The position numbers and the translations under genes were made by a program. Below, one piece after another: positions 1 through 64,000 of a stretch of DNA of 64,000 nucleotides (positions within the stretch are counted from its first letter, which is position 1; each line of letters starts with the position of its first letter). The notes below the pieces were generated by a model, which was not told where the DNA came from, made no database searches, and saw nothing but the letters and a program-made list of their open reading frames with translations. Origin of the DNA: Methylopila jiangsuensis (GTDB lineage: Bacteria; Pseudomonadota; Alphaproteobacteria; Rhizobiales; Methylopilaceae); NCBI RefSeq assembly GCF_027922305.1, contig NZ_BSFK01000005.1, forward strand, positions 248,001-312,000. Direction: 5' to 3'.

Positions 1-1226
1 TAGGCGGCCTGGGCGCCGGAGGAATCCCCGAGCTGCTCCAGCGCCCGGCCCTGCCAGTAGAGCGCGCGGGACAGCGTGCCCGGCACGGTCGCCTGGGTCT
101 GCACATTGGTGAAGTGCCGGAGCGCGCTGCGGCCGTCGCCCAGCGCCCGGAGCGCGATGAAGCCGGCCAGCATCTCGGATTCGATCCGGTCGGTGGCGGA
201 TTTGGCCTCGGTGCGGCGGATGACGGCGTAGGCGCCCCTGGCGTCGCCCAGATCGAGCAGGTCGCGGGCGATGACGCGCCGCTCCACCGACCAGGCGTCC
301 GGATCGGCGATGTCGCCCGCCGACGCCTTGGCCAGCGCCGCGGCGGCCTCGCGCGGCTTGTCCTGGCGGCGGTTGAACTTGGCGACGGCGTAGAGATAGC
401 CGGGGTCGGACCGGAGCCCCGCCGGCACGGCGGCGAGCGCCTGCGCGGCGTTGGGCGCCTTGCGCCCGACCGCGGTGATGGCGCGGCCCACAAGAGCGTA
501 GCTGCCGCCGGCTTTGGTCGCCGCCCGCTGGCCGGCGTCGATGTTGTCGTTGAGGAACTGGCGCTCGGCGCGGGCGCGGTGGTCGGCGCTCGTGAGCACG
601 CCGCCGACGCGGGACAGCGCCTGCTGCTCCACCGTCATGTCGAGATCGCTGTTGCGCCAGGCGTCGCGGATCAGGGCGGCGCCGGCGTCGCGCTGGCCGG
701 CCGCCATCAGCGCGCGGCCGAGCGCGAGCTTGCCCTCGGCGCGCTTCGGCTTGCCGTTGGCGGCGAAGAAGCCGCGCACCGTGGCGGGGTCCACGTTCTC
801 CAGCCACAGCGCCTCTTCAGCGCGGCGGCGCACCATGTCGCGGGTCGGCCAGTCGCGGTGGGCGCGCAGGAACCCGTCGAGCTTGGCGAAGCCGATCTGG
901 CGGGAGGCGTAGCGCACCGACAGCCAGTCGATCAGCGCGAGCGCGCCGGGATCGCGCAGGCTGGCGCGGGCGGCCATGGCGCCGCCGAGATCGCCGCGCT
1001 GGAAGGCGGAGACGGCGGCCTTCACCGCGGCGACGTCGCTCGACTGGATGCTCGGGGAGGGCGCGATCCGGGAGGCGGGCGAGATCGCGCCCGTGGTCGG
1101 CGGATCGTAGGCGACCACCAGCTCCTGCGCGGCGGTTTCGCCCGCGTCTTCGGCGAGCGCGCCGCCCGAGGCGATCATGAGGCTTGCGGCGGCGACGCCG
1201 CGAAGAAGGACGCTGAACGCTTGCAT
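1..1226 (-). CDS. Soluble lytic murein transglycosylase, N-terminal part (runs off the window)
   Basis: About 408 N-terminal residues are visible; the 3' end lies beyond base 1. The start (ATG at 1226) opens a signal peptide ending near GGALA, so the product is exported to the periplasm. What follows is an alanine-rich, all-helical region with repeated short helices. Segments such as AWRNSDLD and [13 protein letters not shown] are typical of the superhelical U-domain of Slt70-type transglycosylases, which cleave the MurNAc-GlcNAc bond of peptidoglycan to give anhydro-muropeptides. The catalytic SLT domain with its glutamate would lie outside the window, so catalysis is inferred from family resemblance. 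Divergent from dapA, an arrangement common in Hyphomicrobiales. Confidence 0.85.
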
Positions 1227-1494
1227 CTGGCTTTCGACTTCGGCTGGAAGGCTTCCGGAACCGGAAGCGGCGTTGGGCGATCGCCTCAGTTTCGCCGTGT
1301 CGGCTTTACGAAACGCTAACCGAGCCCGCCGCGCCACTGTTTCGAGCTTCTCCAGAAGAACACGTTCGCGCGGGCTTTTCGTGAGGCTCGCGCCCGTTTA
1401 TCAAGAGCGCCCTGTTCCAATCCCGCGAGCGGCGGTCCGCCGTCTCGCTCCCGCTCTGGCGGGCACGATCTCCGCATCGGGAGCCGACGTCGAA

Positions 1495-2397
1495 ATGGCC
1501 GCTCACACCCTGTTCCGGGGCTCCATCCCCGCGCTCGTCACCCCCATGACCGCCGACGGCGGGCTGGACGAAGGCGCGTTCCGCGCGCTGGTCGACTGGC
1601 AGATCGCCGAAGGCACCCACGGCCTCGTGCCGGTGGGCACCACCGGCGAGAGCCCGACGCTGACCCATGACGAGCACAACAGGGTGGTGGAGTGGTGCGT
1701 GCAGGAGGCCCGCGGCCGCGTGCCCGTGATCGCCGGCGCCGGCTCCAACTCCACGGCGGAAGCGGTGGCGCTCGCCCGTCACGCGGAGAAGGTGGGCGCG
1801 GACGGCCTGCTCGTGGTCACGCCCTATTACAACAAGCCGACCCAGGAAGGGCTTTACGCCCACTTCCGCGCCATCGCCGAGGCGGTGGGGCTGCCGATCC
1901 TGATCTACAACATCCCCGGCCGCTCGGTGGTGGACATGACCGTCGACACCATGGCCCGGCTCTATGAACTGGAGAACATCGTCGGCGTGAAGGACGCCAC
2001 GGCCAACGTCGGCCGCGTCACCCAGCAGCGCGCCAAGATGGGGCCGGACTTCCTGCAGTTCTCCGGCGAGGACATCACCGCGCTCGGCTTCATGGCCCAT
2101 GGCGGCCACGGCTGCATCTCGGTGACGGCGAACGTCGCCCCGGCCGATTGCGCCGCCTTCCAGGAGGCGTGCCTCGCGGGAGACTACGCCACCGCCCGCG
2201 CCTATCAGGACAAGCTCGCCCCGCTGCACACCGGCCTGTTCTGCGAGACGAGCCCCGGCCCGGTGAAGGTCGGCCTCGCCCTGCTCGGCCGCTGCGGCGA
2301 GGCCATGCGCCTGCCGATGGTGCCCGTGGCCGACGCCACCCGCGGCGTGGTCCGCGCCGCGCTCGCCCATGCGGGCTTGATCGGCGGAGACGCGTGA
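1495..2397 (+). CDS. dapA: 4-hydroxy-tetrahydrodipicolinate synthase
   Basis: Condenses pyruvate with aspartate semialdehyde, the first committed step of lysine and meso-diaminopimelate synthesis. The 300-residue length is normal for the family. Seen: GTTGESPTL near residue 45, the [10 protein letters not shown] motif carrying the proton-relay tyrosine, and the Schiff-base lysine K166 in GVKDAT. I chose the ATG at 1495 (MAAHTLFRG) because conservation begins there; the frame is open upstream but that part looks non-coding. The 268 bases between this gene and the divergent transglycosylase presumably hold both promoters. smpB follows 16 bases downstream on the same strand. Confidence 0.96.
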
Positions 2398-2413
2398 TCA
2401 TCTTAAGCTCGCC

Positions 2414-2890
2414 ATGAACGCCAAGAACCCCAACCCTCGCTTCAAGATCGTCGCGGACAACCGCAAGGCGCGCCACAACTTCGAGATCGGCGAAACGATC
2501 GAAGCCGGGATCGCGCTCGCCGGCACGGAGGTGAAGTCGCTGCGTCAGGGCAAGGCGACCATCGGCGAGTCTTACGCGGGCGAGTACAACGGCGAGCTGT
2601 TCCTCTACAACGCCTATATCCCGGAATATCTGCAGGCGAACCGTTTCAACCATGAGACGCGCCGGCCCCGGAAGCTGCTGCTGCACAAGAGCCAGATCAA
2701 CAAGCTCACCGGCGCCGTGACCCGCGAGGGCATGACGGTGGTGCCGCTGAAGATCTATTTCAACGAGCAGGGCCGGGCGAAGGTGGAGATCGCGCTCGCG
2801 CGCGGCAAGAAGCTGCACGACAAGCGCGAGGCCGACAGGGAGCGCACCTGGAACCGGGACAAGGCGCGCATCATGCGCGACCGGGGATAG
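2414..2890 (+). CDS. smpB: SsrA (tmRNA)-binding protein SmpB
   Basis: Binds tmRNA and delivers it to stalled ribosomes in trans-translation. 158 residues, standard length. Seen: an N-terminal segment reading [10 protein letters not shown], the [12 protein letters not shown] motif, and a basic C-terminal tail ([19 protein letters not shown]) that in the family occupies the empty mRNA channel. The short spacing after dapA and shared strand suggest one transcript. No ssrA gene is visible in the window. Confidence 0.97.
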
Positions 2891-2941
2891 CGCGCTCTTA
2901 AACGGGCCGAGGTCTGGAAGCCGCGACCACGCGGGCCGATT

Positions 2942-2966
2942 ATCCCGCCCGAAAAACGCGCGGGAT
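2942..2966. terminator. Small hairpin between convergent smpB and the DUF3253 gene
   Basis: A 7-bp stem (ATCCCGC / GCGGGAT) around an 11-base loop containing AAAAA lies between the ends of two convergent genes. It has no clean T-run, so it is only a possible bidirectional terminator. Confidence 0.35.
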
Positions 2967-3008
2967 GAGGAGCGCCTGCCTTGAAGCCGCGCGAGCCTCG
3001 TGTCCGGC

Positions 3009-3335
3009 TCAGATCTGCGAGGGGGAAGCGCCCGGTCCGACCGCTTCGTCGCTCTCGGCGTCGTCCATGGCGGCGCCGTCCGCCGGCGGGAGGCCGATGC
3101 GGTAGACGCCCTTGAAGGTCTCGGGATCGGCCGGCTTGCCCTTGCGGTAGACCGCGAGCCTCCCGCGCCGGGCGAGGCGCACGGCGGCGGCGCGCACGTC
3201 GGTCAGGCGTTTGTGCCAGTCCTCTTCGCCGCGCTGCTCGGCGGCCGCCTTCGCGACCTCCGACGGGTCGAGCGTCTTGCCCGGTCCGCGTTCGGCGGCG
3301 AGGCGGAACAGCAGGTCTTCGATGGTCTCGCTCAT
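3009..3335 (-). CDS. DUF3253 domain protein
   Basis: 108 residues, starting [17 protein letters not shown]. The core, with [11 protein letters not shown], a tryptophan in EEDWHKRL and [13 protein letters not shown] near residue 60, matches my memory of the DUF3253 family, a small winged-helix-like domain of unknown function. The ATG overlaps the trmFO stop codon (ATGA), so the two are probably translationally coupled, but no role in tRNA modification should be assumed from that alone. The C-terminal 25 residues are acidic and low in complexity. Confidence 0.75.
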
Positions 3336-4762
3336 TCCGCGGCCTCCGCCGAAGGGGCTTCGCCCGACAGCCAGACGGCCAGATCGGCGCGGGCCCGGTC
3401 GGTCAGCATGCGTTTCTTGGCCACGGCCTTCTGGGCGCCGCGCGGGCGCGAGCCGTCGGGCAGGCGCAGCGCGCCCTCCACCGGCGGGAACAGGCCGAAG
3501 TTCACGTTCATGGGCTGGTAGCTCTTCGGCCCTTCGCCCTCGACGCTGAGATGGCCGCCGGTGATGTGGCGGAGCAGGGCGCCGAGCGCCGTGGTGGCGG
3601 GCGGACTTATGAACGTGCGGCCGAGCCGCTCGCCGGCGGCGAAGCGGCCCGCCAGCAGGCCCACCGCCGCGCTCTCCACATAGCCTTCGCAGCCGGTGAT
3701 CTGGCCGGCGAAGCGCAGCCGCGGCTGGGCCTTCAGGCGCAGGGCGCCGTCCAGCAGCTTCGGGCTGTTCAGGTAGGTGTTGCGGTGCAGGCCGCCCAGC
3801 CTGGCGAATTCGGCGTTCTCCAGCCCCGGAATGGTGCGGAACAGCCGCACCTGCTCCGCATGGCGCAGCTTCGTCTGGAAGCCGACCATGTTGTAGAGCG
3901 TGCCGAGCGCGTTGTCCTGGCGGAGCTGGACCACGGCGTAGGGCTTCACGGTGGGGTTGTGGGCGTTGGTGAGGCCCATGGGCTTCATGGGCCCGTGGCG
4001 CAGCGTCTCGGATCCGCGCTCCGCCATGATCTCCACGGGCAGGCAGCCGTCGAAATAGGGTGTCGAGGCCTCCCAGTCCTTGAACGACACCTGGTCGCCG
4101 GCGACAAGGCCGCCCACGAAGGCCTCGTACTGCTCGCGGCTGAGCGGGCAGTTCACGTAGTCCGCGCCGGTGCCGCCGGGGCCGACCTTGTCGTAGCGGG
4201 ACTGCCGCCAGGCGACGCCCATGTCGATCGAGTCCGCATGGACGATCGGGGCGATGGCGTCGAAGAAGGCGAGTTCGCCCTCGCCGGTCAGCCCGCGCAC
4301 GGCTTCCGCAAGCGAAGGCGAGGTGAGGGGCCCGGTGGCGACGATCACGCTGTCCCAGTCGGCCGGCGGCAGGCCCGCGACCTCGCCGCGCTCGATCGTG
4401 ATGTTCGGATGCGCCTCCAGCGCCGCGGTGACGGCGGCGGAGAAGGCGTCCCGGTCCACCGCCAGCGCGCCGCCGGCGGGCACCTGCGCCCCGTCCGCCG
4501 CGCGCAGGATCAGCGAGCCCAGCGTCCGCATCTCCTGGTGCAGCAGGCCGACGGCGTTCTGCTCCGCGTCGTCGGAGCGGAAGGAGTTGGAGCAGACCAG
4601 TTCGGCGAGGCCGTCGGTCTGGTGCGCGTCGGTGCGGCGCTGGGGCCGCATCTCGTGCAGCACGACGGGAACGCCGGATTCGGCGAGCTGCCACGCGGCC
4701 TCGGAGCCGGCGAGGCCGCCGCCGACCACATGGACGGGAGAAGGCGAAAGGGTGTCGATCAT
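3332..4762 (-). CDS. trmFO: Methylenetetrahydrofolate-tRNA-(uracil-5-)-methyltransferase TrmFO
   Basis: Folate- and FAD-dependent enzyme that forms m5U54 (ribothymidine) in the tRNA T-loop. 476 residues, in the usual range. Seen: the FAD-binding glycine motif [15 protein letters not shown] at the N-terminus, HEMRP, the segment [11 protein letters not shown], and [16 protein letters not shown] in the C-terminal half. I chose the ATG at 4762 (MIDTLSPSP), just before the FAD motif; the frame is open for 31 codons upstream but those residues are not conserved in character. Divergent from gyrA across a 228-base gap. Confidence 0.94.
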
Positions 4763-4990
4763 CGCCGGACCGTAGTCGCGGGACGGCCGCCGGGCAATCC
4801 GGGCGCCGCCGAATTCACCGCGGCGGGCGCAGGCGCCCGCGAGCCTTCGCTCCATGCGCGGAGACGCGCCTCTATCTCATTGAGAGGAATGGCTTTTCTT
4901 TTGCACAGGCCGGGGCGGCCAAATTGGCTTTCCGGTTCGGAATCGTCTAGTTTGCGCGACCCGTTTGAAATGACCGAAAGCTGAAGCCTC

Positions 4991-7723
<2,733 letters not shown>

Positions 7724-7731
7724 CGCCAGTT

Positions 7732-7759
7732 ATCGGTAACGCCGGTGCTCGTTAACGAT
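7732..7759 (+). terminator. Imperfect hairpin after gyrA
   Basis: ATCGGTAACG and CGTTAACGAT pair at nine of ten positions around an 8-base loop, starting 9 bases after the gyrA stop codon. There is no long T-run, so termination is inferred from position only. Confidence 0.4.
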
Positions 7760-7785
7760 CTTGCAAGAACTGCTCTCGGATTTGC

Positions 7786-7814
7786 TTGAAATTGCCATGA
7801 TGACGGGTGATCCT
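7786..7814 (+). promoter_or_regulatory. Candidate promoter of the tRNA-like gene
   Basis: TTGAAA (7786-7791) and GATCCT (7809-7814) are 17 bases apart, and the tRNA-like sequence starts 8 bases after the -10 hexamer, the spacing expected for a tRNA transcription start. The -10 matches consensus at only three positions, as is common in GC-rich alphaproteobacteria. Confidence 0.5.
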
Positions 7815-7821
7815 AAGTCAT

Positions 7822-7896
7822 GGCCCGGTGGGGGAATGGCTACCCGGGGGGTGGGAACGCTCCCCTATCCTGGTTCAAGTCCAGGCTGGGCCTCCA
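7822..7896 (+). tRNA. tRNA-like gene with a non-canonical anticodon arm; anticodon not assignable
   Basis: A 75-base cloverleaf-like sequence with encoded CCA. The acceptor stem GGCCCGG / CTGGGCC pairs in all seven positions (one G-U). The T arm is perfect (CCTGG TTCAAGT CCAGG). The D loop AATGGCTA has A14, purine 15, G18G19 and A21, and the D stem has three G-C pairs. The discriminator base is U73, seen in bacterial tRNA-Cys and tRNA-Gly. The anticodon arm is odd. Strict position counting gives anticodon GAA but with G instead of U33. Taking the T at 7852 as U33 gives GGG followed by AA, but a weak stem with a G-G mismatch. The strongest fold is a 6-bp G-rich stem with an 8-base loop TGGGAACG. 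It has its own promoter-like sequence and a strong downstream hairpin, so it is probably transcribed; whether it is a working tRNA is open. Confidence 0.6.
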
Positions 7897-7901
7897 GATT
7901 T

Positions 7902-7935
7902 CAGAAGGCGCGTTCCGTGAGGGACGCGCCTTCTG
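7902..7935 (+). terminator. Strong hairpin after the tRNA-like gene
   Basis: CAGAAGGCGCGTTCC and GGGACGCGCCTTCTG form a 15-bp stem (one G-U) with a GTGA loop, starting five bases after the CCA end. It is followed by CGTTTCAG, a weak T-rich tail. Probably the 3' terminator of the tRNA-like transcript. Confidence 0.65.
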
Positions 7936-8051
7936 CGTTTCAGGTGACAAATTTCTGTCGAAACGCTCAGGACTGTCGTCGAACGGTCGTATGTGACAAT
8001 TTCGGATGATAGCGTCCGCGCCCTGTGCAACGACAAGGTTTTCCCCATTCT

Positions 8052-9683
8052 ATGGACGCCGCCGCTGATCCGCAGCCCGACGCCGGCCCGCTCGACGGGC
8101 GCGAACGCGAACTGAAATTCGAAGCCCACGCCTCGGCCCTCAACCGCATCGGGAGCGCGCTGCGCAAGACGGAAGGGGCGGCCAAGCGCGGCGTCGCCAC
8201 GCGGCTGATCAGCGTCTATTTCGACACCGCCGACCAGGTGCTCGCCCGCCACGGCGTCTCGCTGCGCATAAGGCGCAAAGGGCGCGCCTACATCCAGACC
8301 ATCAAGCGCTCCAGCGGCGGCGTCGGCCTGTTCGACCGGGCGGAGTGGGAGCGGCGCTCCCGCGGGCCGGAACTGGCGCTGACCATCGAGGAGCAGGCGC
8401 TGCTCGGCTCCATCCTCGGGCGGGAGGACGGCAGCGCGCCTCTGCTGCAGCCGGCGTTCACCGTGGCGGCGAAGCGCACGGTCTACGACGTCCGCCGCGG
8501 CGAGTTCGCCGCCGAGATCGCGCTCGACGAGGCTGTGATCGAGGCGGGCGAGGCCAGCCATCCGTTCTGCGAGCTGGAGCTGGAGCTGCTGTCGGGCGGC
8601 TCGGAGGAGCTGTTCGGCCTGGCGCGCGAGCTGTTCGGTCTGGCGCCGATCCGGGTCAGCGCGCTCGCCAAATCCGAGCGCGGCTATGCGGCGCTGGGGG
8701 GCTCGCTCGGCGTTCCGGTGAAGGCCGGAACGTCGCCGATCAAGCCGGACATGACGGTGGAGGATGCGTTTCTCGCCGCCGTCGGCGACTGCCTGCGCCA
8801 GTACCGCCTGAACGAGAACGTGCTGCTCAACGGGCCGGACGCGAAGGCGACCCATCAGGCGCGCGTGGCGCTGCGGCGCATGCGCTCCGCCTTCTCGGTG
8901 TTCGGCGCCGCGGTCGCGGATGAGCGCAGCCTGGCGCTGAAGGACGGGCTCAAATGGCTCGCCGGCGCGCTCGGCGACGCCCGGGACCTCGACGTGTTCA
9001 TCGAGCGGCATTTCGCCGATCCGGACGCGCTGGCGGTGGACGCCGGGCTCGCGGCGCTGGGCGCGCGGCTGGCCAAGGACCGGGACGCGGCCTACGCCGC
9101 AGCCGCCAAGGCGCTGCAGTCGCCGCGCTCCCGCGAGCTGATGCTCGATCTGGTGGAATGGCTGGCGCTCGGCGCCTGGCGCTCCGCGCCGGAGACCGCG
9201 GAGCTCCGCGCGGCGCCGATCGCCAGCTTCGCCGCCGAGGTGCTGACCAAGCGGCGGAAGAAGGTGAAGAAAGCCGGCAAAGAGCTTGAAACGCTTAGCC
9301 CTTATGATCGCCATCAGGTGCGGATCGAAGCGAAGAAGCTGCGCTACGCCACCGACTTCTTCGAGCATGTGTTCGTGGAAGGCGGGGCGCGAAAGCGCTA
9401 CGCCGCCTTCAGCTCCGGCCTGGCTGAGCTGCAGGAGGATCTGGGCCTCCTGAACGACATCGCCACAGCGCGCGACCTCACCCGCAAGCTCGCCCATGGT
9501 GCGGTCAAGGCGGGCGACGCCGATCAGGCCTTCGCGGCCGGCGTCATCGCGGGCGAGGGGCAGGCGCGGGCCGCCAAGCTGCTGTCGGCCGCCGCCAGGA
9601 ACTTCTCGGCGCTGATGAAGGCCGATCCGTTCTGGGGCCGCAAAACCGAGGCGCCGCCGCAGGTCCGAACGCCCGACGCCTGA
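8052..9683 (+). CDS. CYTH and CHAD domain protein (triphosphate/polyphosphate-type)
   Basis: 543 residues. The N-terminal CYTH domain (about residues 15-215) begins with the signature ERELKFE, i.e. ExExK, and continues with RLISVYFDTAD and RIRRKGRAYIQTIKR, basic strands that line the triphosphate tunnel in this family. The C-terminal CHAD domain (about 240-535) shows the conserved HQARVALRRMRSAF helix and RIEAKKLRYATDFFE. CYTH enzymes hydrolyse triphosphate or polyphosphate, and CHAD domains bind polyphosphate. The specific substrate here is not shown. The ATG at 8052 is preferred; a GTG at 8025 in frame is possible. A ppk-ppx pair lies 35 kb away in the same window. Confidence 0.87.
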   Translation: MDAAADPQPDAGPLDGRERELKFEAHASALNRIGSALRKTEGAAKRGVATRLISVYFDTADQVLARHGVSLRIRRKGRAYIQTIKRSSGGVGLFDRAEWERRSRGPELALTIEEQALLGSILGREDGSAPLLQPAFTVAAKRTVYDVRRGEFAAEIALDEAVIEAGEASHPFCELELELLSGGSEELFGLARELFGLAPIRVSALAKSERGYAALGGSLGVPVKAGTSPIKPDMTVEDAFLAAVGDCLRQYRLNENVLLNGPDAKATHQARVALRRMRSAFSVFGAAVADERSLALKDGLKWLAGALGDARDLDVFIERHFADPDALAVDAGLAALGARLAKDRDAAYAAAAKALQSPRSRELMLDLVEWLALGAWRSAPETAELRAAPIASFAAEVLTKRRKKVKKAGKELETLSPYDRHQVRIEAKKLRYATDFFEHVFVEGGARKRYAAFSSGLAELQEDLGLLNDIATARDLTRKLAHGAVKAGDADQAFAAGVIAGEGQARAAKLLSAAARNFSALMKADPFWGRKTEAPPQVRTPDA

Positions 9684-9688
9684 ACGAA

Positions 9689-9718
9689 ACGAAGGCCGCC
9701 CTACGGGACGGCCTTCGT
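9689..9718. terminator. Bidirectional terminator hairpin
   Basis: ACGAAGGCCG and CGGCCTTCGT form a perfect 10-bp stem around a 10-base loop, placed between the convergent CYTH-CHAD gene and the small exported-protein gene. Confidence 0.7.
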
Positions 9719-9745
9719 CGATGATGAGCCTGCGCAGCGGGATTG

Positions 9746-10072
9746 TTACTGCGGCTTGGGCGGGATCGCGCCCGGCGCGCCGCCGACGGTGCCGGGCGAC
9801 GGCTTGGTGACGTCCGGCGTCGGGCTCTCGTGGGTCTTGTGGCCGCCCTCCGCCGCGGGCGCGTGGCCCTCGTTCTGGCGCTTCACGTCTTCGGCGCTGG
9901 TGGCGCCGCCGCCGACCGCCTTGTCCATGGCGCCCGTCGTGCCGGGCGACATCTTGCCGGGCTCGGCGGGCTTGTCCGTAGTGGACGGCGTGGCCTGCGA
10001 GGACTGCGCGAAGCCGGCGACAGGCGCCAGAGCCAGCGCGGCGGACAGGGACAACACGGCGAGGCGTTTCAT
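9746..10072 (-). CDS. Small exported hypothetical protein
   Basis: 108 residues. Starts MKRLAVLSLSAALALAP with a clear signal peptide ending near GFAQ, followed by a low-complexity, probably disordered region rich in P, T, G, S and A (for example TTDKPAEPGKMSPGTTG and ESPTPDVTKPSPGTVGG). No domain recognised. The MSPGTTG and PSPGTVG segments are near-repeats. An ATG four codons upstream (MGAI) is also possible. It probably acts in the periplasm or is secreted. Not obviously linked to its neighbours. Confidence 0.7.
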   Translation of the reverse strand: MKRLAVLSLSAALALAPVAGFAQSSQATPSTTDKPAEPGKMSPGTTGAMDKAVGGGATSAEDVKRQNEGHAPAAEGGHKTHESPTPDVTKPSPGTVGGAPGAIPPKPQ

Positions 10073-10176
10073 GATCGCTCCCATAATTTCGTTATTATGG
10101 AGCGTTAACGATTGGCCGGTGCGATCGTTCCCCAGCTCACGGCGGCGTGAAGTCCCGCCGTTGAGCGCGACCCGCC

Positions 10177-12180
10177 TCAGCCGAGCCCGAGCCTTTGGCG
10201 CAGGCGGCCCGAGGCGGCGGAGAGCAGCCGGTCGGCGATGATGCCGATGAAGGCCACGCACAGGCCCGCCACCAGCCCCTTGCCCACATTGGCCTGGGCG
10301 AGCGCCGAATAGACCTCCTGTCCGAGATCGCGGGTGCCGACCAGCGCGGTGATCACCAGCATGGACAGCGCCAGCATCAGCGTCTGGTTCAGCCCGAGCA
10401 GGATTTCGGGCGTCGCCAGCGGCAGGCGGATGCGCAGGAGACTCTGCAGCCGGGTGCAGCCGTTCATGACGCCGGCCTCGATCAGCGCGGGATGGATCTG
10501 CGACACGCCATGGGCGGTGTAGCGGATCGCCGGGGCGACGGCGTAGAGCACGATCGCGATCAGCGCGGTGAAGTCGCCCACCTTGAACAGCATCACGAAC
10601 GGGATGAGGTAGACGAAGGACGGCAGGGTCTGCAGCGTGTCCACCGCCACGTCGGTGATCTTGCGCGCGGTGGGATTGGCGGCCGCGAGCAGGCCGATCG
10701 GCACGCCGATCAGCATGGCGAGCGCCACGCCGACGCCGCAGAGGTAGACCGTCACCATGGCGGCCGGCCACAGGCCCGACAGCGCGATGAACAGCGTCAT
10801 GAGCCCGGTGACGGCGGCGAGCCGGAGGCCGCCGAGCCGGAAGCCCGCCAGCGTCACCACCGCCGCCACCCACGGCCAGGGCAAGGCAAGCATGAAGCGT
10901 TTCACCGGCACCAGGATGTTCAGCAGGAAGAACACCTTCACCGCTTCGAGCTGGCTGTAGAAGGTGAGGTTGATCCAGCGCACCAGCTCGTTCCACCACG
11001 GCGCGGTGGAGAGCCGCCAGGCCTCCGGATAGGTGGCGAGCGACGGCCAGAGCGCCGCCGCCAGCCACAGCGCCGCCACGCCCGCCAGCGCCGCCCAGAG
11101 CGCGAGGCGGCGTCCCGAGCGGCCCGCCGCGCCGCGCTCGGCGCCATGGGCGAGCCCCTGCGCGAACCGGTCGAGCAGGATGGCGAGCACGGTGATGGCG
11201 AGGCCGGCCTCCAGCCCCGCGCCGATGTCGTTGCGGCGAAGCGCGGTCAGCACGTCGAAGCCGAGGCCGCCGGCGCCGATCATGGAGGCGATGATCACCA
11301 CGTTCAGCGAGAGCATGATGACCTGGTTCACGCCCACCATCAGCGCGGGCAGGGCGGTGGGCACCAGCATCTTCCAGGTGGTCTGGCGCCGGGTGCAGCC
11401 GGTCATCACGGCGAGCGAGCGCACGTCCTCAGGCACGGCGCGGATGGCGAGGATGGTGACGCGCACCATGGGCGGCATGGCGTAGATGATGGTGGCGACC
11501 ATGGCCGAGACCGGCCCGAAGCCGAACAGGATCAGCATCGGCAGCAGATAGGCGAACACCGGCATGGTCTGGGCCAGATCGAGCAGCGGCCCGACCGCCC
11601 GTTCGACGGCGCGCCAGCGCACGCAGGCGAGGCCGAGCAGCAGGCCGCCGAAGGCGCCGAGCAGGCTCGACACCAGCACCGAGGCGAGCGTCACCATGGC
11701 GCCGGCCCACTGGCCGAACACCGCGAGATAGAGCAGGCCGAGGCCCATCAGCACCGCGAGGCGGACGCCGCTGACGGCGTAGCCCGCCGCGATCCCGAGC
11801 GCGACCATGGCGAACCACGGGATCGGCGGCGCCAGCTTCACCGCGTCCGACCCCTGACCGATCACGAGGCCGGTGGAGAGCACCGCCTTGGCGGCGGACA
11901 GGGGCAGGTCCAGCGTCCAGGCGATGGCGCGGGTGAATTCGCGCACGCTGAAGAGGCCGAAGGTGGCGCTCTCCATCAGCCATTTCATGAAGGCGGAGAT
12001 CTGCGGCGCGAGGCCGAGCTGCCAGGCGGCCGGCAGCTTCACGGCCCAGGCGGGCAGGGCGCCCGCGGGCGCCATCACCAGCGCCACGGTCACGAGCGCC
12101 ACCAGCGGCCAGAGCAGCTTTCCGGGCGCAAGTTTCGGCATCGCGGCGGGCGCCGCCGGGCGGGCGTCCGCGACGCTCAT
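10177..12180 (-). CDS. proW: ProU-type ABC transporter permease, double-length fusion
   Basis: 667 residues, more than twice the usual roughly 280-residue ProW/ChoW permease. Two homologous membrane halves follow each other. Each carries the EAA-type loop: GVMNGCTRLQSLLRIRLP in the C-terminal half and AVMTGCTRRQTTWKMLVP in the N-terminal half, each followed by P-E/A-x-L-x-G-x-NQ. The two permease copies normally assembled as a homodimer are therefore fused in one chain. It forms the inner-membrane channel of a betaine/choline/proline-like importer. Its ATG overlaps the stop of the ATPase gene (ATGA), so expression is coupled. Substrate is inferred from family only. Confidence 0.88.
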   Translation of the reverse strand: MSVADARPAAPAAMPKLAPGKLLWPLVALVTVALVMAPAGALPAWAVKLPAAWQLGLAPQISAFMKWLMESATFGLFSVREFTRAIAWTLDLPLSAAKAVLSTGLVIGQGSDAVKLAPPIPWFAMVALGIAAGYAVSGVRLAVLMGLGLLYLAVFGQWAGAMVTLASVLVSSLLGAFGGLLLGLACVRWRAVERAVGPLLDLAQTMPVFAYLLPMLILFGFGPVSAMVATIIYAMPPMVRVTILAIRAVPEDVRSLAVMTGCTRRQTTWKMLVPTALPALMVGVNQVIMLSLNVVIIASMIGAGGLGFDVLTALRRNDIGAGLEAGLAITVLAILLDRFAQGLAHGAERGAAGRSGRRLALWAALAGVAALWLAAALWPSLATYPEAWRLSTAPWWNELVRWINLTFYSQLEAVKVFFLLNILVPVKRFMLALPWPWVAAVVTLAGFRLGGLRLAAVTGLMTLFIALSGLWPAAMVTVYLCGVGVALAMLIGVPIGLLAAANPTARKITDVAVDTLQTLPSFVYLIPFVMLFKVGDFTALIAIVLYAVAPAIRYTAHGVSQIHPALIEAGVMNGCTRLQSLLRIRLPLATPEILLGLNQTLMLALSMLVITALVGTRDLGQEVYSALAQANVGKGLVAGLCVAFIGIIADRLLSAASGRLRQRLGLG

Positions 12181-13205
12181 GCGGCGCGGTCCGCGTGGCC
12201 GACCAGCACGTCGATCATGGCGAGGCGGTCCACCACGCCGAGGAGCTTGCCGCCTTCCGTCACCGCGAAGGGCTTGGTCGCGCGCTCCACGTCGCGGGCG
12301 AAGCTGGCGATGCGCGCCGTCGCCGCCACCTCGCCCGCGAAGTCGCCGCCGGGCGGCGCCGGCGCCAGCACCGCGCGGGCGGTCAGGATCTTGGCGCGGG
12401 GCGCGTCCCGGGTGAAGGCGCGCACGTAGTCGGTCGCGGGCTTCAGCACCAGCTCCTCGGCGCTGCCCACCTGCTCCACCCGGCCGTCCTTCATGATGAC
12501 GATGCGGTCGGCGATGCGGGTGGCCTCGTCGAAGTCGTGGGTGATGAAGACGATGGTCTTCTTGAGCAGGCCCTGCAGCCGCAGCACCTCGTCCTGCATC
12601 TCGCGGCGGATCAGCGGGTCGAGCGCCGAGAACGGCTCGTCCAGGAACCAGAGGTCCGGCCCCGCCGCGAGCGAGCGGGCGATGCCGACGCGCTGCTGCT
12701 GGCCGCCGGAGAGTTCGCGTGGGAACCGGCCCTCGCGGCCGTCGAGCCCCACCAGCGTGATCATCTCCCGCGCCCGCGCCTCGCGCTCGGTCCTTGGGCG
12801 GCCCTGGATTTCAAGCGGAAACGCCACGTTGCCGAGCACGGTCAGATGCGGCAGCAGCGCGAAATGCTGGAACACCATGCCCATCTGGTGGCGGCGGATC
12901 TGGATCAGCTCGTGCTCGCTCATGGAGGCGAGATCACGGTCCTCGAACAGCACCACGCCGGCGGTCGGCGGCGTCAGGCCGGACAGGATGCGCACCAGCG
13001 TGGACTTGCCCGAGCCGGACAGGCCCATGATGACGAAGGTCTCGCCGCGCTCGATCTCCAGGCTCACGTTCAGGGTCGCGGCGGTGACGCCGGCCTCCGC
13101 CAGCGCTGAGGGCTCGGCCGCGAGCTTGCCGTCGCGCACGAAGCGCTCCGCCCTCGGCCCATAGAGCTTGCACACGTCGCGGCAGGCGAGGATCGGATGA
13201 CTCAT
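12177..13205 (-). CDS. proV: ProU-type ABC transporter ATP-binding protein
   Basis: 342 residues. Walker A GLSGSGKST, the Q-loop MVFQHFALLPH, signature [16 protein letters not shown] and Walker B LWFLDEPFSALD are all present, followed by the switch histidine in FITHDFDEA. The N-terminal extension (about 40 residues before ATLNVSLEIERGE) and the MGMVFQ sequence are typical of ProV/OpuA ATPases. The C-terminal region ends KLLGVVDRLAMIDVLVG, resembling part of a CBS module. It powers the fused permease encoded immediately downstream. Confidence 0.92.
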   Translation of the reverse strand: MSHPILACRDVCKLYGPRAERFVRDGKLAAEPSALAEAGVTAATLNVSLEIERGETFVIMGLSGSGKSTLVRILSGLTPPTAGVVLFEDRDLASMSEHELIQIRRHQMGMVFQHFALLPHLTVLGNVAFPLEIQGRPRTEREARAREMITLVGLDGREGRFPRELSGGQQQRVGIARSLAAGPDLWFLDEPFSALDPLIRREMQDEVLRLQGLLKKTIVFITHDFDEATRIADRIVIMKDGRVEQVGSAEELVLKPATDYVRAFTRDAPRAKILTARAVLAPAPPGGDFAGEVAATARIASFARDVERATKPFAVTEGGKLLGVVDRLAMIDVLVGHADRAA

Positions 13206-13301
13206 GGCGATGTTCCGGCGAAGGAGTAAGGCGCAGGACGCCGCCGGACCTTGTGGAAAAGGCCGGCGGCGGGGTTTCGCTCAGCGGTCAGCGCGCGCGG
13301 C

Positions 13302-14261
13302 TCACTGGCCGAGCCAGCCCTTCCAGCGGCTCTCGTTGGCCGCCATCCACTCGTCCACCACGTCCTCGACCTTCTTGCCGTCGAGGTCGACCTTGGCGGC
13401 CAGCGCGCCGATCTCGTCGTTGGTGAACGTGTAGGCCTTGATGGCCTTGTAGGCGCCGGGCCACTTGTCCTTCACGCCCGTCCAGGCGGCCTTGTAGATC
13501 GGGCCGCGGGGCTTGGCGCAGTCGTACTTCGCCTCCTTGTTCACGCCCCAGGCCGGGTCTTCGTAACAGGCCTTCTCGTAGGGCGGGAACTTGACCCACT
13601 CGCCCTTGTACTTGATGGGCGCCCAGTGCGGCGCGTAGATCCACAGGATGATCGGCGCCTTGCGCTCGTAGGCGCTCTGCAGCTCCGCGAACATGGCGGC
13701 GTCGGTGCCGGCGTGCACCACCTCGAAGTCGAGGCCGAGCGCCTGCACGCGCTCCTCGTCGTAGCCGCCCCAGGTCACGGGGCCGCCGAGATAGCGGCCC
13801 TTGGGGGCGGTCTCGGGCACGGAGAAGGCTTCGGCGCAGGCCTTCAGCGCCTGCCAGTCGGGCAGGCCCGGGCACTTCTCCTTCATGTAGTCGGGGAACC
13901 ACCAGTCCTCGATCGCCTGCATGCCGGTCTCGCCCACATTCTCCACGCCGCCCTCGGCGATGGCGGCGTCCATGGCCTCCTTGGCGGTGGTGGCCCAGAC
14001 CTCCATGGCGACGTGCAGGTCGCCGGTCTTCATGCCGGCGAACTGGGCCAGATAGTCGGCCTGGACGTATTCGACGTTGTAGCCGGCCTTCTTCAGGGTC
14101 TCGCCCATGAGGCGGGCGGTGATGAGCTGGCCGGTCCAGTCGTGCAGGGTGACCTTGATCGGGTCCTTCGACTCCGGCGCGGCCATCGCCGGCGCGGCGC
14201 CGAACCCGATGGCGGAGGCGATCAGCCCGGCCGAAAGCACGCGCGTCACGTTACGAAGCAT
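13302..14261 (-). CDS. proX: Betaine/choline-type ABC transporter substrate-binding protein
   Basis: 319 residues with a signal peptide ending near AAPAMA, so periplasmic. The mature part is of the OpuAC type: VTLHDWTGQLITARL, WATTAKEAM, then aromatic-rich segments DWWFPDYM, TWGGYDEERV and WIYAPHWAPIKYK, consistent with an aromatic cage for quaternary amines. The ATG at 14261 is preceded by GGGAG, a good ribosome site. First gene of a minus-strand operon with the ATPase (96 bases downstream) and fused permease. The exact substrate (glycine betaine, choline, proline betaine) cannot be read from the sequence. Confidence 0.87.
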   Translation of the reverse strand: MLRNVTRVLSAGLIASAIGFGAAPAMAAPESKDPIKVTLHDWTGQLITARLMGETLKKAGYNVEYVQADYLAQFAGMKTGDLHVAMEVWATTAKEAMDAAIAEGGVENVGETGMQAIEDWWFPDYMKEKCPGLPDWQALKACAEAFSVPETAPKGRYLGGPVTWGGYDEERVQALGLDFEVVHAGTDAAMFAELQSAYERKAPIILWIYAPHWAPIKYKGEWVKFPPYEKACYEDPAWGVNKEAKYDCAKPRGPIYKAAWTGVKDKWPGAYKAIKAYTFTNDEIGALAAKVDLDGKKVEDVVDEWMAANESRWKGWLGQ

Positions 14262-14378
14262 CTCGTTCTCCCGCTTCCTCGGCCGATGGGCCGACACGGA
14301 AACGTGAGAAGCACGATGCGGGCCAGTTTGCGGGAACGTTGGAGACTCTGTGGTTTTTCGTTGACGATCCAGCGCAGG

Positions 14379-14415
14379 CAGCCCTGGGCGCCCAACAAAA
14401 GGGCGCCCAGGGCTG
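14379..14415. terminator. Perfect 15-bp inverted repeat upstream of proX
   Basis: CAGCCCTGGGCGCCC and its exact complement enclose a 7-base A-rich loop. It lies between the end of the M32 peptidase gene (74 bases upstream in the minus direction) and proX (118 bases downstream). It may terminate the metC-peptidase transcript. It could also sit at the 5' end of the proX leader, because TGGACA and GATTTA promoter-like hexamers lie just before it on the minus strand. Neither flank carries a strong T-run. Confidence 0.55.
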
Positions 14416-14488
14416 TAAATCATGTCAACAAATATTCCTGTCCAGAAAATACGTGAGTTTTTGAGGTTTTTAGTGGGATGGTTTGGCG

Positions 14489-15982
<1,494 letters not shown>

Positions 15983-16019
15983 GGCGGTCGGGTCCGGAAC
16001 AGGCGGAGAGAAGGGGCGG

Positions 16020-17198
16020 TCAGCGCGCCGCGGCGTAGCGGGCGAGGCCGGCGTCCAGATCGGCGATCAGGTCCTCGACCTCCTCCAGCCCGATGTGGAT
16101 GCGGATCGTGGGGCCGAGCGGGCTCCAGCGGGTGGCGGTGCGGATCGGTCCGGCCTCGAACGGGATGGCGAGGCTCTCGAACCCGCCCCAGGAGTAGCCG
16201 AGGCCGAACAGCTTCAGCCCGTCGAGGAAGGCGGCGACGGCCGCCTTGGGGCCGGGCGTGAGTTCGATGGCGAACAGTCCGCTCGCGCCCTGGAAGTCGC
16301 GCTTCCACAGCTCGTGGCCGGGATCGGTCTCCAGCGCCGGGTGCATCACCCGCGCCACCTCCGGTCGGGAGGCGAGCCAGCGCGCCACCCGAAGTCCCGC
16401 CGCCTGATGATGGGCGAGTCGGACGCCGAGCGTCCTGAGCCCGCGCAACGCCAGGAACACGTCCTCCGGCCCGACGCAGAGGCCGAGCGCGCCGTGGGCG
16501 TGTTTCAGCGCGCCCGCGTAAGCCGCGTTGGCGGAGATCGTGCCCAGAAGCAGGTCGGCGTGGCCGCCGAGATACTTGGTGCCGGCGGTGAGCGACAGGT
16601 CGACGCCGTGGTCGTGGGCGCGGAACAGCAGCGGCGTCGCCCAGGTGTTGTCCATGATCACCGCCGCGCCGCGGGCGTGGACCGCGCCCGCGATGGCGGG
16701 CACGTCCTGCACCTCGAAGGTGAGCGAGCCGGGGCTCTCAACGAACACGGCTTTGGTCTCAGGCCGCATCAGATCGGAGATGTCGGCGCCCACATGGGGG
16801 TCGTAGTAGCTGGTCGCGACGCCCATGCGCTTCAGGAACGTGTCGCAGAAGTGCCGGGTCGGCTGATAGACCGTGTCCACCATCAGCAGGTGGTCGCCGG
16901 CGCCGAGCACGGCCAGCAGGGCCGTGGTCACGGCGTTGAGGCCGGAGGGAACCAGCGCCACATGGGCGCCGCCCTCGATCTCGTTGAGGGCGTCGGTCAG
17001 GGCGTCCACCGTCGGCGAGCCGCGGCGGCCGTACGTGTAACGGCCGGTGTGGCCCTCCAGATCGGCGACGGTGGGCGACAGCACGGTGGAGCCGCGCACG
17101 ATCGGCGGGTTCACGAAGCCGTGCTGCGCGGCGGGGTCGCGGCCGGCGTGGACAAGCGAAGTCAGCGGCCCGAAGGGCGTGTCGCCGTGGCGCGTCAT
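16020..17198 (-). CDS. metC: Cystathionine beta-lyase
   Basis: 392 residues. A PLP enzyme of the Cys/Met-metabolism family that converts cystathionine to homocysteine, pyruvate and ammonia. Seen: YTYGRRGSPTVDALTDAL, the PSGLNAVTTALLAVL cofactor-binding segment, DNTWATPLLF, and the PLP lysine in SLTAGTKYLGGHADLL. The W/Y-rich active-site region GLGYSWGGFESL near residue 330 favours beta-lyase over gamma-synthase, though substrate range is inferred. Divergent from aapJ with 261 bases between, a conserved pairing in Rhizobiales. Confidence 0.88.
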   Translation of the reverse strand: MTRHGDTPFGPLTSLVHAGRDPAAQHGFVNPPIVRGSTVLSPTVADLEGHTGRYTYGRRGSPTVDALTDALNEIEGGAHVALVPSGLNAVTTALLAVLGAGDHLLMVDTVYQPTRHFCDTFLKRMGVATSYYDPHVGADISDLMRPETKAVFVESPGSLTFEVQDVPAIAGAVHARGAAVIMDNTWATPLLFRAHDHGVDLSLTAGTKYLGGHADLLLGTISANAAYAGALKHAHGALGLCVGPEDVFLALRGLRTLGVRLAHHQAAGLRVARWLASRPEVARVMHPALETDPGHELWKRDFQGASGLFAIELTPGPKAAVAAFLDGLKLFGLGYSWGGFESLAIPFEAGPIRTATRWSPLGPTIRIHIGLEEVEDLIADLDAGLARYAAAR

Positions 17199-17459
17199 TG
17201 GGCTGCCGCCTCACAATTCGATGCAGGATCACCGTTCATGCTGCGTCGCCGCCGGGATCGTCAAGCCTTGACCGTTTTTTGCAACTGGCGCGAAATTGGG
17301 CTCGCAGACCGCATGTTTCTTGGGCGAACATCGGGATGAAGGCGGGAGGCGGCGCTCTATGTGCCCGAGGCGCCGCTGCCGCGACCAACGGACCGAAAAA
17401 GCCGGTTCGGACGGATGTTGGACGGACGGCCCCATGGCGAACCAAGGCGAGCATCTTCC

Positions 17460-18476
17460 ATGAAACAGTTCCTTACCGCTCTGGCGCTCGGCGCTTCGGC
17501 GGTCTTCGCGTCCGGCGCCGCGCAGGCGGCGACCCTGGACCAGGTGAAACAGAAGGGCTTCGTGCAGTGCGGCGTCAGCACCGGCCTTCCGGGCTTCTCC
17601 AACCCCGATGAGAAAGGCGAGTGGACGGGGCTCGACGTGGACCTCTGCCGCGCCGTCGCCGCGGCGATCTTCGACGACCCTGCGAAGGTGCGCTTCACGC
17701 CGCTGACCGCCAAGGACCGCTTCACCGCGCTCCAGTCCGGCGAAATAGACGTGCTGTCGCGCAACTCCACCTGGACCTCGTCCCGCGACGCCACCCAGGG
17801 CCTCAACTTCACCGCCACCAACTATTACGACGGCCAGGGCTTCCTCGTGCGCAAGGAGCTCGGGGTGAAGTCCGCCATGGAGCTTAACGGCGCCTCGGTC
17901 TGCACCCAGTCCGGCACCACCACCGAACTGAACGTCGCCGACTTTTTCCGCACCAACAACCTGCAGTACGAGGTGGTGGCGTTCCAAGGCCAGGAAGAGA
18001 CGCTGAAGGCCTATGAGTCCGGCCGCTGCGAGGTGTTCACCTCCGACCAGTCGCAGCTCTACGCCCTGCGCCTCAAGCTCGCCAACAAGGACGACCACAT
18101 CGTCCTGCCGGAGCTGATCTCCAAGGAGCCGCTCGCGACAGCCGTCCGCCAGGGCGACGACCAGTGGTTCGACGTGGTGAAATGGGTGCACTACGCCATG
18201 CTGAACGCGGAGGAGGCCGGCGTCACCTCCAAGAACGTGCAGGAGATGCTGAACTCGCCGAACCCTGACATCCGCCGCATGCTGGGCGTCGAGGGCAATT
18301 TCGGCGAGCAGCTTGGCCTGACCAAGGACTGGGTCGCCCGCATCGTGTCCAAGGTGGGCAATTACGGCGAGGCCTTCGACCGCAACGTGGGCGCGGGCTC
18401 GCCGCTGCAGATCGAGCGCGGCAAGAACGCCCTCTGGACCAAGGGCGGCCTGCAGTACGGCCCGCCGATCCGCTGA
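17460..18476 (+). CDS. aapJ: General L-amino acid ABC transporter, periplasmic binding protein
   Basis: 338 residues. Signal peptide ends near GAAQAA. The mature part begins TLDQVKQKGFVQCGVSTG and contains GLDVDLCRAVAAAIF and NSTWTSSRDATQGLNF, the last characteristic of AapJ/BztA-type binding proteins for a broad range of L-amino acids. The ATG at 17460 (MKQFLTALALG) starts the signal peptide; the frame is open further upstream but without signal-peptide character. First gene of the aapJQMP operon. Confidence 0.95.
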   Translation: MKQFLTALALGASAVFASGAAQAATLDQVKQKGFVQCGVSTGLPGFSNPDEKGEWTGLDVDLCRAVAAAIFDDPAKVRFTPLTAKDRFTALQSGEIDVLSRNSTWTSSRDATQGLNFTATNYYDGQGFLVRKELGVKSAMELNGASVCTQSGTTTELNVADFFRTNNLQYEVVAFQGQEETLKAYESGRCEVFTSDQSQLYALRLKLANKDDHIVLPELISKEPLATAVRQGDDQWFDVVKWVHYAMLNAEEAGVTSKNVQEMLNSPNPDIRRMLGVEGNFGEQLGLTKDWVARIVSKVGNYGEAFDRNVGAGSPLQIERGKNALWTKGGLQYGPPIR

Positions 18477-18550
18477 CGCTGAACGGCATGACGCGCGGGC
18501 GGCGGCGTCGCCCGCGCGGTTCTCGATGACGGCCTGGGGAGCGGCGGCGC

Positions 18551-19753
18551 ATGGCGATCACGCATGACGGACCTCCGGCCGGAACGCCGGTCAAGGCGTC
18601 CGGGTCGATCTGGTCCAACGAGAAGACGCGCGGCTGGATCGCACAGGGCGCCATCGGCGGACTGGCGGCGCTGCTGGTCGGCGTCATGGTCTGGAACGCG
18701 CAGGACAACCTGGCGAGCCAGCGCATCGCCTCCGGCTTCGGTTTCCTGAGCCAGACCGCCGGGTTCGGCATCAACCAGACGCTGGTGGAGTACAGCGAGA
18801 CCTCGACCTACGCCCGCGCGCTGCTGGTCGGCCTGCTGAACACCTTGGCTGTCGCGGTGGTCGGCATCGTCTTCGCCACCATCTTCGGCTTTCTGGTCGG
18901 CATCGGCCGGCTGTCCAAGAACTGGATGGTGCGGCAGGTGTGCACCGCCTATGTGGAGGTGACCCGAAACCTGCCGCTGCTGTTCCATGTGCTGTTCTGG
19001 TATCTGGCGGTGCTGGCGGCCATGCCGCCCGCGAGGCAGAGCTATTCGATCTTCGGCGAAATCTACATCAACAACCGCGGCGTCTACATTCCGAAGCTGA
19101 TCTTCGGCGAGGGCAGCGGCGTCGGGCTCGTGGCGCTGATCGTCGCCATCGTCGGCGTGGCGATCCTGAAGAAGTGGGCCACCGCCCGGCAGATGCGCAC
19201 CGGCCAGCCGTTTCCCGTGCTCTGGACCTCGCTTGCGCTGCTGATCGGCCTGCCGTTCCTTGCGCTGGCGGCGGCGGGTTTCCCCGTCACGGTCGAGGAG
19301 CCGGCGCTGAAGGGCTTCAACTTTGCGGGCGGCGCGCGGCTGCTGCCGGAGTTCGCGGCTCTCACCATCGCGCTGTCCATCTACACCGGCGGCTTCATCG
19401 CCGAGATCGTGCGCGCCGGCATCAAGGCGGTGAGCCGCGGCCAGTCGGAGGCGGCCGCCTCGCTCGGGCTGAAGCCCGGCCTCGCCACGCGGCTCGTCAT
19501 CATCCCGCAGGCGCTGCGGGTGATGGTGCCGCCGCTGACCAGCCAGTACCTCAATCTGACCAAGAACTCCTCGCTCGCCGCCTTCATCGGCTACCCCGAA
19601 CTGGTGCAGGTGTTCGCCGGCACGACGCTGAACCAGACCGGCCAGGCGATCGAGATCATCGCCATCACCATGGGCTGCTACCTGATCATCAGCCTCGTCA
19701 CCTCCGCCTTCATGAACTGGTACAACCGGCGCGTCGCGCTGGTGGAGCGGTGA
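18551..19753 (+). CDS. aapQ: General L-amino acid ABC transporter permease AapQ
   Basis: 400 residues with several membrane segments. The central part contains YVEVTRNLPLLFHVLFWY, a HisMQ-type motif, and the C-terminal EAA loop is GQSEAAASLGLKPG followed by IIPQALRVMVPPLTSQYLN. The membrane partner of AapM. The long periplasmic or cytoplasmic segment between the first helices and the EAA loop is typical of this subfamily. Follows aapJ by 74 bases and precedes aapM by 10. Confidence 0.95.
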   Translation: MAITHDGPPAGTPVKASGSIWSNEKTRGWIAQGAIGGLAALLVGVMVWNAQDNLASQRIASGFGFLSQTAGFGINQTLVEYSETSTYARALLVGLLNTLAVAVVGIVFATIFGFLVGIGRLSKNWMVRQVCTAYVEVTRNLPLLFHVLFWYLAVLAAMPPARQSYSIFGEIYINNRGVYIPKLIFGEGSGVGLVALIVAIVGVAILKKWATARQMRTGQPFPVLWTSLALLIGLPFLALAAAGFPVTVEEPALKGFNFAGGARLLPEFAALTIALSIYTGGFIAEIVRAGIKAVSRGQSEAAASLGLKPGLATRLVIIPQALRVMVPPLTSQYLNLTKNSSLAAFIGYPELVQVFAGTTLNQTGQAIEIIAITMGCYLIISLVTSAFMNWYNRRVALVER

Positions 19754-19763
19754 GGGGCCGGCC

Positions 19764-20909
19764 ATGACCGACGCGACGTTCATTCCCGCCGACCGCCCCT
19801 TCGTCCGCGCCGCGATGCTGGCGCCCGAGCCGCCGCCAGCCGCCGTCGCCGGCTTTTCCGGCTGGGCGCGGGCCAACCTGTTCTCTGGCCCGTTCAACAC
19901 GCTGCTGACGCTGGTCTGCGCCGCGGGCGCGGCCTATGTGGCCTGGGTCCTGGTGGATTTCATGGCGCTGCGCGCGGTGTGGACCGGCGCGAACCGCGAG
20001 GCCTGCGTCGCTCCGGGCACGGGGGCGTGCTGGCCCTTCATCACCGCGCGCTTTGGGCAGCTGCTCTACGGCTTCTATCCGGCCGACCAGCACTGGCGCC
20101 CCGCCGCCGTGTTCTTTGTGGCGGTCGCGCTGATCGCGCCGCTGCTCATTCCCTCCGCGCCGCACAAGAAGCTGAACGCGCTGCTGTTCTTCGTCGCGTT
20201 TCCGATCTTCGCCTTCGTGATGCTCCGCGGCGGCCTGTTCGGCCTGCGCCCCGTGGAGACGCGGGCCTGGGGCGGGCTGCTGGTGACGCTGGTGGTGGCG
20301 ACCACCGGCATCGTCGCGTCGCTGCCGCTCGGCGTGCTGCTGGCGCTCGGGCGGCGGTCGAAGCTGCCGCTGATCCGCTTCCTGTCGATCGCCTTCATCG
20401 AGTTCTGGCGCGGCGTGCCGCTGATCACGGTGCTGTTCTTCGCCACCTACATGCTGCCGCTGTTCCTGCCCTCGGGCTGGACCATCGACGGCCTGCTGCG
20501 GGCGCTGGTGGGGGTCGCGCTGTTCTCCGCGGCTTACATGGCCGAGGTGGTGCGCGGCGGCCTGCAGGCGATACCCAAGGGCCAGTACGAGGGCGCGCAG
20601 GCGCTCGGTCTGCGCTACTGGCCGATGATGCTGCTGATCGTGCTGCCGCAGGCGCTGAAGCTGGTGATCCCCGGCATCGTCAACACCTTCATCGGCCTGT
20701 TCAAGGACACGACGCTGGTGGCGATCGTCTCGATCTTCGATTTCCTCGGCATCATCCGCGCCGGCTTCGCGGACCCGAACTGGGCGACGCCCGTCACCGT
20801 CTACACCGGCTTCGCCTTCGCGGGCGTGGTCTATTTCATCTTCTGCTACGGCATGTCCCGCTACTCGCGCTTCGTCGAAGAGCGGCTGGACACCGGTCAC
20901 AAACGCTGA
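19764..20909 (+). CDS. aapM: General L-amino acid ABC transporter permease AapM
   Basis: 381 residues. Shows FIEFWRGVPLITVLFFATYMLP and the EAA loop GQYEGAQALGLRYWPM followed by IVLPQALKLVIPGIVN. Together with AapQ it forms the heterodimeric inner-membrane channel. A cysteine-containing extracytoplasmic stretch (REACVAPGTGACWPF, about residues 80-95) is usual in AapM. Ten bases separate it from aapQ and 21 from aapP. Confidence 0.95.
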   Translation: MTDATFIPADRPFVRAAMLAPEPPPAAVAGFSGWARANLFSGPFNTLLTLVCAAGAAYVAWVLVDFMALRAVWTGANREACVAPGTGACWPFITARFGQLLYGFYPADQHWRPAAVFFVAVALIAPLLIPSAPHKKLNALLFFVAFPIFAFVMLRGGLFGLRPVETRAWGGLLVTLVVATTGIVASLPLGVLLALGRRSKLPLIRFLSIAFIEFWRGVPLITVLFFATYMLPLFLPSGWTIDGLLRALVGVALFSAAYMAEVVRGGLQAIPKGQYEGAQALGLRYWPMMLLIVLPQALKLVIPGIVNTFIGLFKDTTLVAIVSIFDFLGIIRAGFADPNWATPVTVYTGFAFAGVVYFIFCYGMSRYSRFVEERLDTGHKR

Positions 20910-20930
20910 CTTTCGGAAGGATCGAGACCC

Positions 20931-21725
20931 ATGGCGGAATCCGTCGTCGACGCCGAGGATCTGGCGAAGGCCGATCAGGTCAGGATCTCCAACGAGACCG
21001 CCGTCGAGATCATCGGCATGTCCAAATGGTACGGCGAGTTCAACGTGCTCAAGGACATCAACCTGCGTGTGAGGCGCGGCGAGCGCATCGTCATCTGCGG
21101 CCCGTCGGGCTCGGGCAAGTCCACCATGATCCGCTGCATCAACCGGCTGGAGGAGTTCCAGAAGGGCCAGATCATCGTGGAGGGCACGGAACTCACCAAC
21201 GACCTGAAAAAGATCGACGAGATCCGCCGCGACGTGGGCATGTGCTTCCAGCACTTCAACCTGTTCCCGCACCTGACGATCCTGGAGAACTGCACGCTGG
21301 CACCGATCTGGGTGCGCAAGATGCCCAAGAAGGACGCCGAGGAACTGGCGATGCACTACCTGAAGCGGGTGCGCATCCCGGACCAGGCGAAGAAATATCC
21401 GGGCCAGCTGTCCGGCGGCCAGCAGCAGCGCGTCGCCATCGCCCGCGCCCTGTGCATGAAGCCCAAGATCATGCTGTTCGACGAGCCCACCTCCGCGCTC
21501 GACCCCGAGATGGTGAAGGAGGTGCTGGACACCATGGTGGGCCTCGCCAACGACGGCATGACCATGCTGTGCGTCACCCATGAAATGGGCTTCGCGCGGC
21601 AGGTGGCGAACCGCGTCATCTTCATGGACGCGGGCCAGATCGTGGAGATGAACGAGCCGAACGCCTTCTTCGCCAACCCGCAGCACGAGCGCACGAAGCT
21701 GTTCCTGAGCCAGATTCTGCACTGA
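20931..21725 (+). CDS. aapP: General L-amino acid ABC transporter ATPase AapP
   Basis: 264 residues. Walker [12 protein letters not shown]-loop [13 protein letters not shown], signature [16 protein letters not shown], Walker [13 protein letters not shown] and switch histidine [10 protein letters not shown] are all intact. AapP/BztD-type polar amino acid uptake ATPase. Last transporter gene of the operon. The ATG at 20931 has a GGAAGG ribosome-binding sequence upstream. Confidence 0.96.
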
Positions 21726-21788
21726 GGGGAACCAGGGCCGGCCCTCGCGCGCTTCTCCGTCTCAAGGACATCGCAACGGGAGACCCGC

Positions 21789-21959
21789 ATGGCCGGAGTC
21801 GACACGCCCAGGACAAAGCCCGAGGACGAGGCGCCGGACGCCGCCGACGAAGCCGGGACCGGCGCCGGCGGCAGTCCGACCCAGGGGCGGCCCGAGCTCG
21901 GCTCGGGGGCCATCGCGCCGGACGACCTGAATGCCGAGAATGACGACGGCGCGGGCTGA
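21789..21959 (+). CDS. 56-residue acidic hypothetical protein
   Basis: Begins MAGVDTPRTKPEDEAPD after a good ribosome site (GGGAG, about 7 bases upstream) and ends NAENDDGAG. It is very acidic (many D/E), rich in A, G and P, with no hydrophobic core, so probably disordered. It lies 63 bases after aapP on the same strand and before a hairpin. No family recognised. Coding status rests on the ribosome site, position and clean frame, so confidence is moderate. Confidence 0.45.
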   Translation: MAGVDTPRTKPEDEAPDAADEAGTGAGGSPTQGRPELGSGAIAPDDLNAENDDGAG

Positions 21960-21966
21960 CCCGCGC
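21949..21966 (+). terminator. Hairpin ending the aap region
   Basis: GCGCGGG and CCCGCGC form a 7-bp stem with a CTGA loop, overlapping the stop codon of the small acidic ORF and followed shortly by GCGTTTT. A plausible terminator between it and the convergent HD-GYP gene. Confidence 0.5.
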
Positions 21967-22052
21967 GCGTTTTCGCGCCAGACTGACCGGCGCCGGCGAG
22001 AGGGAGGCCGCATCCCTCTGGCGCCCGGTGGTGTCCCCGCCGCGCCGGTCTC

Positions 22053-23114
22053 TCAGCCCGTCACGTCGAACGCCAGATCGTCGCGGATGTGGCGGAACTC
22101 GGCCAGCATGTCGCCGTCAAGTTTCCCACCCATGCGCACCATGATGTCATAGGCGTCCGCGGCCGGCATGCCGTCCTTGTAGGGCCTAGGCGTGATCAGC
22201 GCCGCGTAGATGTCGCAGATGGTCAGCAGGCGCACCAGATCGCCGATCTCCCGGCCGCTCAGCCCGTCCGGATAGCCCGAGCCGTCGAGCATCTCGTGAT
22301 GGCTGCGGACCACCGCGAGCTCTTCGGCGCAGAAGCCGTCGCGGCTCGCGAGCAGGTCATAGCCGATCAACGGGTGCGAGCGCATGACCGCCCATTCCGC
22401 CGGCGTCAACGCTCCCGGCTTGTCGAGAATGGCGAGCGGGATTCGGGCCTTGCCAATGTCGTGCAGCGCGGCGGCGCGCGTCAGGCGCAGCCGGTCGCGC
22501 GCGCCGAAGCCGAGACGGCTCGCGAAGGCGGCGGCGAGGCCCGTCACGGTGAGGCAATGCTGGTAGGTGACGTCGTTGTAGGAGCGCAAGGCGTGGAGCC
22601 ACGCCTTTACGCCATCCTGACGCACCGCGGCGAGCACCCCATTGGCGTGGTCCGATAGGGTCTGTGAGCAGGGAGCGTCGCCAGCCCGTCCCGCCGTCAT
22701 GATGTGGTCGAAGCTGGAGCTCGCCTGCACGATCCGGGCGCGAACCGGTTCGACGGCCAGATCGATGTCCGCCCGCCGCTTGAGCGCGTCGATGGCCTTG
22801 AGGATGTCCTCGTCGCTGGCGTCAGCGGGAAGCACGGACGTCGCGCCGAGCGCGTAGGCCTGCACTTCCTCCCGGCGATCCTCGCTGCGCAGCAGGCACA
22901 CCACCGGAATGTCGTTCCGCTTCAGCGCCTGCAGCGTCCGCCGCAGCCAGTGAACCGCGGCCTCGTTGTCGAAGGCGACGTCGGTGAAAACGGCCTGGGG
23001 GGCGCTGGCTTCCTGCGGCAGAGGCCCCGACCTGAGCCGCCACAGCGAATGCGTCACCCCTAGCTGTTTGGCAAGACGGCGACCCCTTTCGGACTCATCC
23101 GTCAAAAGCAACAT
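22053..23114 (-). CDS. HD-GYP domain phosphodiesterase-like protein with receiver-like N-terminus
   Basis: 353 residues. The C-terminal half is an HD-GYP domain: QHCLTVTGLAAAFA, HDIGKARIPLAILDKPG, MRSHPLIGYDLL, then HHEMLDGSGYPDGLSG, which carries the GYP motif. Such domains hydrolyse cyclic di-GMP and control motility and biofilm switches. The N-terminal about 120 residues resemble a receiver fold: VVCLLRSEDRREEVQAYALGATSVLPAD matches the end of a response regulator, with one candidate phospho-aspartate in AVFTDVAF. Canonical acidic residues at the very N-terminus are only partly present (LLLTDESERG), so phosphorylation is uncertain. It appears to be transcribed alone. Confidence 0.85.
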   Translation of the reverse strand: MLLLTDESERGRRLAKQLGVTHSLWRLRSGPLPQEASAPQAVFTDVAFDNEAAVHWLRRTLQALKRNDIPVVCLLRSEDRREEVQAYALGATSVLPADASDEDILKAIDALKRRADIDLAVEPVRARIVQASSSFDHIMTAGRAGDAPCSQTLSDHANGVLAAVRQDGVKAWLHALRSYNDVTYQHCLTVTGLAAAFASRLGFGARDRLRLTRAAALHDIGKARIPLAILDKPGALTPAEWAVMRSHPLIGYDLLASRDGFCAEELAVVRSHHEMLDGSGYPDGLSGREIGDLVRLLTICDIYAALITPRPYKDGMPAADAYDIMVRMGGKLDGDMLAEFRHIRDDLAFDVTG

Positions 23115-23210
23115 CGCGCGGTCTCCTTGAGGCGACTTCTACCGTTACATAAACAGCCCATGCGTTAAAAACAGTTTACGAGCCGGCTCAACGGCGTCTG
23201 CATGGCGTCG

Positions 23211-23825
23211 TCATGCCGTGGTTTCACGGGTGATGGACAGCCACTCCAGCGCCCGCACCTCCGGATCGGCGTTCCCGAGCACGTCGTTCACGACCGCGAC
23301 CACGTCGGCGCCGGCGCCAAGGCACTGCGCGGCGCGCTCCGGCGTCAGCCCGCCGATCGCCACCAGCGGCCGGTCCCCGATCCGGCGCTTCCACTCGCCG
23401 ATCCGCTCGAGGCCCTGCGGCGGAAACGGCATCTGCTTCAGGATCGTCGGCCAGATCGGACCAAGAGCCACATGGTGCGGATCCACGGACAGCGCCCGGT
23501 CGAGCTCCTCCGGCGTGTGGGTGGAGACGCCGAGCCGGATCCCGGCGGCGCGGATCGCCTTCAGGTCGGCGGCGTCCAGGTCCTCCTGTCCGAGATGGAG
23601 GAAGCCTGCGCCCTCGTCGATGGCGATGTCCCAGTAGTCGTTCACCACCAGGGTGGCGCCGGCGGCGGCGCAGAGCCCGAGCGAACGCCGCACCTCGCCA
23701 TAGATTTCGCCGCGCGGCCGGTCCTTGACGCGCAACTGGATCAGACGGGCGCCCACGGCGGTCAGCCGGGCCACCCAGTCGGCGCTGTCGACGACGGGGT
23801 AGAACGGATCGAGCCGCGCGCTCAT
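23211..23825 (-). CDS. thiE: Thiamine phosphate synthase
   Basis: 204 residues. Joins the thiazole and pyrimidine moieties to make thiamine phosphate. Seen: [31 protein letters not shown] and [11 protein letters not shown], then [13 protein letters not shown] and [20 protein letters not shown], the phosphate-binding TIM-barrel ends. Its ATG overlaps the thiG stop (ATGA). Last gene of the TPP-riboswitch-controlled thiOSGE operon. Confidence 0.93.
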
Positions 23826-24595
23826 GCGAGGCTCGCCCGGCCGAACACCGGCGTGGAGGGCGCGGCCATGTCCCGCGGCTCGATCGGATCGGCGAGATAG
23901 GCGGCGCGCCCGGCCTCGATGGCGCGGGCGAAGGCGGAGGCCATGGCGACCGGATCGCCGGCCTTCGCCACCGCCGTGTTCAGCAGCACGGCGTCATAGC
24001 CGAGCTCCATGGCCGCCGCGGCGTGGCTCGGCTTGCCGATGCCGGCGTCGACCACGAGGGGAGTCTCCGGGAAATGGGCCCGGAGCGAGCGCAGGCCATA
24101 GATGTTGTTGAGCCCGAGCCCGGTCCCGATCGGCGCGCCCCAGGGCATCAGCACCCTGCAGCCGGCCTCCAGCAGCCGTTCGGCCACCACCAGGTCCTCG
24201 GTGGTGTAGGGGAACACCTCGAACCCGTCGGCGCACAGGATGCGGGCGGCCTCCACCAGCCCGAACACGTCCGGCTGCAAGGTGTCGGCGTCGCCGATCA
24301 CCTCCAGCTTGATCCAGGAGGTGCCGAACACCTCGCGCGCCATTTCGGCCGTGGTCACGGCCTCCTTCACGGAATGGCAGCCGGCGGTGTTGGGCAGCAC
24401 CTTCACGTCGAGATCGGCGATCAGGCCCCAGAAGTCCTGGCCCTCCCGCAGCCGTCCGGACTCCCGCCGCAGCGACACGGTGAGGATGTCGGTCCCCGAC
24501 GCGCGGGCGGCGTCCGCCAGCACCGCGGGCGAGGGGTATTGCGCGGTGCCGAGCAGCAGGCGCGAGCCAAGCTCCACGCCATAGAAATTCAGCAT
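23822..24595 (-). CDS. thiG: Thiazole synthase
   Basis: 257 residues. Builds the thiazole phosphate ring from deoxyxylulose phosphate, dehydroglycine and ThiS thiocarboxylate. Seen: [47 protein letters not shown] (with the catalytic lysine region), [28 protein letters not shown] and [19 protein letters not shown]. Starts one base after the thiS stop codon. Confidence 0.95.
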
Positions 24596-24596
24596 G

Positions 24597-24794
24597 TCAT
24601 CCTCCCTGCCGGGGCGCGACGATCTCGATCCGATCGCCGTCGTTGAGCGCGGTCGCGGCGCGGGCGCGGGCGGGCACGAAGGCGCCGTTCAGCGCGGTCG
24701 CCACCACGGCGTCGCCATAGTCCAGAACCTCGAGCGCCTGCGCGAGATCGGAGGCCGCGAGATCATGCGCGTCGCCGTTCACGATCAGCTTCAT
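24597..24794 (-). CDS. thiS: Sulfur carrier protein ThiS
   Basis: 65 residues, starting [12 protein letters not shown] and ending APRQGG. The C-terminal Gly-Gly is the site of adenylation and thiocarboxylation, and the small beta-grasp length fits ThiS. It carries sulfur to thiazole synthase. Its start lies 32 bases inside the end of thiO, so the two are translationally coupled. Upstream in-frame codons belong to the thiO overlap and are not used. Confidence 0.92.
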
Positions 24795-25764
24795 GGCCGC
24801 TCCCTTCGTGTCCGAGCACGGCGTCCGCCACCGCCCGCGCGCAGGCGGGCGACAGCAGGAAACCGTGGCGATAGAGGCCGTTGACGTAAGTGACGCGTCC
24901 GCGGCTTTCAACGCGCGGAAGGTTGTCGGGGAACGCCGGGCGCACGTCGGCGCGGGTCTCCAGGATCTCCGCCTCGCCGAAGGCCGGATGCAGCGCGAAG
25001 GCGGCGTTGAGCAGGTCGGCCACCGAGCGCACCACCGGCCCGCGCCGTTCGGCGCTCTCGATCATGGTGGCGCCCAGCATGAACACGCCGTCGCCGCGCG
25101 GCACCACATAGAACGGAATGCGCGGGTGCAGCAGCCGCACGGGACGGGCGAAGGCGATCTCGCCGGTGCGCACCACCAGCATCTCGCCGCGCACGCCGCG
25201 CAGGTCGTCGAACGCCGCCCGGGCGGCGAATCCTCGGGCGTCCACCACCGCGTCGCCGTCCGCCTCCTCCGGCGAGGCCTCGACGCCGTAGCGCAGCTCG
25301 CCGCCCAGCGCGATCAGGCGGGCGGCGAGGCCGGCCAGCGCCGCGCGGGGATCGAGATGGGCCTCGCGAGGGAAGAACAGGCCGGAGCGGAAGCGGCCGG
25401 CGAGGTCCGGCTCCAGCGCCGCGATGGCGTCGCCGTCCACGGTCTCGAACTCCCGCGTGCGGCGGGCGAAGCGGGCGAGCTCCGCGTGGTCCCGGGCGGG
25501 CGCCACCACCAGCGTGCCGGCCCGGGTGACGCCGTCGACCGCCTCCGGCCACCAGCGGAGCGCCGTCTCGCCGCCGCGGACCACGGCCTCGTCCGCGCTT
25601 TCGCGCTCGCACCAGGGCGCCAGCATGCCGCCGGCGGACCAGGAGCAGGCCAGCGCCCCGAGCCGGTCGCCACGCTCCAGCACCGTCACCGCCGCGCCGC
25701 GCCGCGCCAGCTCCAGCGCCGCGGTCAGGCCGGCCACGCCGGCTCCCAGCACGGTCACGCGCAT
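24763..25764 (-). CDS. thiO: Glycine oxidase ThiO
   Basis: 333 residues from the ATG at 25764 (MRVTVLGAGVAGLTAALELARRG), which starts directly at the FAD-binding motif and has GGAAAGGAG upstream. An FAD-dependent oxidase converting glycine to iminoacetate for thiazole synthesis, used in place of ThiH. Other visible signs: CSWSAGGMLAPWCE, and near the end YVNGLYRHGFLLSPACARAVAD, a typical DAO-family C-terminus. First gene of the operon, directly behind the TPP riboswitch. thiC and thiD are not in the window. Confidence 0.9.
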   Translation of the reverse strand: MRVTVLGAGVAGLTAALELARRGAAVTVLERGDRLGALACSWSAGGMLAPWCERESADEAVVRGGETALRWWPEAVDGVTRAGTLVVAPARDHAELARFARRTREFETVDGDAIAALEPDLAGRFRSGLFFPREAHLDPRAALAGLAARLIALGGELRYGVEASPEEADGDAVVDARGFAARAAFDDLRGVRGEMLVVRTGEIAFARPVRLLHPRIPFYVVPRGDGVFMLGATMIESAERRGPVVRSVADLLNAAFALHPAFGEAEILETRADVRPAFPDNLPRVESRGRVTYVNGLYRHGFLLSPACARAVADAVLGHEGSGHEADRERRRA

Positions 25765-25828
25765 GGGCGGGCTCCTTTCCACGCAACAAAGGTCGGCGCG
25801 AAGGGGCGGGCCTCAGCCAAAGGTCATT

Positions 25829-25918
25829 CGCCCCGTTCCTTCGCCGGCACGACCCGGATCAGGTTCAAAGGGTCCGGCGATCGCGCCGTCTCAGCCCGGC
25901 AGGGCGCCCCTCGGAGAG
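25829..25918 (-). promoter_or_regulatory. TPP riboswitch (thi box) in the thiO leader
   Basis: Read on the minus strand, the element has the conserved order: GAGGGGCGCC, then CTGAGA in the P2/P3 region, then CCCTTTGAACCTGATC, then GTGCCGGCGAAGGAACGGGG. These are the hallmarks of the thiamine pyrophosphate aptamer, in nearly the typical rhizobial form. P1 can pair CTCCG (near 25916) with CGGGG (near 25831). The thiO start is about 65 bases downstream. Since no clear intrinsic terminator follows, control is probably by blocking translation initiation (inference). Confidence 0.95.
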
Positions 25919-25923
25919 CGTGG

Positions 25924-25952
25924 ACGATGGGATGCCAGAGACGGCGTGTCAA
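25924..25952 (-). promoter_or_regulatory. Candidate promoter of the thi operon
   Basis: On the minus strand a perfect TTGACA (25952-25947) is followed after 17 bases by CATCGT (25929-25924), placing the transcription start about at the first bases of the riboswitch. The -10 is weak (three matches). Confidence 0.55.
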
Positions 25953-26011
25953 CGGGTCGCAGGCGTCCGGGGTGTGTCCCGGGAGCGTCGTCCATCCGAA
26001 ATATATGACGG

Positions 26012-26041
26012 TTGGACAAATTGGTGCATTGCACCCTTATT
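26012..26041 (+). promoter_or_regulatory. AT-rich promoter region with embedded palindrome, upstream of the subtilase gene
   Basis: TTGGAC (26012-26017) and a TTATTT-like -10 (about 26036-26041) flank the palindrome GGTGCA-T-TGCACC (26023-26035), which fills the spacer. The surrounding 26000-26090 stretch is markedly AT-rich for this genome and also holds TTATTG/CAATAA arms. A repressor bound at the palindrome would block the promoter; that is inference. The rest of the 25953-26232 gap shows no gene I can support. Confidence 0.4.
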
Positions 26042-26232
26042 TATTGCTATGCACAATAAGCATATTATGTGAACCTAGAAAGATTGTTGCGTAGGGCGTC
26101 GCTGTTTTGGCGTCCTCAAGCGTTCTGCTCCGGCTCGAACGTCGCAGTCGTCTCGAGCCGCTCTCGCGCGGGCTCATCGCCCGCACCTGTCCACCGGGGC
26201 CTCGGCCCGCAAGGAGGAGTCAGGCGGGACCT

Positions 26233-27573
26233 ATGGCGAACGGCTCCGGGATCGGAAAGCTGCTTTCGACGCTCGCCGTTCTGGCGTGCGCTCTGGTGTT
26301 TCAGGGCGGGGAGGGCGGCATGGCCCCGGGCCCCGCGTCCGCCGCGGACGGATATGGCCCGGATATGGCCCCGCGCTGGGGGGCGGGGTCGCTCGCCGAT
26401 CCCCGCCAGTTCGCGAGCATGGAGGCGGAGGCCGCGGTGGCGGGCGCCTGCGCCTCGTCGGCGCCTTTCGTGGTGCTCGACACCTTCCGCTATTACCGCC
26501 CCGCCAATCTGGACGACGACCTCACCGATCCCGATCATCCGGAGGCGGCGCGCGTCGGGCATGGCGATCTGGTGGCCGCCATCGCCGGCCGCACCCACGG
26601 CCGCGTCATGGCCTACCAGATCGACCCGGTGTTCAACGCCGTCACGCTCGCCCGCGACATGGCGCGGCTGGTGGCCGACATCGAGGCCGGGCGGCTGGAG
26701 CGGCCCGCGGCGGTGATCAGCTCCATCGTGCTGCCGGTGGACCTCGACGACGTCAACGGCCAGCTTCCGGCGGCCGAGCGCATCAGCCCGCGCGATCTGG
26801 CGCGGCGCAAGGCGCGGGCGCTCGACGCGCTGGTGGAGATCGCCGGCGGCGAGAACCCTTACCGCATCGTGCGCGACGCCATGGCGTCGCTCCGGGCGCG
26901 GGGCGTGCCGGTGTTCGTGGCCGCCGGCAACACGGCGCCGGACCGGCTGGTGAACATGCTGGCGCTGAACGAGGGCGTCTACGCCATCGGGGCGCTGGGC
27001 GCGGACGGCCGGCGGGCCGAATACACCAGCATGCCCGACATGGTGTCCGTGTGGACGCCGGGCCAGTTCGTGGTGACGGAGACCGAGGGCGGCGTGAGCC
27101 TCAACCGCGGCCGGGAGCTGGTGTTCCGCGGCTCCGCCTTCACCGAGGAGAGGGCGCTGATCGACCGTTATGTGGGCCGTCTGCCCGCCGAGGCGGCGAT
27201 CGCGACGCCGGACGTCCTCGCCGCGCTGCCGCCGGAGGCCGGCCGCCGCGTACGCCTGGGCTTCGCGCGCAAATTCCTGCAGGAGGGCCTGTACCGCACC
27301 GCGGACCTGCTGGCGTTCTACGGCTACCCCGCCACCTCCGGCCATGTGCGGCGTTCGCTGCAGCAGGGCGCCTACATGCATTACCCGTCCGATATGATCT
27401 TCTCCGTCGACGGGCGCGGCCGGCTCGCCTTCGATCCTCTGGGCGACGGGCGGCCCGGCCAGCTCGCGGTGAACGACGCCACCTCCTTCGCCGCGCCCAA
27501 CGTCTGCGCCTCCGTTACGGCTGCGACGATGGTGGCCAGCGGGGCGCCTGTTCAGGTGGTGGGCGCGCGCTAA
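26233..27573 (+). CDS. Divergent secreted subtilisin-like serine protease (S8 type)
   Basis: 446 residues. A signal peptide of about 38 residues ends near GPASAAD. The S8 triad can be traced: D83 in FVVLDTFRYY, H110 in VGHGDLVAAI, oxyanion asparagine N233 in PVFVAAGNTAP, and S418 in DATSFAAPN, close to the canonical GTSxAAP. Differences from ordinary subtilases are alanine for the glycine before TS, no recognisable propeptide, and about 185 residues between Asn and Ser, including charged helical material (RRVRLGFARKFLQEGLYR). The ATG at 26233 gives the cleanest signal peptide. Activity cannot be judged from sequence. It stands alone between thi and ade. Confidence 0.75.
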   Translation: MANGSGIGKLLSTLAVLACALVFQGGEGGMAPGPASAADGYGPDMAPRWGAGSLADPRQFASMEAEAAVAGACASSAPFVVLDTFRYYRPANLDDDLTDPDHPEAARVGHGDLVAAIAGRTHGRVMAYQIDPVFNAVTLARDMARLVADIEAGRLERPAAVISSIVLPVDLDDVNGQLPAAERISPRDLARRKARALDALVEIAGGENPYRIVRDAMASLRARGVPVFVAAGNTAPDRLVNMLALNEGVYAIGALGADGRRAEYTSMPDMVSVWTPGQFVVTETEGGVSLNRGRELVFRGSAFTEERALIDRYVGRLPAEAAIATPDVLAALPPEAGRRVRLGFARKFLQEGLYRTADLLAFYGYPATSGHVRRSLQQGAYMHYPSDMIFSVDGRGRLAFDPLGDGRPGQLAVNDATSFAAPNVCASVTAATMVASGAPVQVVGAR

Positions 27574-27676
27574 AAACAACCGGCGCGCTGGCCCGGCCAC
27601 GGCGGCTTCGCTAGGTTGGGCTTGAGCGTGAGGGGCGGCGCGGCCAAGATCACGGCTCCGCGAGGCAGGAGTCGTC

Positions 27677-29398
27677 ATGTGGGACCGGCAGAGCATCACG
27701 CCCGAGGCGCTCGCGCGGCGCATCGCCCAGGGGCGCGGTCGCGAGCCGGCGGATCTGGTGATCAAGGGCGCCCGGATTCTGGACGTCGCCACCGCGACGC
27801 TGCACGAGGGCGACGTGGCGATCGCGGGCGACATGATCGTCGGCGTGTTCGAATCCTATGACGGCGCCGAGATCGTCGACGGCCGCGGCCTCACCGTGGT
27901 TCCCGGCTTCATCGACGCCCACGTCCACATCGAATCCTCGCTGCTGACCCCGGCCGAGTTCGAGCGCTGCGTGCTGCCCCATGGCGTGACCACCGCCATC
28001 TGGGACCCGCACGAGATCGCCAACGTGCTGGGGACGGACGGAATCGACTACGCGCTGCGCGCGGCGGAGGCCGCGGTGATGGACATCTGGGTCAACCTGT
28101 CCTCCTGCGTGCCGGCCTCGCCGCTGGAAACCTCCGGCGCGAGGCTGGAGGCGGAGGACCTGCTGCCGTTCGTCGGGCGGCCGAAGGCTCTGGGCCTTGC
28201 GGAGTTCATGAACTTTCCCGGCGTTCTGAACGGCGATCCCGGCTGCATGGCCAAGCTGGCGGCGTTCCAGGGCGCGCACATTGACGGCCACGCGCCGCTG
28301 GTGCGCGGGCTTGACCTGAACGGCTACCTCGCCGCCGGCATCCGCACCGACCACGAATCCACGACCTATGAGGAAGCGCTCGAGAAGCTGCGCAAGGGCA
28401 TGACGGTGCTGATCCGCGAGAGCTCCATCGCCAAGGACCTGCGCGCGCTGTGGCCGCTGATCACACCCGAGACCTCGGCCTTCGTGGCGCTGTGCACCGA
28501 CGATCGCAATCCGGTGGAGATCGCGGCCGAAGGCCATCTCGACCACATGATCCGCTGGGCCATAGCCCAGGGCGCGCCGGCGGCCCATGTTTACCGCTCG
28601 GCGAGCTGGTCCGCCGCCAACGCCTTCGGCCTGCGCGACCGGGGCCTCGTCGCGCCGGGCAAGCGCGCCGATCTGGCGCTGCTGTCCGATTATGAGGGCT
28701 GCCGCGTGGAGACGGTGATCGCTGGCGGCCGGGTGGTGCGCGACGCGCTGTTCGCCGGCCGGAATGGACCGGCGCCGGTCGGGCTCGACAGCATGAAGGC
28801 GCAAGCCGTCACCGCCGCCGATCTCAAGCCGCGCGGCCGCTCGGGCCGCCAGCCCGTGATCGGCGTGATCCCGGACAAGATCGTGACCGAGCGGCTGGAG
28901 CTGGAGCTTTCCGCCCGCGACGGGGAGCTCGCCGCCGACACGCGCCAGGACGCGCTGCCGGTGGCGGTGGTCGCCCGGCACGGCGTCAACCGCAACATCG
29001 GCCGCGGCTTCGTGAAGGGCTTCACCCTGACGCAAGGCGCCATCGCCTCGTCTGTCGGGCATGACAGCCACAACATCTGCGTGGTGGGCGTCGACCCGCA
29101 GGACATGGCGGTCGCCGTCAACCGGGTGATCGCGCTCGGCGGCGGCTTCGTGGTGGCGGCCGGCGGAGAGCCGCGGGCCGAACTCGCCGCGCCGCTCGCG
29201 GGCCTCATGAGCCTTGAACGCCACGAGGCGGTGCGCGAAAAGCTGCTGGCGCTGCGCGCCGCGGCGCGCGATCTCGGCTGCGGGCTGGCGGAGCCGTTCC
29301 TGCAGGTGGCGTTCCTGCCGCTCGCCGTCATTCCCCATCTGAAGATCACGGATTTCGGTCTGGTGGACGTGGACAGATTCGAGGTCGTCGCCCCGTGA
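27677..29398 (+). CDS. ade: Adenine deaminase
   Basis: 573 residues, normal length. Converts adenine to hypoxanthine in purine salvage. Seen: the amidohydrolase metal motif FIDAHVHIESSLL, WDPHEIANVLG, GHAPLVRG and IRTDHESTTYEEALEKLRKGM, then the C-terminal domain with RHGVNRNIGRGFVKGF, ASSVGHDSHNICVVGVD and AVAVNRVIALGGGFVV. The last segments are specific to adenine deaminase. Starts 103 bases after the subtilase gene, and 24 bases separate its end from the glycosyltransferase gene. Confidence 0.95.
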   Translation: MWDRQSITPEALARRIAQGRGREPADLVIKGARILDVATATLHEGDVAIAGDMIVGVFESYDGAEIVDGRGLTVVPGFIDAHVHIESSLLTPAEFERCVLPHGVTTAIWDPHEIANVLGTDGIDYALRAAEAAVMDIWVNLSSCVPASPLETSGARLEAEDLLPFVGRPKALGLAEFMNFPGVLNGDPGCMAKLAAFQGAHIDGHAPLVRGLDLNGYLAAGIRTDHESTTYEEALEKLRKGMTVLIRESSIAKDLRALWPLITPETSAFVALCTDDRNPVEIAAEGHLDHMIRWAIAQGAPAAHVYRSASWSAANAFGLRDRGLVAPGKRADLALLSDYEGCRVETVIAGGRVVRDALFAGRNGPAPVGLDSMKAQAVTAADLKPRGRSGRQPVIGVIPDKIVTERLELELSARDGELAADTRQDALPVAVVARHGVNRNIGRGFVKGFTLTQGAIASSVGHDSHNICVVGVDPQDMAVAVNRVIALGGGFVVAAGGEPRAELAAPLAGLMSLERHEAVREKLLALRAAARDLGCGLAEPFLQVAFLPLAVIPHLKITDFGLVDVDRFEVVAP

Positions 29399-29422
29399 CG
29401 TCCCGTAAGAAAGGCCGCCCGT

Positions 29423-30820
29423 ATGGCGGATGAGTTCGATCGGCTGCTCGCCGGTCTGCCGAGGCGTCGCGTGCTGGTGGTGTCCGATCGCTACCCGCCC
29501 GACGAGGGCGGCGGCGCGGAGCGGAGCCTGCACCTGCTGCTGCGGGAGCCTCGGCTGCGCGATCAGGCCATGGTGGTGACCTTCGAGAAGGGGGCGTCGG
29601 CGCCTTTGCGGCGCAAGGTGGAGGGCGTGGACGCGCTCGTCCTGCCGGCGTTCGCCGCCTGGCCGCTGCACCGCCTGACCCAGGCCGAGGTGAACCGCCT
29701 GAAGCGGCGGCCCTTCGGCCTGAAGTGGCTGGCGTTCGCCCGGCAGGCCGCGGCCGAACTGGCGGAGGCGCCGCCCGAACGGGCGGAGGCCTTCGCGGCG
29801 CGCTATCTGGCGCGCCCGCCGGGCGGCGTCGCCATGACTCACCGCACCACGCCCGGCGGCGGCCATGAACAGGCGCTCGTCCGCATCATCGCGCAGGTGC
29901 GGCCGGAGCTGATCCACGCCGACAACGCCCGCGCGATCGAGGTGGCGGCCGGCGCGGCGCCGGCGGGCCTTCCCATCGTGGCGGTGATCCGCGACCACCG
30001 CTTCTCAACGCCGCGCTTCGACCAGCATCTGGAGCCGGCCGACGCCCCGCAGAGCTGGGCGGAGACGCTCGCCGCGCGCTTCGCCGACGAGGCGCTGGCC
30101 TTCCGCCGCGACCGGCTCGGGCGCGCGGCGCTGACGCTGGTGGCGAGCGCCCATCTGGAGCGGCTGGCGCGGGAGCTTCTGCCCCCGGCGAAGGTGCGCC
30201 GGCTGCCGCTCACCCCCATCGCGCCGGGCTCCGAGACGCCCGAGCCGGCGTCGGGCTTCGACGTGCTGACGGTGGGGACCCTCACCCCGAAGAAGGGCCA
30301 GCGCCGCCTGCTCGACCTGTGGCCGCAGGTGCTGGAGGCGGTGCCCGAGGCGCGGCTGCACATCGTGGGCGAAGGCTCGTGCCGCCGGTCGATCGAAGAC
30401 GGCATCGGACAGCTGGGCCTTCAGGCGAGCGTGCAGATGCACGGACGGGCCGAGGGGGAGGCCCTCGAACGGCTTTTCGCGGATTGCCATGTGGTCGCGC
30501 TTCCCACCGCCTGGCCCGAGCCGTTCGGGCGCGTGGCGCTGGAGGCGGGCGCCCATGGCCGTCCGGTCGTGGCCTATGCGGTCGGCGGCCACGCCGAGAC
30601 CATCGTCCATGGCGAGACCGGCCTTCTGGCGCCGCCGGACGACGGCGAGGCCTTCGTGTCCGCGCTGACGGCGCTGGCGCGCGATCCGGCGCTCAGGGTC
30701 CGCCTTGGCGCGGCGGGGCGCGAGCGCGCCGCGGCGTTCGCGCCGGAGCCTCTGGCCCGCGGGCTGGAGGAGCTCTGGGATGACGTCGTCGCGGGCGGCG
30801 GCGCACGGCTCGCCGGCTGA
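29423..30820 (+). CDS. GT4-type glycosyltransferase
   Basis: 465 residues, GT-B fold. The N-terminal half starts with VSDRYPPDEGGGAERSLHLL, the acceptor-domain pattern of GT4 enzymes. The C-terminal half shows VGTLTPKKGQRRLLDLW, LHIVGEG and the EX7E-type donor site in WPEPFGRVALEAGAHG, followed by GGHAETIVHGETGLL. A retaining sugar transferase acting at the cytoplasmic face. Donor and acceptor are not readable from sequence. It precedes a sialyltransferase-motif protein by 7 bases, and the run of same-strand genes to 35978 suggests a role in a surface glycan. Confidence 0.9.
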   Translation: MADEFDRLLAGLPRRRVLVVSDRYPPDEGGGAERSLHLLLREPRLRDQAMVVTFEKGASAPLRRKVEGVDALVLPAFAAWPLHRLTQAEVNRLKRRPFGLKWLAFARQAAAELAEAPPERAEAFAARYLARPPGGVAMTHRTTPGGGHEQALVRIIAQVRPELIHADNARAIEVAAGAAPAGLPIVAVIRDHRFSTPRFDQHLEPADAPQSWAETLAARFADEALAFRRDRLGRAALTLVASAHLERLARELLPPAKVRRLPLTPIAPGSETPEPASGFDVLTVGTLTPKKGQRRLLDLWPQVLEAVPEARLHIVGEGSCRRSIEDGIGQLGLQASVQMHGRAEGEALERLFADCHVVALPTAWPEPFGRVALEAGAHGRPVVAYAVGGHAETIVHGETGLLAPPDDGEAFVSALTALARDPALRVRLGAAGRERAAAFAPEPLARGLEELWDDVVAGGGARLAG

Positions 30821-30827
30821 TGTCCGC

Positions 30828-31937
30828 ATGACGGCCGGTCTCAGTCTCGCGGTGGCGTCGTCGCCGCTCCAGCTCATGAACGCGATGGAGTGGCGCGCGC
30901 GCCGGTCGGGCGGAGAGGCCGACCTCGTCCTGCTCGGCGACCGGGCGGGCGGCGGCGGCGCGGTTGAGGCGCTGCTGGCGCGGCGGCCCGGTCTGTGGCG
31001 GCGGGTGCTGCGCGTGTCCGGCCGTCCCCGTCCCGCGCCTTACGCCCCGCGCCTGATGCGGGACGCGGCGGACGCCCTGCACAGGAGCGCGTTGCGACGG
31101 CTCGCGGCGTCGCTTGGCGGCGAGGCCTATGGCGAACTCGCCTTCGGGGACTACCGCAACCTGTCCCAGCGCACGCTGACCGAGCGTGTTCCCCGTGTCC
31201 GGCTCACGCTGCTGGACGACGGCTCCATCACGCCGCAGGCGGCGCGGTGGCGCGCGGGACTGCCGACGCCGGACCCCAGGCGCTTCACCGACGGGTGGTT
31301 CCGCACGGGCCTCGCCCGCGCCATGCTCGGCGATCCGCCCCGGTTCGAGCCGCCGCAGGTGACGTTCTTCACGATCTATGGCCGCCTGCTGGACAGCGTC
31401 ATCCGGCCTGACGACCGCGTTGAGCCACACGCCTTCGAGAGTTTCCGCTCCGAGCGGCGAGCGGGGCGGGGCGAGACCGTCTGGCTGCTCGGCGCAAACC
31501 ATGTGGAGGCGCGGATCGCCGATCCGGACCGTCACGTCGCTCTGGTGCGCGACGGCGTGGCGGCTCTTCGGCGCGAAGGGCTGACCGGCCCGATCGTCTA
31601 CCGCCCGCACCGGGGCGAGAACCCGGACCGGGCGTCGCGGCTGGCCGCGGAAGCCGGCTTAGCCTTCGAGCCGGCGGCGCTTCCCATCGAGCTCGCGTAT
31701 CTGGAGGCGGAGCGGCGTCCCGCGGCGGTGGCGGTGATCGCCTCGTCCGCGGCGGACACGCTGGCGGCCATAGATCCGGCGCTACCGATCTACCGTTTTG
31801 GGCTTCCGCAAGGATACCTGCGCCGGCAGAGAGATCACATCCTCGCCGTTGTTCGGGCGCATGACGCTTTCAACCCAAGGATTCACGTCGTATGTCCTGA
31901 CGCGGAATCACCCTCGGAAGCGCCCGCCGCCTTATGA
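30828..31937 (+). CDS. Putative bacterial sialyltransferase/polysialyltransferase-like glycosyltransferase
   Basis: 369 residues. The start reads LAVASSPLQLMNAMEW, the N-terminal signature of the polysialyltransferase/GT52-type proteins. Three short motifs known from bacterial sialyltransferases can be found in order: an acidic D-D-G (D130-G132 in LTLLDDGS), an HP-type motif (P260-H261 in IVYRPHRGE) and a Ser-Ser motif (S306-S307 in VIASSAADTL). Such enzymes use CMP-activated nonulosonic acids, which fits the CMP-synthetase gene 3 kb downstream. The ATG at 30828 is preferred; an ATG at 30780 inside the previous gene is in frame. The next gene overlaps its stop by ATGA. Function is inferred, not proven. 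Confidence 0.65.
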   Translation: MTAGLSLAVASSPLQLMNAMEWRARRSGGEADLVLLGDRAGGGGAVEALLARRPGLWRRVLRVSGRPRPAPYAPRLMRDAADALHRSALRRLAASLGGEAYGELAFGDYRNLSQRTLTERVPRVRLTLLDDGSITPQAARWRAGLPTPDPRRFTDGWFRTGLARAMLGDPPRFEPPQVTFFTIYGRLLDSVIRPDDRVEPHAFESFRSERRAGRGETVWLLGANHVEARIADPDRHVALVRDGVAALRREGLTGPIVYRPHRGENPDRASRLAAEAGLAFEPAALPIELAYLEAERRPAAVAVIASSAADTLAAIDPALPIYRFGLPQGYLRRQRDHILAVVRAHDAFNPRIHVVCPDAESPSEAPAAL

Positions 31938-33244
31938 CGTCTTCGCCAGCGACGCCACTGACTGACGCCTCGGAAGGACGCTTCGCCGGCCGCCGGGTGC
32001 TGGCGATCGGAACCTACGATTCATTTGTGAAGACGGCGGCGATGATCGGCCGCAGGTTTGAGGCCGAAGGCGCCAGCCTGAAGCTCGCGGCGCTCGCCGC
32101 CTCGGCCGGGCAGCTGTCGCTGCGCCAGCTGCGCGCCGGCGGCGTTCACGAGACGGTGCCGATCGTCGCCGCCCAGCGGCTGGTGAACGAGCGCCTGTTC
32201 CGCGACGCCCATGTGGTGATCGCGGTGGTGGACGGCGGCCGCGCCCGCGAACTGTTTCTCGCGCTCGCCGCGGCCGATCTGAGCCGCGAGCCCTCCCGCC
32301 CCATCGTCGCCGTGGCTTCGCCGGGCGTGGTGCTGGCGGATCATCTCGCCGGCTTCATGAGCCGGGCGCCGGCCGACCTGGTCTGCTTCAACACCGAGAG
32401 CGACCTTGCGCTGTATCAGGCCGCGGCCGCAGAGATCGGCGTAGACGACACCAACGGCATCGTCACCGGCCTGCTCGGGCTCGACCATGCGCCGCGCCCT
32501 GCGCCCCAGGGGCGGCCGAGCGTGGTGTTCTTCGAGCAGCCGGTGATCCCGGCGCGGCGCATGCAGCGGCTGCACATCCTCGGCGAACTGACCGCGCTGG
32601 CGCGCCGGTTCCCGGACGCGGACATCGCCATCAAGCTGCGTCACGCCCGTGACGAGACCGCCCATCACAACGCGCGCTTTCACCTCGAGGACCTTGCGCG
32701 CGAGGTGTTCGCGCGGGGCGGGCGGCCGGACAATCTGACCTTCACCCACGAGCCGGCGAGCGAGCTGCTGGAGCGCGCCTCGCTGGCTGTGACGGTGAGC
32801 TCCACCGTCGCGATCGAGGCCATGGCGCGCGGCGTGCCGACCCGGATCATCTCGGATTTCGGCGTCTCGGAAGCGCTCGGCACCGGTTTCTTCGTGGGTT
32901 CGGGCTGTCTTGCGCCCATGGCGTCGCTGACGCCGCACATGCCCGAGACCGTGGATCGCGACTGGCTCGCGGCGCGCTCCGGCGCGAGCCCGGACGCCGA
33001 AGCGCTGCTGAGCCGGTGCGTCGGCCTGCTTCAGGGCCAGGACGGGTTGGGCGCGGCGCTGCCGCTGCGATCGCTGGTTCCAGCCTACGGATCGCCCGAC
33101 TGGCTGGCCTTCGCGCTGGGCCGCGCCGGTCCCATCGCCCTGCATGCGCCGCATCTGATCGAAAAACCCAAGCTTGGCGCGGGATTGGTCGCGGCCATGG
33201 CGAAGCGCTTGAGGCAGGTGCGCCGGTTCACGCCTCGAGGGTAA
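31934..33244 (+). CDS. Putative glycosyltransferase, DUF6716-like
   Basis: 436 residues. Starts after about 20 residues with GRRVLAIGTYDSFVKTAAMI, a Rossmann-like first strand. The second half contains VVFFEQPVIPARRMQRLHILGEL, DIAIKLRHARDE, FTHEPASELLERASLAVTVS and the SSTVAIEAMARGVPTRIISDFG segment. That last part resembles the donor-site end of GT-B enzymes and of capsule-type transferases. I recall similar proteins being annotated DUF6716 putative glycosyltransferase. Overlaps the upstream gene by four bases, so it is probably a functional partner. No signal peptide or membrane segment seen. Confidence 0.65.
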   Translation: MTSSPATPLTDASEGRFAGRRVLAIGTYDSFVKTAAMIGRRFEAEGASLKLAALAASAGQLSLRQLRAGGVHETVPIVAAQRLVNERLFRDAHVVIAVVDGGRARELFLALAAADLSREPSRPIVAVASPGVVLADHLAGFMSRAPADLVCFNTESDLALYQAAAAEIGVDDTNGIVTGLLGLDHAPRPAPQGRPSVVFFEQPVIPARRMQRLHILGELTALARRFPDADIAIKLRHARDETAHHNARFHLEDLAREVFARGGRPDNLTFTHEPASELLERASLAVTVSSTVAIEAMARGVPTRIISDFGVSEALGTGFFVGSGCLAPMASLTPHMPETVDRDWLAARSGASPDAEALLSRCVGLLQGQDGLGAALPLRSLVPAYGSPDWLAFALGRAGPIALHAPHLIEKPKLGAGLVAAMAKRLRQVRRFTPRG

Positions 33245-33311
33245 TATCTGGATACCGTCTTTTCTTTCCGACGCCGCCGATCTATGGTGCGTCGCACAAT
33301 CAGGAGAGAGC

Positions 33312-33695
33312 ATGGCTAATCGTTACGCCGTCGGCGAGCGCGACACCCGGCCCTGGGGGACCTGGGAGGTTGTCGCGGGGGGAGACGACTACGTGGTCAA
33401 GCGTATTGTCGTCTCGCCGGGCGCGCGGTTGTCTCTGCAGCGTCACCAGTTTCGTGAAGAGCATTGGATTGTCGTCGCAGGCGAGGGTGTGGTGACCCGC
33501 GACGACGAACGCATCCCCGTCTCGCGCGGGGTGGCCGTCCACCTTCCTCTCCATTGCGTGCATCGCGTGGAGAACGGCGGCGCGGTCGATCTCGTGTTCA
33601 TCGAAGTGCAGCGGGGCGATCCGCTGGACGAGGATGACATCGAGCGCCTCGAGGACGATTATGGCCGGGCCCCGGAGGCTCCGCCTTCCGCGTGA
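33312..33695 (+). CDS. Mannose-6-phosphate isomerase type II-like cupin protein
   Basis: 127 residues, a single cupin domain. RPWGTWEVVAGGDDYVVKRIVV, LSLQRHQFREEHWIVVAGEG and VHLPLHCVHRVEN match the C-terminal isomerase domain of bifunctional PMI/GDP-mannose pyrophosphorylases (the HxH...E and later H metal ligands are present). Here it stands alone, with GGAGAG as ribosome site. It may interconvert fructose-6-P and mannose-6-P, supplying a mannose-type precursor to the adjacent NeuB-like synthase. That link is inference; standalone cupins of this type are often of unproven activity. Confidence 0.8.
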   Translation: MANRYAVGERDTRPWGTWEVVAGGDDYVVKRIVVSPGARLSLQRHQFREEHWIVVAGEGVVTRDDERIPVSRGVAVHLPLHCVHRVENGGAVDLVFIEVQRGDPLDEDDIERLEDDYGRAPEAPPSA

Positions 33696-33793
33696 GGGCG
33701 ACAAACTGATTTGGGATGGTCCGGGCGGGGGGCTCGGGCCGCCGAAGTTTTCGATCCGTATCGATCTGTTCGTTTAGGTTGGGAGACGTTCAC

Positions 33794-34669
33794 ATGGTTA
33801 AAGTCATCGCCGAAATCGGCTGCAATCACATGGGCAAGATGGACATCGCGAAGGAGCTGGTCTCCGTCGCGGCCCATGTCTGCAAGGCCGATTACGCCAA
33901 GTTCCAGAAGCGCAACAACCGCGAGCTGCTGTCGCCCGCGCAGTTCAGCGCGCCCCATCCGGTTCCCGCCAACTCCTACGGCGCGACGTACGGCGAGCAC
34001 CGCGAGGCGCTGGAGTTCACCGTCGAGCAGCATGCCGAGCTCAAGGAGTTCTGCGAGAGCCAGGGCATCGGCTACGCCACCTCGGTGTGGGACATGACCT
34101 CCGCCAAGGAGATCACCAGCCTCAAGCCGGACCTGATCAAGATCCCGTCCGCCACCAACTCCAACTTCGAGCTGCAGGGCTGGTTGGCCGAGAACTACGC
34201 CGGCGAGATCCACGTCTCCACCGGCATGACCACCAAGGACGAGATCGACACGCTGATCACGTTCTACGAGGAGCGCGGCCGCGCCAAGGACCTCGTGGTC
34301 TACTCCTGCACCTCCGGCTACCCGGTGGCGTTCGAGGACCTCTGCCTGCGCGAGATCACCCGCCTGCGCGAGAAGTTCGAGGACCGGGTCAAGAAGATCG
34401 GCTTCTCGGGCCATCACCTCGGCATCGCCGCAGACATCGCCGGCCTGGCGCTCGGCGCCGAGTGGATCGAGCGTCACTTCACGCTCGACCGCACCTGGAA
34501 GGGCACCGACCACGCCGCCTCGCTGGAGCCGGACGGCATGCGCCGTCTGGTGCGCGACCTGCACAACGTCGAGAAGGCCCTGACCTTCAAGTCCAAGGAC
34601 GTGCTCGACGTCGAGGACGTGCAGCGCAAGAAGCTCAAGTGGCAGCCGTCGCTGCGCGCGGTCTCCTGA
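33794..34669 (+). CDS. NeuB-family nonulosonate synthase (short form without SAF domain)
   Basis: 291 residues from the ATG at 33794 (MVKVIAEIGCNHMG). A TIM-barrel enzyme condensing PEP with a six-carbon sugar to a nine-carbon sugar acid. Seen: ADYAKFQKRN, KIPSATNSNFELQGWL, IHVSTGMTTKDEI, CTSGYPVAFEDLCLREI, IGFSGHHLGIAADIAGLALGA and ERHFTLDRTWKGTDHAASLEP, all matching the NeuB core. Canonical NeuB is about 345 residues and ends in an antifreeze-like SAF domain; this protein stops after the barrel. Substrate (ManNAc, mannose-6-P or another hexose) is not determined by sequence. Confidence 0.85.
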   Translation: MVKVIAEIGCNHMGKMDIAKELVSVAAHVCKADYAKFQKRNNRELLSPAQFSAPHPVPANSYGATYGEHREALEFTVEQHAELKEFCESQGIGYATSVWDMTSAKEITSLKPDLIKIPSATNSNFELQGWLAENYAGEIHVSTGMTTKDEIDTLITFYEERGRAKDLVVYSCTSGYPVAFEDLCLREITRLREKFEDRVKKIGFSGHHLGIAADIAGLALGAEWIERHFTLDRTWKGTDHAASLEPDGMRRLVRDLHNVEKALTFKSKDVLDVEDVQRKKLKWQPSLRAVS

Positions 34670-34698
34670 TCCGCGTCTGACGACCGATCCGATAGAGG

Positions 34699-34727
34699 AC
34701 GTGGCCGGCCCTGAAAGCCGGCCACGT
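34699..34727 (+). terminator. Hairpin between the NeuB-like and CMP-synthetase genes
   Basis: ACGTGGCCGGC and GCCGGCCACGT form a perfect 11-bp stem with a 7-base loop, followed by TTCGTTT. It lies 30 bases after the NeuB-like stop codon. It looks like an intrinsic terminator, which would make the next gene partly independent. Confidence 0.65.
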
Positions 34728-34802
34728 TTCGTTTGCGCGTGGACTCAAGCCGGTCTATCCGCGCGGACGAGCGAGATTTTTGAACCGGGGGAGAGACGAA
34801 TC

Positions 34803-35978
34803 GTGGGTTGCGTCGCGGTGATTCCGGCGCGTGGCGGGTCGAAAGGCGTGCCGCGCAAGAATGTCAGGCCGCTCGGCGGCGTGCCGCTGGTGGCGCGCAC
34901 GGTGGCCGCGGCGCTGGGCGCCAAGGGCGTGGACGCGGTCTATGTCTCCACCGACGACGCCGAGATCGCGTCCGTGGCCCGCGCGGCCGGCGCCGGCGTC
35001 ATCGACCGTCCGGCGGACATCTCCGGCGACAAGGCGTCGTCGGAATCGGCCCTGATCCACGCGCTCGACGTGCTTGAGGCGAGGGGAGAGCCGGCGGACG
35101 TGCTGGTGTTCCTGCAATGCACCTCGCCCTTCACCACATCGGACGAAATCGAGCGGGCGGTCGCCGCCATCGGGCGCGACGGGACGGTCGCGGCCTTCAC
35201 CGCCTCGCCCAACCACGGGTTCTTGTGGTCGCGGGCGGCGGACGGCTCGGCGCAGGGCGTCAACCACGACCACACGCAGCCCCGCAAGCGCCGGCAGGAG
35301 CTTGAGCCGCAGTATCTCGAGACCGGCGCGGTCTACGCCATGGACGTGAAGGCGTTCCGCGCCGCCGGGCATCGCTTCTGCGGCCGCACCGCCCTGATCG
35401 AGGTGGACACCCCGCCGGTGGAGATCGACAGCGAGGCCGATTTCAAGGTGATCGAGGCCATCCTCGCCAAGCGCGAGGGCGCGGCCGCGCCGCGCGTCCC
35501 GTCCGGGATCAGGGCGCTGGTGATGGACTTCGACGGCGTGTTCACCGACGACCGGGTCTGGGTCGACCAGGACGGCCGCGAGGCGGTGATGGCGAGCCGC
35601 TCCGACGGCATGGGCCTCGGCCGGCTGCGAAAGCTCACCGGCATCCGTCCGCTGATCCTGTCCAAGGAGCCGAACCCGGTGGTCTCCGCCCGCGGCCGCA
35701 AGCTGGACATCGAGGTGCGGCAGGGCATCGACGACAAGCTGCCGGAGCTGGACCGCTGGCTCGCCCAGCACGGCGTCACCCGCGCGGAGACGGTCTACAT
35801 CGGCAACGACGTGAACGATCTGGAGTGCATGCGCGCGGTCGGCTTCGCGGTCGCGCCCGCCGACGCCCGGCCCGAGGCCAAGGACGCAGCGCAGCTCGTG
35901 CTCGCCGCCGAAGGCGGCAAGGGCGCGCTGCGCGAGCTGTGCGAGGCGCTGATCGCGGCCAATCCGCGGGCGGGCTGA
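34803..35978 (+). CDS. CMP-nonulosonate synthetase fused to a HAD phosphatase
   Basis: 391 residues from a GTG at 34803, preceded by GGGGGAGAG. Residues 1 to about 225 form an acylneuraminate cytidylyltransferase: AVIPARGGSKGVPRKNVRPLGG (nucleotide-binding loop), YVSTDDAEIA, FLQCTSPF and the C-terminal EIDSEADFKVIE. Residues about 235-385 form a KdsC-like HAD phosphatase: VMDFDGVFTDDRVWVDQDG with the DxD nucleophile, SRSDGMGLGRL, and VYIGNDVNDLECMRAVGFAVAPADA. The same order of domains occurs in animal CMP-sialic acid synthetases. The fusion suggests the synthase product is a 9-phosphate that is dephosphorylated, then CMP-activated. Confidence 0.9.
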   Translation: MGCVAVIPARGGSKGVPRKNVRPLGGVPLVARTVAAALGAKGVDAVYVSTDDAEIASVARAAGAGVIDRPADISGDKASSESALIHALDVLEARGEPADVLVFLQCTSPFTTSDEIERAVAAIGRDGTVAAFTASPNHGFLWSRAADGSAQGVNHDHTQPRKRRQELEPQYLETGAVYAMDVKAFRAAGHRFCGRTALIEVDTPPVEIDSEADFKVIEAILAKREGAAAPRVPSGIRALVMDFDGVFTDDRVWVDQDGREAVMASRSDGMGLGRLRKLTGIRPLILSKEPNPVVSARGRKLDIEVRQGIDDKLPELDRWLAQHGVTRAETVYIGNDVNDLECMRAVGFAVAPADARPEAKDAAQLVLAAEGGKGALRELCEALIAANPRAG

Positions 35979-35991
35979 GGGCAGGCCGCCG

Positions 35992-37353
35992 TCAGCGCGG
36001 GGGCGAGGTCTCGATCAGCCCCGCCAGCCGGCGCAGCGCCTCCTCCAGCCGCGCCCGTTCGGGCACCGCGCCCAGCGCCACGCGCACGGCGTTCACCTTT
36101 GTCTCTCCCGGCGAGAAGGCGCCGGCCGGCGTCACCGCGAGCCCCTGCGACAGCGCGCGTTCCGCGAGCCGGCGGGCGTCCAGCCCGTCCGGCATCGGCA
36201 GCCAGAGATGCAGCCCGTTCGGATGCGCGCGGGCGCCCGGAAGAAGCGCGCGGGCGAGCGCCTGCCGCTGCAGGGCCTCCGCCCGCACGCCGTCGAGAAG
36301 GTCGTGGGCGACGCCGTTCCGGATCCAGTTGGCGAGCAGGGCGGCGCTGAGCGGCGCGGGCATCAGGCTGAGCGCCCGCAGGGCCGGCGTCAGCCGCGCG
36401 CGGTCGTCCGGGGAGGGCGCCGCCACATAGGCGAGCCGCAGGCCCGGCGTCAGGCTCTTGGACAGGGTGTGAACGTGCCACACCCGCGCGGCGCTCCGCC
36501 CGGCCGCGAGCGGCGGCGGCGCGTCCCGGGCCAGCGGCGCATAAGGGTCGTCCTCGAGGATCGGCGCGTCGTGGCGCGCGGCGACCTCGAGCAGCGCCCG
36601 GCGGCGCTCCGCGCTCATGGTGACGGTGGTCGGGTTCGCAATCGTCGGGTTGAGATAGATCAGGCCGGGCCTGCGCGCCCGGCACAGGGCGTCGAGCGCG
36701 TCGGGGCGCATGCCGTCGCCGTCCGCGGCCACGGGCGCGCATGTGAGCCGCAGCGCCTGCGCGAGAGCCAGCAGGCCCGGATAGACCAGCGGTTCGCAGG
36801 CGATGGTCCCGCCGGGGCCGGCGAGATGGGCGGCGATGGCGGCCATGGCGCTCTGGGCGCCCGCCGCGATCAGGATGCGGTCGGGGTCGAGGTTGTCGCC
36901 GAAGGCGGGCCGCAGCCATGCCGCCGCGGCCGCCCGGTCGGCGGAGGCGCCCGCTCCCGGATGATAGGACATCAGCGCGTCCATGTCGGTCCGGGCGGCG
37001 ATCTCCGCCACGCCGCGGGCGATCAGCTCCCCGAGCCGCACCCCGCGCGGCGCGGGCGGAATGTTCATGCTGAGATCAAGCGCCGGTCCCGCCGGCTCCG
37101 GCCGGGGCGCGATGAAGGAGCCGCGCCCGGTCACGGCGTCGATCAGGCCCCGCCGGCGCGCCTCCGCATAGGCGCGGGTGACGGTGGTGAGGTCGACCCC
37201 GAGCGTCGCCGCCAGCGTCCGCTGCGGCGGCAGGCGGTCGCCTTCCCGCAAGCGCCCCTCCCGCGCGGCGGCTTCGAGCGCGGCGACGATCTGCTGGTAG
37301 AGCGGCCCGCCATCGACGGTCAGCGCGGGCGGCCAGGAGGACGAGGAACCCAT
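35992..37353 (-). CDS. MocR-type regulator (GntR DNA-binding domain plus aminotransferase domain)
   Basis: 453 residues. The N-terminal 75 residues are a GntR winged helix (LYQQIVAALEAAAREGRL, LPPQRTLAATLGVDLTTVTRAYAEARRRGL). The rest is a fold-type I PLP aminotransferase domain, with DDPYAPLARD and the probable PLP lysine in HVHTLSKSLTPGLRLAYVA. MocR proteins act as PLP-sensing transcription regulators. The gene lies 18 bases after the SauS-like dehydrogenase gene on the same strand, so it may regulate its own operon. Compare TauR and PdxR; the effector here is unknown. Confidence 0.9.
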   Translation of the reverse strand: MGSSSSWPPALTVDGGPLYQQIVAALEAAAREGRLREGDRLPPQRTLAATLGVDLTTVTRAYAEARRRGLIDAVTGRGSFIAPRPEPAGPALDLSMNIPPAPRGVRLGELIARGVAEIAARTDMDALMSYHPGAGASADRAAAAAWLRPAFGDNLDPDRILIAAGAQSAMAAIAAHLAGPGGTIACEPLVYPGLLALAQALRLTCAPVAADGDGMRPDALDALCRARRPGLIYLNPTIANPTTVTMSAERRRALLEVAARHDAPILEDDPYAPLARDAPPPLAAGRSAARVWHVHTLSKSLTPGLRLAYVAAPSPDDRARLTPALRALSLMPAPLSAALLANWIRNGVAHDLLDGVRAEALQRQALARALLPGARAHPNGLHLWLPMPDGLDARRLAERALSQGLAVTPAGAFSPGETKVNAVRVALGAVPERARLEEALRRLAGLIETSPPR

Positions 37354-37371
37354 GCGGCCTCGGTCGGACGG

Positions 37372-38799
37372 TCAGGCGTCGGGGGCGGGATGGGCGGTCC
37401 GATAGGGCGCCGTCAGGTCGTCCATGGAAAGCCACGGGCGGGCGACCGGCTCCGACACCCATGTGTAATTGAGGAAATGCCGCCAGTGGACGTTTTCGTT
37501 GGTGGCGCCGCGCCCCCACGAGCCGCAGGCGATGGTGGTGGTGAAGGGCATGCCGTTGCCGGCGTCGCCGCTGTTGCCGAAGCCGGTGGACTGGTTGACC
37601 ATGACGCGGCTCACCTCCACCGCCTCCGCCAGCTGCTCCGCCCGCTCGGGCCGCGCGGTGTGGACGCCGCAGCTGTGTCCGGGGCCGGAGATGGCGGTCA
37701 GCCGGCGCGTGAGCGCCACCGCCTGATCAAAGCCGGAATAGGCGATCAGGCCCAGCACCGGCGACAGCTTCTCGCCGCAGAGCGGATCGTTCTCCAGCGG
37801 CTCGGCGAGGGCGGCGGCCAGCGCGCGGGTCGTCTTCGGTGCGCGGATGCGGGCGAGCGCGGCGATGCGCGCGGCCGGACGGCCCACCGCCGCCCGCGCC
37901 AGACGCCCGTCCGGCCACACCGCGCGGCGCAGCCGCAGACCCTCGGCGGCGTCGCAGACATGCGCGCCGCGCGCTTCCATGGCCGCCCGGAACGCCGGCT
38001 CCACCGAGGCCTCCACCACGAGGCAGCTTTCGGCCGAGCAGGAGGTGCCGTTGTCGAAGGTCTTGCCGGCCATGATCGCGTCCGCCGCGCGGTCGAGGTC
38101 GGCGGTCTCGTCGATCACGATCACCGCGTTGCCGGGGCCGGCGGCGTAGGCCGGGCGGCCGGCGGAGGCGGCGCGGCGCACCGTGTCGACGCCGCCGGTG
38201 GCGATCACCAGATCGACCGCCTCGGCCAGCTCCCGCACCTGAAAACGGTCCGGCTCGGCCACGATCTGCACGAGGTCCGCCGGCGCGCCGGCCTCGGTCA
38301 GCGCCGCGCGGACGACCTCGACCGCGGCGCGGGCCGCGGCGCGCACGCCGGGGTTGGGGCAGAAGATCGCGGCGTTGCGGGTCTTGACGGCGTTCAGGGC
38401 GTTGACGGCGATGGCCGATATGGGCGCGGTCGCCGGCGTCACCACGCCGATCACGCCGATGGGCTTGGCGTAGCGGCGCAAGCCCCGGGCGGGGTCGGCG
38501 TCGAACAGGCCGAGCGTGGTGACGCCGTGCAGGTCGTTCAGCACGCCGTGGACGCGGCGCAGGAGCTGGGCGCGGGAATCCTCGGCCGCTCCGAAGCCGG
38601 TCTCGGCGCAGGCCTGCTCGGTGAGGCGGCGGGCGGTTTCGGGCTCGGAAAGCCGCCAGCCGACGGCGGCCACCGCCACGTCGATCCGATCCTGCGGCCA
38701 GTGGGCGACCAGCCCTTGCGCCGCGCGCGCGGCCGTCACCAGCTCCGCGATCGCGGAGGGCGGGTCGTCGCGGCTGTCGGCGGCGGGGGCGAGGGTCAT
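37372..38799 (-). CDS. CoA-acylating-type aldehyde dehydrogenase, sulfoacetaldehyde dehydrogenase (SauS)-like
   Basis: 475 residues. Belongs to the EutE/AdhE-like aldehyde dehydrogenases: GLRRYAKPIGVIGVVTPATAP (cofactor-binding start), NALNAVKTRNAAIFCPNP, and the nucleophile cysteine in TFDNGTSCSAESCLVVE. The C-terminal NENVHWRHFLNYTWVSEP resembles the segment I associate with sulfoacetaldehyde dehydrogenase SauS rather than acetaldehyde dehydrogenase. That would convert sulfoacetaldehyde to sulfoacetyl-CoA or act in reverse. Family is certain, substrate is a guess. It is followed by a MocR regulator, a type also known for taurine control. Confidence 0.75.
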   Translation of the reverse strand: MTLAPAADSRDDPPSAIAELVTAARAAQGLVAHWPQDRIDVAVAAVGWRLSEPETARRLTEQACAETGFGAAEDSRAQLLRRVHGVLNDLHGVTTLGLFDADPARGLRRYAKPIGVIGVVTPATAPISAIAVNALNAVKTRNAAIFCPNPGVRAAARAAVEVVRAALTEAGAPADLVQIVAEPDRFQVRELAEAVDLVIATGGVDTVRRAASAGRPAYAAGPGNAVIVIDETADLDRAADAIMAGKTFDNGTSCSAESCLVVEASVEPAFRAAMEARGAHVCDAAEGLRLRRAVWPDGRLARAAVGRPAARIAALARIRAPKTTRALAAALAEPLENDPLCGEKLSPVLGLIAYSGFDQAVALTRRLTAISGPGHSCGVHTARPERAEQLAEAVEVSRVMVNQSTGFGNSGDAGNGMPFTTTIACGSWGRGATNENVHWRHFLNYTWVSEPVARPWLSMDDLTAPYRTAHPAPDA

Positions 38800-38869
38800 G
38801 AACGCGGTCTTCAGGGCGTCGGGCGGCGGGGAGCATCGCCGGGCGCGGGCGCGGCGTCCAGCCCGCCGT

Positions 38870-39514
38870 TCAGGGCCAGATCAGCGCCTCGGGCGCGCGG
38901 GCGGCGTCGGCGCCGACCACCCGGCCGTCATCCAGCCGCAGCGCGCCCGTCGCCCACAGAGCCAGCGCGTGCGGGTAGAGCCTGTGTTCGGCCGTGAGCA
39001 CGCGGGCGGCGAGCGCCGCCTCGTCGTCGCCGTCCAGCACCGGCACGGCGGCCTGGGCGATGACGGGGCCGGAATCCATCTCGGGCGTCACCACGTGCAC
39101 GGTGCAGCCGTGCAGCCGCACGCCCGCCTCCAACGCGCGGGCGTGCGTGTCGAGCCCCTTGAAGCTGGGCAGCAGGGCCGGATGGATGTTGATCAGCTTC
39201 GCGCCCCAGCCTTCGATGAAGCCGTCGGTGAGGATGCGCATGAAGCCGGCGAGGCAGACCACGTCCGGCGCGAAGCCCCGCACCACGCGGTCGAGCTCGG
39301 CGTCGAAGCTCGCCCGGTCGGGATAGGCCTTGTGATCCACCACGGCCGTGGCGATGCCCGCCCGCGCCGCGATCCCGAGCGCTCCGGCGTCCGGCCGGTT
39401 GGACAGCACGGCGACGATCTCGGCGGGGTAGGCGGGGTCGCGGGCGGCGTCGATCAGCGCCGCCATGTTCGAGCCCCGGCCCGACACCAGGACCGCGACG
39501 CGGGCGCGGCTCAT
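38870..39514 (-). CDS. purN: Phosphoribosylglycinamide formyltransferase
   Basis: 214 residues. Transfers the formyl group from 10-formyl-THF to GAR in purine synthesis. Seen: [35 protein letters not shown], the catalytic segment [22 protein letters not shown], and [22 protein letters not shown]. Its ATG overlaps the purM stop (ATGA). Confidence 0.96.
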
Positions 39515-40593
39515 GCGGAGAGCTTCAGCGCGCCGTCGAAGCGCACCGGGTCGTCGGCGGCGGTGATGGACTCGATCACGCCGATGCGCGCCACCGTCTC
39601 GCCTTCGGCCTTGAGCGAGGCCTCGATCGCGTCGGCGGCCTCGGCGGCGGCCACCACCACCATGCCGACGCCGCAGTTGAAGGTGCGCAGCATCTCCGCC
39701 TCCGCCACGCCGCCGGCCTGCGCCAGCCAGCGGAACACGGGCGGGACGGCGATGGCGGACAGGTCGATGCGGGCGCCGAGGCCGTCGGGCAGCACCCGCG
39801 GCAGGTTGTCCGGCAGGCCGCCGCCGGTGATGTGGGCCAGCGCCTTGACGCCGTCGGCGGCCTTCAGGGTCGCGATCAGCGGGCGCACATAAAGGCGGGT
39901 CGGGGCGAGCAGCGCCCGGCCGAGCGACTTCTGCGGCTCGAACGGGGCTGGAGCCTCCAGCGACACGCCCGAGCGCGCCACGATGCGGCGCACCAGCGAA
40001 TAGCCGTTGGAATGCACCCCGGAGGAGGCGAGGCCGAACAGCACGTCGCCGGCCTTCACGTCCCGGCGCGGCAGCAGCTTGCCGCGCTCGGCGGCGCCGA
40101 CCGCGAAGCCCGCGAGGTCGTAGTCGCCGTCGGCGTACATGCCCGGCATCTCGGCGGTCTCGCCGCCGATCAGCGCGCAGCCCGCTTCCATGCAGCCGGT
40201 GGCGATGCCCTTCACCACCTCGTAGGCGGTGTCGCCGGACAGCTTGCCGCAGGCGAAATAGTCGAGGAAGAACAGCGGCTCCGCGCCCTGCACCACCACG
40301 TCGTTCACCGACATGGCGACCAGATCGATGCCGATGGTGTCGTGCAGCCCGGTCTCGATGGCGATCTTGAGCTTGGTGCCCACGCCGTCGTTGGCGGCCA
40401 CCAGGACCGGATCGACGAAGCCCGCCGCCTTGAGGTCGAACAGGCCGCCGAAGCCGCCGATCTCCGCATCCGCGCCCGGGCGCCGGGTGGCGCGCACCAG
40501 GGCCTTCAGCCGCTCCACGAGCGCGTTGCCGGCGTCGATGTCGACGCCCGCCTCGGCATAGGTCAGGCCGCCGCCCGCGTCCGTCTCGGCCAT
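39511..40593 (-). CDS. purM: Phosphoribosylformylglycinamidine cyclo-ligase
   Basis: 360 residues. ATP-dependent ring closure giving AIR in purine synthesis. Seen: [20 protein letters not shown] at the N-terminus, [59 protein letters not shown] and [15 protein letters not shown]. First gene of the purM-purN operon; divergent from the phosphatidyltransferase gene across 171 bases. Confidence 0.97.
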
Positions 40594-40764
40594 GATCGTC
40601 TTAAACTCCCAAGCTGTTCCGACGACCCCTTAGACCGGCTCCCGACCCCGCGCAACCGCGCAAGGCGCGCCGCCGGTCCGGAGGTCCGGCTTTTCACAGC
40701 CGCATGGGCCGCCTATGTGCGGAGAGGGCGCGCCAATGCGCCCGCATGAGAGGGTTTTGGCGTC

Positions 40765-41319
40765 GTGAACCTGCCGAACCTGTTGACGATCGCGCGGCTG
40801 TTCGCCGTGCCGCTGGTGGTGTGGCTGATCCTGACCGGCCAGCCGCTGGCGGCGTTCTGGGTGTTCGCGCTCGCGGGGCTGACCGACGCGATCGACGGCG
40901 CCATCGCCCGCGCCTTCGACCAGCGCACCGAACTCGGGGCCTATCTCGACCCGCTGGCGGACAAGGCGCTGCTGGTGGCGATCTTCGTCACGCTTGCGAT
41001 CCGGGACGACATCCCCCGCGGCCTCGCCATCGCGGTGGTGTTCCGGGACATCGTCATCGTCGGCGCGGTCATCCTGTGCTGGGTGATCGAGCGTCCGCTC
41101 GCCATCGAGCCGCTGAAGGTGAGCAAGGCCAACACCGCCGCGCAGATCGTCTTCGCCGGAACGGTGCTCGGCGCTTCGGGATTCGGCCTCGATCTCGGCG
41201 GCGTGGAGCGGGCCGGCGCCTATGTGGTCGGCGGCTTGACGCTGCTTTCGGCGGCCGCATATGTCCACGCGTTCGCGCGCCACGTCAGCGGCGCGCCGCT
41301 TTCCGGTCCGGGCGGCTGA
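40765..41319 (+). CDS. CDP-alcohol phosphatidyltransferase family membrane protein
   Basis: 184 residues, with several membrane helices. The family signature is intact: D-A-I-D-G-A-I-A-R, eight residues, G, three, D, three, D (LTDAIDGAIARAF through LGAYLDPLADK). Members join a CDP-diacylglycerol to an alcohol. The sequence and start MNLPNLLTIARLFAVPL resemble PgsA or bacterial cardiolipin synthase-like enzymes; which one cannot be said. A GTG start at 40765 is used; there is no ATG near. The next gene follows after 45 bases. Confidence 0.85.
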   Translation: MNLPNLLTIARLFAVPLVVWLILTGQPLAAFWVFALAGLTDAIDGAIARAFDQRTELGAYLDPLADKALLVAIFVTLAIRDDIPRGLAIAVVFRDIVIVGAVILCWVIERPLAIEPLKVSKANTAAQIVFAGTVLGASGFGLDLGGVERAGAYVVGGLTLLSAAAYVHAFARHVSGAPLSGPGG

Positions 41320-41364
41320 CGGCGATCACGACCCCCTTGGTAGCTTTAAGCGAGATCGGCGCTC

Positions 41365-42555
41365 ATGACCCTGCAGCGGCAGATCCTGTTCTGGCTCGGC
41401 TTCGCGGCCGTGCTGGCGCTGTTCCTCCTCCTGTTCTCCGGCATCCTGCTGCCCTTCGTGGTGGGGCTGGCGCTCGCCTACCTGCTGGATCCCATCGCCG
41501 ACCGGCTGGAGCGCCTCGGCCTGCCGCGCGTGTGGGCCACGGTGGTGATCCTGATCTCGGTGGTGCTGATCTTCGTGCTGGCGATCATGCTGATCGCGCC
41601 GCTGATGGGCGCGCAGCTCTCGAAGTTCGTGGAGAACCTGCCTCAGACCATCGCCAAGCTGCAGGACCTGATCGCGTCGCAGAACGCGCCCTGGATCGAT
41701 CGGCTGCTGGGGCAGGGGCTGACGCAGGTGAAGTCGTCGCTGGGCGAGATCGTCAGCCAGGGCATGAATTACCTGTCCGGCTTCCTGGCCTCGCTCTGGA
41801 CCGGCGGACAGGCGGTGATCTCGGTGATCAGCCTGCTGGTGGTGGCGCCGGTGGTCGCCTTCTACATGCTGATCGACTGGGACCGCATGGTCGCGACCAT
41901 CGACGACTGGGTTCCGCTGCGCCACAAGGTCACGATCCGGAAGCTGGCGCGGGAGATCGACGAGGGCGTGGCGGGCTTCGTGCGCGGGCAGGCGCTGGTC
42001 TGCGTCATCCTCGGCACCTTCTACGCCATCGCCCTCACCATGGTCGGGCTGAACTTCGGCCTGCTGATCGGCTTCGGCGCCGGCGTCATCGGCTTCATCC
42101 CCTACATCGGCTCCATCACCGGCCTGCTGGTGTCGCTGGCGGTGGCCATCGTCCAGTTCTGGCCGGATTACGGCATGGTGGCGCTGGTGCTCGGCATCTT
42201 CGCCTTCGGCCAGTTCGTCGAGGGCAACTTCCTGCAGCCGCGGCTGGTCGGCCGCTCGGTGGGCCTGCATCCGGTGTGGCTGATGTTCGCGCTGGTGGCG
42301 TTCGGCTACCTGTTCGGCTTCGTCGGCCTGCTGGTGGCGGTGCCGCTTGCGGCGGCGGTCGGCGTGCTGGTGCGCTTCGGCCTCCGACGCTATCTTGAAA
42401 GCCCGTTCTACACCGGCGAAGACGCCAGCCATCCGGACGTGCTTCCGGGCGGCCCCCAGGGCGCGAGCCTGTTCCGCAAGGACATCGCCCCGCCGCAGCC
42501 GGCGCTGACCGCCCCCGAGGCCGGACCCGCGCCGGACCCGCAGGCGGGCGCATGA
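41365..42555 (+). CDS. AI-2E family transporter (PerM-like membrane protein)
   Basis: 396 residues. N-terminal paired helices (LFLLLFSGILLPFVVGLALAY) are followed by LDPIADRLERLGLPRVWA, a conserved family motif. A middle soluble region comes next, then helices with VGLNFGLLIGFGAGVIGFIPYIG and FGQFVEGNFLQPRLVGRSVGLHPVW, the last highly characteristic. The family includes exporters and ion antiporters; no substrate can be assigned. Its stop overlaps the hdaA start (ATGA). Confidence 0.92.
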   Translation: MTLQRQILFWLGFAAVLALFLLLFSGILLPFVVGLALAYLLDPIADRLERLGLPRVWATVVILISVVLIFVLAIMLIAPLMGAQLSKFVENLPQTIAKLQDLIASQNAPWIDRLLGQGLTQVKSSLGEIVSQGMNYLSGFLASLWTGGQAVISVISLLVVAPVVAFYMLIDWDRMVATIDDWVPLRHKVTIRKLAREIDEGVAGFVRGQALVCVILGTFYAIALTMVGLNFGLLIGFGAGVIGFIPYIGSITGLLVSLAVAIVQFWPDYGMVALVLGIFAFGQFVEGNFLQPRLVGRSVGLHPVWLMFALVAFGYLFGFVGLLVAVPLAAAVGVLVRFGLRRYLESPFYTGEDASHPDVLPGGPQGASLFRKDIAPPQPALTAPEAGPAPDPQAGA

Positions 42556-43241
42556 GCCGGGAGCCGTCGCGCCAGATTCCCCTGGCGCTGCCGCATGAGC
42601 CCCGGTTCGGCGCGGAGGACTATCTGGTCGCGTCCTCGAACGCCGCGGCCCATGCGCTGGCGACCTCGTGGCCCGACTGGCCCGACCGCTCTCTGCTGCT
42701 GGTGGGCGAGGCCGGGGCCGGCAAGTCCCACCTCGCCGCCATCTGGCGCGCGCTCGCCGGCGCGGACGAGGCGGCGTCAGCCGAAGACGCGATCGCGCGC
42801 CTGCGCGCCGCGCCCGAGGACGCGGCCCTGCTGCTGGACGACGTCGACCGGGAGGGCGCGGATGAGAACGCGCTGTTCCACCTGCTCAATCTGGCACGTG
42901 AGCGCCGCGCCCGCCTGCTGCTGACGGCGCGCTCGACGCCGACGCTGCTGTGGCCGACGCTGCCGGATCTCGCCTCGCGGCTGCGGGCGCTGCCGGTCGC
43001 CCGCCTGGACGCGCCGGACGACGAGACCATGCGCGCGGTGCTGATGAAGCTGTTCGACGACCGGCAGATCCGGGTCGACGAAGAGGTGATCGAGTTTCTC
43101 TGCCGCAACTGCGATCGTTCGCTCGGCGCGGCGCGGACGATTGTCGATGAAATTGATAGAGAATCGCTGGCCAGAGGGCGCGGCGTGGGCAAAGGCTTGG
43201 CGGGAGAGGTTCTGCGGCGCCTGAGGAGCGACGATGACTGA
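42552..43241 (+). CDS. hdaA: DnaA-related regulatory protein Hda/HdaA
   Basis: 229 residues. Starts with [24 protein letters not shown], an N-terminal clamp-binding-like segment (QIPLAL) followed by the DnaA-type AAA+ core: [18 protein letters not shown] (Walker A), LLLDDVDRE (Walker B) and a C-terminal lid. There is no DnaA DNA-binding domain IV, which distinguishes Hda from DnaA. With the beta clamp, Hda stimulates hydrolysis of DnaA-ATP and limits reinitiation. Overlaps both neighbours, so part of one operon. Confidence 0.88.
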
Positions 43242-45558
43242 CCCGACCGTTGCGAAGCCGTCACACAATCGTCGTATGCAGCGCCGCGCCGCGCCGACGA
43301 AACCGTCCGACGCGAGCGTCGATCAGGTTCAGAAGGACGACGGCATGTCCGAAATCGCAAGCGTTACGCCGCGCGCGGCGATCGCCGAGGCGCAGTTCGA
43401 AACCGCGCCCGAGGCGCATGCGCCCGACCGGCTGGGCGACCCCGCCCGCTTCGTGAACCGGGAGGTCTCCTGGATCGGCTTCAACCGCCGCGTGCTGGAG
43501 GAGGCCTCGAACCTCAGCCATCCGCTGCTGGAGCAGCTCCGCTTCCTGTCGATCTCCGCCAACAATCTCGACGAGTTCTTCATGGTGCGCGTGGCGGGCC
43601 TGCGCGGCCAGCTCCGCTCCGGCCTGACCGAGCTCAGCCCCGACGGGCTGACGCCGGCGGAGCAGCTCACGAGGATCGGCGAGATGGTGTCCTCGCTCGC
43701 CCACGACCAGCAGGTGCGCTGGCTGGAGCTGAAGGCGATGCTTCAGGGCGCGAACATCCTGCTGGTGGACGGCGCCGGCCTGACCCGCGCCGACCGGGTG
43801 TGGCTGGAGGAGCATTTCCTCAACTACGTGTTCCCGGTGCTGACGCCGCTCGCGGTCGATCCGGCGCATCCGTTCCCGTTCATCCCGAACCTCGGCTTCA
43901 CGCTGGCGCTGCAGCTGGCGCGGCAGTCGGACGGACGTCCGCTGAACGCGCTGATCCGCATGCCGGCCCGCATCGAACGCTTCATCCGGCTGCCGGAGGG
44001 CGACCAGCCGGGCGTCATCCGCTTCATCAGCCTGGAGCAGGTCATCGGCCTGTTCATCGGCCGTCTGTTCCCGGGCTACGACGCCAAGGCCCAGGCCGGT
44101 TTCCGCATCATCCGCGACAGCGACCTCGAAGTGGAGGAGGAGGCGGAGGACCTCGTCCGCCTGTTCGAGAGCGCGCTGAAGCAGCGCCGCCGGGGCTCGG
44201 TCATCCGGCTCGAGATCGAGAACGTCATGCCGCCGGAGCTGCGCGCCTTCGTGGTGGCGGCGCTCGGCGTGGCCGACGACGAGGTGTTCGTGGTGGACGG
44301 CATGCTGGCGCTGGGCGACCTCAGCCAGATCGTCTCCGTCGACCGGCCGGACCTCAAGTTCAAGGCCTACAACCCCCGCTTCCCCGAGCGCGTGCGCGAG
44401 CACGCCGGCGACTGCTTCGCCGCCATCCGGGAGAAGGACATCGTCGTCCACCACCCCTATGAGAGCTTCGACGTGGTGGTTCAGTTCCTGAACCAGGCCG
44501 CGCGCGACCCCAACGTGGTGGCGATCAAGCAGACGCTCTACCGCACCTCCTCCGACAGCCCGATCGTGAAGGCGCTGGCGGAGGCGGCGGAGGCCGGCAA
44601 GGTCGTCACCGCGCTCGTGGAGCTGAAGGCCCGCTTCGACGAGGAGGCCAACATCCGCTGGTCGCGCGATCTGGAGCGCGCCGGCGTGCAGGTGGTGTTC
44701 GGCTTCATCGAGCTGAAGACCCACTCCAAGCTGTCGCTGGTGGTGCGCCGCGAGGGCGGCGGCCTCACCACCTACTGCCATGTGGGCACGGGCAACTACC
44801 ATCCGATCACCGCGAAGATCTACACCGACCTGTCCTTCTTCACGGCGGACCCGGTGATCGGCCGCGACGTGGGCCGGCTGTTCAACTTCATCACCGGCTA
44901 CGCCGAGCCGGCCGAGCTCGAGCGCATGGCGGCCTCGCCGCACACCCTGCGCAAGCGCCTGCTGCAGCACATCGGCGAGGAGATCGAGCACGCCCGCAAC
45001 GGCCGTCCGGCCGCCATCTGGGTGAAGTGCAACAGCCTCGTCGACCCGATGATCATCGACGCCTTCTACGAGGCCAGCCAGGCCGGCGTTCAGATCGACT
45101 GCGTGGTGCGCGGCATGTGCTCGCTGCGTCCGGGCGTCGAGGGCCTGTCGGAGAACATCCGGGTCAAGTCCATCGTCGGCCGCTTCCTGGAGCACAGCCG
45201 CATCTACGCTTTCGGCAACGGCCACGGCCTTCCCTCGCCGAAGGCCCATGTGTACATTTCGTCCGCCGATCTCATGCAGCGCAATCTGGACCGCCGGGTC
45301 GAGGCCATGCTGCCGATCCTCAACCCGACGGTTCACGAACAGGTGCTCGATCAGATCATGGTCGCGAACCTCAAGGACAACCAGCAGAGCTGGACGGTTC
45401 TGCCGGACGGAACCTCGCGCCGGATCGTCCCGGCCGAGGGCGAAGAGCCCTTCAACGCGCATCAGTATTTCATGACCAATCCCAGCCTGTCCGGACGCGG
45501 CAAGTCCGTGAAGACCTCCTCGCCCCGGCGCCTCGCCAAGCGCGGCGGGGCCGCGTGA
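43234..45558 (+). CDS. ppk: Polyphosphate kinase 1
   Basis: 774 residues. Makes inorganic polyphosphate from ATP. Seen: [19 protein letters not shown] (N domain), [16 protein letters not shown], the first histidine motif [16 protein letters not shown] (H497), [20 protein letters not shown], and the second [14 protein letters not shown] (H654). In the family these histidines act in phospho-enzyme formation. The first 60 residues are a poorly conserved extension, and an internal ATG at 43345 is an alternative start. Starts 8 bases before the hdaA stop; its stop overlaps the ppx start. Confidence 0.96.
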
Positions 45559-47114
45559 CGGCGAAAGGCTCCCGCAAGGCGGCCGAGACGCGCTCCGGCG
45601 CCCTCGGCCGCACGCTGCCTCCCGGCCGGCTCGCCCATGGCGCGCCGGTCGCGATCCTCGACATCGGCTCCAACTCCGTCCGTCTCGTGGTCTACGAGGG
45701 GCTGTCGCGCTCGCCGACCGCCCTGTTCAACGAGAAGGAGCTGTGCGCGCTCGGCCGCTCCGTCGGCGTCACCGGCGAACTGTCCCAGGACAACATCGAC
45801 AAGGCGCTGGCGGCGCTGCGCCGGTTCACGACGCTGAGCCGCGCCATGGGCGTCGGCCGCACCTTCGTGCTGGCCACCGCCGCCGCCCGCGACGCCGACA
45901 ACGGCCGCGCCTTCATCGACGAGGTGGAGCGCATCACCGGCGTCGAGGCGCAGCTTCTGTCCGGCTCCCGCGAGGCGCGGCTGTCGGCGCTCGGCGTCGT
46001 CTCCGGCTTCTTCAAGCCCAATGGCGTGGTGGGCGATCTGGGCGGCGGCAGCCTGGAGCTGCTCGACATCGTCAAGGCCCGCATGAGCAAGGGCTCCACC
46101 TACCCGCTGGGCGGCCTGCGGCTTCAGGACGCGTCCGAGCGCTCCATCAAGAAGGCCGACCGCATCGTGCGCGAGACGCTGGAGAAGGCCGGCGAGCTCG
46201 AAAACCTGAAGGACCGCACCTTCTACGCCGTGGGCGGCACCTGGCGCGCCATCGCCCACATGCACATGGCGCAGAAGCGCTATCCGCTGCACGTCATGCA
46301 CGGCTACACCATACCCGCCAAGGAGGCGCTGGAGTTCTGCCGCCTCTGCCGCCGCATCGACCCGGAGACGCTGCCGGGCGTCAGCGTGGTGTCGTCGGAG
46401 CGCCGCCCGCTGCTCGCCTACGGCGCGCTGGTGCTGGAGCACATCCTGCGCATCGGCCGCCCGAAGGAGGTGGTGATGTCCGCGCTCGGCGTGCGCGAAG
46501 GCCTGCTCTACGAACTGCTGGACGAGGACCAGCGCCGGGAGGACCCGCTGATCGCCGCCGCCCGCGATCTGGGCTACCTGCGCAGCCGCGCGCCGCGCCA
46601 CGGCGACGACCTGATCGAGTGGACCGACCGGCTGTTCCGCAGCCTCGACATCGACGAGACCCCGGAGGAGCGCCGCTGGCGCCATGCGGCCTGCCTGCTG
46701 TCGGACATCGGCTGGCGCGCCCATCCGGATTACCGGGCGGAGCAGAGCCTGGAAATGATCGCCCATGGCAGCTTCGCCGGCGTGGACCACCCCGGCCGGG
46801 CCTACATGTCGCTCGCCATCTTCTACCGTCACATGGGCCTGCTGGACGACGAGGCGAGCCCGCGCATCCGGGAGATCGCCTCGACCCGCATCCTCGACCG
46901 CGCCCGCACCCTCGGCGGCGCCATGCGGGTGGCCTATGTGGTCTCGGCCGGGGTGCCCGGCATCCTGCCGCGCACCCCGCTCGCCCTGAAGCGCGACGTG
47001 CTGACCCTCAAGCTGCCGGCCGAACTCGGCGATCTGGAGAACGACCGGCTGCGCAACCGCCTCAACCGGCTCGGCAAGCTCGTGGGCCGGCCGACGGCGG
47101 TGGTCGCGGTCTGA
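45555..47114 (+). CDS. ppx: Exopolyphosphatase, Ppx/GppA family
   Basis: 519 residues from the GTG at 45555, which overlaps the ppk stop (GTGA). Seen: [17 protein letters not shown] (phosphate-binding loop of the ASKHA fold), [44 protein letters not shown], and further [15 protein letters not shown]-terminal helical extension follows. It degrades polyphosphate (or pppGpp) and so opposes Ppk. The paired ppk-ppx operon implies joint control of polyphosphate. Confidence 0.93.
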
Positions 47115-47126
47115 TCGCGCGGCCCG

Positions 47127-47480
47127 TTGACCGGCGCGCCGCCCCCGTCGCCGGAGGACAAGGCGAAGGCGCTCGCAGCCCTTGCGCTCGCCCGCGACAT
47201 CCTGCCGAACTCCGGCACCATGATCGGCGTCTGCACCACGCTTGTGGGTCTGGTGAAGATCATCGAGCGCGACAGCGGCGCGAGCCGGGTCGACGAATAC
47301 GGCGCGCTGATCGGCGTGCTGTTCCTGATCAGCGCGCTGACGTCCTACTGGGCCATCCGCGTGGCGCCCACGAACCCGCTCGCCAGCCGCCGCTGCGAGC
47401 GCGTCGCCGACGTGTTCTTTCTCACAGGGCTGTGCAGCCTCGTGGTGCTCGGCGCGCTGTTCGCGTTCGAGACGGTGTGA
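47127..47480 (+). CDS. Small membrane protein of unknown function
   Basis: 117 residues from a TTG at 47127. Three hydrophobic segments are visible: SGTMIGVCTTLVGLVKII, GALIGVLFLISALTSYWAI and VFFLTGLCSLVVLGALFAF. The pattern is like small uncharacterised rhizobial inner-membrane proteins. It starts 12 bases after ppx, so may be the last gene of that operon. No function can be given. The start is uncertain because no ATG is available nearby. Confidence 0.6.
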   Translation: MTGAPPPSPEDKAKALAALALARDILPNSGTMIGVCTTLVGLVKIIERDSGASRVDEYGALIGVLFLISALTSYWAIRVAPTNPLASRRCERVADVFFLTGLCSLVVLGALFAFETV

Positions 47481-47492
47481 CCCGCCGTCGCC

Positions 47493-48728
47493 TCAGTCCG
47501 CCGCAGCCGGCGCTCGTCCGCCGCCGCGGCGGCGTCGCGGCGGAGGGGCGGGCAGGGGGCCGTCCTCGGACGGGTCGCGCTCCAGCGCCACCACCCGCCC
47601 GCGCTCCAGCGCCAGCGCCAGCGTGCCGGCCTTCAGCTTGAGCGCGCTCTCGCCGAACAGCTCCCGCCGCCAGCCTTTCAGCGCCGCCACCTCCGCGTCG
47701 TCGTCGCCGGCGATGCGCTCCAGATCCTCGACGCTGGCGATGATCTTGGCGGCGACGCCGTGCTTCTCGGCGATCATCCGCAGCAGCACCTTCAGAAGCT
47801 CCACCGTCGCGCCGCTCATGGGCGAGACGCCGCGCTCGCGCTCCAGCGGCGGCAGGCCGGCGGGGTCGCGCGCGAGCCCGAGCGCCACCGCCTCGAGAAT
47901 CTCCTGGCCCGCCCGCGAGCGCTCGTAGCCCCGGGGGAAGGCGCGCAGCGAACCCAGCGCCTCCACGGTCTTGGGCGCGCGGGTCGCGACCTCCAGCAGC
48001 GCGTCGTCCTTCAGGATGCGGGAGCGAGGCACGTCGCGCCCCTGCGCCTCGCGCTCGCGCCAGGCCGCCACCTCCATCAGCACGGCCAGATCGCGCGGCT
48101 TCTTCACCCGGGAGCGGAAGCGCCGCCAGGCGTCGTCCGGCTCGGAGGCGTAAGTGGCGGGGGAGGTGAGCACCTCCATCTCCTCGCTCAGCCAGTCGGC
48201 GCGGCCGCGCTTGGCGAGATCCGCCGACAGCCTGGCGTAGACCGTGCGCAGATGGGTCACGTCCGCGATGGCGTACTCCACCTGCTCGTCCGAGAGCGGG
48301 CGACGGCTCCAGTCCGTGAAGCGGGACGACTTGTCGAGCGTCACCCCCGCCGTGCGCTGCACGAGCTGGTCGTAGGAGATGGAGTCGCCGAAGCCGAGCA
48401 CCATGGCCGCCACCTGGGTGTCGAACACCGGCGCCGGGACCAGCCCCGCCAGATGGTGGAAGATCTCGATGTCCTGCCGCCCGGCGTGGAACACCTTCAG
48501 CACCGTCTCATCGGCCATCAGCGCGTAGAGGGGCGCGAGGTCGATGTCAGGCGCCAGCGCGTCCACCACCACCGGCCCCTCGGCGTCGGCGATCTGCACC
48601 ACGCAGAGCTTCGGCCAGAAGGTGGTCTCCCGCAGGAACTCGGTGTCCACGGTGACGAAGTCGGCGTGGGCGAAGCGCGCGCAGGCGGCGCGAAGGTCGT
48701 CGGTGGTCGTGATCATCATCTTGGACAT
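47493..48728 (-). CDS. rnd: Ribonuclease D
   Basis: 411 residues. A 3'-5' exoribonuclease acting in tRNA 3'-end maturation. The DEDDy residues sit in [34 protein letters not shown], and [16 protein letters not shown]. An HRDC domain follows (about residues 205-285). The ATG at 48728 ([11 protein letters not shown]) is preferred; the open frame upstream encodes basic, non-conserved residues. The C-terminal tail is RG/P-rich. Convergent with the small membrane-protein gene. Confidence 0.94.
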
Positions 48729-49267
48729 CGCATATAGCGGAGTCGGGCGCGCGAGTCTGCGGCGGCGATGGCGCGACCTCCGTGTAAGGTTGACGGTGGC
48801 GAGGGCAGTGAGCACGAGGGGCAGAGAAAAGGCAGCCAAGCCCATTCCCATTAAAAATAGTCAGCGTGAGGGGGTTGATAAAGTTTTGGCGTTCAGTATC
48901 GTGTTCGCACGTTCTGAGGCGTTCGGGTCCACACCGATCACTCACCACCCAAGGGAGCGTCCAAACCTCCTTTGCCGGGCCGGTTAGGTGGGAGCGCACC
49001 TGCTAGCTGAAAGCATATGCCTTTCAGCCCTGCAGTCAGCGTGAGTTGCTGCTGGACCGCAATCTCTGGGCCTATGGCTCGCTATGGCCGGCGCGGTTCG
49101 TCCACGTCGGCCATGGCTTCGACCGTCCGAAAAGCGGTGAGAGCGTGAAAACTGTCGCCGCGCGGTCATGAGCCGCTGCAGCAAACTTGACAGCGCCGCC
49201 GCCCCCATGCCGTGGTCCCGCGACTTTTCCGGCCAGCGCCGAACGATCCGGGACCTCTGACGTGACC
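48729..49267. other. 540-base gap between rnd and aspS; no gene supported
   Basis: Longest stretch without a convincing gene. It contains a small stem AGGTG/CACCT (about 48987-49003), an 8-bp hairpin GCTGAAAG/CTTTCAGC with a 7-base loop (49006-49028), and a 12-base direct repeat AGTCAGCGTGAG (48859-48870 and 49034-49045). A perfect TTGACA occurs at 49187-49192, but no convincing -10 follows, so the aspS promoter is only tentative. Short open frames here have no recognisable composition. Confidence 0.5.
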
Positions 49268-51040
49268 ATGCACCGCTACCGCTCCCACACCTGCGGCGAA
49301 CTCCGGTCCGCGCATGTGGGCGAGACCATCCGCCTCTCCGGCTGGGTTCACCGCGTGCGCGACCATGGCGGCGTGCTGTTCATCGACCTGCGCGACCATT
49401 ACGGCCTGACCCAGGTGGTGGCGGACCCCGACAGCCCCGCCTTCGCGCTGGCCGAGACGGTGCGCGCCGAATGGGTGATCCGCATCGACGGTCTGGTGCG
49501 CACCCGCCCCGCCGGCACCGAGAACGCGGAGCTGCCCACCGGCGAGGTCGAGGTCTACGCCCGGGAGATCGAGGTGCTGGGCCCGGCGGCGGACCTGCCG
49601 CTGCCGGTGTTCGGCGATCAGGAGTACCCGGAGGAGACGCGGCTGAAGTATCGCTTCCTCGATCTGCGCCGGGAGAAGCTGCACCGGAACATCATGACCC
49701 GCGGCGCCATCATCGACGCCATGCGCGCCAAGATGAAGGCCGGCGGCTTCTTCGAGTTCCAGACGCCGATCCTCACCGCGTCGAGCCCCGAAGGCGCGCG
49801 CGACTTCCTTGTCCCGAGCCGCATCCATCCGGGCATGTTCTACGCCCTGCCGCAGGCGCCGCAGCAGTACAAGCAGCTGCTGATGATGAGCGGCTTCGAC
49901 CGCTACTTCCAGATCGCGCCCTGCTTCCGCGACGAGGACCCCCGCGCCGACCGGCTGCCGGGCGAGTTCTACCAGCTCGACCTCGAGATGAGCTTCGTGG
50001 AGCAGGAGGACATTTTCGCCGCCATGGAGCCGGTGATCACCGGCGTGTTCGAGGACTTCGCCGCCGGCAAGCCCGTGACCAAAAACTGGCCGCGCATCCC
50101 CTACGCGGAGTCGCTGCGGAAATACGGCACCGACAAGCCGGACCTGCGCAACCCGATCGTCATGCAGGACGTGTCCGAGCATTTCCGCGGCTCGGGCTTC
50201 AAGGTGTTCTCGCGCATTCTGGAGACGCCCGGCAACCAGGTCTGGGCCGTCCCCGCGCCCACCGGCGGCAGCCGCGCCTTCTGCGACCGCATGAACTCCT
50301 GGGCCCAGAGCGAGGGCCAGCCGGGCCTCGGCTATGTGATGTGGCGCGACGGCGGGGAGGGCGCCGGGCCGATCGCGAACAACATCGGCCCGGAGCGCAC
50401 CGAGGCCATCCGCCAGCAGCTCGGCCTCGGCGCGGGCGACGCCGCCTTCTTCGTGGCGGGCGACCCGGCCAAGTTCGTGAAGTTCGCGGGGCTCGCCCGC
50501 ACCCGGGCCGGCGAGGAGCTGAAGCTCGTGGACCACGACCGGTTTGAGCTGGCCTGGATCGTGGACTTCCCGTTCTACGAGTGGAACGAGGACGAGAAGA
50601 AGGTCGACTTCTCCCACAACCCGTTCTCCATGCCCCAGGGCGGCATGGACGCGCTGACCGGGCAGGACCCGCTCACCATCAAGGCGTTCCAGTACGACAT
50701 CGCCTGCAACGGCTTCGAGATCGCGTCCGGCGGCATCCGCAACCACCGGCCCGAGGCCATGGTGAAGGCCTTCGAGCTCGCCGGCTATGACGAGCAGACC
50801 GTGATCGACCGCTTCGGCGGCATGTACCGCGCGTTCCAGTACGGCGCGCCGCCCCATGGCGGCATGGCGGCGGGCGTGGACCGCATCGTCATGCTGCTGA
50901 CCGGCGCGCAGAACCTGCGCGAGATCTCGCTGTTCCCCATGAACCAGCGCGCCGAGGATCTGCTGATGGGCGCCCCCGCGGCGCCGACGCCGAAGCAGCT
51001 TCGCGAACTGCACCTGCGCCTCAATCCGCCGCAGAAGTAG
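49268..51040 (+). CDS. aspS: Aspartyl-tRNA synthetase
   Basis: 590 residues from ATG 49268 ([18 protein letters not shown]); a GTG two codons upstream is equally possible. A class II synthetase: N-terminal OB-fold anticodon-binding domain ([15 protein letters not shown]-like start), then [10 protein letters not shown]-type motif [15 protein letters not shown], motif 2 [24 protein letters not shown] region, bacterial insertion domain, and motif 3 [17 protein letters not shown]. Ends with [14 protein letters not shown]. Complete. Confidence 0.96.
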
Positions 51041-51052
51041 GCCGGCGCCGGC

Positions 51053-51085
51053 CGTCATGCCCGCGCGTTCCCGGCGGGCATGACG
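51053..51085 (+). terminator. Hairpin after aspS
   Basis: CGTCATGCCCGC and GCGGGCATGACG form a perfect 12-bp stem with a 9-base loop, starting 13 bases after the aspS stop codon. No T-run follows directly. Probably the aspS terminator; the same composition could also mark a repetitive palindromic element. Confidence 0.5.
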
Positions 51086-51188
51086 GCGTTCACACCGCGG
51101 ATGTCGTGTTGTTCTCACGCGACGCCCGCCGTCGGCGTCCTTCGCCCGCCGCGGAGCGATCCGCGCCGGGCTTTCGCCGTGAGGCGGC

Positions 51189-51380
51189 TCACTCGTCTTC
51201 GATGTCCGCCAGCGCGCGCAGCTCGAACGAGGTGAGGGCGGCGCCGTTCGGCAGCGTGACCATGATGTGGCTATGGCCTGCTGCCTCCGCCTCCACGGCG
51301 CGCTTCAGCGCCTCGCGCGCGGTCGGCTCGTGCGCGGATTTCTGCTGGTCGTTCTCGGTCCAGCGAATGTGGAACGGCAT
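51189..51380 (-). CDS. Small conserved hypothetical protein, 63 residues
   Basis: Starts MPFHIRWTENDQQKSAHEPT with a strong ribosome site (AGGGGGGAG) 5-6 bases upstream. The sequence TAREALKRAVEAEAAGHSHIMVTLPNG and the acidic C-terminus ADIEDE look like a compact alpha/beta protein. I recognise no named domain. The strong ribosome site and sensible composition support expression. Flanked by aspS and a YihY gene on the other strand, so it stands alone. Confidence 0.6.
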   Translation of the reverse strand: MPFHIRWTENDQQKSAHEPTAREALKRAVEAEAAGHSHIMVTLPNGAALTSFELRALADIEDE

Positions 51381-51537
51381 GGGCTCCCCCCTGAAGGCGG
51401 CGAACCTAAGCGAGCGGCGCGCATCAACGTATGTCCAAAGACACATCCGCACGTTCATTCTGTAAAATATCTGCGCCGAACGAAACGCTTTTTCCGCGCG
51501 GGCGTTGGGTTTTCGACCAACGAGCGGGGGCGACATC

Positions 51538-52599
51538 GTGGAGCGACGAACGACAGGCGGCGACGCGGTTCTGATGGGCGCGGCGGGCGTGGCCGCCGGC
51601 GCGCTGGCCTATGGCTGGATGGCGGCGGCGAAGCCCGCGCGCGATCTTGAGACGCCGGATGAGCGGGCGCGGGGGCGGGAGGCGGACACGCCGGTCCAGA
51701 TCCCGCCGCTCGGCTGGAAGGACATCGCGCTCCGGGTCTATGGCGAGATCGCCAACGACCGCCTGCTGGCGGTGGCGGCCGGCGTCACCTTCTACGCGCT
51801 GCTGGCGATCTTCCCCGCCATCGTGGCGCTGGTGTCGATCTACGGCCTGACCGCCGACCTCGCCACGCTGGACGGCCATCTGGCGGCCTTTTCCGACGTG
51901 GCGCCCCAGGCGGGCCTCGCCATCGTGCGCGAGCAGGTGGCGCGGATCGTGACCAAGAGCGACGGGGCGCTGGGCTTCGCCTTCGCCTTCGGTCTGGGCG
52001 CCGCGCTGTGGAGCGCCAACGCCGGGGTGAAGGCGCTGTTCGACGCGCTGAACGTCGTCTACGAGGAGCGCGAGAAGCGCTCCTTCATCGCGCTGAACCT
52101 GCGCTCGCTGGCCTTCACCGTCGGCGCCATCCTGTTCCTGCTGGTCGCCTTCAACGCGGTGGTGGTGCTGCCTGTGGCGCTGGAGTTCGTCGGCCTCGGC
52201 CACAGCGCCGAACTGCTGCTGAAGCTCAGCCGCTGGCCGGTGCTGTTCGGCTGCGTGATGCTGGCGCTGACGCTGCTCTACCGCTTCGGCCCGAGCCGTC
52301 GCCGGCCCAAATGGCGCTGGGCGGTTCCGGGCTCGCTGCTGGCGGCGGCGCTGTGGCTCGGCGGCTCGATCGCGTTCTCGTGGTACGCGGAGAACCTCGC
52401 CACCTACAACGAGACCTACGGCTCGCTCGGCGCCGCCATCGGCTTCATGACCTGGATCTGGATGTCGGTGATCGTCATCCTGCTCGGCGGCGAGCTGAAC
52501 GCCGAACTGGAGCACCAGACGGCGATCGACACCACCGCCGGCGCGGCGCGGCCCCTGGGCGCGCGCGGGGCCAGGATGGCGGACGAGGTGGCGGACTAG
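51538..52599 (+). CDS. YihY/virulence-factor BrkB family membrane protein
   Basis: 353 residues from a GTG at 51538, preceded by GCGGGGGCG. Seen: RLLAVAAGVTFYALLAIFPAIVALVSIYGL, given here by its key part GVTFYALLAIFP, then WSANAGVKALFDALNVVYEE, RFGPSRRRPKWRWAVPGSLL and YNETYGSLGAAIGFMTWIWM. These are hallmark segments of the six-helix YihY family. Role unproven despite older names (it was once called RNase BN). The C-terminal tail is short and charged. Confidence 0.92.
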   Translation: MERRTTGGDAVLMGAAGVAAGALAYGWMAAAKPARDLETPDERARGREADTPVQIPPLGWKDIALRVYGEIANDRLLAVAAGVTFYALLAIFPAIVALVSIYGLTADLATLDGHLAAFSDVAPQAGLAIVREQVARIVTKSDGALGFAFAFGLGAALWSANAGVKALFDALNVVYEEREKRSFIALNLRSLAFTVGAILFLLVAFNAVVVLPVALEFVGLGHSAELLLKLSRWPVLFGCVMLALTLLYRFGPSRRRPKWRWAVPGSLLAAALWLGGSIAFSWYAENLATYNETYGSLGAAIGFMTWIWMSVIVILLGGELNAELEHQTAIDTTAGAARPLGARGARMADEVAD

Positions 52600-52609
52600 T
52601 CCACGCCGC

Positions 52610-53830
52610 TCACAGCGGATGCGCCAGCTCCAGCACGAGGCAGGGATCGCCCGCCCTGGCGGCCGGGGCGTTGGGCGCGCGGATCAGCAGGCCTTCGGCC
52701 TCCGCCAGCGGCCGCAGCATGGACGAGTCCTGCCGCGGGAAGGCGGTCGCCACCGTCACGCCGTCGTCGCCCACATGGAGGGCTGCGCGCATATAGTCCT
52801 CGCGGTGGTCGTTGGCGGGCATGTCGCGGCCGAGACGGGCGGGGCGGGGACGCGGCGCCGCCTCCGCGCGGCCCGACAGCTTTCGCAGCGCGGGCGCAAG
52901 GAACAGCAGCGCGCACACGATTGACGACACCGGATTGCCCGGCAGCCCCAGCACGAGCGTCGCGCCGCGCCGGCCGGCCATCATGGGCTTGCCCGGCCGC
53001 ATGGCGATCTTCCAGAAGTCGAACGTCACGCCGGCCTCGAGCAGCGTCGGCTGCACCAGATCGTGGTCGCCGACCGAGGCGCCGCCCAGCGTGATCAGGA
53101 TGTCCGGCTTCGCGGCGAAGGCGCGCTCCAGAGCGGCGGCGAGGTCCGCCCGGTCGTCGCGGGCGATGCCGAGGTCGATCGCCTCGCCGCCTTCCGCGCG
53201 GACCGCGCCGGCGATGGCGAAGCTGTTGGAGGCGACGATCTGGTCGGGGCCGACCGGCGCGCCGGGCGGGACCAGTTCGTCGCCGGTGGCGAGAAGGGCC
53301 ACGCGGGGGCGTCGTGTGACGGTGAGCGCCGCGTGGCCGAGCGCCGCGCCAAGCGCCAGATCCCGCGCGCCGAGCCTGTGCCCCGCGGGCAGCAGCGTCT
53401 CGCCGTGACGGAAGTCGAGCCCGGCGGCGCGGATGTGCCGGCCGAGCTGCGCGGCCTCCCGCGCGACGACGAGGTCGCCGTCCCGATCCACGTCCTCCTG
53501 CAGCAGGATCGCGTCGGCGCCTCGGGGCACGGGTGCGCCGGTGAAGATGCGCGCCGCCTGGCCGGCGTCCACCTCGCCCGCGAAGGCGCGGCCGGCGGCG
53601 GCTTCGCCGATCACCGTGAGCCGCGCGCCGGGCGCCGTCGCATCGGCGGCGCGGACCGCATAGCCGTCCATGGCCGAGCAGTCCCAGGGCGGCTGGGTGC
53701 GGAGCGCGTCGAGCGGGGCTGCGAGCGTGCGGCCGAGCGCCTGCGACAGAGGGACCGTCTCGGCCGGCAGGGCGTCCAGTCCCGCCAGGATGCGCGCCCG
53801 CGCCTCGGCGACCGGCAGCAGCCCGCTCAC
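52610..53830 (-). CDS. moeA: Molybdopterin molybdenumtransferase
   Basis: 406 residues from a GTG start overlapping the moaC stop (GTGA). Inserts molybdenum into molybdopterin, the last step of Mo-cofactor synthesis. Seen: [84 protein letters not shown] and [17 protein letters not shown]. All are standard MoeA motifs. Confidence 0.95.
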
Positions 53831-54330
53831 GCTTCGCTCTCCGCGTGGAAGTCGCCCGAACGGCCGCCGGACTTGGCCACCAGCCGCACGCCTTCGATGC
53901 GCATGCCGCGGTCGGCGGCCTTTGTCATGTCGTAGATGGTGAGGCAGGCGACGGCGACGGCGGTCAGCGCCTCCATCTCCACGCCCGTGGGGCCGGTGGT
54001 GCGGGCCGTCGCCGTCACCGTCACGCCCGGCAGCGCGGCGTCCGGCGTGAGCTCCACCGTCACCTTGGACAGCAGAAGCTGGTGGCAGAGCGGGATGAGC
54101 TCGTGGGTGCGCTTGGCCGCCATGATGCCGGCGAGCCGCGCGGTGCCCAGCACGTCGCCCTTCTTGGCGTCCCCGGCGAGGATCAGGGCCAGCGTGGCGG
54201 GGGCCATGATCACCCGGCCTTCGGCGGCGGCTTCGCGGCGGGTGGCGTCCTTGTCGCCCACGTCCACCATGTTGGCCTCGCCCGAGGCGGAGAGATGGGT
54301 GAGGGCGGCCGTGGACGTGGAGTCGGGCAT
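53827..54330 (-). CDS. moaC: Cyclic pyranopterin monophosphate synthase
   Basis: 167 residues. Forms cPMP from 3',8-cyclo-7,8-dihydro-GTP with MoaA. Seen: [91 protein letters not shown] and [15 protein letters not shown]. Typical length. Co-translated with moeA. Downstream of trpC as in many Hyphomicrobiales, here with two small genes in between. Confidence 0.96.
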
Positions 54331-54345
54331 CGGGGCCTTGCGCGT

Positions 54346-54741
54346 TCAGGTGAAGAGGGCGGCGGCGACATCCGCGACCACGGCGCCGAACACGCCGGCG
54401 CCGGTGAGCCCCAGGCCGATGAGATAAAGCCGGGTGGCGCGATCGTAGACGGTCCGGGCCAGGCCTTCGACCGGCAGCAGCAGCGCCAGCGCCCGGATCT
54501 GCAGCGCGGCGCCCACGATGATGAGCGCGGCCGGCGGCCCGTCGTAGAGCCGCCAGACGCCGTCGCTCGACGCCCATTGCGACAGGAAGCCCAGCGAGAA
54601 CGACAGCGTGATGCCGAAGGCGGTGATGGTGCCGTTGCGGAACACCGGCTCGATGGCGGCCGCGCGCTGGTCCACGGGCGTCGCCGCGCTGTCCTCAACG
54701 GGCGCCAACGGCGCCTCCGTCGTCCGGCCGGCGCGCGACAA
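54346..54741 (-). CDS. Small membrane protein of unknown function
   Basis: 131 residues. After about 30 hydrophilic residues there are four hydrophobic segments, including NGTITAFGITLSFSLGFL, PAALIIVGAALQIRALALLL and LIGLGLTGAGVFGAVVADV. No family recognised. It starts 47 bases inside the 3' end of the DUF1003 gene, in another frame, so the two are probably translated together. Lies between trpC and moaC, outside either pathway. Confidence 0.6.
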   Translation of the reverse strand: MSRAGRTTEAPLAPVEDSAATPVDQRAAAIEPVFRNGTITAFGITLSFSLGFLSQWASSDGVWRLYDGPPAALIIVGAALQIRALALLLPVEGLARTVYDRATRLYLIGLGLTGAGVFGAVVADVAAALFT

Positions 54742-55273
54742 GCTCGGTCAGCAGCGTGATCTGCTCCTGCTGCTTGGCGAGCAGGGCCATGATGTTCTCA
54801 TCGCGCAGGCGGTCCAGTTTCTCGTGCAGCGCCATGATCTCGATCTCGGCCTTGAGATTCACCTCGTAGTCGAGCTGGGCGTTGTGGCGGTCCTTCGCGG
54901 ACTGCCGGTTCTGGCTCATCATGATCACCGGCGCCTGCAGGGCCGCGAGCATGGACAGCATCAGGTTCAGGAAGATGAACGGGTAGGGATCGAACGGCCG
55001 CGTCAGCAGCCAGACGTTGGCGGCCGTCCAGAGCACGAGCAGCGCGCAGAACAGGATGATGAAGGTCCACGAGCCGCCGAAGGTCGCCACCTTGTCGGCG
55101 AGGCGCTCGCCGAACGACATGCCGTCGTCGAACGCCTCGTTCGGGTCGCGCGTCAGCACCCGGCGCGTCTTGGCGTGGCGCAGGACCCGGGCCTCGCTCT
55201 CGTCGAGCGCCTCCACGGCCTTGCCGAACCAGCGCGCCGCGCCGTTCTGAAGATTGCCCGCGTGATCGGTCAT
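54695..55273 (-). CDS. DUF1003 domain membrane protein
   Basis: 192 residues from the ATG at 55273 (MTDHAGNLQNG). The DUF1003 core is clear: FGERLADKVATFGGSWTFI, ANVWLLTRPFDPYPFIFLNLMLSMLAALQ, of which FDPYPFIFLNL is diagnostic, then APVIMMSQNRQSAKDRHNA. Two membrane helices are followed by a long amphipathic, probably coiled-coil, tail (LKAEIEIMALHEKLDRLRDE). Function unknown. Overlaps the small membrane-protein gene downstream. Confidence 0.88.
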   Translation of the reverse strand: MTDHAGNLQNGAARWFGKAVEALDESEARVLRHAKTRRVLTRDPNEAFDDGMSFGERLADKVATFGGSWTFIILFCALLVLWTAANVWLLTRPFDPYPFIFLNLMLSMLAALQAPVIMMSQNRQSAKDRHNAQLDYEVNLKAEIEIMALHEKLDRLRDENIMALLAKQQEQITLLTELVARRPDDGGAVGAR

Positions 55274-55289
55274 CGCGCCCCCGCAGGCG

Positions 55290-56096
55290 TCAGGCGGCGG
55301 CCGGCGCCGGCGCAAGCAGCGCGCGGGTGGCGGCGGCCACGTCCGCCTGCCGCATCAGGCTTTCGCCCACCAGCAGCGTGCGGCAGCCGCAGGAGGCCAG
55401 CCGCGCCACGTCGTCCGACGTGAAGACGCCGCTTTCGCCCACCAGCACCCGGTCCCGGGGGATGCGGTGCGCGAGGCGCTCGGTCATCTCCAGCGAGACC
55501 TCGAAGGTGCGCAGGTTGCGGTTGTTGACGCCGATCAGCCCGCTTTTCAGCGGCAGGGCGCGCTCCAGCTCGTCGCCGTCGTGCACCTCGATCAGCGCGT
55601 CCATGCCGAAATCGCGGGCGGCGCCGACGAGGCTCTTCGCCTCGGCGTCGGTGACGGCGGCCATGATGACGAGGATGCAGTCGGCGCCGAGCGCCCGCGC
55701 TTCCGCCACCTGATAGGGCTCGTAGAGGAAGTCCTTGCGGATCACCGGCAGGTCCACCGCCTCCCGCGCGGCCACCAGATAGTCCGGCGCGCCCTGGAAG
55801 GAGGGCCCGTCGGTGAGCACGGACAGGCAGGTCGCGCCGCCCTCGGCGTAGGCGCGGGCCAGCGCCGGCGGATCGAAATCGGTCCGGATCAGGCCCTTGG
55901 ACGGGCTCGCCTTCTTGATCTCCGCGATCAGCGCCGTGCCGCTGGCCGTGAGGCGGCGGCGGATGGCGGCCTCGAACCCGCGTGGCGGGGAGGCGCGCTC
56001 GGCGGCGCGCACCACGTCGACCAGCGGCCGCGCGGCTCGGGCCTCCGCGATCTCGCGGCGCTTGTAGGCTTCGATCCGGGCGAGGATGTCCGTCAT
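55290..56096 (-). CDS. trpC: Indole-3-glycerol phosphate synthase
   Basis: 268 residues from the ATG at 56096 ([15 protein letters not shown]). Fourth step of tryptophan synthesis. Seen: [94 protein letters not shown] and [13 protein letters not shown]. Separated from trpD by a LysE-type gene on the other strand, whereas they are adjacent in many relatives. Confidence 0.96.
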
Positions 56097-56233
56097 ATCA
56101 CGGCCTTTGATCCGTTTCTTCACGCCTTGTGGCGGGGCGCGGCGGTTGCGTCCGTGTACGGTCGGACCGCCGAGCGTCCGATCTATGGGCCGAACCCGCG
56201 GCGCCCGCAACCGTTCCGTCCCGGAGAGCGCCC

Positions 56234-56866
56234 GTGCCGACCGCCGCCACGCTGATCGCCTTCGCCGCGCTGTCGCTCGGCATGGTGCTGACCCCCGGCC
56301 CGAACATGATCTATCTGGTCTCGCGCTCGATCTCGCAAGGCGCCGGCGCGGGCCTCGTCTCGCTCGGCGGCGTGGCGCTGGGCTTCGTGGCCTACATGCT
56401 GGCGGCCGCCTTCGGCGTCACGGCGCTGCTGCTCGCCGTTCCTTACGCTTATGACGCGCTGAGATTGGCGGGCGCGGCCTATCTCGGCTGGCTCGCCTGG
56501 CGGGCGCTGAGGCCCGGCGGCGCCTCGCCGTTCGAGGTGCGGGCGCTGCCGCGGGAAAGCGCCGGCCGCCTGTTCGCCATGGGGCTGCTGACCAACCTGC
56601 TCAACCCCAAGATCGCCATGCTCTATCTCGCGCTGCTGCCGCAGTTCGTCGATCCCGCGGCGGGCTCCGTGCTCGGGCAGACGCTGGCGCTTGGGAGCCT
56701 GCAGATCGCGGTCAGCGTCGCGGTCAACGCCGCGATCGCTCTCACCGCGGGCGCGGTCGCGGCGCTGTTCCAGCGCTGGCCGCTGTTCGCGCAGATTCAG
56801 CGCTGGCTGATGGGGCTGGCGCTCGGCGCGCTCGCGGTGCGGCTGGCCTTCGAGAGCCGGCGCTGA
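56234..56866 (+). CDS. LysE/RhtB family exporter
   Basis: 210 residues from a GTG at 56234. Inner-membrane protein with about six helices. Family signs: the N-terminal [21 protein letters not shown] (GPNM motif), [37 protein letters not shown] and [25 protein letters not shown]. RhtB-type proteins export amino acids such as homoserine or threonine; no substrate is given by sequence. Inserted between trpC and trpD in the opposite orientation. Confidence 0.9.
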
Positions 56867-56870
56867 GGCT

Positions 56871-57887
56871 TCAGCCGCCGTTCGACACCCGGACCAGCGC
56901 GTCGAGGCGCGAATAGGCCCCGCCGGAATCGATGGCGTGGGCGGCGAGCTCGGCGCCCTGGGCCAGCGTCTCCGCCCGGCCCGCCACGATCAGCGTGGCG
57001 GCGGCGTTGAGGATCGCCACGTCGCGATAGGCGCCCTTCGCGCCGTCCAGCACCGCGCGCAGCGCCTCGGCGTTGGCCTCGGCGTCGCCGCCTTTCAGCG
57101 CTTCCGGCGCATGGCGGGGCAGGCCGGCGTCCTCCGGCGACACGGAGAAGCCGCGCACCTCGCCGTCCTTCAGCTCCGCCACATAAGTGACGCCCGAGGT
57201 GGTGATCTCGTCCAGCCCGTCGGAGCCGTGGACCACCCAGGCCCGTTCGGAGCCGAGCTCGCGCAGCGCCTGGGCGATCGGCTCCACCCATTTGCGGGCG
57301 AACACGCCGACCATCTGGCGGCGGACGCCGGCCGGATTGGACAGCGGCCCCAGCAGATTGAAGATGGTGCGCACCCCGAGCTCCGTGCGGGCGGGGCCCA
57401 CATGGCGCATGGCGGAGTGGTGATTGGGCGCGAACATGAAGCCGAGCCCGGCCTCCTCGATGCAGCGCGCGATGAGGGCGGGGGAGGCGTCCACGTTCAC
57501 GCCCAGCGCCTTCAGCACGTCCGCGGAGCCGGAGCGGGACGACAGCGCCCGGTTGCCGTGCTTGGCGACGGTGACGCCGCAGCCCGCGACCACGAAGGCG
57601 GCGCAGGTGGAGACGTTGACCGAGCCCGCGCCGTCGCCGCCGGTGCCGACCACGTCGACGGCGTCCGCGGGCGCCGCCACGGGCGTCATCTTGGCGCGCA
57701 TCACCGAAACCGCGCCGGCGATCTCGTCCACGGTCTCGCCGCGCAGGCGCAACGCCATCAGGAAGGCGCCGATCTGCGCCGGCGTGGCCTCGCCGGACAT
57801 GATGTGGTCGAACGCGGCCTCGGCTCCGGTCCGCGACAGCGGCCGGCCTTCCGCCACATGCGCGATGACGGCGCGGAAATTCTCCAT
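56871..57887 (-). CDS. trpD: Anthranilate phosphoribosyltransferase
   Basis: 338 residues. Transfers phosphoribose to anthranilate in tryptophan synthesis. Seen: [59 protein letters not shown] (PRPP-binding), [33 protein letters not shown] region, and [15 protein letters not shown]. Follows trpG by 17 bases, same strand. Confidence 0.97.
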
Positions 57888-57904
57888 GGTGTTCCGGGCT
57901 CCCC

Positions 57905-58522
57905 TCAGCCGGCGAGGGCGGCCGGCGCCGGGCGCGCGGCGTTCCAGGCGCGGGCGGCGTCGAGGAAGTTGCCGAACAGCGTCGCGCCCTGCTCGGAGGC
58001 GATGCTTTCGGGATGGAACTGCACGCCGTGGACCGGCAGCGTCCTGTGCGACAGCGCCATGATCAGGCCGTCCTCGGTCTCGGCCGTCACCTCCAGCGCC
58101 TCGGGCAGGCCCTGCCGCCGCACCACCAGCGAGTGGTAGCGGGTGACGTTGAGCGGGCCGTTGACGCCCCGGAACAGGCCGCGCCCGGTGTGGAGAATGC
58201 GGGCCACCTTGCCGTGAACCGGCGTCGGCGCCCGCTCCACCACGCCGCCGAACACTTCGCCGATGGCCTGATGGCCGAGGCAGACGCCGAGAATCGGGGT
58301 GGTCTCCGCCGCGCGGGCGATCAGGTCGCAGGAGATGCCGGCCTCGTGCGGGGTGCAGGGGCCGGGCGAGATCACGATCGCGTCGGGTTTCGACGCCAGC
58401 ACCTCGTCCACCGACACCTTGTCGTTGCGGCGCACGGTGACCTCGGCGCCGAGCGCGCCGATGGCGTGCACCACGTTCCAGGTGAAGCTGTCGTAGTTGT
58501 CGATCAGTGTGACGGCGGTCAT
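57905..58522 (-). CDS. trpG: Anthranilate synthase glutamine amidotransferase component
   Basis: 205 residues. Supplies ammonia from glutamine to TrpE. Seen: [33 protein letters not shown], the nucleophile cysteine in [26 protein letters not shown] and [16 protein letters not shown]. trpE is not in the window. Only 66 bases separate it from the upstream DUF2865 gene; I saw no leader peptide with tryptophan codons there. Confidence 0.96.
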
Positions 58523-58588
58523 GTCGGCTCTCTCCGGGCCGGCACTGAACGCAACGCGGGCGGCGGCGTCAAGCGCGGGGACGGGCGG

Positions 58589-59767
58589 TCAGTCCTCGGG
58601 CGGGGCGCCCGGCGCGCGCTCCACCGCCGGTCCGTCGAGCGGCCGGCGCTGCACGTCGCCGCCGCGCGGGATCGGGCCGTCGTCCATGATGATGACGTCG
58701 TCGCGGGCGCGGGGGGCGCGGGCGGGCGTCCCGGTGGCGAAGGGCTCGCTGTCGGCGGGCCGGGCCGCCGGCTGCGGACGGGGCGCGCGGGCTTCCGACG
58801 ACGGGCGGTTCGAGGCGCCGGCGGCGCCCGGAGCGCGGGACATCTCCTGCGCCTTCTGCTCGTCCACGACGATGTCGCCCTTCTTGACCGTCTTGTCCTC
58901 GACGCCGGCCAGCGCCTCGGCCCAGCTCATGCCTTCCGGCTTGCAGGAGCAGCCGGCCACGAACTCCTTGCGGTAGCGGAAGGCGTTCTCGAGCTTGGCG
59001 TAGGGCTCTCCGTCCACGCTCGCGGCCTGCTCCATCTGCCCGCCAGGGTTGGGATAGGCGTAGAGCTTCGCCTCGGAGCCGGGGCAGGTGGCCTGGCAGA
59101 TCGCCTCGTCGCGCTGGAAGGCGTTGCGGGTGGTCTGGTACGAGATCGGGAAGAAGAAGCCGTCGCAGGCGCGCACGCACACCGTGCGGAAGGTGGAGAC
59201 CCGCGGCGTGCTCTGGGGGTCCATCTCCGGCTCGACGATGGTCTCCTGCTGGGGCGGCGCGTCGTCGCGGCCGCCGCCGAACAGCATGGAGAAGAAGCCG
59301 CGCCGCTCCTGCTGCTGCGGGCGCTCCACGCGGCGCTCCACGAGGCGGTATTGCGGGCCGCACTGGTTGCGGGCGAGGGCGAACAGCAGCTCGCGCCGGC
59401 GCGGATCGCCGCCGCCGCTCTGGGCGGCCTGCGCCGCCTGGGAGCGCAGCCGGTCGAGATTGGCCTCCATCTGCCGCATGCGCCGTTCGAGATCGCCGCA
59501 TTCGGGCGGGGGCGAGGAGAACAGGAAGCCGCGGCCGCAGCCAAGACCACGGGCGTAGGCGCGGGTGCGGCCGAGCTCGTACTCCTGCCGGTTGGCGTCG
59601 CGCTCGATCTGGCGCGGGTCGACGCGGCGCGCGCCGCCGCGGTCGAGCGCGACGAGCTGGGCCTCGAGGCGGAGGCACTGGTCGGAACCCTGCTGCGCGC
59701 GCGCGTCGCCGATCGTCAGGACAAGCGACAGCGCCGCCGCCGCGAGCGTTACGATTCTCGACCTCAT
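58589..59767 (-). CDS. DUF2865 domain exported protein
   Basis: 392 residues from the ATG at 59767. This start is chosen because GGAAAGG lies about six bases upstream, whereas the ATG two codons earlier directly abuts it. A signal peptide ends near GDARAQ. A coiled-coil-like region follows (RRMRQMEANLDRLRSQAAQ), then the DUF2865 core with paired cysteines: TVCVRACDGFFFPISY, ICQATCPGSEAKLYAYPN and FVAGCSCKPEGMSW. The C-terminal 90 residues are low-complexity. DUF2865 is known to me mainly from Hyphomicrobiales; function unknown, and the cysteines suggest periplasmic disulfides. Confidence 0.87.
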   Translation of the reverse strand: MRSRIVTLAAAALSLVLTIGDARAQQGSDQCLRLEAQLVALDRGGARRVDPRQIERDANRQEYELGRTRAYARGLGCGRGFLFSSPPPECGDLERRMRQMEANLDRLRSQAAQAAQSGGGDPRRRELLFALARNQCGPQYRLVERRVERPQQQERRGFFSMLFGGGRDDAPPQQETIVEPEMDPQSTPRVSTFRTVCVRACDGFFFPISYQTTRNAFQRDEAICQATCPGSEAKLYAYPNPGGQMEQAASVDGEPYAKLENAFRYRKEFVAGCSCKPEGMSWAEALAGVEDKTVKKGDIVVDEQKAQEMSRAPGAAGASNRPSSEARAPRPQPAARPADSEPFATGTPARAPRARDDVIIMDDGPIPRGGDVQRRPLDGPAVERAPGAPPED

Positions 59768-59882
59768 GCGCATCCTTTCCGGCGACTCGTCGGAGAAGCC
59801 GCACCGCCTCGTCCGATCCATACCGCTTTGGAGTCGTTCCGCACAGAGGCCCGCGATTGTGACGAGCGTGAGGACGGGCCGG

Positions 59883-59907
59883 CCGGCGGCGTTCGCGACG
59901 CCGCCGG
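59883..59907 (-). terminator. Hairpin after pqqE
   Basis: CCGGCGGCGT and ACGCCGCCGG form a perfect 10-bp stem with a TCGCG loop, 24 bases after the pqqE stop. No T-run follows on the minus strand, so termination is plausible but unproven. Confidence 0.4.
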
Positions 59908-59930
59908 GGCGACCGCGCGCCGCGGCCGGA

Positions 59931-61115
59931 TCAGCCGGCGCTCGGCGCCGAGTTGGAGCGCGTGATCTGCACCTTCGGCCGGCCTTCCACGCCGCCGAAC
60001 GAGCGGTAGACGTATTTGTCGCGGCCGGACTGCGCCGCCTTCAGCGCCAGCGACGTGATCTTGGCGTGGAACGGCGACAGCGAGCAGGCCGGGTCCGCGT
60101 TGGCCGGATCGCCGGTGATGGCGAGCGCCTGGCAACGGCAGCCGCCGAAGTCGATCTCCTTGCGCGGGCAGGAGGTGCAGGGCTCCTTCATCCAGCTCGT
60201 GCCGCGATAGGCCTCGAAGGCCGAGCCGTTGGTCCAGATCTCCGACAGGCTCTTTTCGGTGACGTAGTCGAACTGGAGATGCGTGATGGTCTCGGCCGCG
60301 TGGCAGGGCAGCACCTTGCCCTGGGGCGTGACGTTGAGCGACTGCTTGCCCCAGCCGCCGACGCAGGGCTTCGGGCGGCGAGCGTAATAGTCCGGCACCA
60401 CCGCGTCGATGACGAGCTTGCCCTGAAGCTGCTCGCGCAGGCGCTCCACCGTCTCGGCCGCTTTCATCACCTGCTCGCGCGTGGGCATGAGCATGTTCCG
60501 GTTTTCCAGCGCCCAGCCGTAATATTGCGAGTGGGCCACCTCCACCCGGCGGGCGCCGAACTCCAGCGCCATGTTCACCAGCGCCTCGATGTTCTCGATG
60601 TTGGCGCGGTGGATCACGGCGTTGATGGTCAGCGGCAGGCCGAGGTCCAGCACATGGGCGGCGAGCACGCGCTTCTTCTCGTGCGCGCCCTTGAGGCCGG
60701 CGATGCGGTCGGCGTTGTCGGGCAGCGCGTCCTGGATCGAGAGCTGGACGTGGTCGAGGCCGGCGTCCGCCAGCTCCTGCAGCTTCTCGCGGGTGACGCC
60801 GATGCCGGAGGTGATCAGGTTGGTGTAGAGCCCGACCTTCACCGCGTGCGCGGTCAGCTCCACGATGTCCTTCCGGGCCGTGGGCTCGCCGCCGGACAGA
60901 TGCAGGTGCAGCACGCCCATGGCGGCGGCTTCGGAGAACACGCGCTTCCAGGTCTCGGTGTCGAGCTCGGTGGAGCGCTTGTCCAGATCGACCGGGTTCG
61001 AGCAATAGGGGCAGGACAGGGGGCAGCGATGCGTCAGCTCCGCCAGCATGCCGAGCGGCGCCGGCGGCGGCACGCGGGTGGCCGTGGCGGCGTTGGGAAC
61101 GGTCATGTCGTTCAT
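59931..61115 (-). CDS. pqqE: PqqA peptide cyclase (radical SAM)
   Basis: 394 residues from the ATG at 61115. Forms the carbon-carbon bond between Glu and Tyr of PqqA, the first PQQ step. Seen: the radical-SAM cluster [11 protein letters not shown] (CxxxCxxC), [34 protein letters not shown], and the SPASM-domain cysteines in [27 protein letters not shown]. Last gene of the operon, separated from pqqD by about 195 bases with hairpins. Confidence 0.97.
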
Positions 61116-61140
61116 TTCGCGTTCCTCCTCCTGGGCGGCG

Positions 61141-61192
61141 CCGGCGATTGTCGCCGGTCGCGCCTCGGGCCTGTCCGGTAAGGACAGGCCCG
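61141..61192 (-). repeat. Two adjacent hairpins between pqqD and pqqE
   Basis: CCGGCGA-TTG-TCGCCGG (61141-61157) and CGGGCCTGTCC with GGACAGGCCCG around a 5-base loop (61166-61192) lie 26-77 bases upstream of the pqqE start, within the leader on the minus strand. They could be an mRNA-stabilising or attenuating element, or a REP-like palindrome. Confidence 0.5.
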
Positions 61193-61310
61193 TCATCGGG
61201 CCTTGCGCGGAAGCCATCGAGCGCCGCTTCCGGTCGACGCCCATGCCTTTCCGCCGGTTCGGCCGCGCCTTTTACGGCGTCTTCAGGGGCCGAACGCCGC
61301 GTCTCGCGGC

Positions 61311-61592
61311 TCAGCCCAGATCCAGCACCCGCTTGTCGGCGAGATCGGCCAGCATGACCTTCACGTCGGCCTCGATCTGCTCCGCCGGGGCGGCGTAGGC
61401 CGTGGCGAGATCATCCACGATCTGCGCCACGCTGCGGACGCCGTCGCAGCGTTCGAGCACGGCGACCGCGATCGGGTTCGGCTTCAGCACGCGCTCGGGA
61501 GCGAGCAGCAGCCACTCGTTGCGCACCTCGTCGCGGCGAAGACGCACGCCGCGCGGAAGTTTCGGCACATGGTCCGAGGACACCTCGGTCAT
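61311..61592 (-). CDS. pqqD: PqqA-binding chaperone PqqD
   Basis: 93 residues from the ATG at 61592 (MTEVSSDHVPKLPRGVRLRRD). Small winged-helix peptide-binding protein that presents PqqA to PqqE. Seen: NEWLLLAPERVLKPNPIAVAVLERCDG and a C-terminal LADLADKRVLDL. Its ATG overlaps the pqqC stop (ATGA). In some methylotrophs pqqC and pqqD are fused; here they are separate genes. Confidence 0.95.
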   Translation of the reverse strand: MTEVSSDHVPKLPRGVRLRRDEVRNEWLLLAPERVLKPNPIAVAVLERCDGVRSVAQIVDDLATAYAAPAEQIEADVKVMLADLADKRVLDLG

Positions 61593-62344
61593 TCGGCGGC
61601 CTGTTTCGCCGCGCCGTCCTCGGCGTGGAACGCGTCCGGCCACGGCTTGGCGTAGATGTAGCCGTGCTCCAGCGCGTCCAGCATGGTCCAGAGCATGGAG
61701 CACTTGAATTCCAGCGCCGCGATCACCGCGTCCTGCTCGGCGCGGGTTTTCGCGTGCTCGGTCACGTAGGCGAGGGCGAAGTCGCTGTCGCGCTTGGCCT
61801 GCACCGGGCGCTTGTTGAAATAGGCCAGCGTCTCGGGCGTGACGTAGTCGTAGTTCGCCAGCATGCCCTCGGAGCGGACCTTGATCACCGACGGCGAGAA
61901 CAGCTCGGTCAGCGAGGACGCCACGGCTTCCGTCAGCGGCCGGTCGCGCACGAAGCAGAGATAGGACGTCACCGCGAATTTGGTGGCGGGCAGGGCCAGC
62001 CGGCCGGAGGTCACGGTCGCGCGGTCGAGGCCGAGATCGTCGGTCAGCTTCAGCCACTTGGCGATGCCGCCCTCGCCCTCGTGCTCGCCGTCATGGTCGA
62101 CGATGCGCTGGCGCCAGGCGCGGCGGTCGTCCGCGTTCTCCATCCGCGCCAGAATGTGCGCGTCCTTCTGGGGAATGCAGGCCTGATAGAGATAGCGGTT
62201 CAGCGCCCAGGCCTCGACCTCGGTGCGGGAGCACTGGCCGGACTGCAGGCGGATCTGGAACGGATGCAGGCTGTGATACCGCCGCGCGCCCACGTCGCGC
62301 AGGCGCGCCTCAAGCTCCGAAGCCGAAAGAAGATCAGCAGGCAT
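61589..62344 (-). CDS. pqqC: Pyrroloquinoline-quinone synthase
   Basis: 251 residues. Cofactor-free oxidase for the final ring closure and eight-electron oxidation to PQQ. Seen: RYHSLHPFQIRLQSGQCSR, ALNRYLYQACIPQKDAHILAR, IVDHDGEHEGEGGIAKWLKL and MLANYDYVTPETLAYFNKR. All are strongly characteristic. Starts 23 bases after the pqqB stop. Confidence 0.97.
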   Translation of the reverse strand: MPADLLSASELEARLRDVGARRYHSLHPFQIRLQSGQCSRTEVEAWALNRYLYQACIPQKDAHILARMENADDRRAWRQRIVDHDGEHEGEGGIAKWLKLTDDLGLDRATVTSGRLALPATKFAVTSYLCFVRDRPLTEAVASSLTELFSPSVIKVRSEGMLANYDYVTPETLAYFNKRPVQAKRDSDFALAYVTEHAKTRAEQDAVIAALEFKCSMLWTMLDALEHGYIYAKPWPDAFHAEDGAAKQAAE

Positions 62345-62367
62345 GGCGCAAACGTCCTCCGCGAGTG

Positions 62368-63318
62368 TCAGGCCGCGGTTGACCCGCGGTCCGCTTCGAT
62401 CCGGCGTCCGGTGGAGCCGCCCAGCGCGATCTCCATGCCGTCCTCCGAAACCTCCCATCCCGCCGCCTCGACGGCGCGCCGCTCGGGCGAGCCGGAGATC
62501 AGGACCGGATTGGTGTTGTTGATGTGAATATAGATCTTCCGACCGACCTTCACACCTTTGAATGCGTCCAGAGAGCCGCCGTCGCCCGACATGGGGACGT
62601 GGCCCATGCGGCGGCCGGTCTTCACGCCGACGCCGGCCTTGCGCATCTCGTCGTCCTCGAACACCGTTCCGTCGAACAGCAGGGCGTCGGCGCCGTCCAC
62701 GCGGGCCAGCACGTCGTCGTTCACCACGGCGCAGCCGGGAATGTAGACGAGGCGCGATCCGCCCCGGCGGATGTCGACGCCGACGGTCTCGCCGCCCACG
62801 TCGCCGATCACGAGGCTCTCGGTCTCGAGATAGAGCGGCACCTTGCCCGGCACCCCGAAGAACTCCACCGTCGCCTCGTCGATGGCGAACGGCGCGCCGA
62901 GCGTGACGGAGGACTTCGCCACCATGTCCCTGGCGAGCACGCCATAGACCGGGTTGGCGTCGACGATGCCGAGGATTTCCGGCGTGCCGTACAGCGTGAG
63001 CGGCGAGCGCTCGCGCAGGGTGATCAGCCCGTCCACATGGTCCACGTCGCCGTTGGTCAGCGCCACGGAGCGGATCGGCGTCTCGCGCAGGCCGGTCGGC
63101 TGGATCTGCGGCGTGGCGAGAATCTGGGAGCGCAGGTCGGGGGAGGCGTTGAACAGGGTCCACAGACCTTGGCCGGTCTCGACCGCGATGGACGACTGCG
63201 TCCGCCGTTTGACCCGCGGGTCGCCCTCCCAGGCCAGCGCGCACACCGAACAGCGGCAATTCCACTGGGGATAGCCGCCGCCGGCGGCGGAACCGAGAAC
63301 GACCGTGCGCAACGCCAT
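62368..63318 (-). CDS. pqqB: PQQ biosynthesis protein PqqB
   Basis: 316 residues, metallo-beta-lactamase fold. Seen: VVLGSAAGGGYPQWNCRCSVC at the N-terminus (two cysteines), LTNGDVDHVDGLITLRE replacing the usual HxHxDH motif, MGHVPMSGDGGSLDAF and IYIHINNTNPVLI. In recent work PqqB hydroxylates the tyrosine-derived part of the cross-linked peptide; older annotations called it a PQQ carrier. Lies 51 bases downstream of pqqA. Confidence 0.96.
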   Translation of the reverse strand: MALRTVVLGSAAGGGYPQWNCRCSVCALAWEGDPRVKRRTQSSIAVETGQGLWTLFNASPDLRSQILATPQIQPTGLRETPIRSVALTNGDVDHVDGLITLRERSPLTLYGTPEILGIVDANPVYGVLARDMVAKSSVTLGAPFAIDEATVEFFGVPGKVPLYLETESLVIGDVGGETVGVDIRRGGSRLVYIPGCAVVNDDVLARVDGADALLFDGTVFEDDEMRKAGVGVKTGRRMGHVPMSGDGGSLDAFKGVKVGRKIYIHINNTNPVLISGSPERRAVEAAGWEVSEDGMEIALGGSTGRRIEADRGSTAA

Positions 63319-63369
63319 GGCTTTAACCTAACGCTTCGTCGATCGTTCCCGGATTAACCACGTCTCAGC

Positions 63370-63450
63370 TCAGAGCTCAGCCGGGCTGTAGGACGTGACT
63401 TCGAGGCCGACGGGGGTCTCTTCAACGATCGGGGCGGTCCAAATGGCCAT
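63370..63450 (-). CDS. pqqA: PQQ precursor peptide PqqA
   Basis: 26 residues, reading MAIWTAPIVEETPVG then LEVTSYSPAEL. It carries the E-x-x-x-Y motif (E17 and Y21) whose side chains become PQQ. A perfect AGGAGG ribosome site lies six bases before the ATG. The short length is normal for PqqA. First gene of the pqqABCDE operon; no separate pqqF/G protease gene lies within the window. Confidence 0.97.
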   Translation of the reverse strand: MAIWTAPIVEETPVGLEVTSYSPAEL

Positions 63451-63582
63451 GATAGCCTCCTGAGGGTTTCCTATGCTTGCGCTCTCAAAGACGAAGTTGG
63501 GTTCATCTTCGGCGCACGATGGAAGATAGCGGTTCGGGTGAGGGGGCGCCAGCGCGCCGCGCCTTAAATCTTGGTAATGCGG

Positions 63583-63610
63583 TTCAAGATTCTCACGATT
63601 GTCTTATAAT
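63583..63610 (+). promoter_or_regulatory. Candidate cysS promoter with perfect TATAAT
   Basis: A consensus -10 TATAAT (63605-63610) with a weak -35, TTCAAG (63583-63588), 16 bases upstream. It would give a leader of about 210 bases before the cysS GTG. Confidence 0.45.
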
Positions 63611-63717
63611 CGCCCGAAAGCCGAGGCCGCGCGGGCGCGGAAGGAGCCGCGTCTTGACGGCGGGAGCGCCCTTGCCCATTGTCCCGCGCCGCGCGGGCCG
63701 TCACATAAATCGTTGTC

Positions 63718-63767
63718 CAGCCGCCCCTGTCCGCTGTTGCACGGCGATCGGGACGGCTGCTGTTTTT
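63718..63767 (+). terminator. Terminator-like stem and T-run in the cysS leader
   Basis: CAGCCGCCCC (63718-63727) pairs with GGGACGGCTG (63750-63759) at nine of ten positions around a 22-base loop, followed by CTGTTTTT (T5 at 63763-63767). It lies 58 bases before cysS and after the TATAAT promoter, with no plus-strand gene upstream to terminate. It could be an attenuator. Confidence 0.45.
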
Positions 63768-63825
63768 CTAGAAATCGTTCCACAGAAGAGCGATGTCCCG
63801 GCCCGCCAAGGCAGAGGAGACGGGC

Positions 63826-64000
63826 GTGACCGCGCTCAGGTTCTACAATTCCCTGACCCACGCGAAGGACGAGTTCGCGCCGATCGATCCGGACCGGGTG
63901 CGCATGTATGTGTGCGGGCCGACGGTCTACGACCGCGCGCACATCGGCAACGCGCGCCCCGTCATCGTCTTCGATCTGCTGTTCCGGCTGCTGCGCCACG
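63826..64000 (+). CDS. cysS: Cysteinyl-tRNA synthetase, N-terminal part (runs off the window)
   Basis: 58 residues are visible from the GTG at 63826: [17 protein letters not shown], then [21 protein letters not shown], with the zinc-ligand cysteine in YVCGPT and the HIGNA (HIGH-like) ATP-binding motif. GAGGAGA lies five bases before the GTG. An in-frame ATG at 63793 is an alternative start but has a weaker ribosome site and adds 11 non-conserved residues. The rest of the gene lies beyond the window. Confidence 0.93.

Follow-up and report, generated by a model that had tools for sequence, protein, structure and literature searches.

Which sugar would be placed on the cell surface by the compact cluster of six genes that occupies positions 29423-35978, all on the + strand, of the window (the whole stretch of 64,000 nucleotides analysed here)? 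The initial annotation had read this cluster as a GT4 glycosyltransferase, a protein with sialyltransferase motifs, a DUF6716-like transferase, a mannose isomerase-type cupin, a short NeuB and a CMP-synthetase fused to a HAD phosphatase. This set and its order are borne out by open reading frames and Pfam matches, with the second gene, here called GTx, resting on its reading frame and matching no family, and the fusion is confirmed by the presence of a CTP_transf_3 match and a HAD part in one protein. We consider it probable that the sugar is Kdn, which the cluster would activate as CMP-Kdn and add to a surface glycan, using a mannose-6-phosphate route that would involve a GMP/phosphomannose isomerase and an optional or decayed cupin; this reading is well supported, though not proven. 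The start of the DUF6716 gene overlaps the stop of GTx by 4 bases. Also in the region are a single sigma-70-like site and a single terminator-like site.

Table 1. Features of the locus. The starts of NeuB (33794, against 33716 for the long ORF) and of the fused protein (34803) are the most likely ones as judged from the sequence, from which the GTx start is likewise placed near 30828.
Feature	Length	Position	Strand	Basis or reading
GT4-type (GT-B) glycosyltransferase	465 aa	29423..30820	+	Pfam Glycos_transf_1, 121.1 bits
GTx (gene 2), transferase without family match	369 aa	30828..31937	+	likely CMP-nonulosonate (sialyl-type) transferase, by predicted fold
DUF6716 putative glycosyltransferase	436 aa	31934..33244	+	PF20471, 215.7 bits (cut-off 27)
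Stand-alone mannose-6-phosphate isomerase-type cupin	127 aa	33312..33695	+	PF01050 (MannoseP_isomer), 114.8 bits (cut-off 23.6)
Short NeuB, predicted Kdn-9-phosphate synthase	291 aa	33794..34669	+	PF03102, 227 bits (cut-off 22.1)
CMP-nonulosonate synthetase part of fused protein		34803..35504	+	CTP_transf_3, 74.5 bits (cut-off 22.6)
C0-type HAD phosphatase part of fused protein, predicted Kdn-9-P phosphatase		35505..35978	+	models below cut-off; E56/K67 kept

The cluster is more than a chance arrangement, since the order and strand of five of its genes are conserved in four named relatives (loci L043-L046), so that the search for the same gene set in other genomes, proposed at the outset, returned a conserved block. 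An adenine deaminase gene is the shared upstream neighbour in the window and in these four relatives, and GT4 orthologs, 43-55% identical, lie at the same place in each. Judged by sequence, the short NeuB type is found in many environmental bacteria: members of its clade were seen in seven phyla, and its 87 loci carry NeuA in 73 cases, HAD in 67 and a fused NeuA-HAD in 63. Among phage records there was a single distant NeuB match, at 30%.

The NeuB itself scores 196.6 bits against the N-acetylneuraminate synthase equivalog TIGR03569, under the curated cut-off of 399.65. In the tree it groups with 17 of 18 rows of the BT1714 type, away from the NeuB of N. meningitidis and PseI (one BT1714-labelled row, L153, is placed elsewhere), and the window clade and the BT1714-type clade are separate, each with 100/100 support. 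We take BT1713 and BT1714 to be the KDN-9-P phosphatase and the Kdn-9-P synthase of Bacteroides thetaiotaomicron. The BT1714 type, represented here by NeuBs adjoining BT1713-like separate phosphatases and not by the BT1714 or B. thetaiotaomicron sequence, is long, at about 345-360 aa, and shares 33-36% identity with the window NeuB in 18 of 20 loci, the other two giving 41% (a partial match) and 28.5%; with these identities and the separate clades, assignment of the window NeuB to that type is ruled out. At the position matching human Met42, which we take to be the site of a known mutation, the 87 readable short-clade rows have V, M, I or L in 71, T in 15 and N in one. No assayed member of the clade was found in the literature searched, which is the chief weak point of the Kdn reading, though an assay may have been published elsewhere.

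We also considered the motif YGxHR/KG[TS]D as an independent sign of a phosphorylated substrate. Of 112 NeuB cores, 91 have both parts, and a HAD lies within 7 kb of 68 of these 91 as against three of the 21 motif-negative cores; most of the loci behind these counts were retrieved for their similarity to one clade. Because of this sampling, and because all four long motif-bearing NeuBs are without a nearby HAD, the motif is not decisive.

The separation of the window clade from the characterised NeuBs included in the tree leaves some room for a final sugar other than Kdn, be it another nonulosonate or a Kdn that is methylated, acetylated or built on a different hexose-6-phosphate, with the core chemistry as proposed. 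The methyltransferase and O-acetyltransferase genes found near the loci of relatives point the same way, but a Pfam search found no modifying-enzyme family among the six window genes, and we regard such a product as unlikely here.

Gene content across the genome, which is 100% complete by a completeness tool, bears on whether an N-acyl sugar is made instead. The absence of a NeuC epimerase, observed initially for the locus, extends to the genome, in which none of the three ManNAc-forming families Epimerase_2, NanE and GlcNAc_2-epim has a match, and these genome-wide gaps are stronger evidence than the local one. The absence of aminotransferase and acetyltransferase genes holds as well: the Pfam search of the six locus genes found no dehydratase, aminotransferase or acetyltransferase of the legionaminic or pseudaminic acid routes, and the locus NeuB is the sole NeuB match in the genome. 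Among 12 further genomes with a short NeuB, seven are without Epimerase_2, ten are without NanE, six have a GlcNAc_2-epim gene over cut-off and 11 have PF01050. All three epimerase families are absent from a Methylopila (G684), Hansschlegelia quercus (G686) and a deltaproteobacterial MAG (G695), the last of which has no match to PF01050, the only isomerase type searched.

For Neu5Ac or another N-acyl sugar to be the product, ManNAc or ManNAc-6-phosphate would have to come from a protein outside the three searched families, perhaps DUF6716, with NeuB forming Neu5Ac-9-P. The predicted DUF6716 model is GT-B-like and its best PDB matches are mostly UDP-GlcNAc 2-epimerases, in Marinovum algicola an annotated N-acyl-D-glucosamine 2-epimerase is encoded two genes away from NeuA-HAD, and the human synthase is described, in an extract of PMC7845648, as taking both ManNAc-6-P and Man-6-P. 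However, the epimerase matches of DUF6716 reach a TM of only about 0.5 and the GTx model matches the same epimerases, so the likeness may reflect just a shared GT-B-like fold, and a DUF6716 homolog occurs within the fetched stretch of only 20 of the 87 short-NeuB loci. The SAF domain has a role in N-acetyl binding, and the window NeuB has no Pfam match to it. Together with the missing epimerase families, these observations make an N-acyl product improbable.

The fused protein also bears on the choice of sugar. The best solved relatives of its cytidylyltransferase part are CMP-N-acetylneuraminate synthetase 6ifd and PpNeuA 9t4z. Its HAD part scores 84.2 bits against the KDN-9-P phosphatase model NF058599, under the curated cut-off of 180, and slightly higher, at 91.4 bits, against KdsC models, also under cut-off. 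The residues E56 and K67 (numbering of 3e81, which we take to be BT1713) have a role in phosphatase specificity, and the PDB mutants 4hgq/4hgr of the Bacteroides KDN-9-P phosphatase are altered at these two positions. The pair is kept in the window HAD and in all 66 HAD domains of short-NeuB loci, as it is in 33 of 38 members of a Bacteroidales set, whereas R/A and R/S stand at these positions in two solved KdsC/YrbI-type chains. A Kdo-type eight-carbon sugar, with NeuB using arabinose-5-phosphate and the HAD acting as KdsC, would fit the slightly higher KdsC score but is very improbable, given that the NeuB matches no Pfam family other than PF03102, that a separate KdsB over the equivalog cut-off is encoded elsewhere in the genome and that the HAD is without the R/x pair.

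One step of the initial scheme, the cupin as the required converter of fructose-6-phosphate to mannose-6-phosphate, did not hold and is rejected. The cupin is present in the syntenic locus L043 and absent from the other three (L044-L046). An intact HxH is the metal-binding rule for type II mannose-6-P isomerase cupins; here the motif reads RHQF, the second His of HxH being replaced by Phe (HQF), while the counterparts are HKH in Methylopila and HIH in the full GMP/mannose-6-P isomerase (GMP_PMI) that is encoded elsewhere in this genome, over cut-off. The cupin thus appears dispensable. PMI-type cupins also occur in other short-NeuB loci, adjoining NeuB in L042 and at 1.2 kb and 5.6 kb in L103 and L117.

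GTx hit no model at E 0.1 in either Pfam, PF07388 and PF07922 included, or NCBIfam. The DDG and SS of its proposed DDG/HP/SS sialyltransferase motifs are present (LLDDGS, ASS), but the 'HP' lies in RPHRGE and is therefore really PHR. Its AlphaFold2 model (mean pLDDT 84.8) is best matched in the PDB by bacterial polysialyltransferase 5wcn/5wc6 and Neisseria LOS sialyltransferase 2yk7/2yk4, with sialyltransferases making up four of the five top matches (E 6e-9 to 1e-5, query TM 0.41-0.50, 10-16% identity). 5wcn and 2yk7 presumably represent CAZy families GT38 and GT52. A profile-profile comparison of GTx with a GT52 set was not significant; when nine neighbour proteins of related loci were scanned, three gave hits to GT52 or polysialyltransferase models, with one such hit under cut-off. 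Of the two transferases proposed to be dedicated to this sugar, GTx is therefore plausible on its predicted fold, and DUF6716, with its epimerase-like model, is less certain. DUF6716 appears as a term in no paper of the literature collection searched.

From gene content, conservation, the genome gaps, the residue signature and the predicted GTx fold we infer the catalytic steps, the sugar, its acceptor and the polymer as follows. Mannose-6-phosphate would be supplied by the GMP/phosphomannose isomerase of the genome, the local cupin having at most an optional or decayed part. Condensation of this sugar phosphate with PEP by the short NeuB would give Kdn-9-P, from which the HAD portion of the fusion would release Kdn for activation to CMP-Kdn by the cytidylyltransferase half, and GTx, with DUF6716 and the GT4 enzyme, may build a Kdn-bearing capsule or LPS glycan. 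Leaving aside the cupin step, CMP-Kdn from mannose-6-phosphate remains the best reading, given the epimerases absent genome-wide, the KdsB and GMP-PMI encoded elsewhere and the E/K pair. Counting against it are the NeuB and HAD scores under the curated cut-offs, the long NeuB found next to the nearest BT1713-like phosphatases, the lost metal ligand of the cupin, the missing PF01050 match of G695 and the epimerase genes of M. algicola and of six relatives.

To our knowledge, Kdn has long been treated as rare in bacteria, and its bacterial biosynthesis rests on very few characterised enzymes. In a broader model, which we raise tentatively and hold to be possible rather than probable, the short-NeuB clade represents a second, so far unrecognised kind of Kdn-9-P synthase with members across phyla (Bacteroidota, Pseudomonadota, Verrucomicrobiota, Bacillota, Myxococcota and others), and Kdn is a common nonulosonate of environmental bacteria. 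The model would also make GTx and the DUF6716 proteins linked to NeuB two new families of CMP-Kdn transferases, and would assign to a Sinorhizobium fredii plasmid locus the missing genes for a Kdn polysaccharide. If the clade does make Kdn-9-P, Kdn producers in different phyla could be predicted from a short NeuB with a fused NeuA-HAD carrying the E/K pair, candidate genes would be at hand for the chemically known rhizobial Kdn polysaccharide, and enzyme work would gain two transferase families as possible CMP-Kdn users.

Comparison with known systems places the locus among several partial counterparts. The B. thetaiotaomicron pathway comprises the same three reactions as proposed here and its phosphatase shares E56/K67 with the window HAD, but NeuBs of its type are longer and stand beside a separate BT1713-like phosphatase. 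A published eukaryotic system resembles the locus in having a Man-6-P-only synthase and a CMP-Kdn synthetase, shown there by NMR/MS, and differs in that no phosphatase homolog was found in it. The Serratia marcescens KL1/KL2 capsule loci likewise hold a neuA/neuB pair, with neuB needed for sialic acid and a capsule containing Kdn; unlike the window protein, the Serratia NeuB carries a COG1082 isomerase/epimerase domain, and the portion of the paper available describes no fused HAD (PMC9000132). Two plasmids of S. fredii carry the NeuB/NeuA-HAD/DUF6716 trio of the window beside a methyltransferase gene; a search of the plasmid collection with GTx at E 1e-8 gave no match. A 5-O-methyl-Kdn polysaccharide of S. 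fredii was reportedly described by Gil-Serrano in 1998, and strain HH103 is presumably the parent of S. fredii SVQ293. Kdn glycoconjugates are reported from SVQ293 in an extract of PMC7845648. The trio that S. fredii shares with the window, together with the adjoining methyltransferase gene, may therefore underlie its Kdn polysaccharide.

The six genes on one strand that the initial annotation described, encoding a GT4, a second transferase (GTx, 369 aa), a DUF6716 protein, a cupin, a short NeuB (291 aa, without SAF domain) and a CMP-synthetase fused to a HAD phosphatase (NeuA-HAD), are all found on the plus strand. GT4 and GTx lie 7 bases apart and GTx overlaps the DUF6716 gene by 4 bases, a tight packing, and gaps of 67, 98 and 133 bases precede the cupin, NeuB and NeuA-HAD, respectively. 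Among the matches listed from the GTDB contig set, the closest named NeuB relative is that of Methylopila turkensis (93% identical), followed by those of Chelatococcus sambhunathii (86%) and two Hansschlegelia (77% and 76%). All four share one gene order (adenine deaminase, GT4, GTx, DUF6716, NeuB, NeuA-HAD), but the cupin occurs in Methylopila alone; the supposed conservation as a unit therefore holds for five genes, with the cupin an optional addition. All four relatives carry a second DUF6716 homologue just after NeuA-HAD (Pfam-confirmed in three), and no second copy was found within the window.

Locations of features in the window and in relatives' loci (L)
Feature	Location	Strand
Six-gene locus	window 29423-35978	+
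GTx	window 30828-31937	+
Putative PQQ synthesis genes	window 59934-63318	
Second DUF6716 homologue, Methylopila	L043:10190-11830	opposite NeuA-HAD
Second DUF6716 homologue	L044:10146-11600	opposite NeuA-HAD
Second DUF6716 homologue	L045:10254-11606	opposite NeuA-HAD
Second DUF6716 homologue	L046:10120-11502	opposite NeuA-HAD
PMI-type cupin, ~250 aa	L042:8765-9520	
PMI-type cupin, ~250 aa	L103:10041-10802	
PMI-type cupin, ~250 aa	L117:14427-15203	
748-aa protein, Phaeobacter sp. B1627	L056:3272-5518	
742-aa frame, Nonomuraea gerenzanensis NZ_LT559118.1	L190:7806-10031	
Annotated epimerase, Marinovum algicola pMaD10	L188:5317-6483	

This gene set is best explained as a compact CMP-Kdn locus, a rather probable reading given the genome-wide content and the E/K phosphatase residues. 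The genome (3.7 Mb, estimated completeness 100%) holds one NeuB copy and encodes KdsB above the equivalog cut-off and a full GMP/phosphomannose isomerase (GMP/PMI) above cut-off. The proposed absence of a NeuC-type epimerase is borne out, with no match to Epimerase_2, NanE or GlcNAc_2-epim anywhere in the genome. Twelve further short-NeuB genomes, picked from the best 80 loci, match Epimerase_2 in five cases, NanE in two (one weak), GlcNAc_2-epim in seven (six above cut-off) and PF01050 in 11. None of the three epimerase families was found in the genomes of Methylopila, Hansschlegelia quercus and a deltaproteobacterial MAG, nor PF01050 in the last.

Relative to 3e81, the Bacteroides thetaiotaomicron KDN-9-P phosphatase BT1713, the PDB chain sequences of 4hgq and 4hgr carry E to A at residue 56, and 4hgr additionally K to A at residue 67; we take these two residues to set substrate preference. 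E and K occupy both positions in the window HAD and in 66/66 HAD domains of short-NeuB loci, the corresponding pairs are R/A in 3n07 and R/S in 3mn1 (solved KdsC/YrbI-type chains), and a Bacteroidales set has EK in 33 of 38 HADs and other residues in five. The window HAD scores below the cut-off of the phosphatase family models and is therefore not assigned to NF058599. Together, the genome content (epimerase families absent, GMP/PMI present) and the phosphatase evidence point to mannose-6-P as the likely substrate of the short NeuB.

With low probability, an epimerase of unrecognised kind may instead supply a ManNAc-type substrate. In Marinovum, an annotated N-acyl-D-glucosamine 2-epimerase lies two genes from NeuA-HAD, adjoining CST-I; if mannose is not its substrate, this gene speaks against reading that locus as purely Kdn. 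There is also a small chance that the DUF6716 protein would make ManNAc, since UDP-GlcNAc 2-epimerases form most PDB matches (TM ~0.5) of its GT-B-like predicted model (mean pLDDT 85.6); no sialyltransferase is among the 50 listed.

For the favoured mannose-6-P route, the cupin had been cast as the step forming this substrate. It is a good PF01050 match and may contribute to supply, but it is not required, is confined to Methylopila among the four relatives and has an altered HxH motif (HQF; the Methylopila copy reads HKH and the full GMP/PMI of the window's genome HIH). PMI-type cupins occur in five of 87 short-NeuB loci (L042, L043, L076, L103, L117); the second metal-binding His is missing in L042 and L103 and kept in L117, and all three bear a putative CBS-domain-like N-terminal extension, as read from sequence.

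GTx is a candidate sialyltransferase by predicted fold, but not by family models. Compared with the PDB, its model (mean pLDDT 84.8, built from 6 sequences) ranks highest with 5wcn, a bacterial polysialyltransferase (E 5.9e-9, TM 0.49), and 2yk7, the sialyltransferase of Neisseria; general GT-B enzymes and 2-epimerases come lower in the list. No Pfam or NCBIfam model matched, and comparing its profile with a GT52 set gave no significant result. Nine neighbour proteins of other loci, scanned with Pfam, matched GT52 or polysialyltransferase models in three cases (one below cut-off) and GT4, capsule or related families in others. The Phaeobacter protein, encoded near a short NeuB, matches GTx at 28% identity over its own residues 166-409 and appears to be a distant member of the GTx family.

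NeuB matches of some kind (E 0.001) occur in 169 of 385 alphaproteobacterial genomes, of which only the window's own and seven others reach 57% identity to the window NeuB, the next full-length match being 41%. At least 522 stretches of the GTDB contig set encode a NeuB relative; the best 80 (64-93% identical) and seven further loci make up the 87, in which the fetched stretch holds NeuA in 73, HAD in 67, fused NeuA-HAD in 63 and DUF6716 in 20, contig ends shortening some of the 14 where NeuA was not seen. In a midpoint-rooted tree of 93 of 140 NeuB rows (identical rows and roughly half of the short-clade rows were dropped; bootstrap not settled), the short clade has support of 100/100 and lies closest to a group of long motif-bearing NeuBs (98/93). 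The larger group containing it (100/99) also holds 17 of 18 BT1714-type rows (NeuBs adjoining separate BT1713-like phosphatases) and five motif-negative rows; it does not include N. meningitidis NeuB, PseI, 6ncs or a single row labelled BT1714 (L153). Tree rows span seven phyla (Pseudomonadota, Bacteroidota, Verrucomicrobiota, Bacillota, Myxococcota, Actinomycetota and one archaeal MAG).

A 137-residue stretch of 3e81 gave 33 matches at E 1e-30 or better in 295 Bacteroidales genomes, none identical, so B. thetaiotaomicron itself is not among them. Phosphatases encoded separately, with identities to the stretch of up to 70%, adjoin NeuBs of mostly 345-360 aa in 20 loci, and fused relatives (47-54%) adjoin short-type NeuBs in eight. 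Those 20 NeuBs are mostly longer, and 18 of them are 33-36% identical to the window NeuB; of the other two, one reaches 41% across a fragment of 114 residues and one 28.5%. Judged by these neighbours of BT1713-like phosphatases, a BT1714-type assignment is rejected.

Other NeuB arrangements were also seen. The Nonomuraea frame joins cytidylyltransferase, HAD and a NeuB without YGxHR and KG[TS]D motifs, with a DUF6716 protein ~2 kb beyond; an alphaproteobacterial locus (L167, genome G300) has a 278-aa motif-negative NeuB 15 bases from HAD; and some matches in the 385-genome search are frames of ~760-820 aa, which may resemble the Serratia NeuB-COG1082 fusion. Elsewhere in the window, two genes whose products Pfam places with radical SAM/SPASM and metallo-beta-lactamase-fold proteins look on visual inspection like PQQ synthesis genes, which, if true, would suit a methylotroph.

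The pathway itself is established; what would set this probable CMP-Kdn locus apart is its synthase clade, the fusion that includes the phosphatase, and its transferases without family assignment. A tblastn search of 72,556 plasmid records with the window NeuB (E 1e-60) matched 10, three of them Sinorhizobium. S. fredii NXT3 (L185) has an ABC-2 permease, two capsule-synthesis proteins, NeuB (68%), NeuA-HAD and DUF6716, then a methyltransferase gene on the opposite strand; CCBAU 25509 (L186), compared over these genes alone, has the same NeuB, NeuA-HAD, DUF6716 and methyltransferase. On S. meliloti ml28 pSymB, a permease and capsule protein precede the NeuB/NeuA-HAD/DUF6716 trio, and genes annotated as sialyltransferase and O-acetyltransferase lie beyond it on the other strand. 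A 31-kb plasmid of Pseudorhodobacter turbinis carries NeuB, NeuA-HAD, DUF6716, GMP/PMI, methyltransferase and ABC transporter genes. The title of a 1998 S. fredii paper (Gil-Serrano) names 5-O-methyl-Kdn. Kdn glycoconjugates are reported for S. fredii SVQ293 (PMC7845648); this chemistry comes from SVQ293, whereas the trio and methyltransferase were read in other strains, NXT3 and CCBAU 25509.
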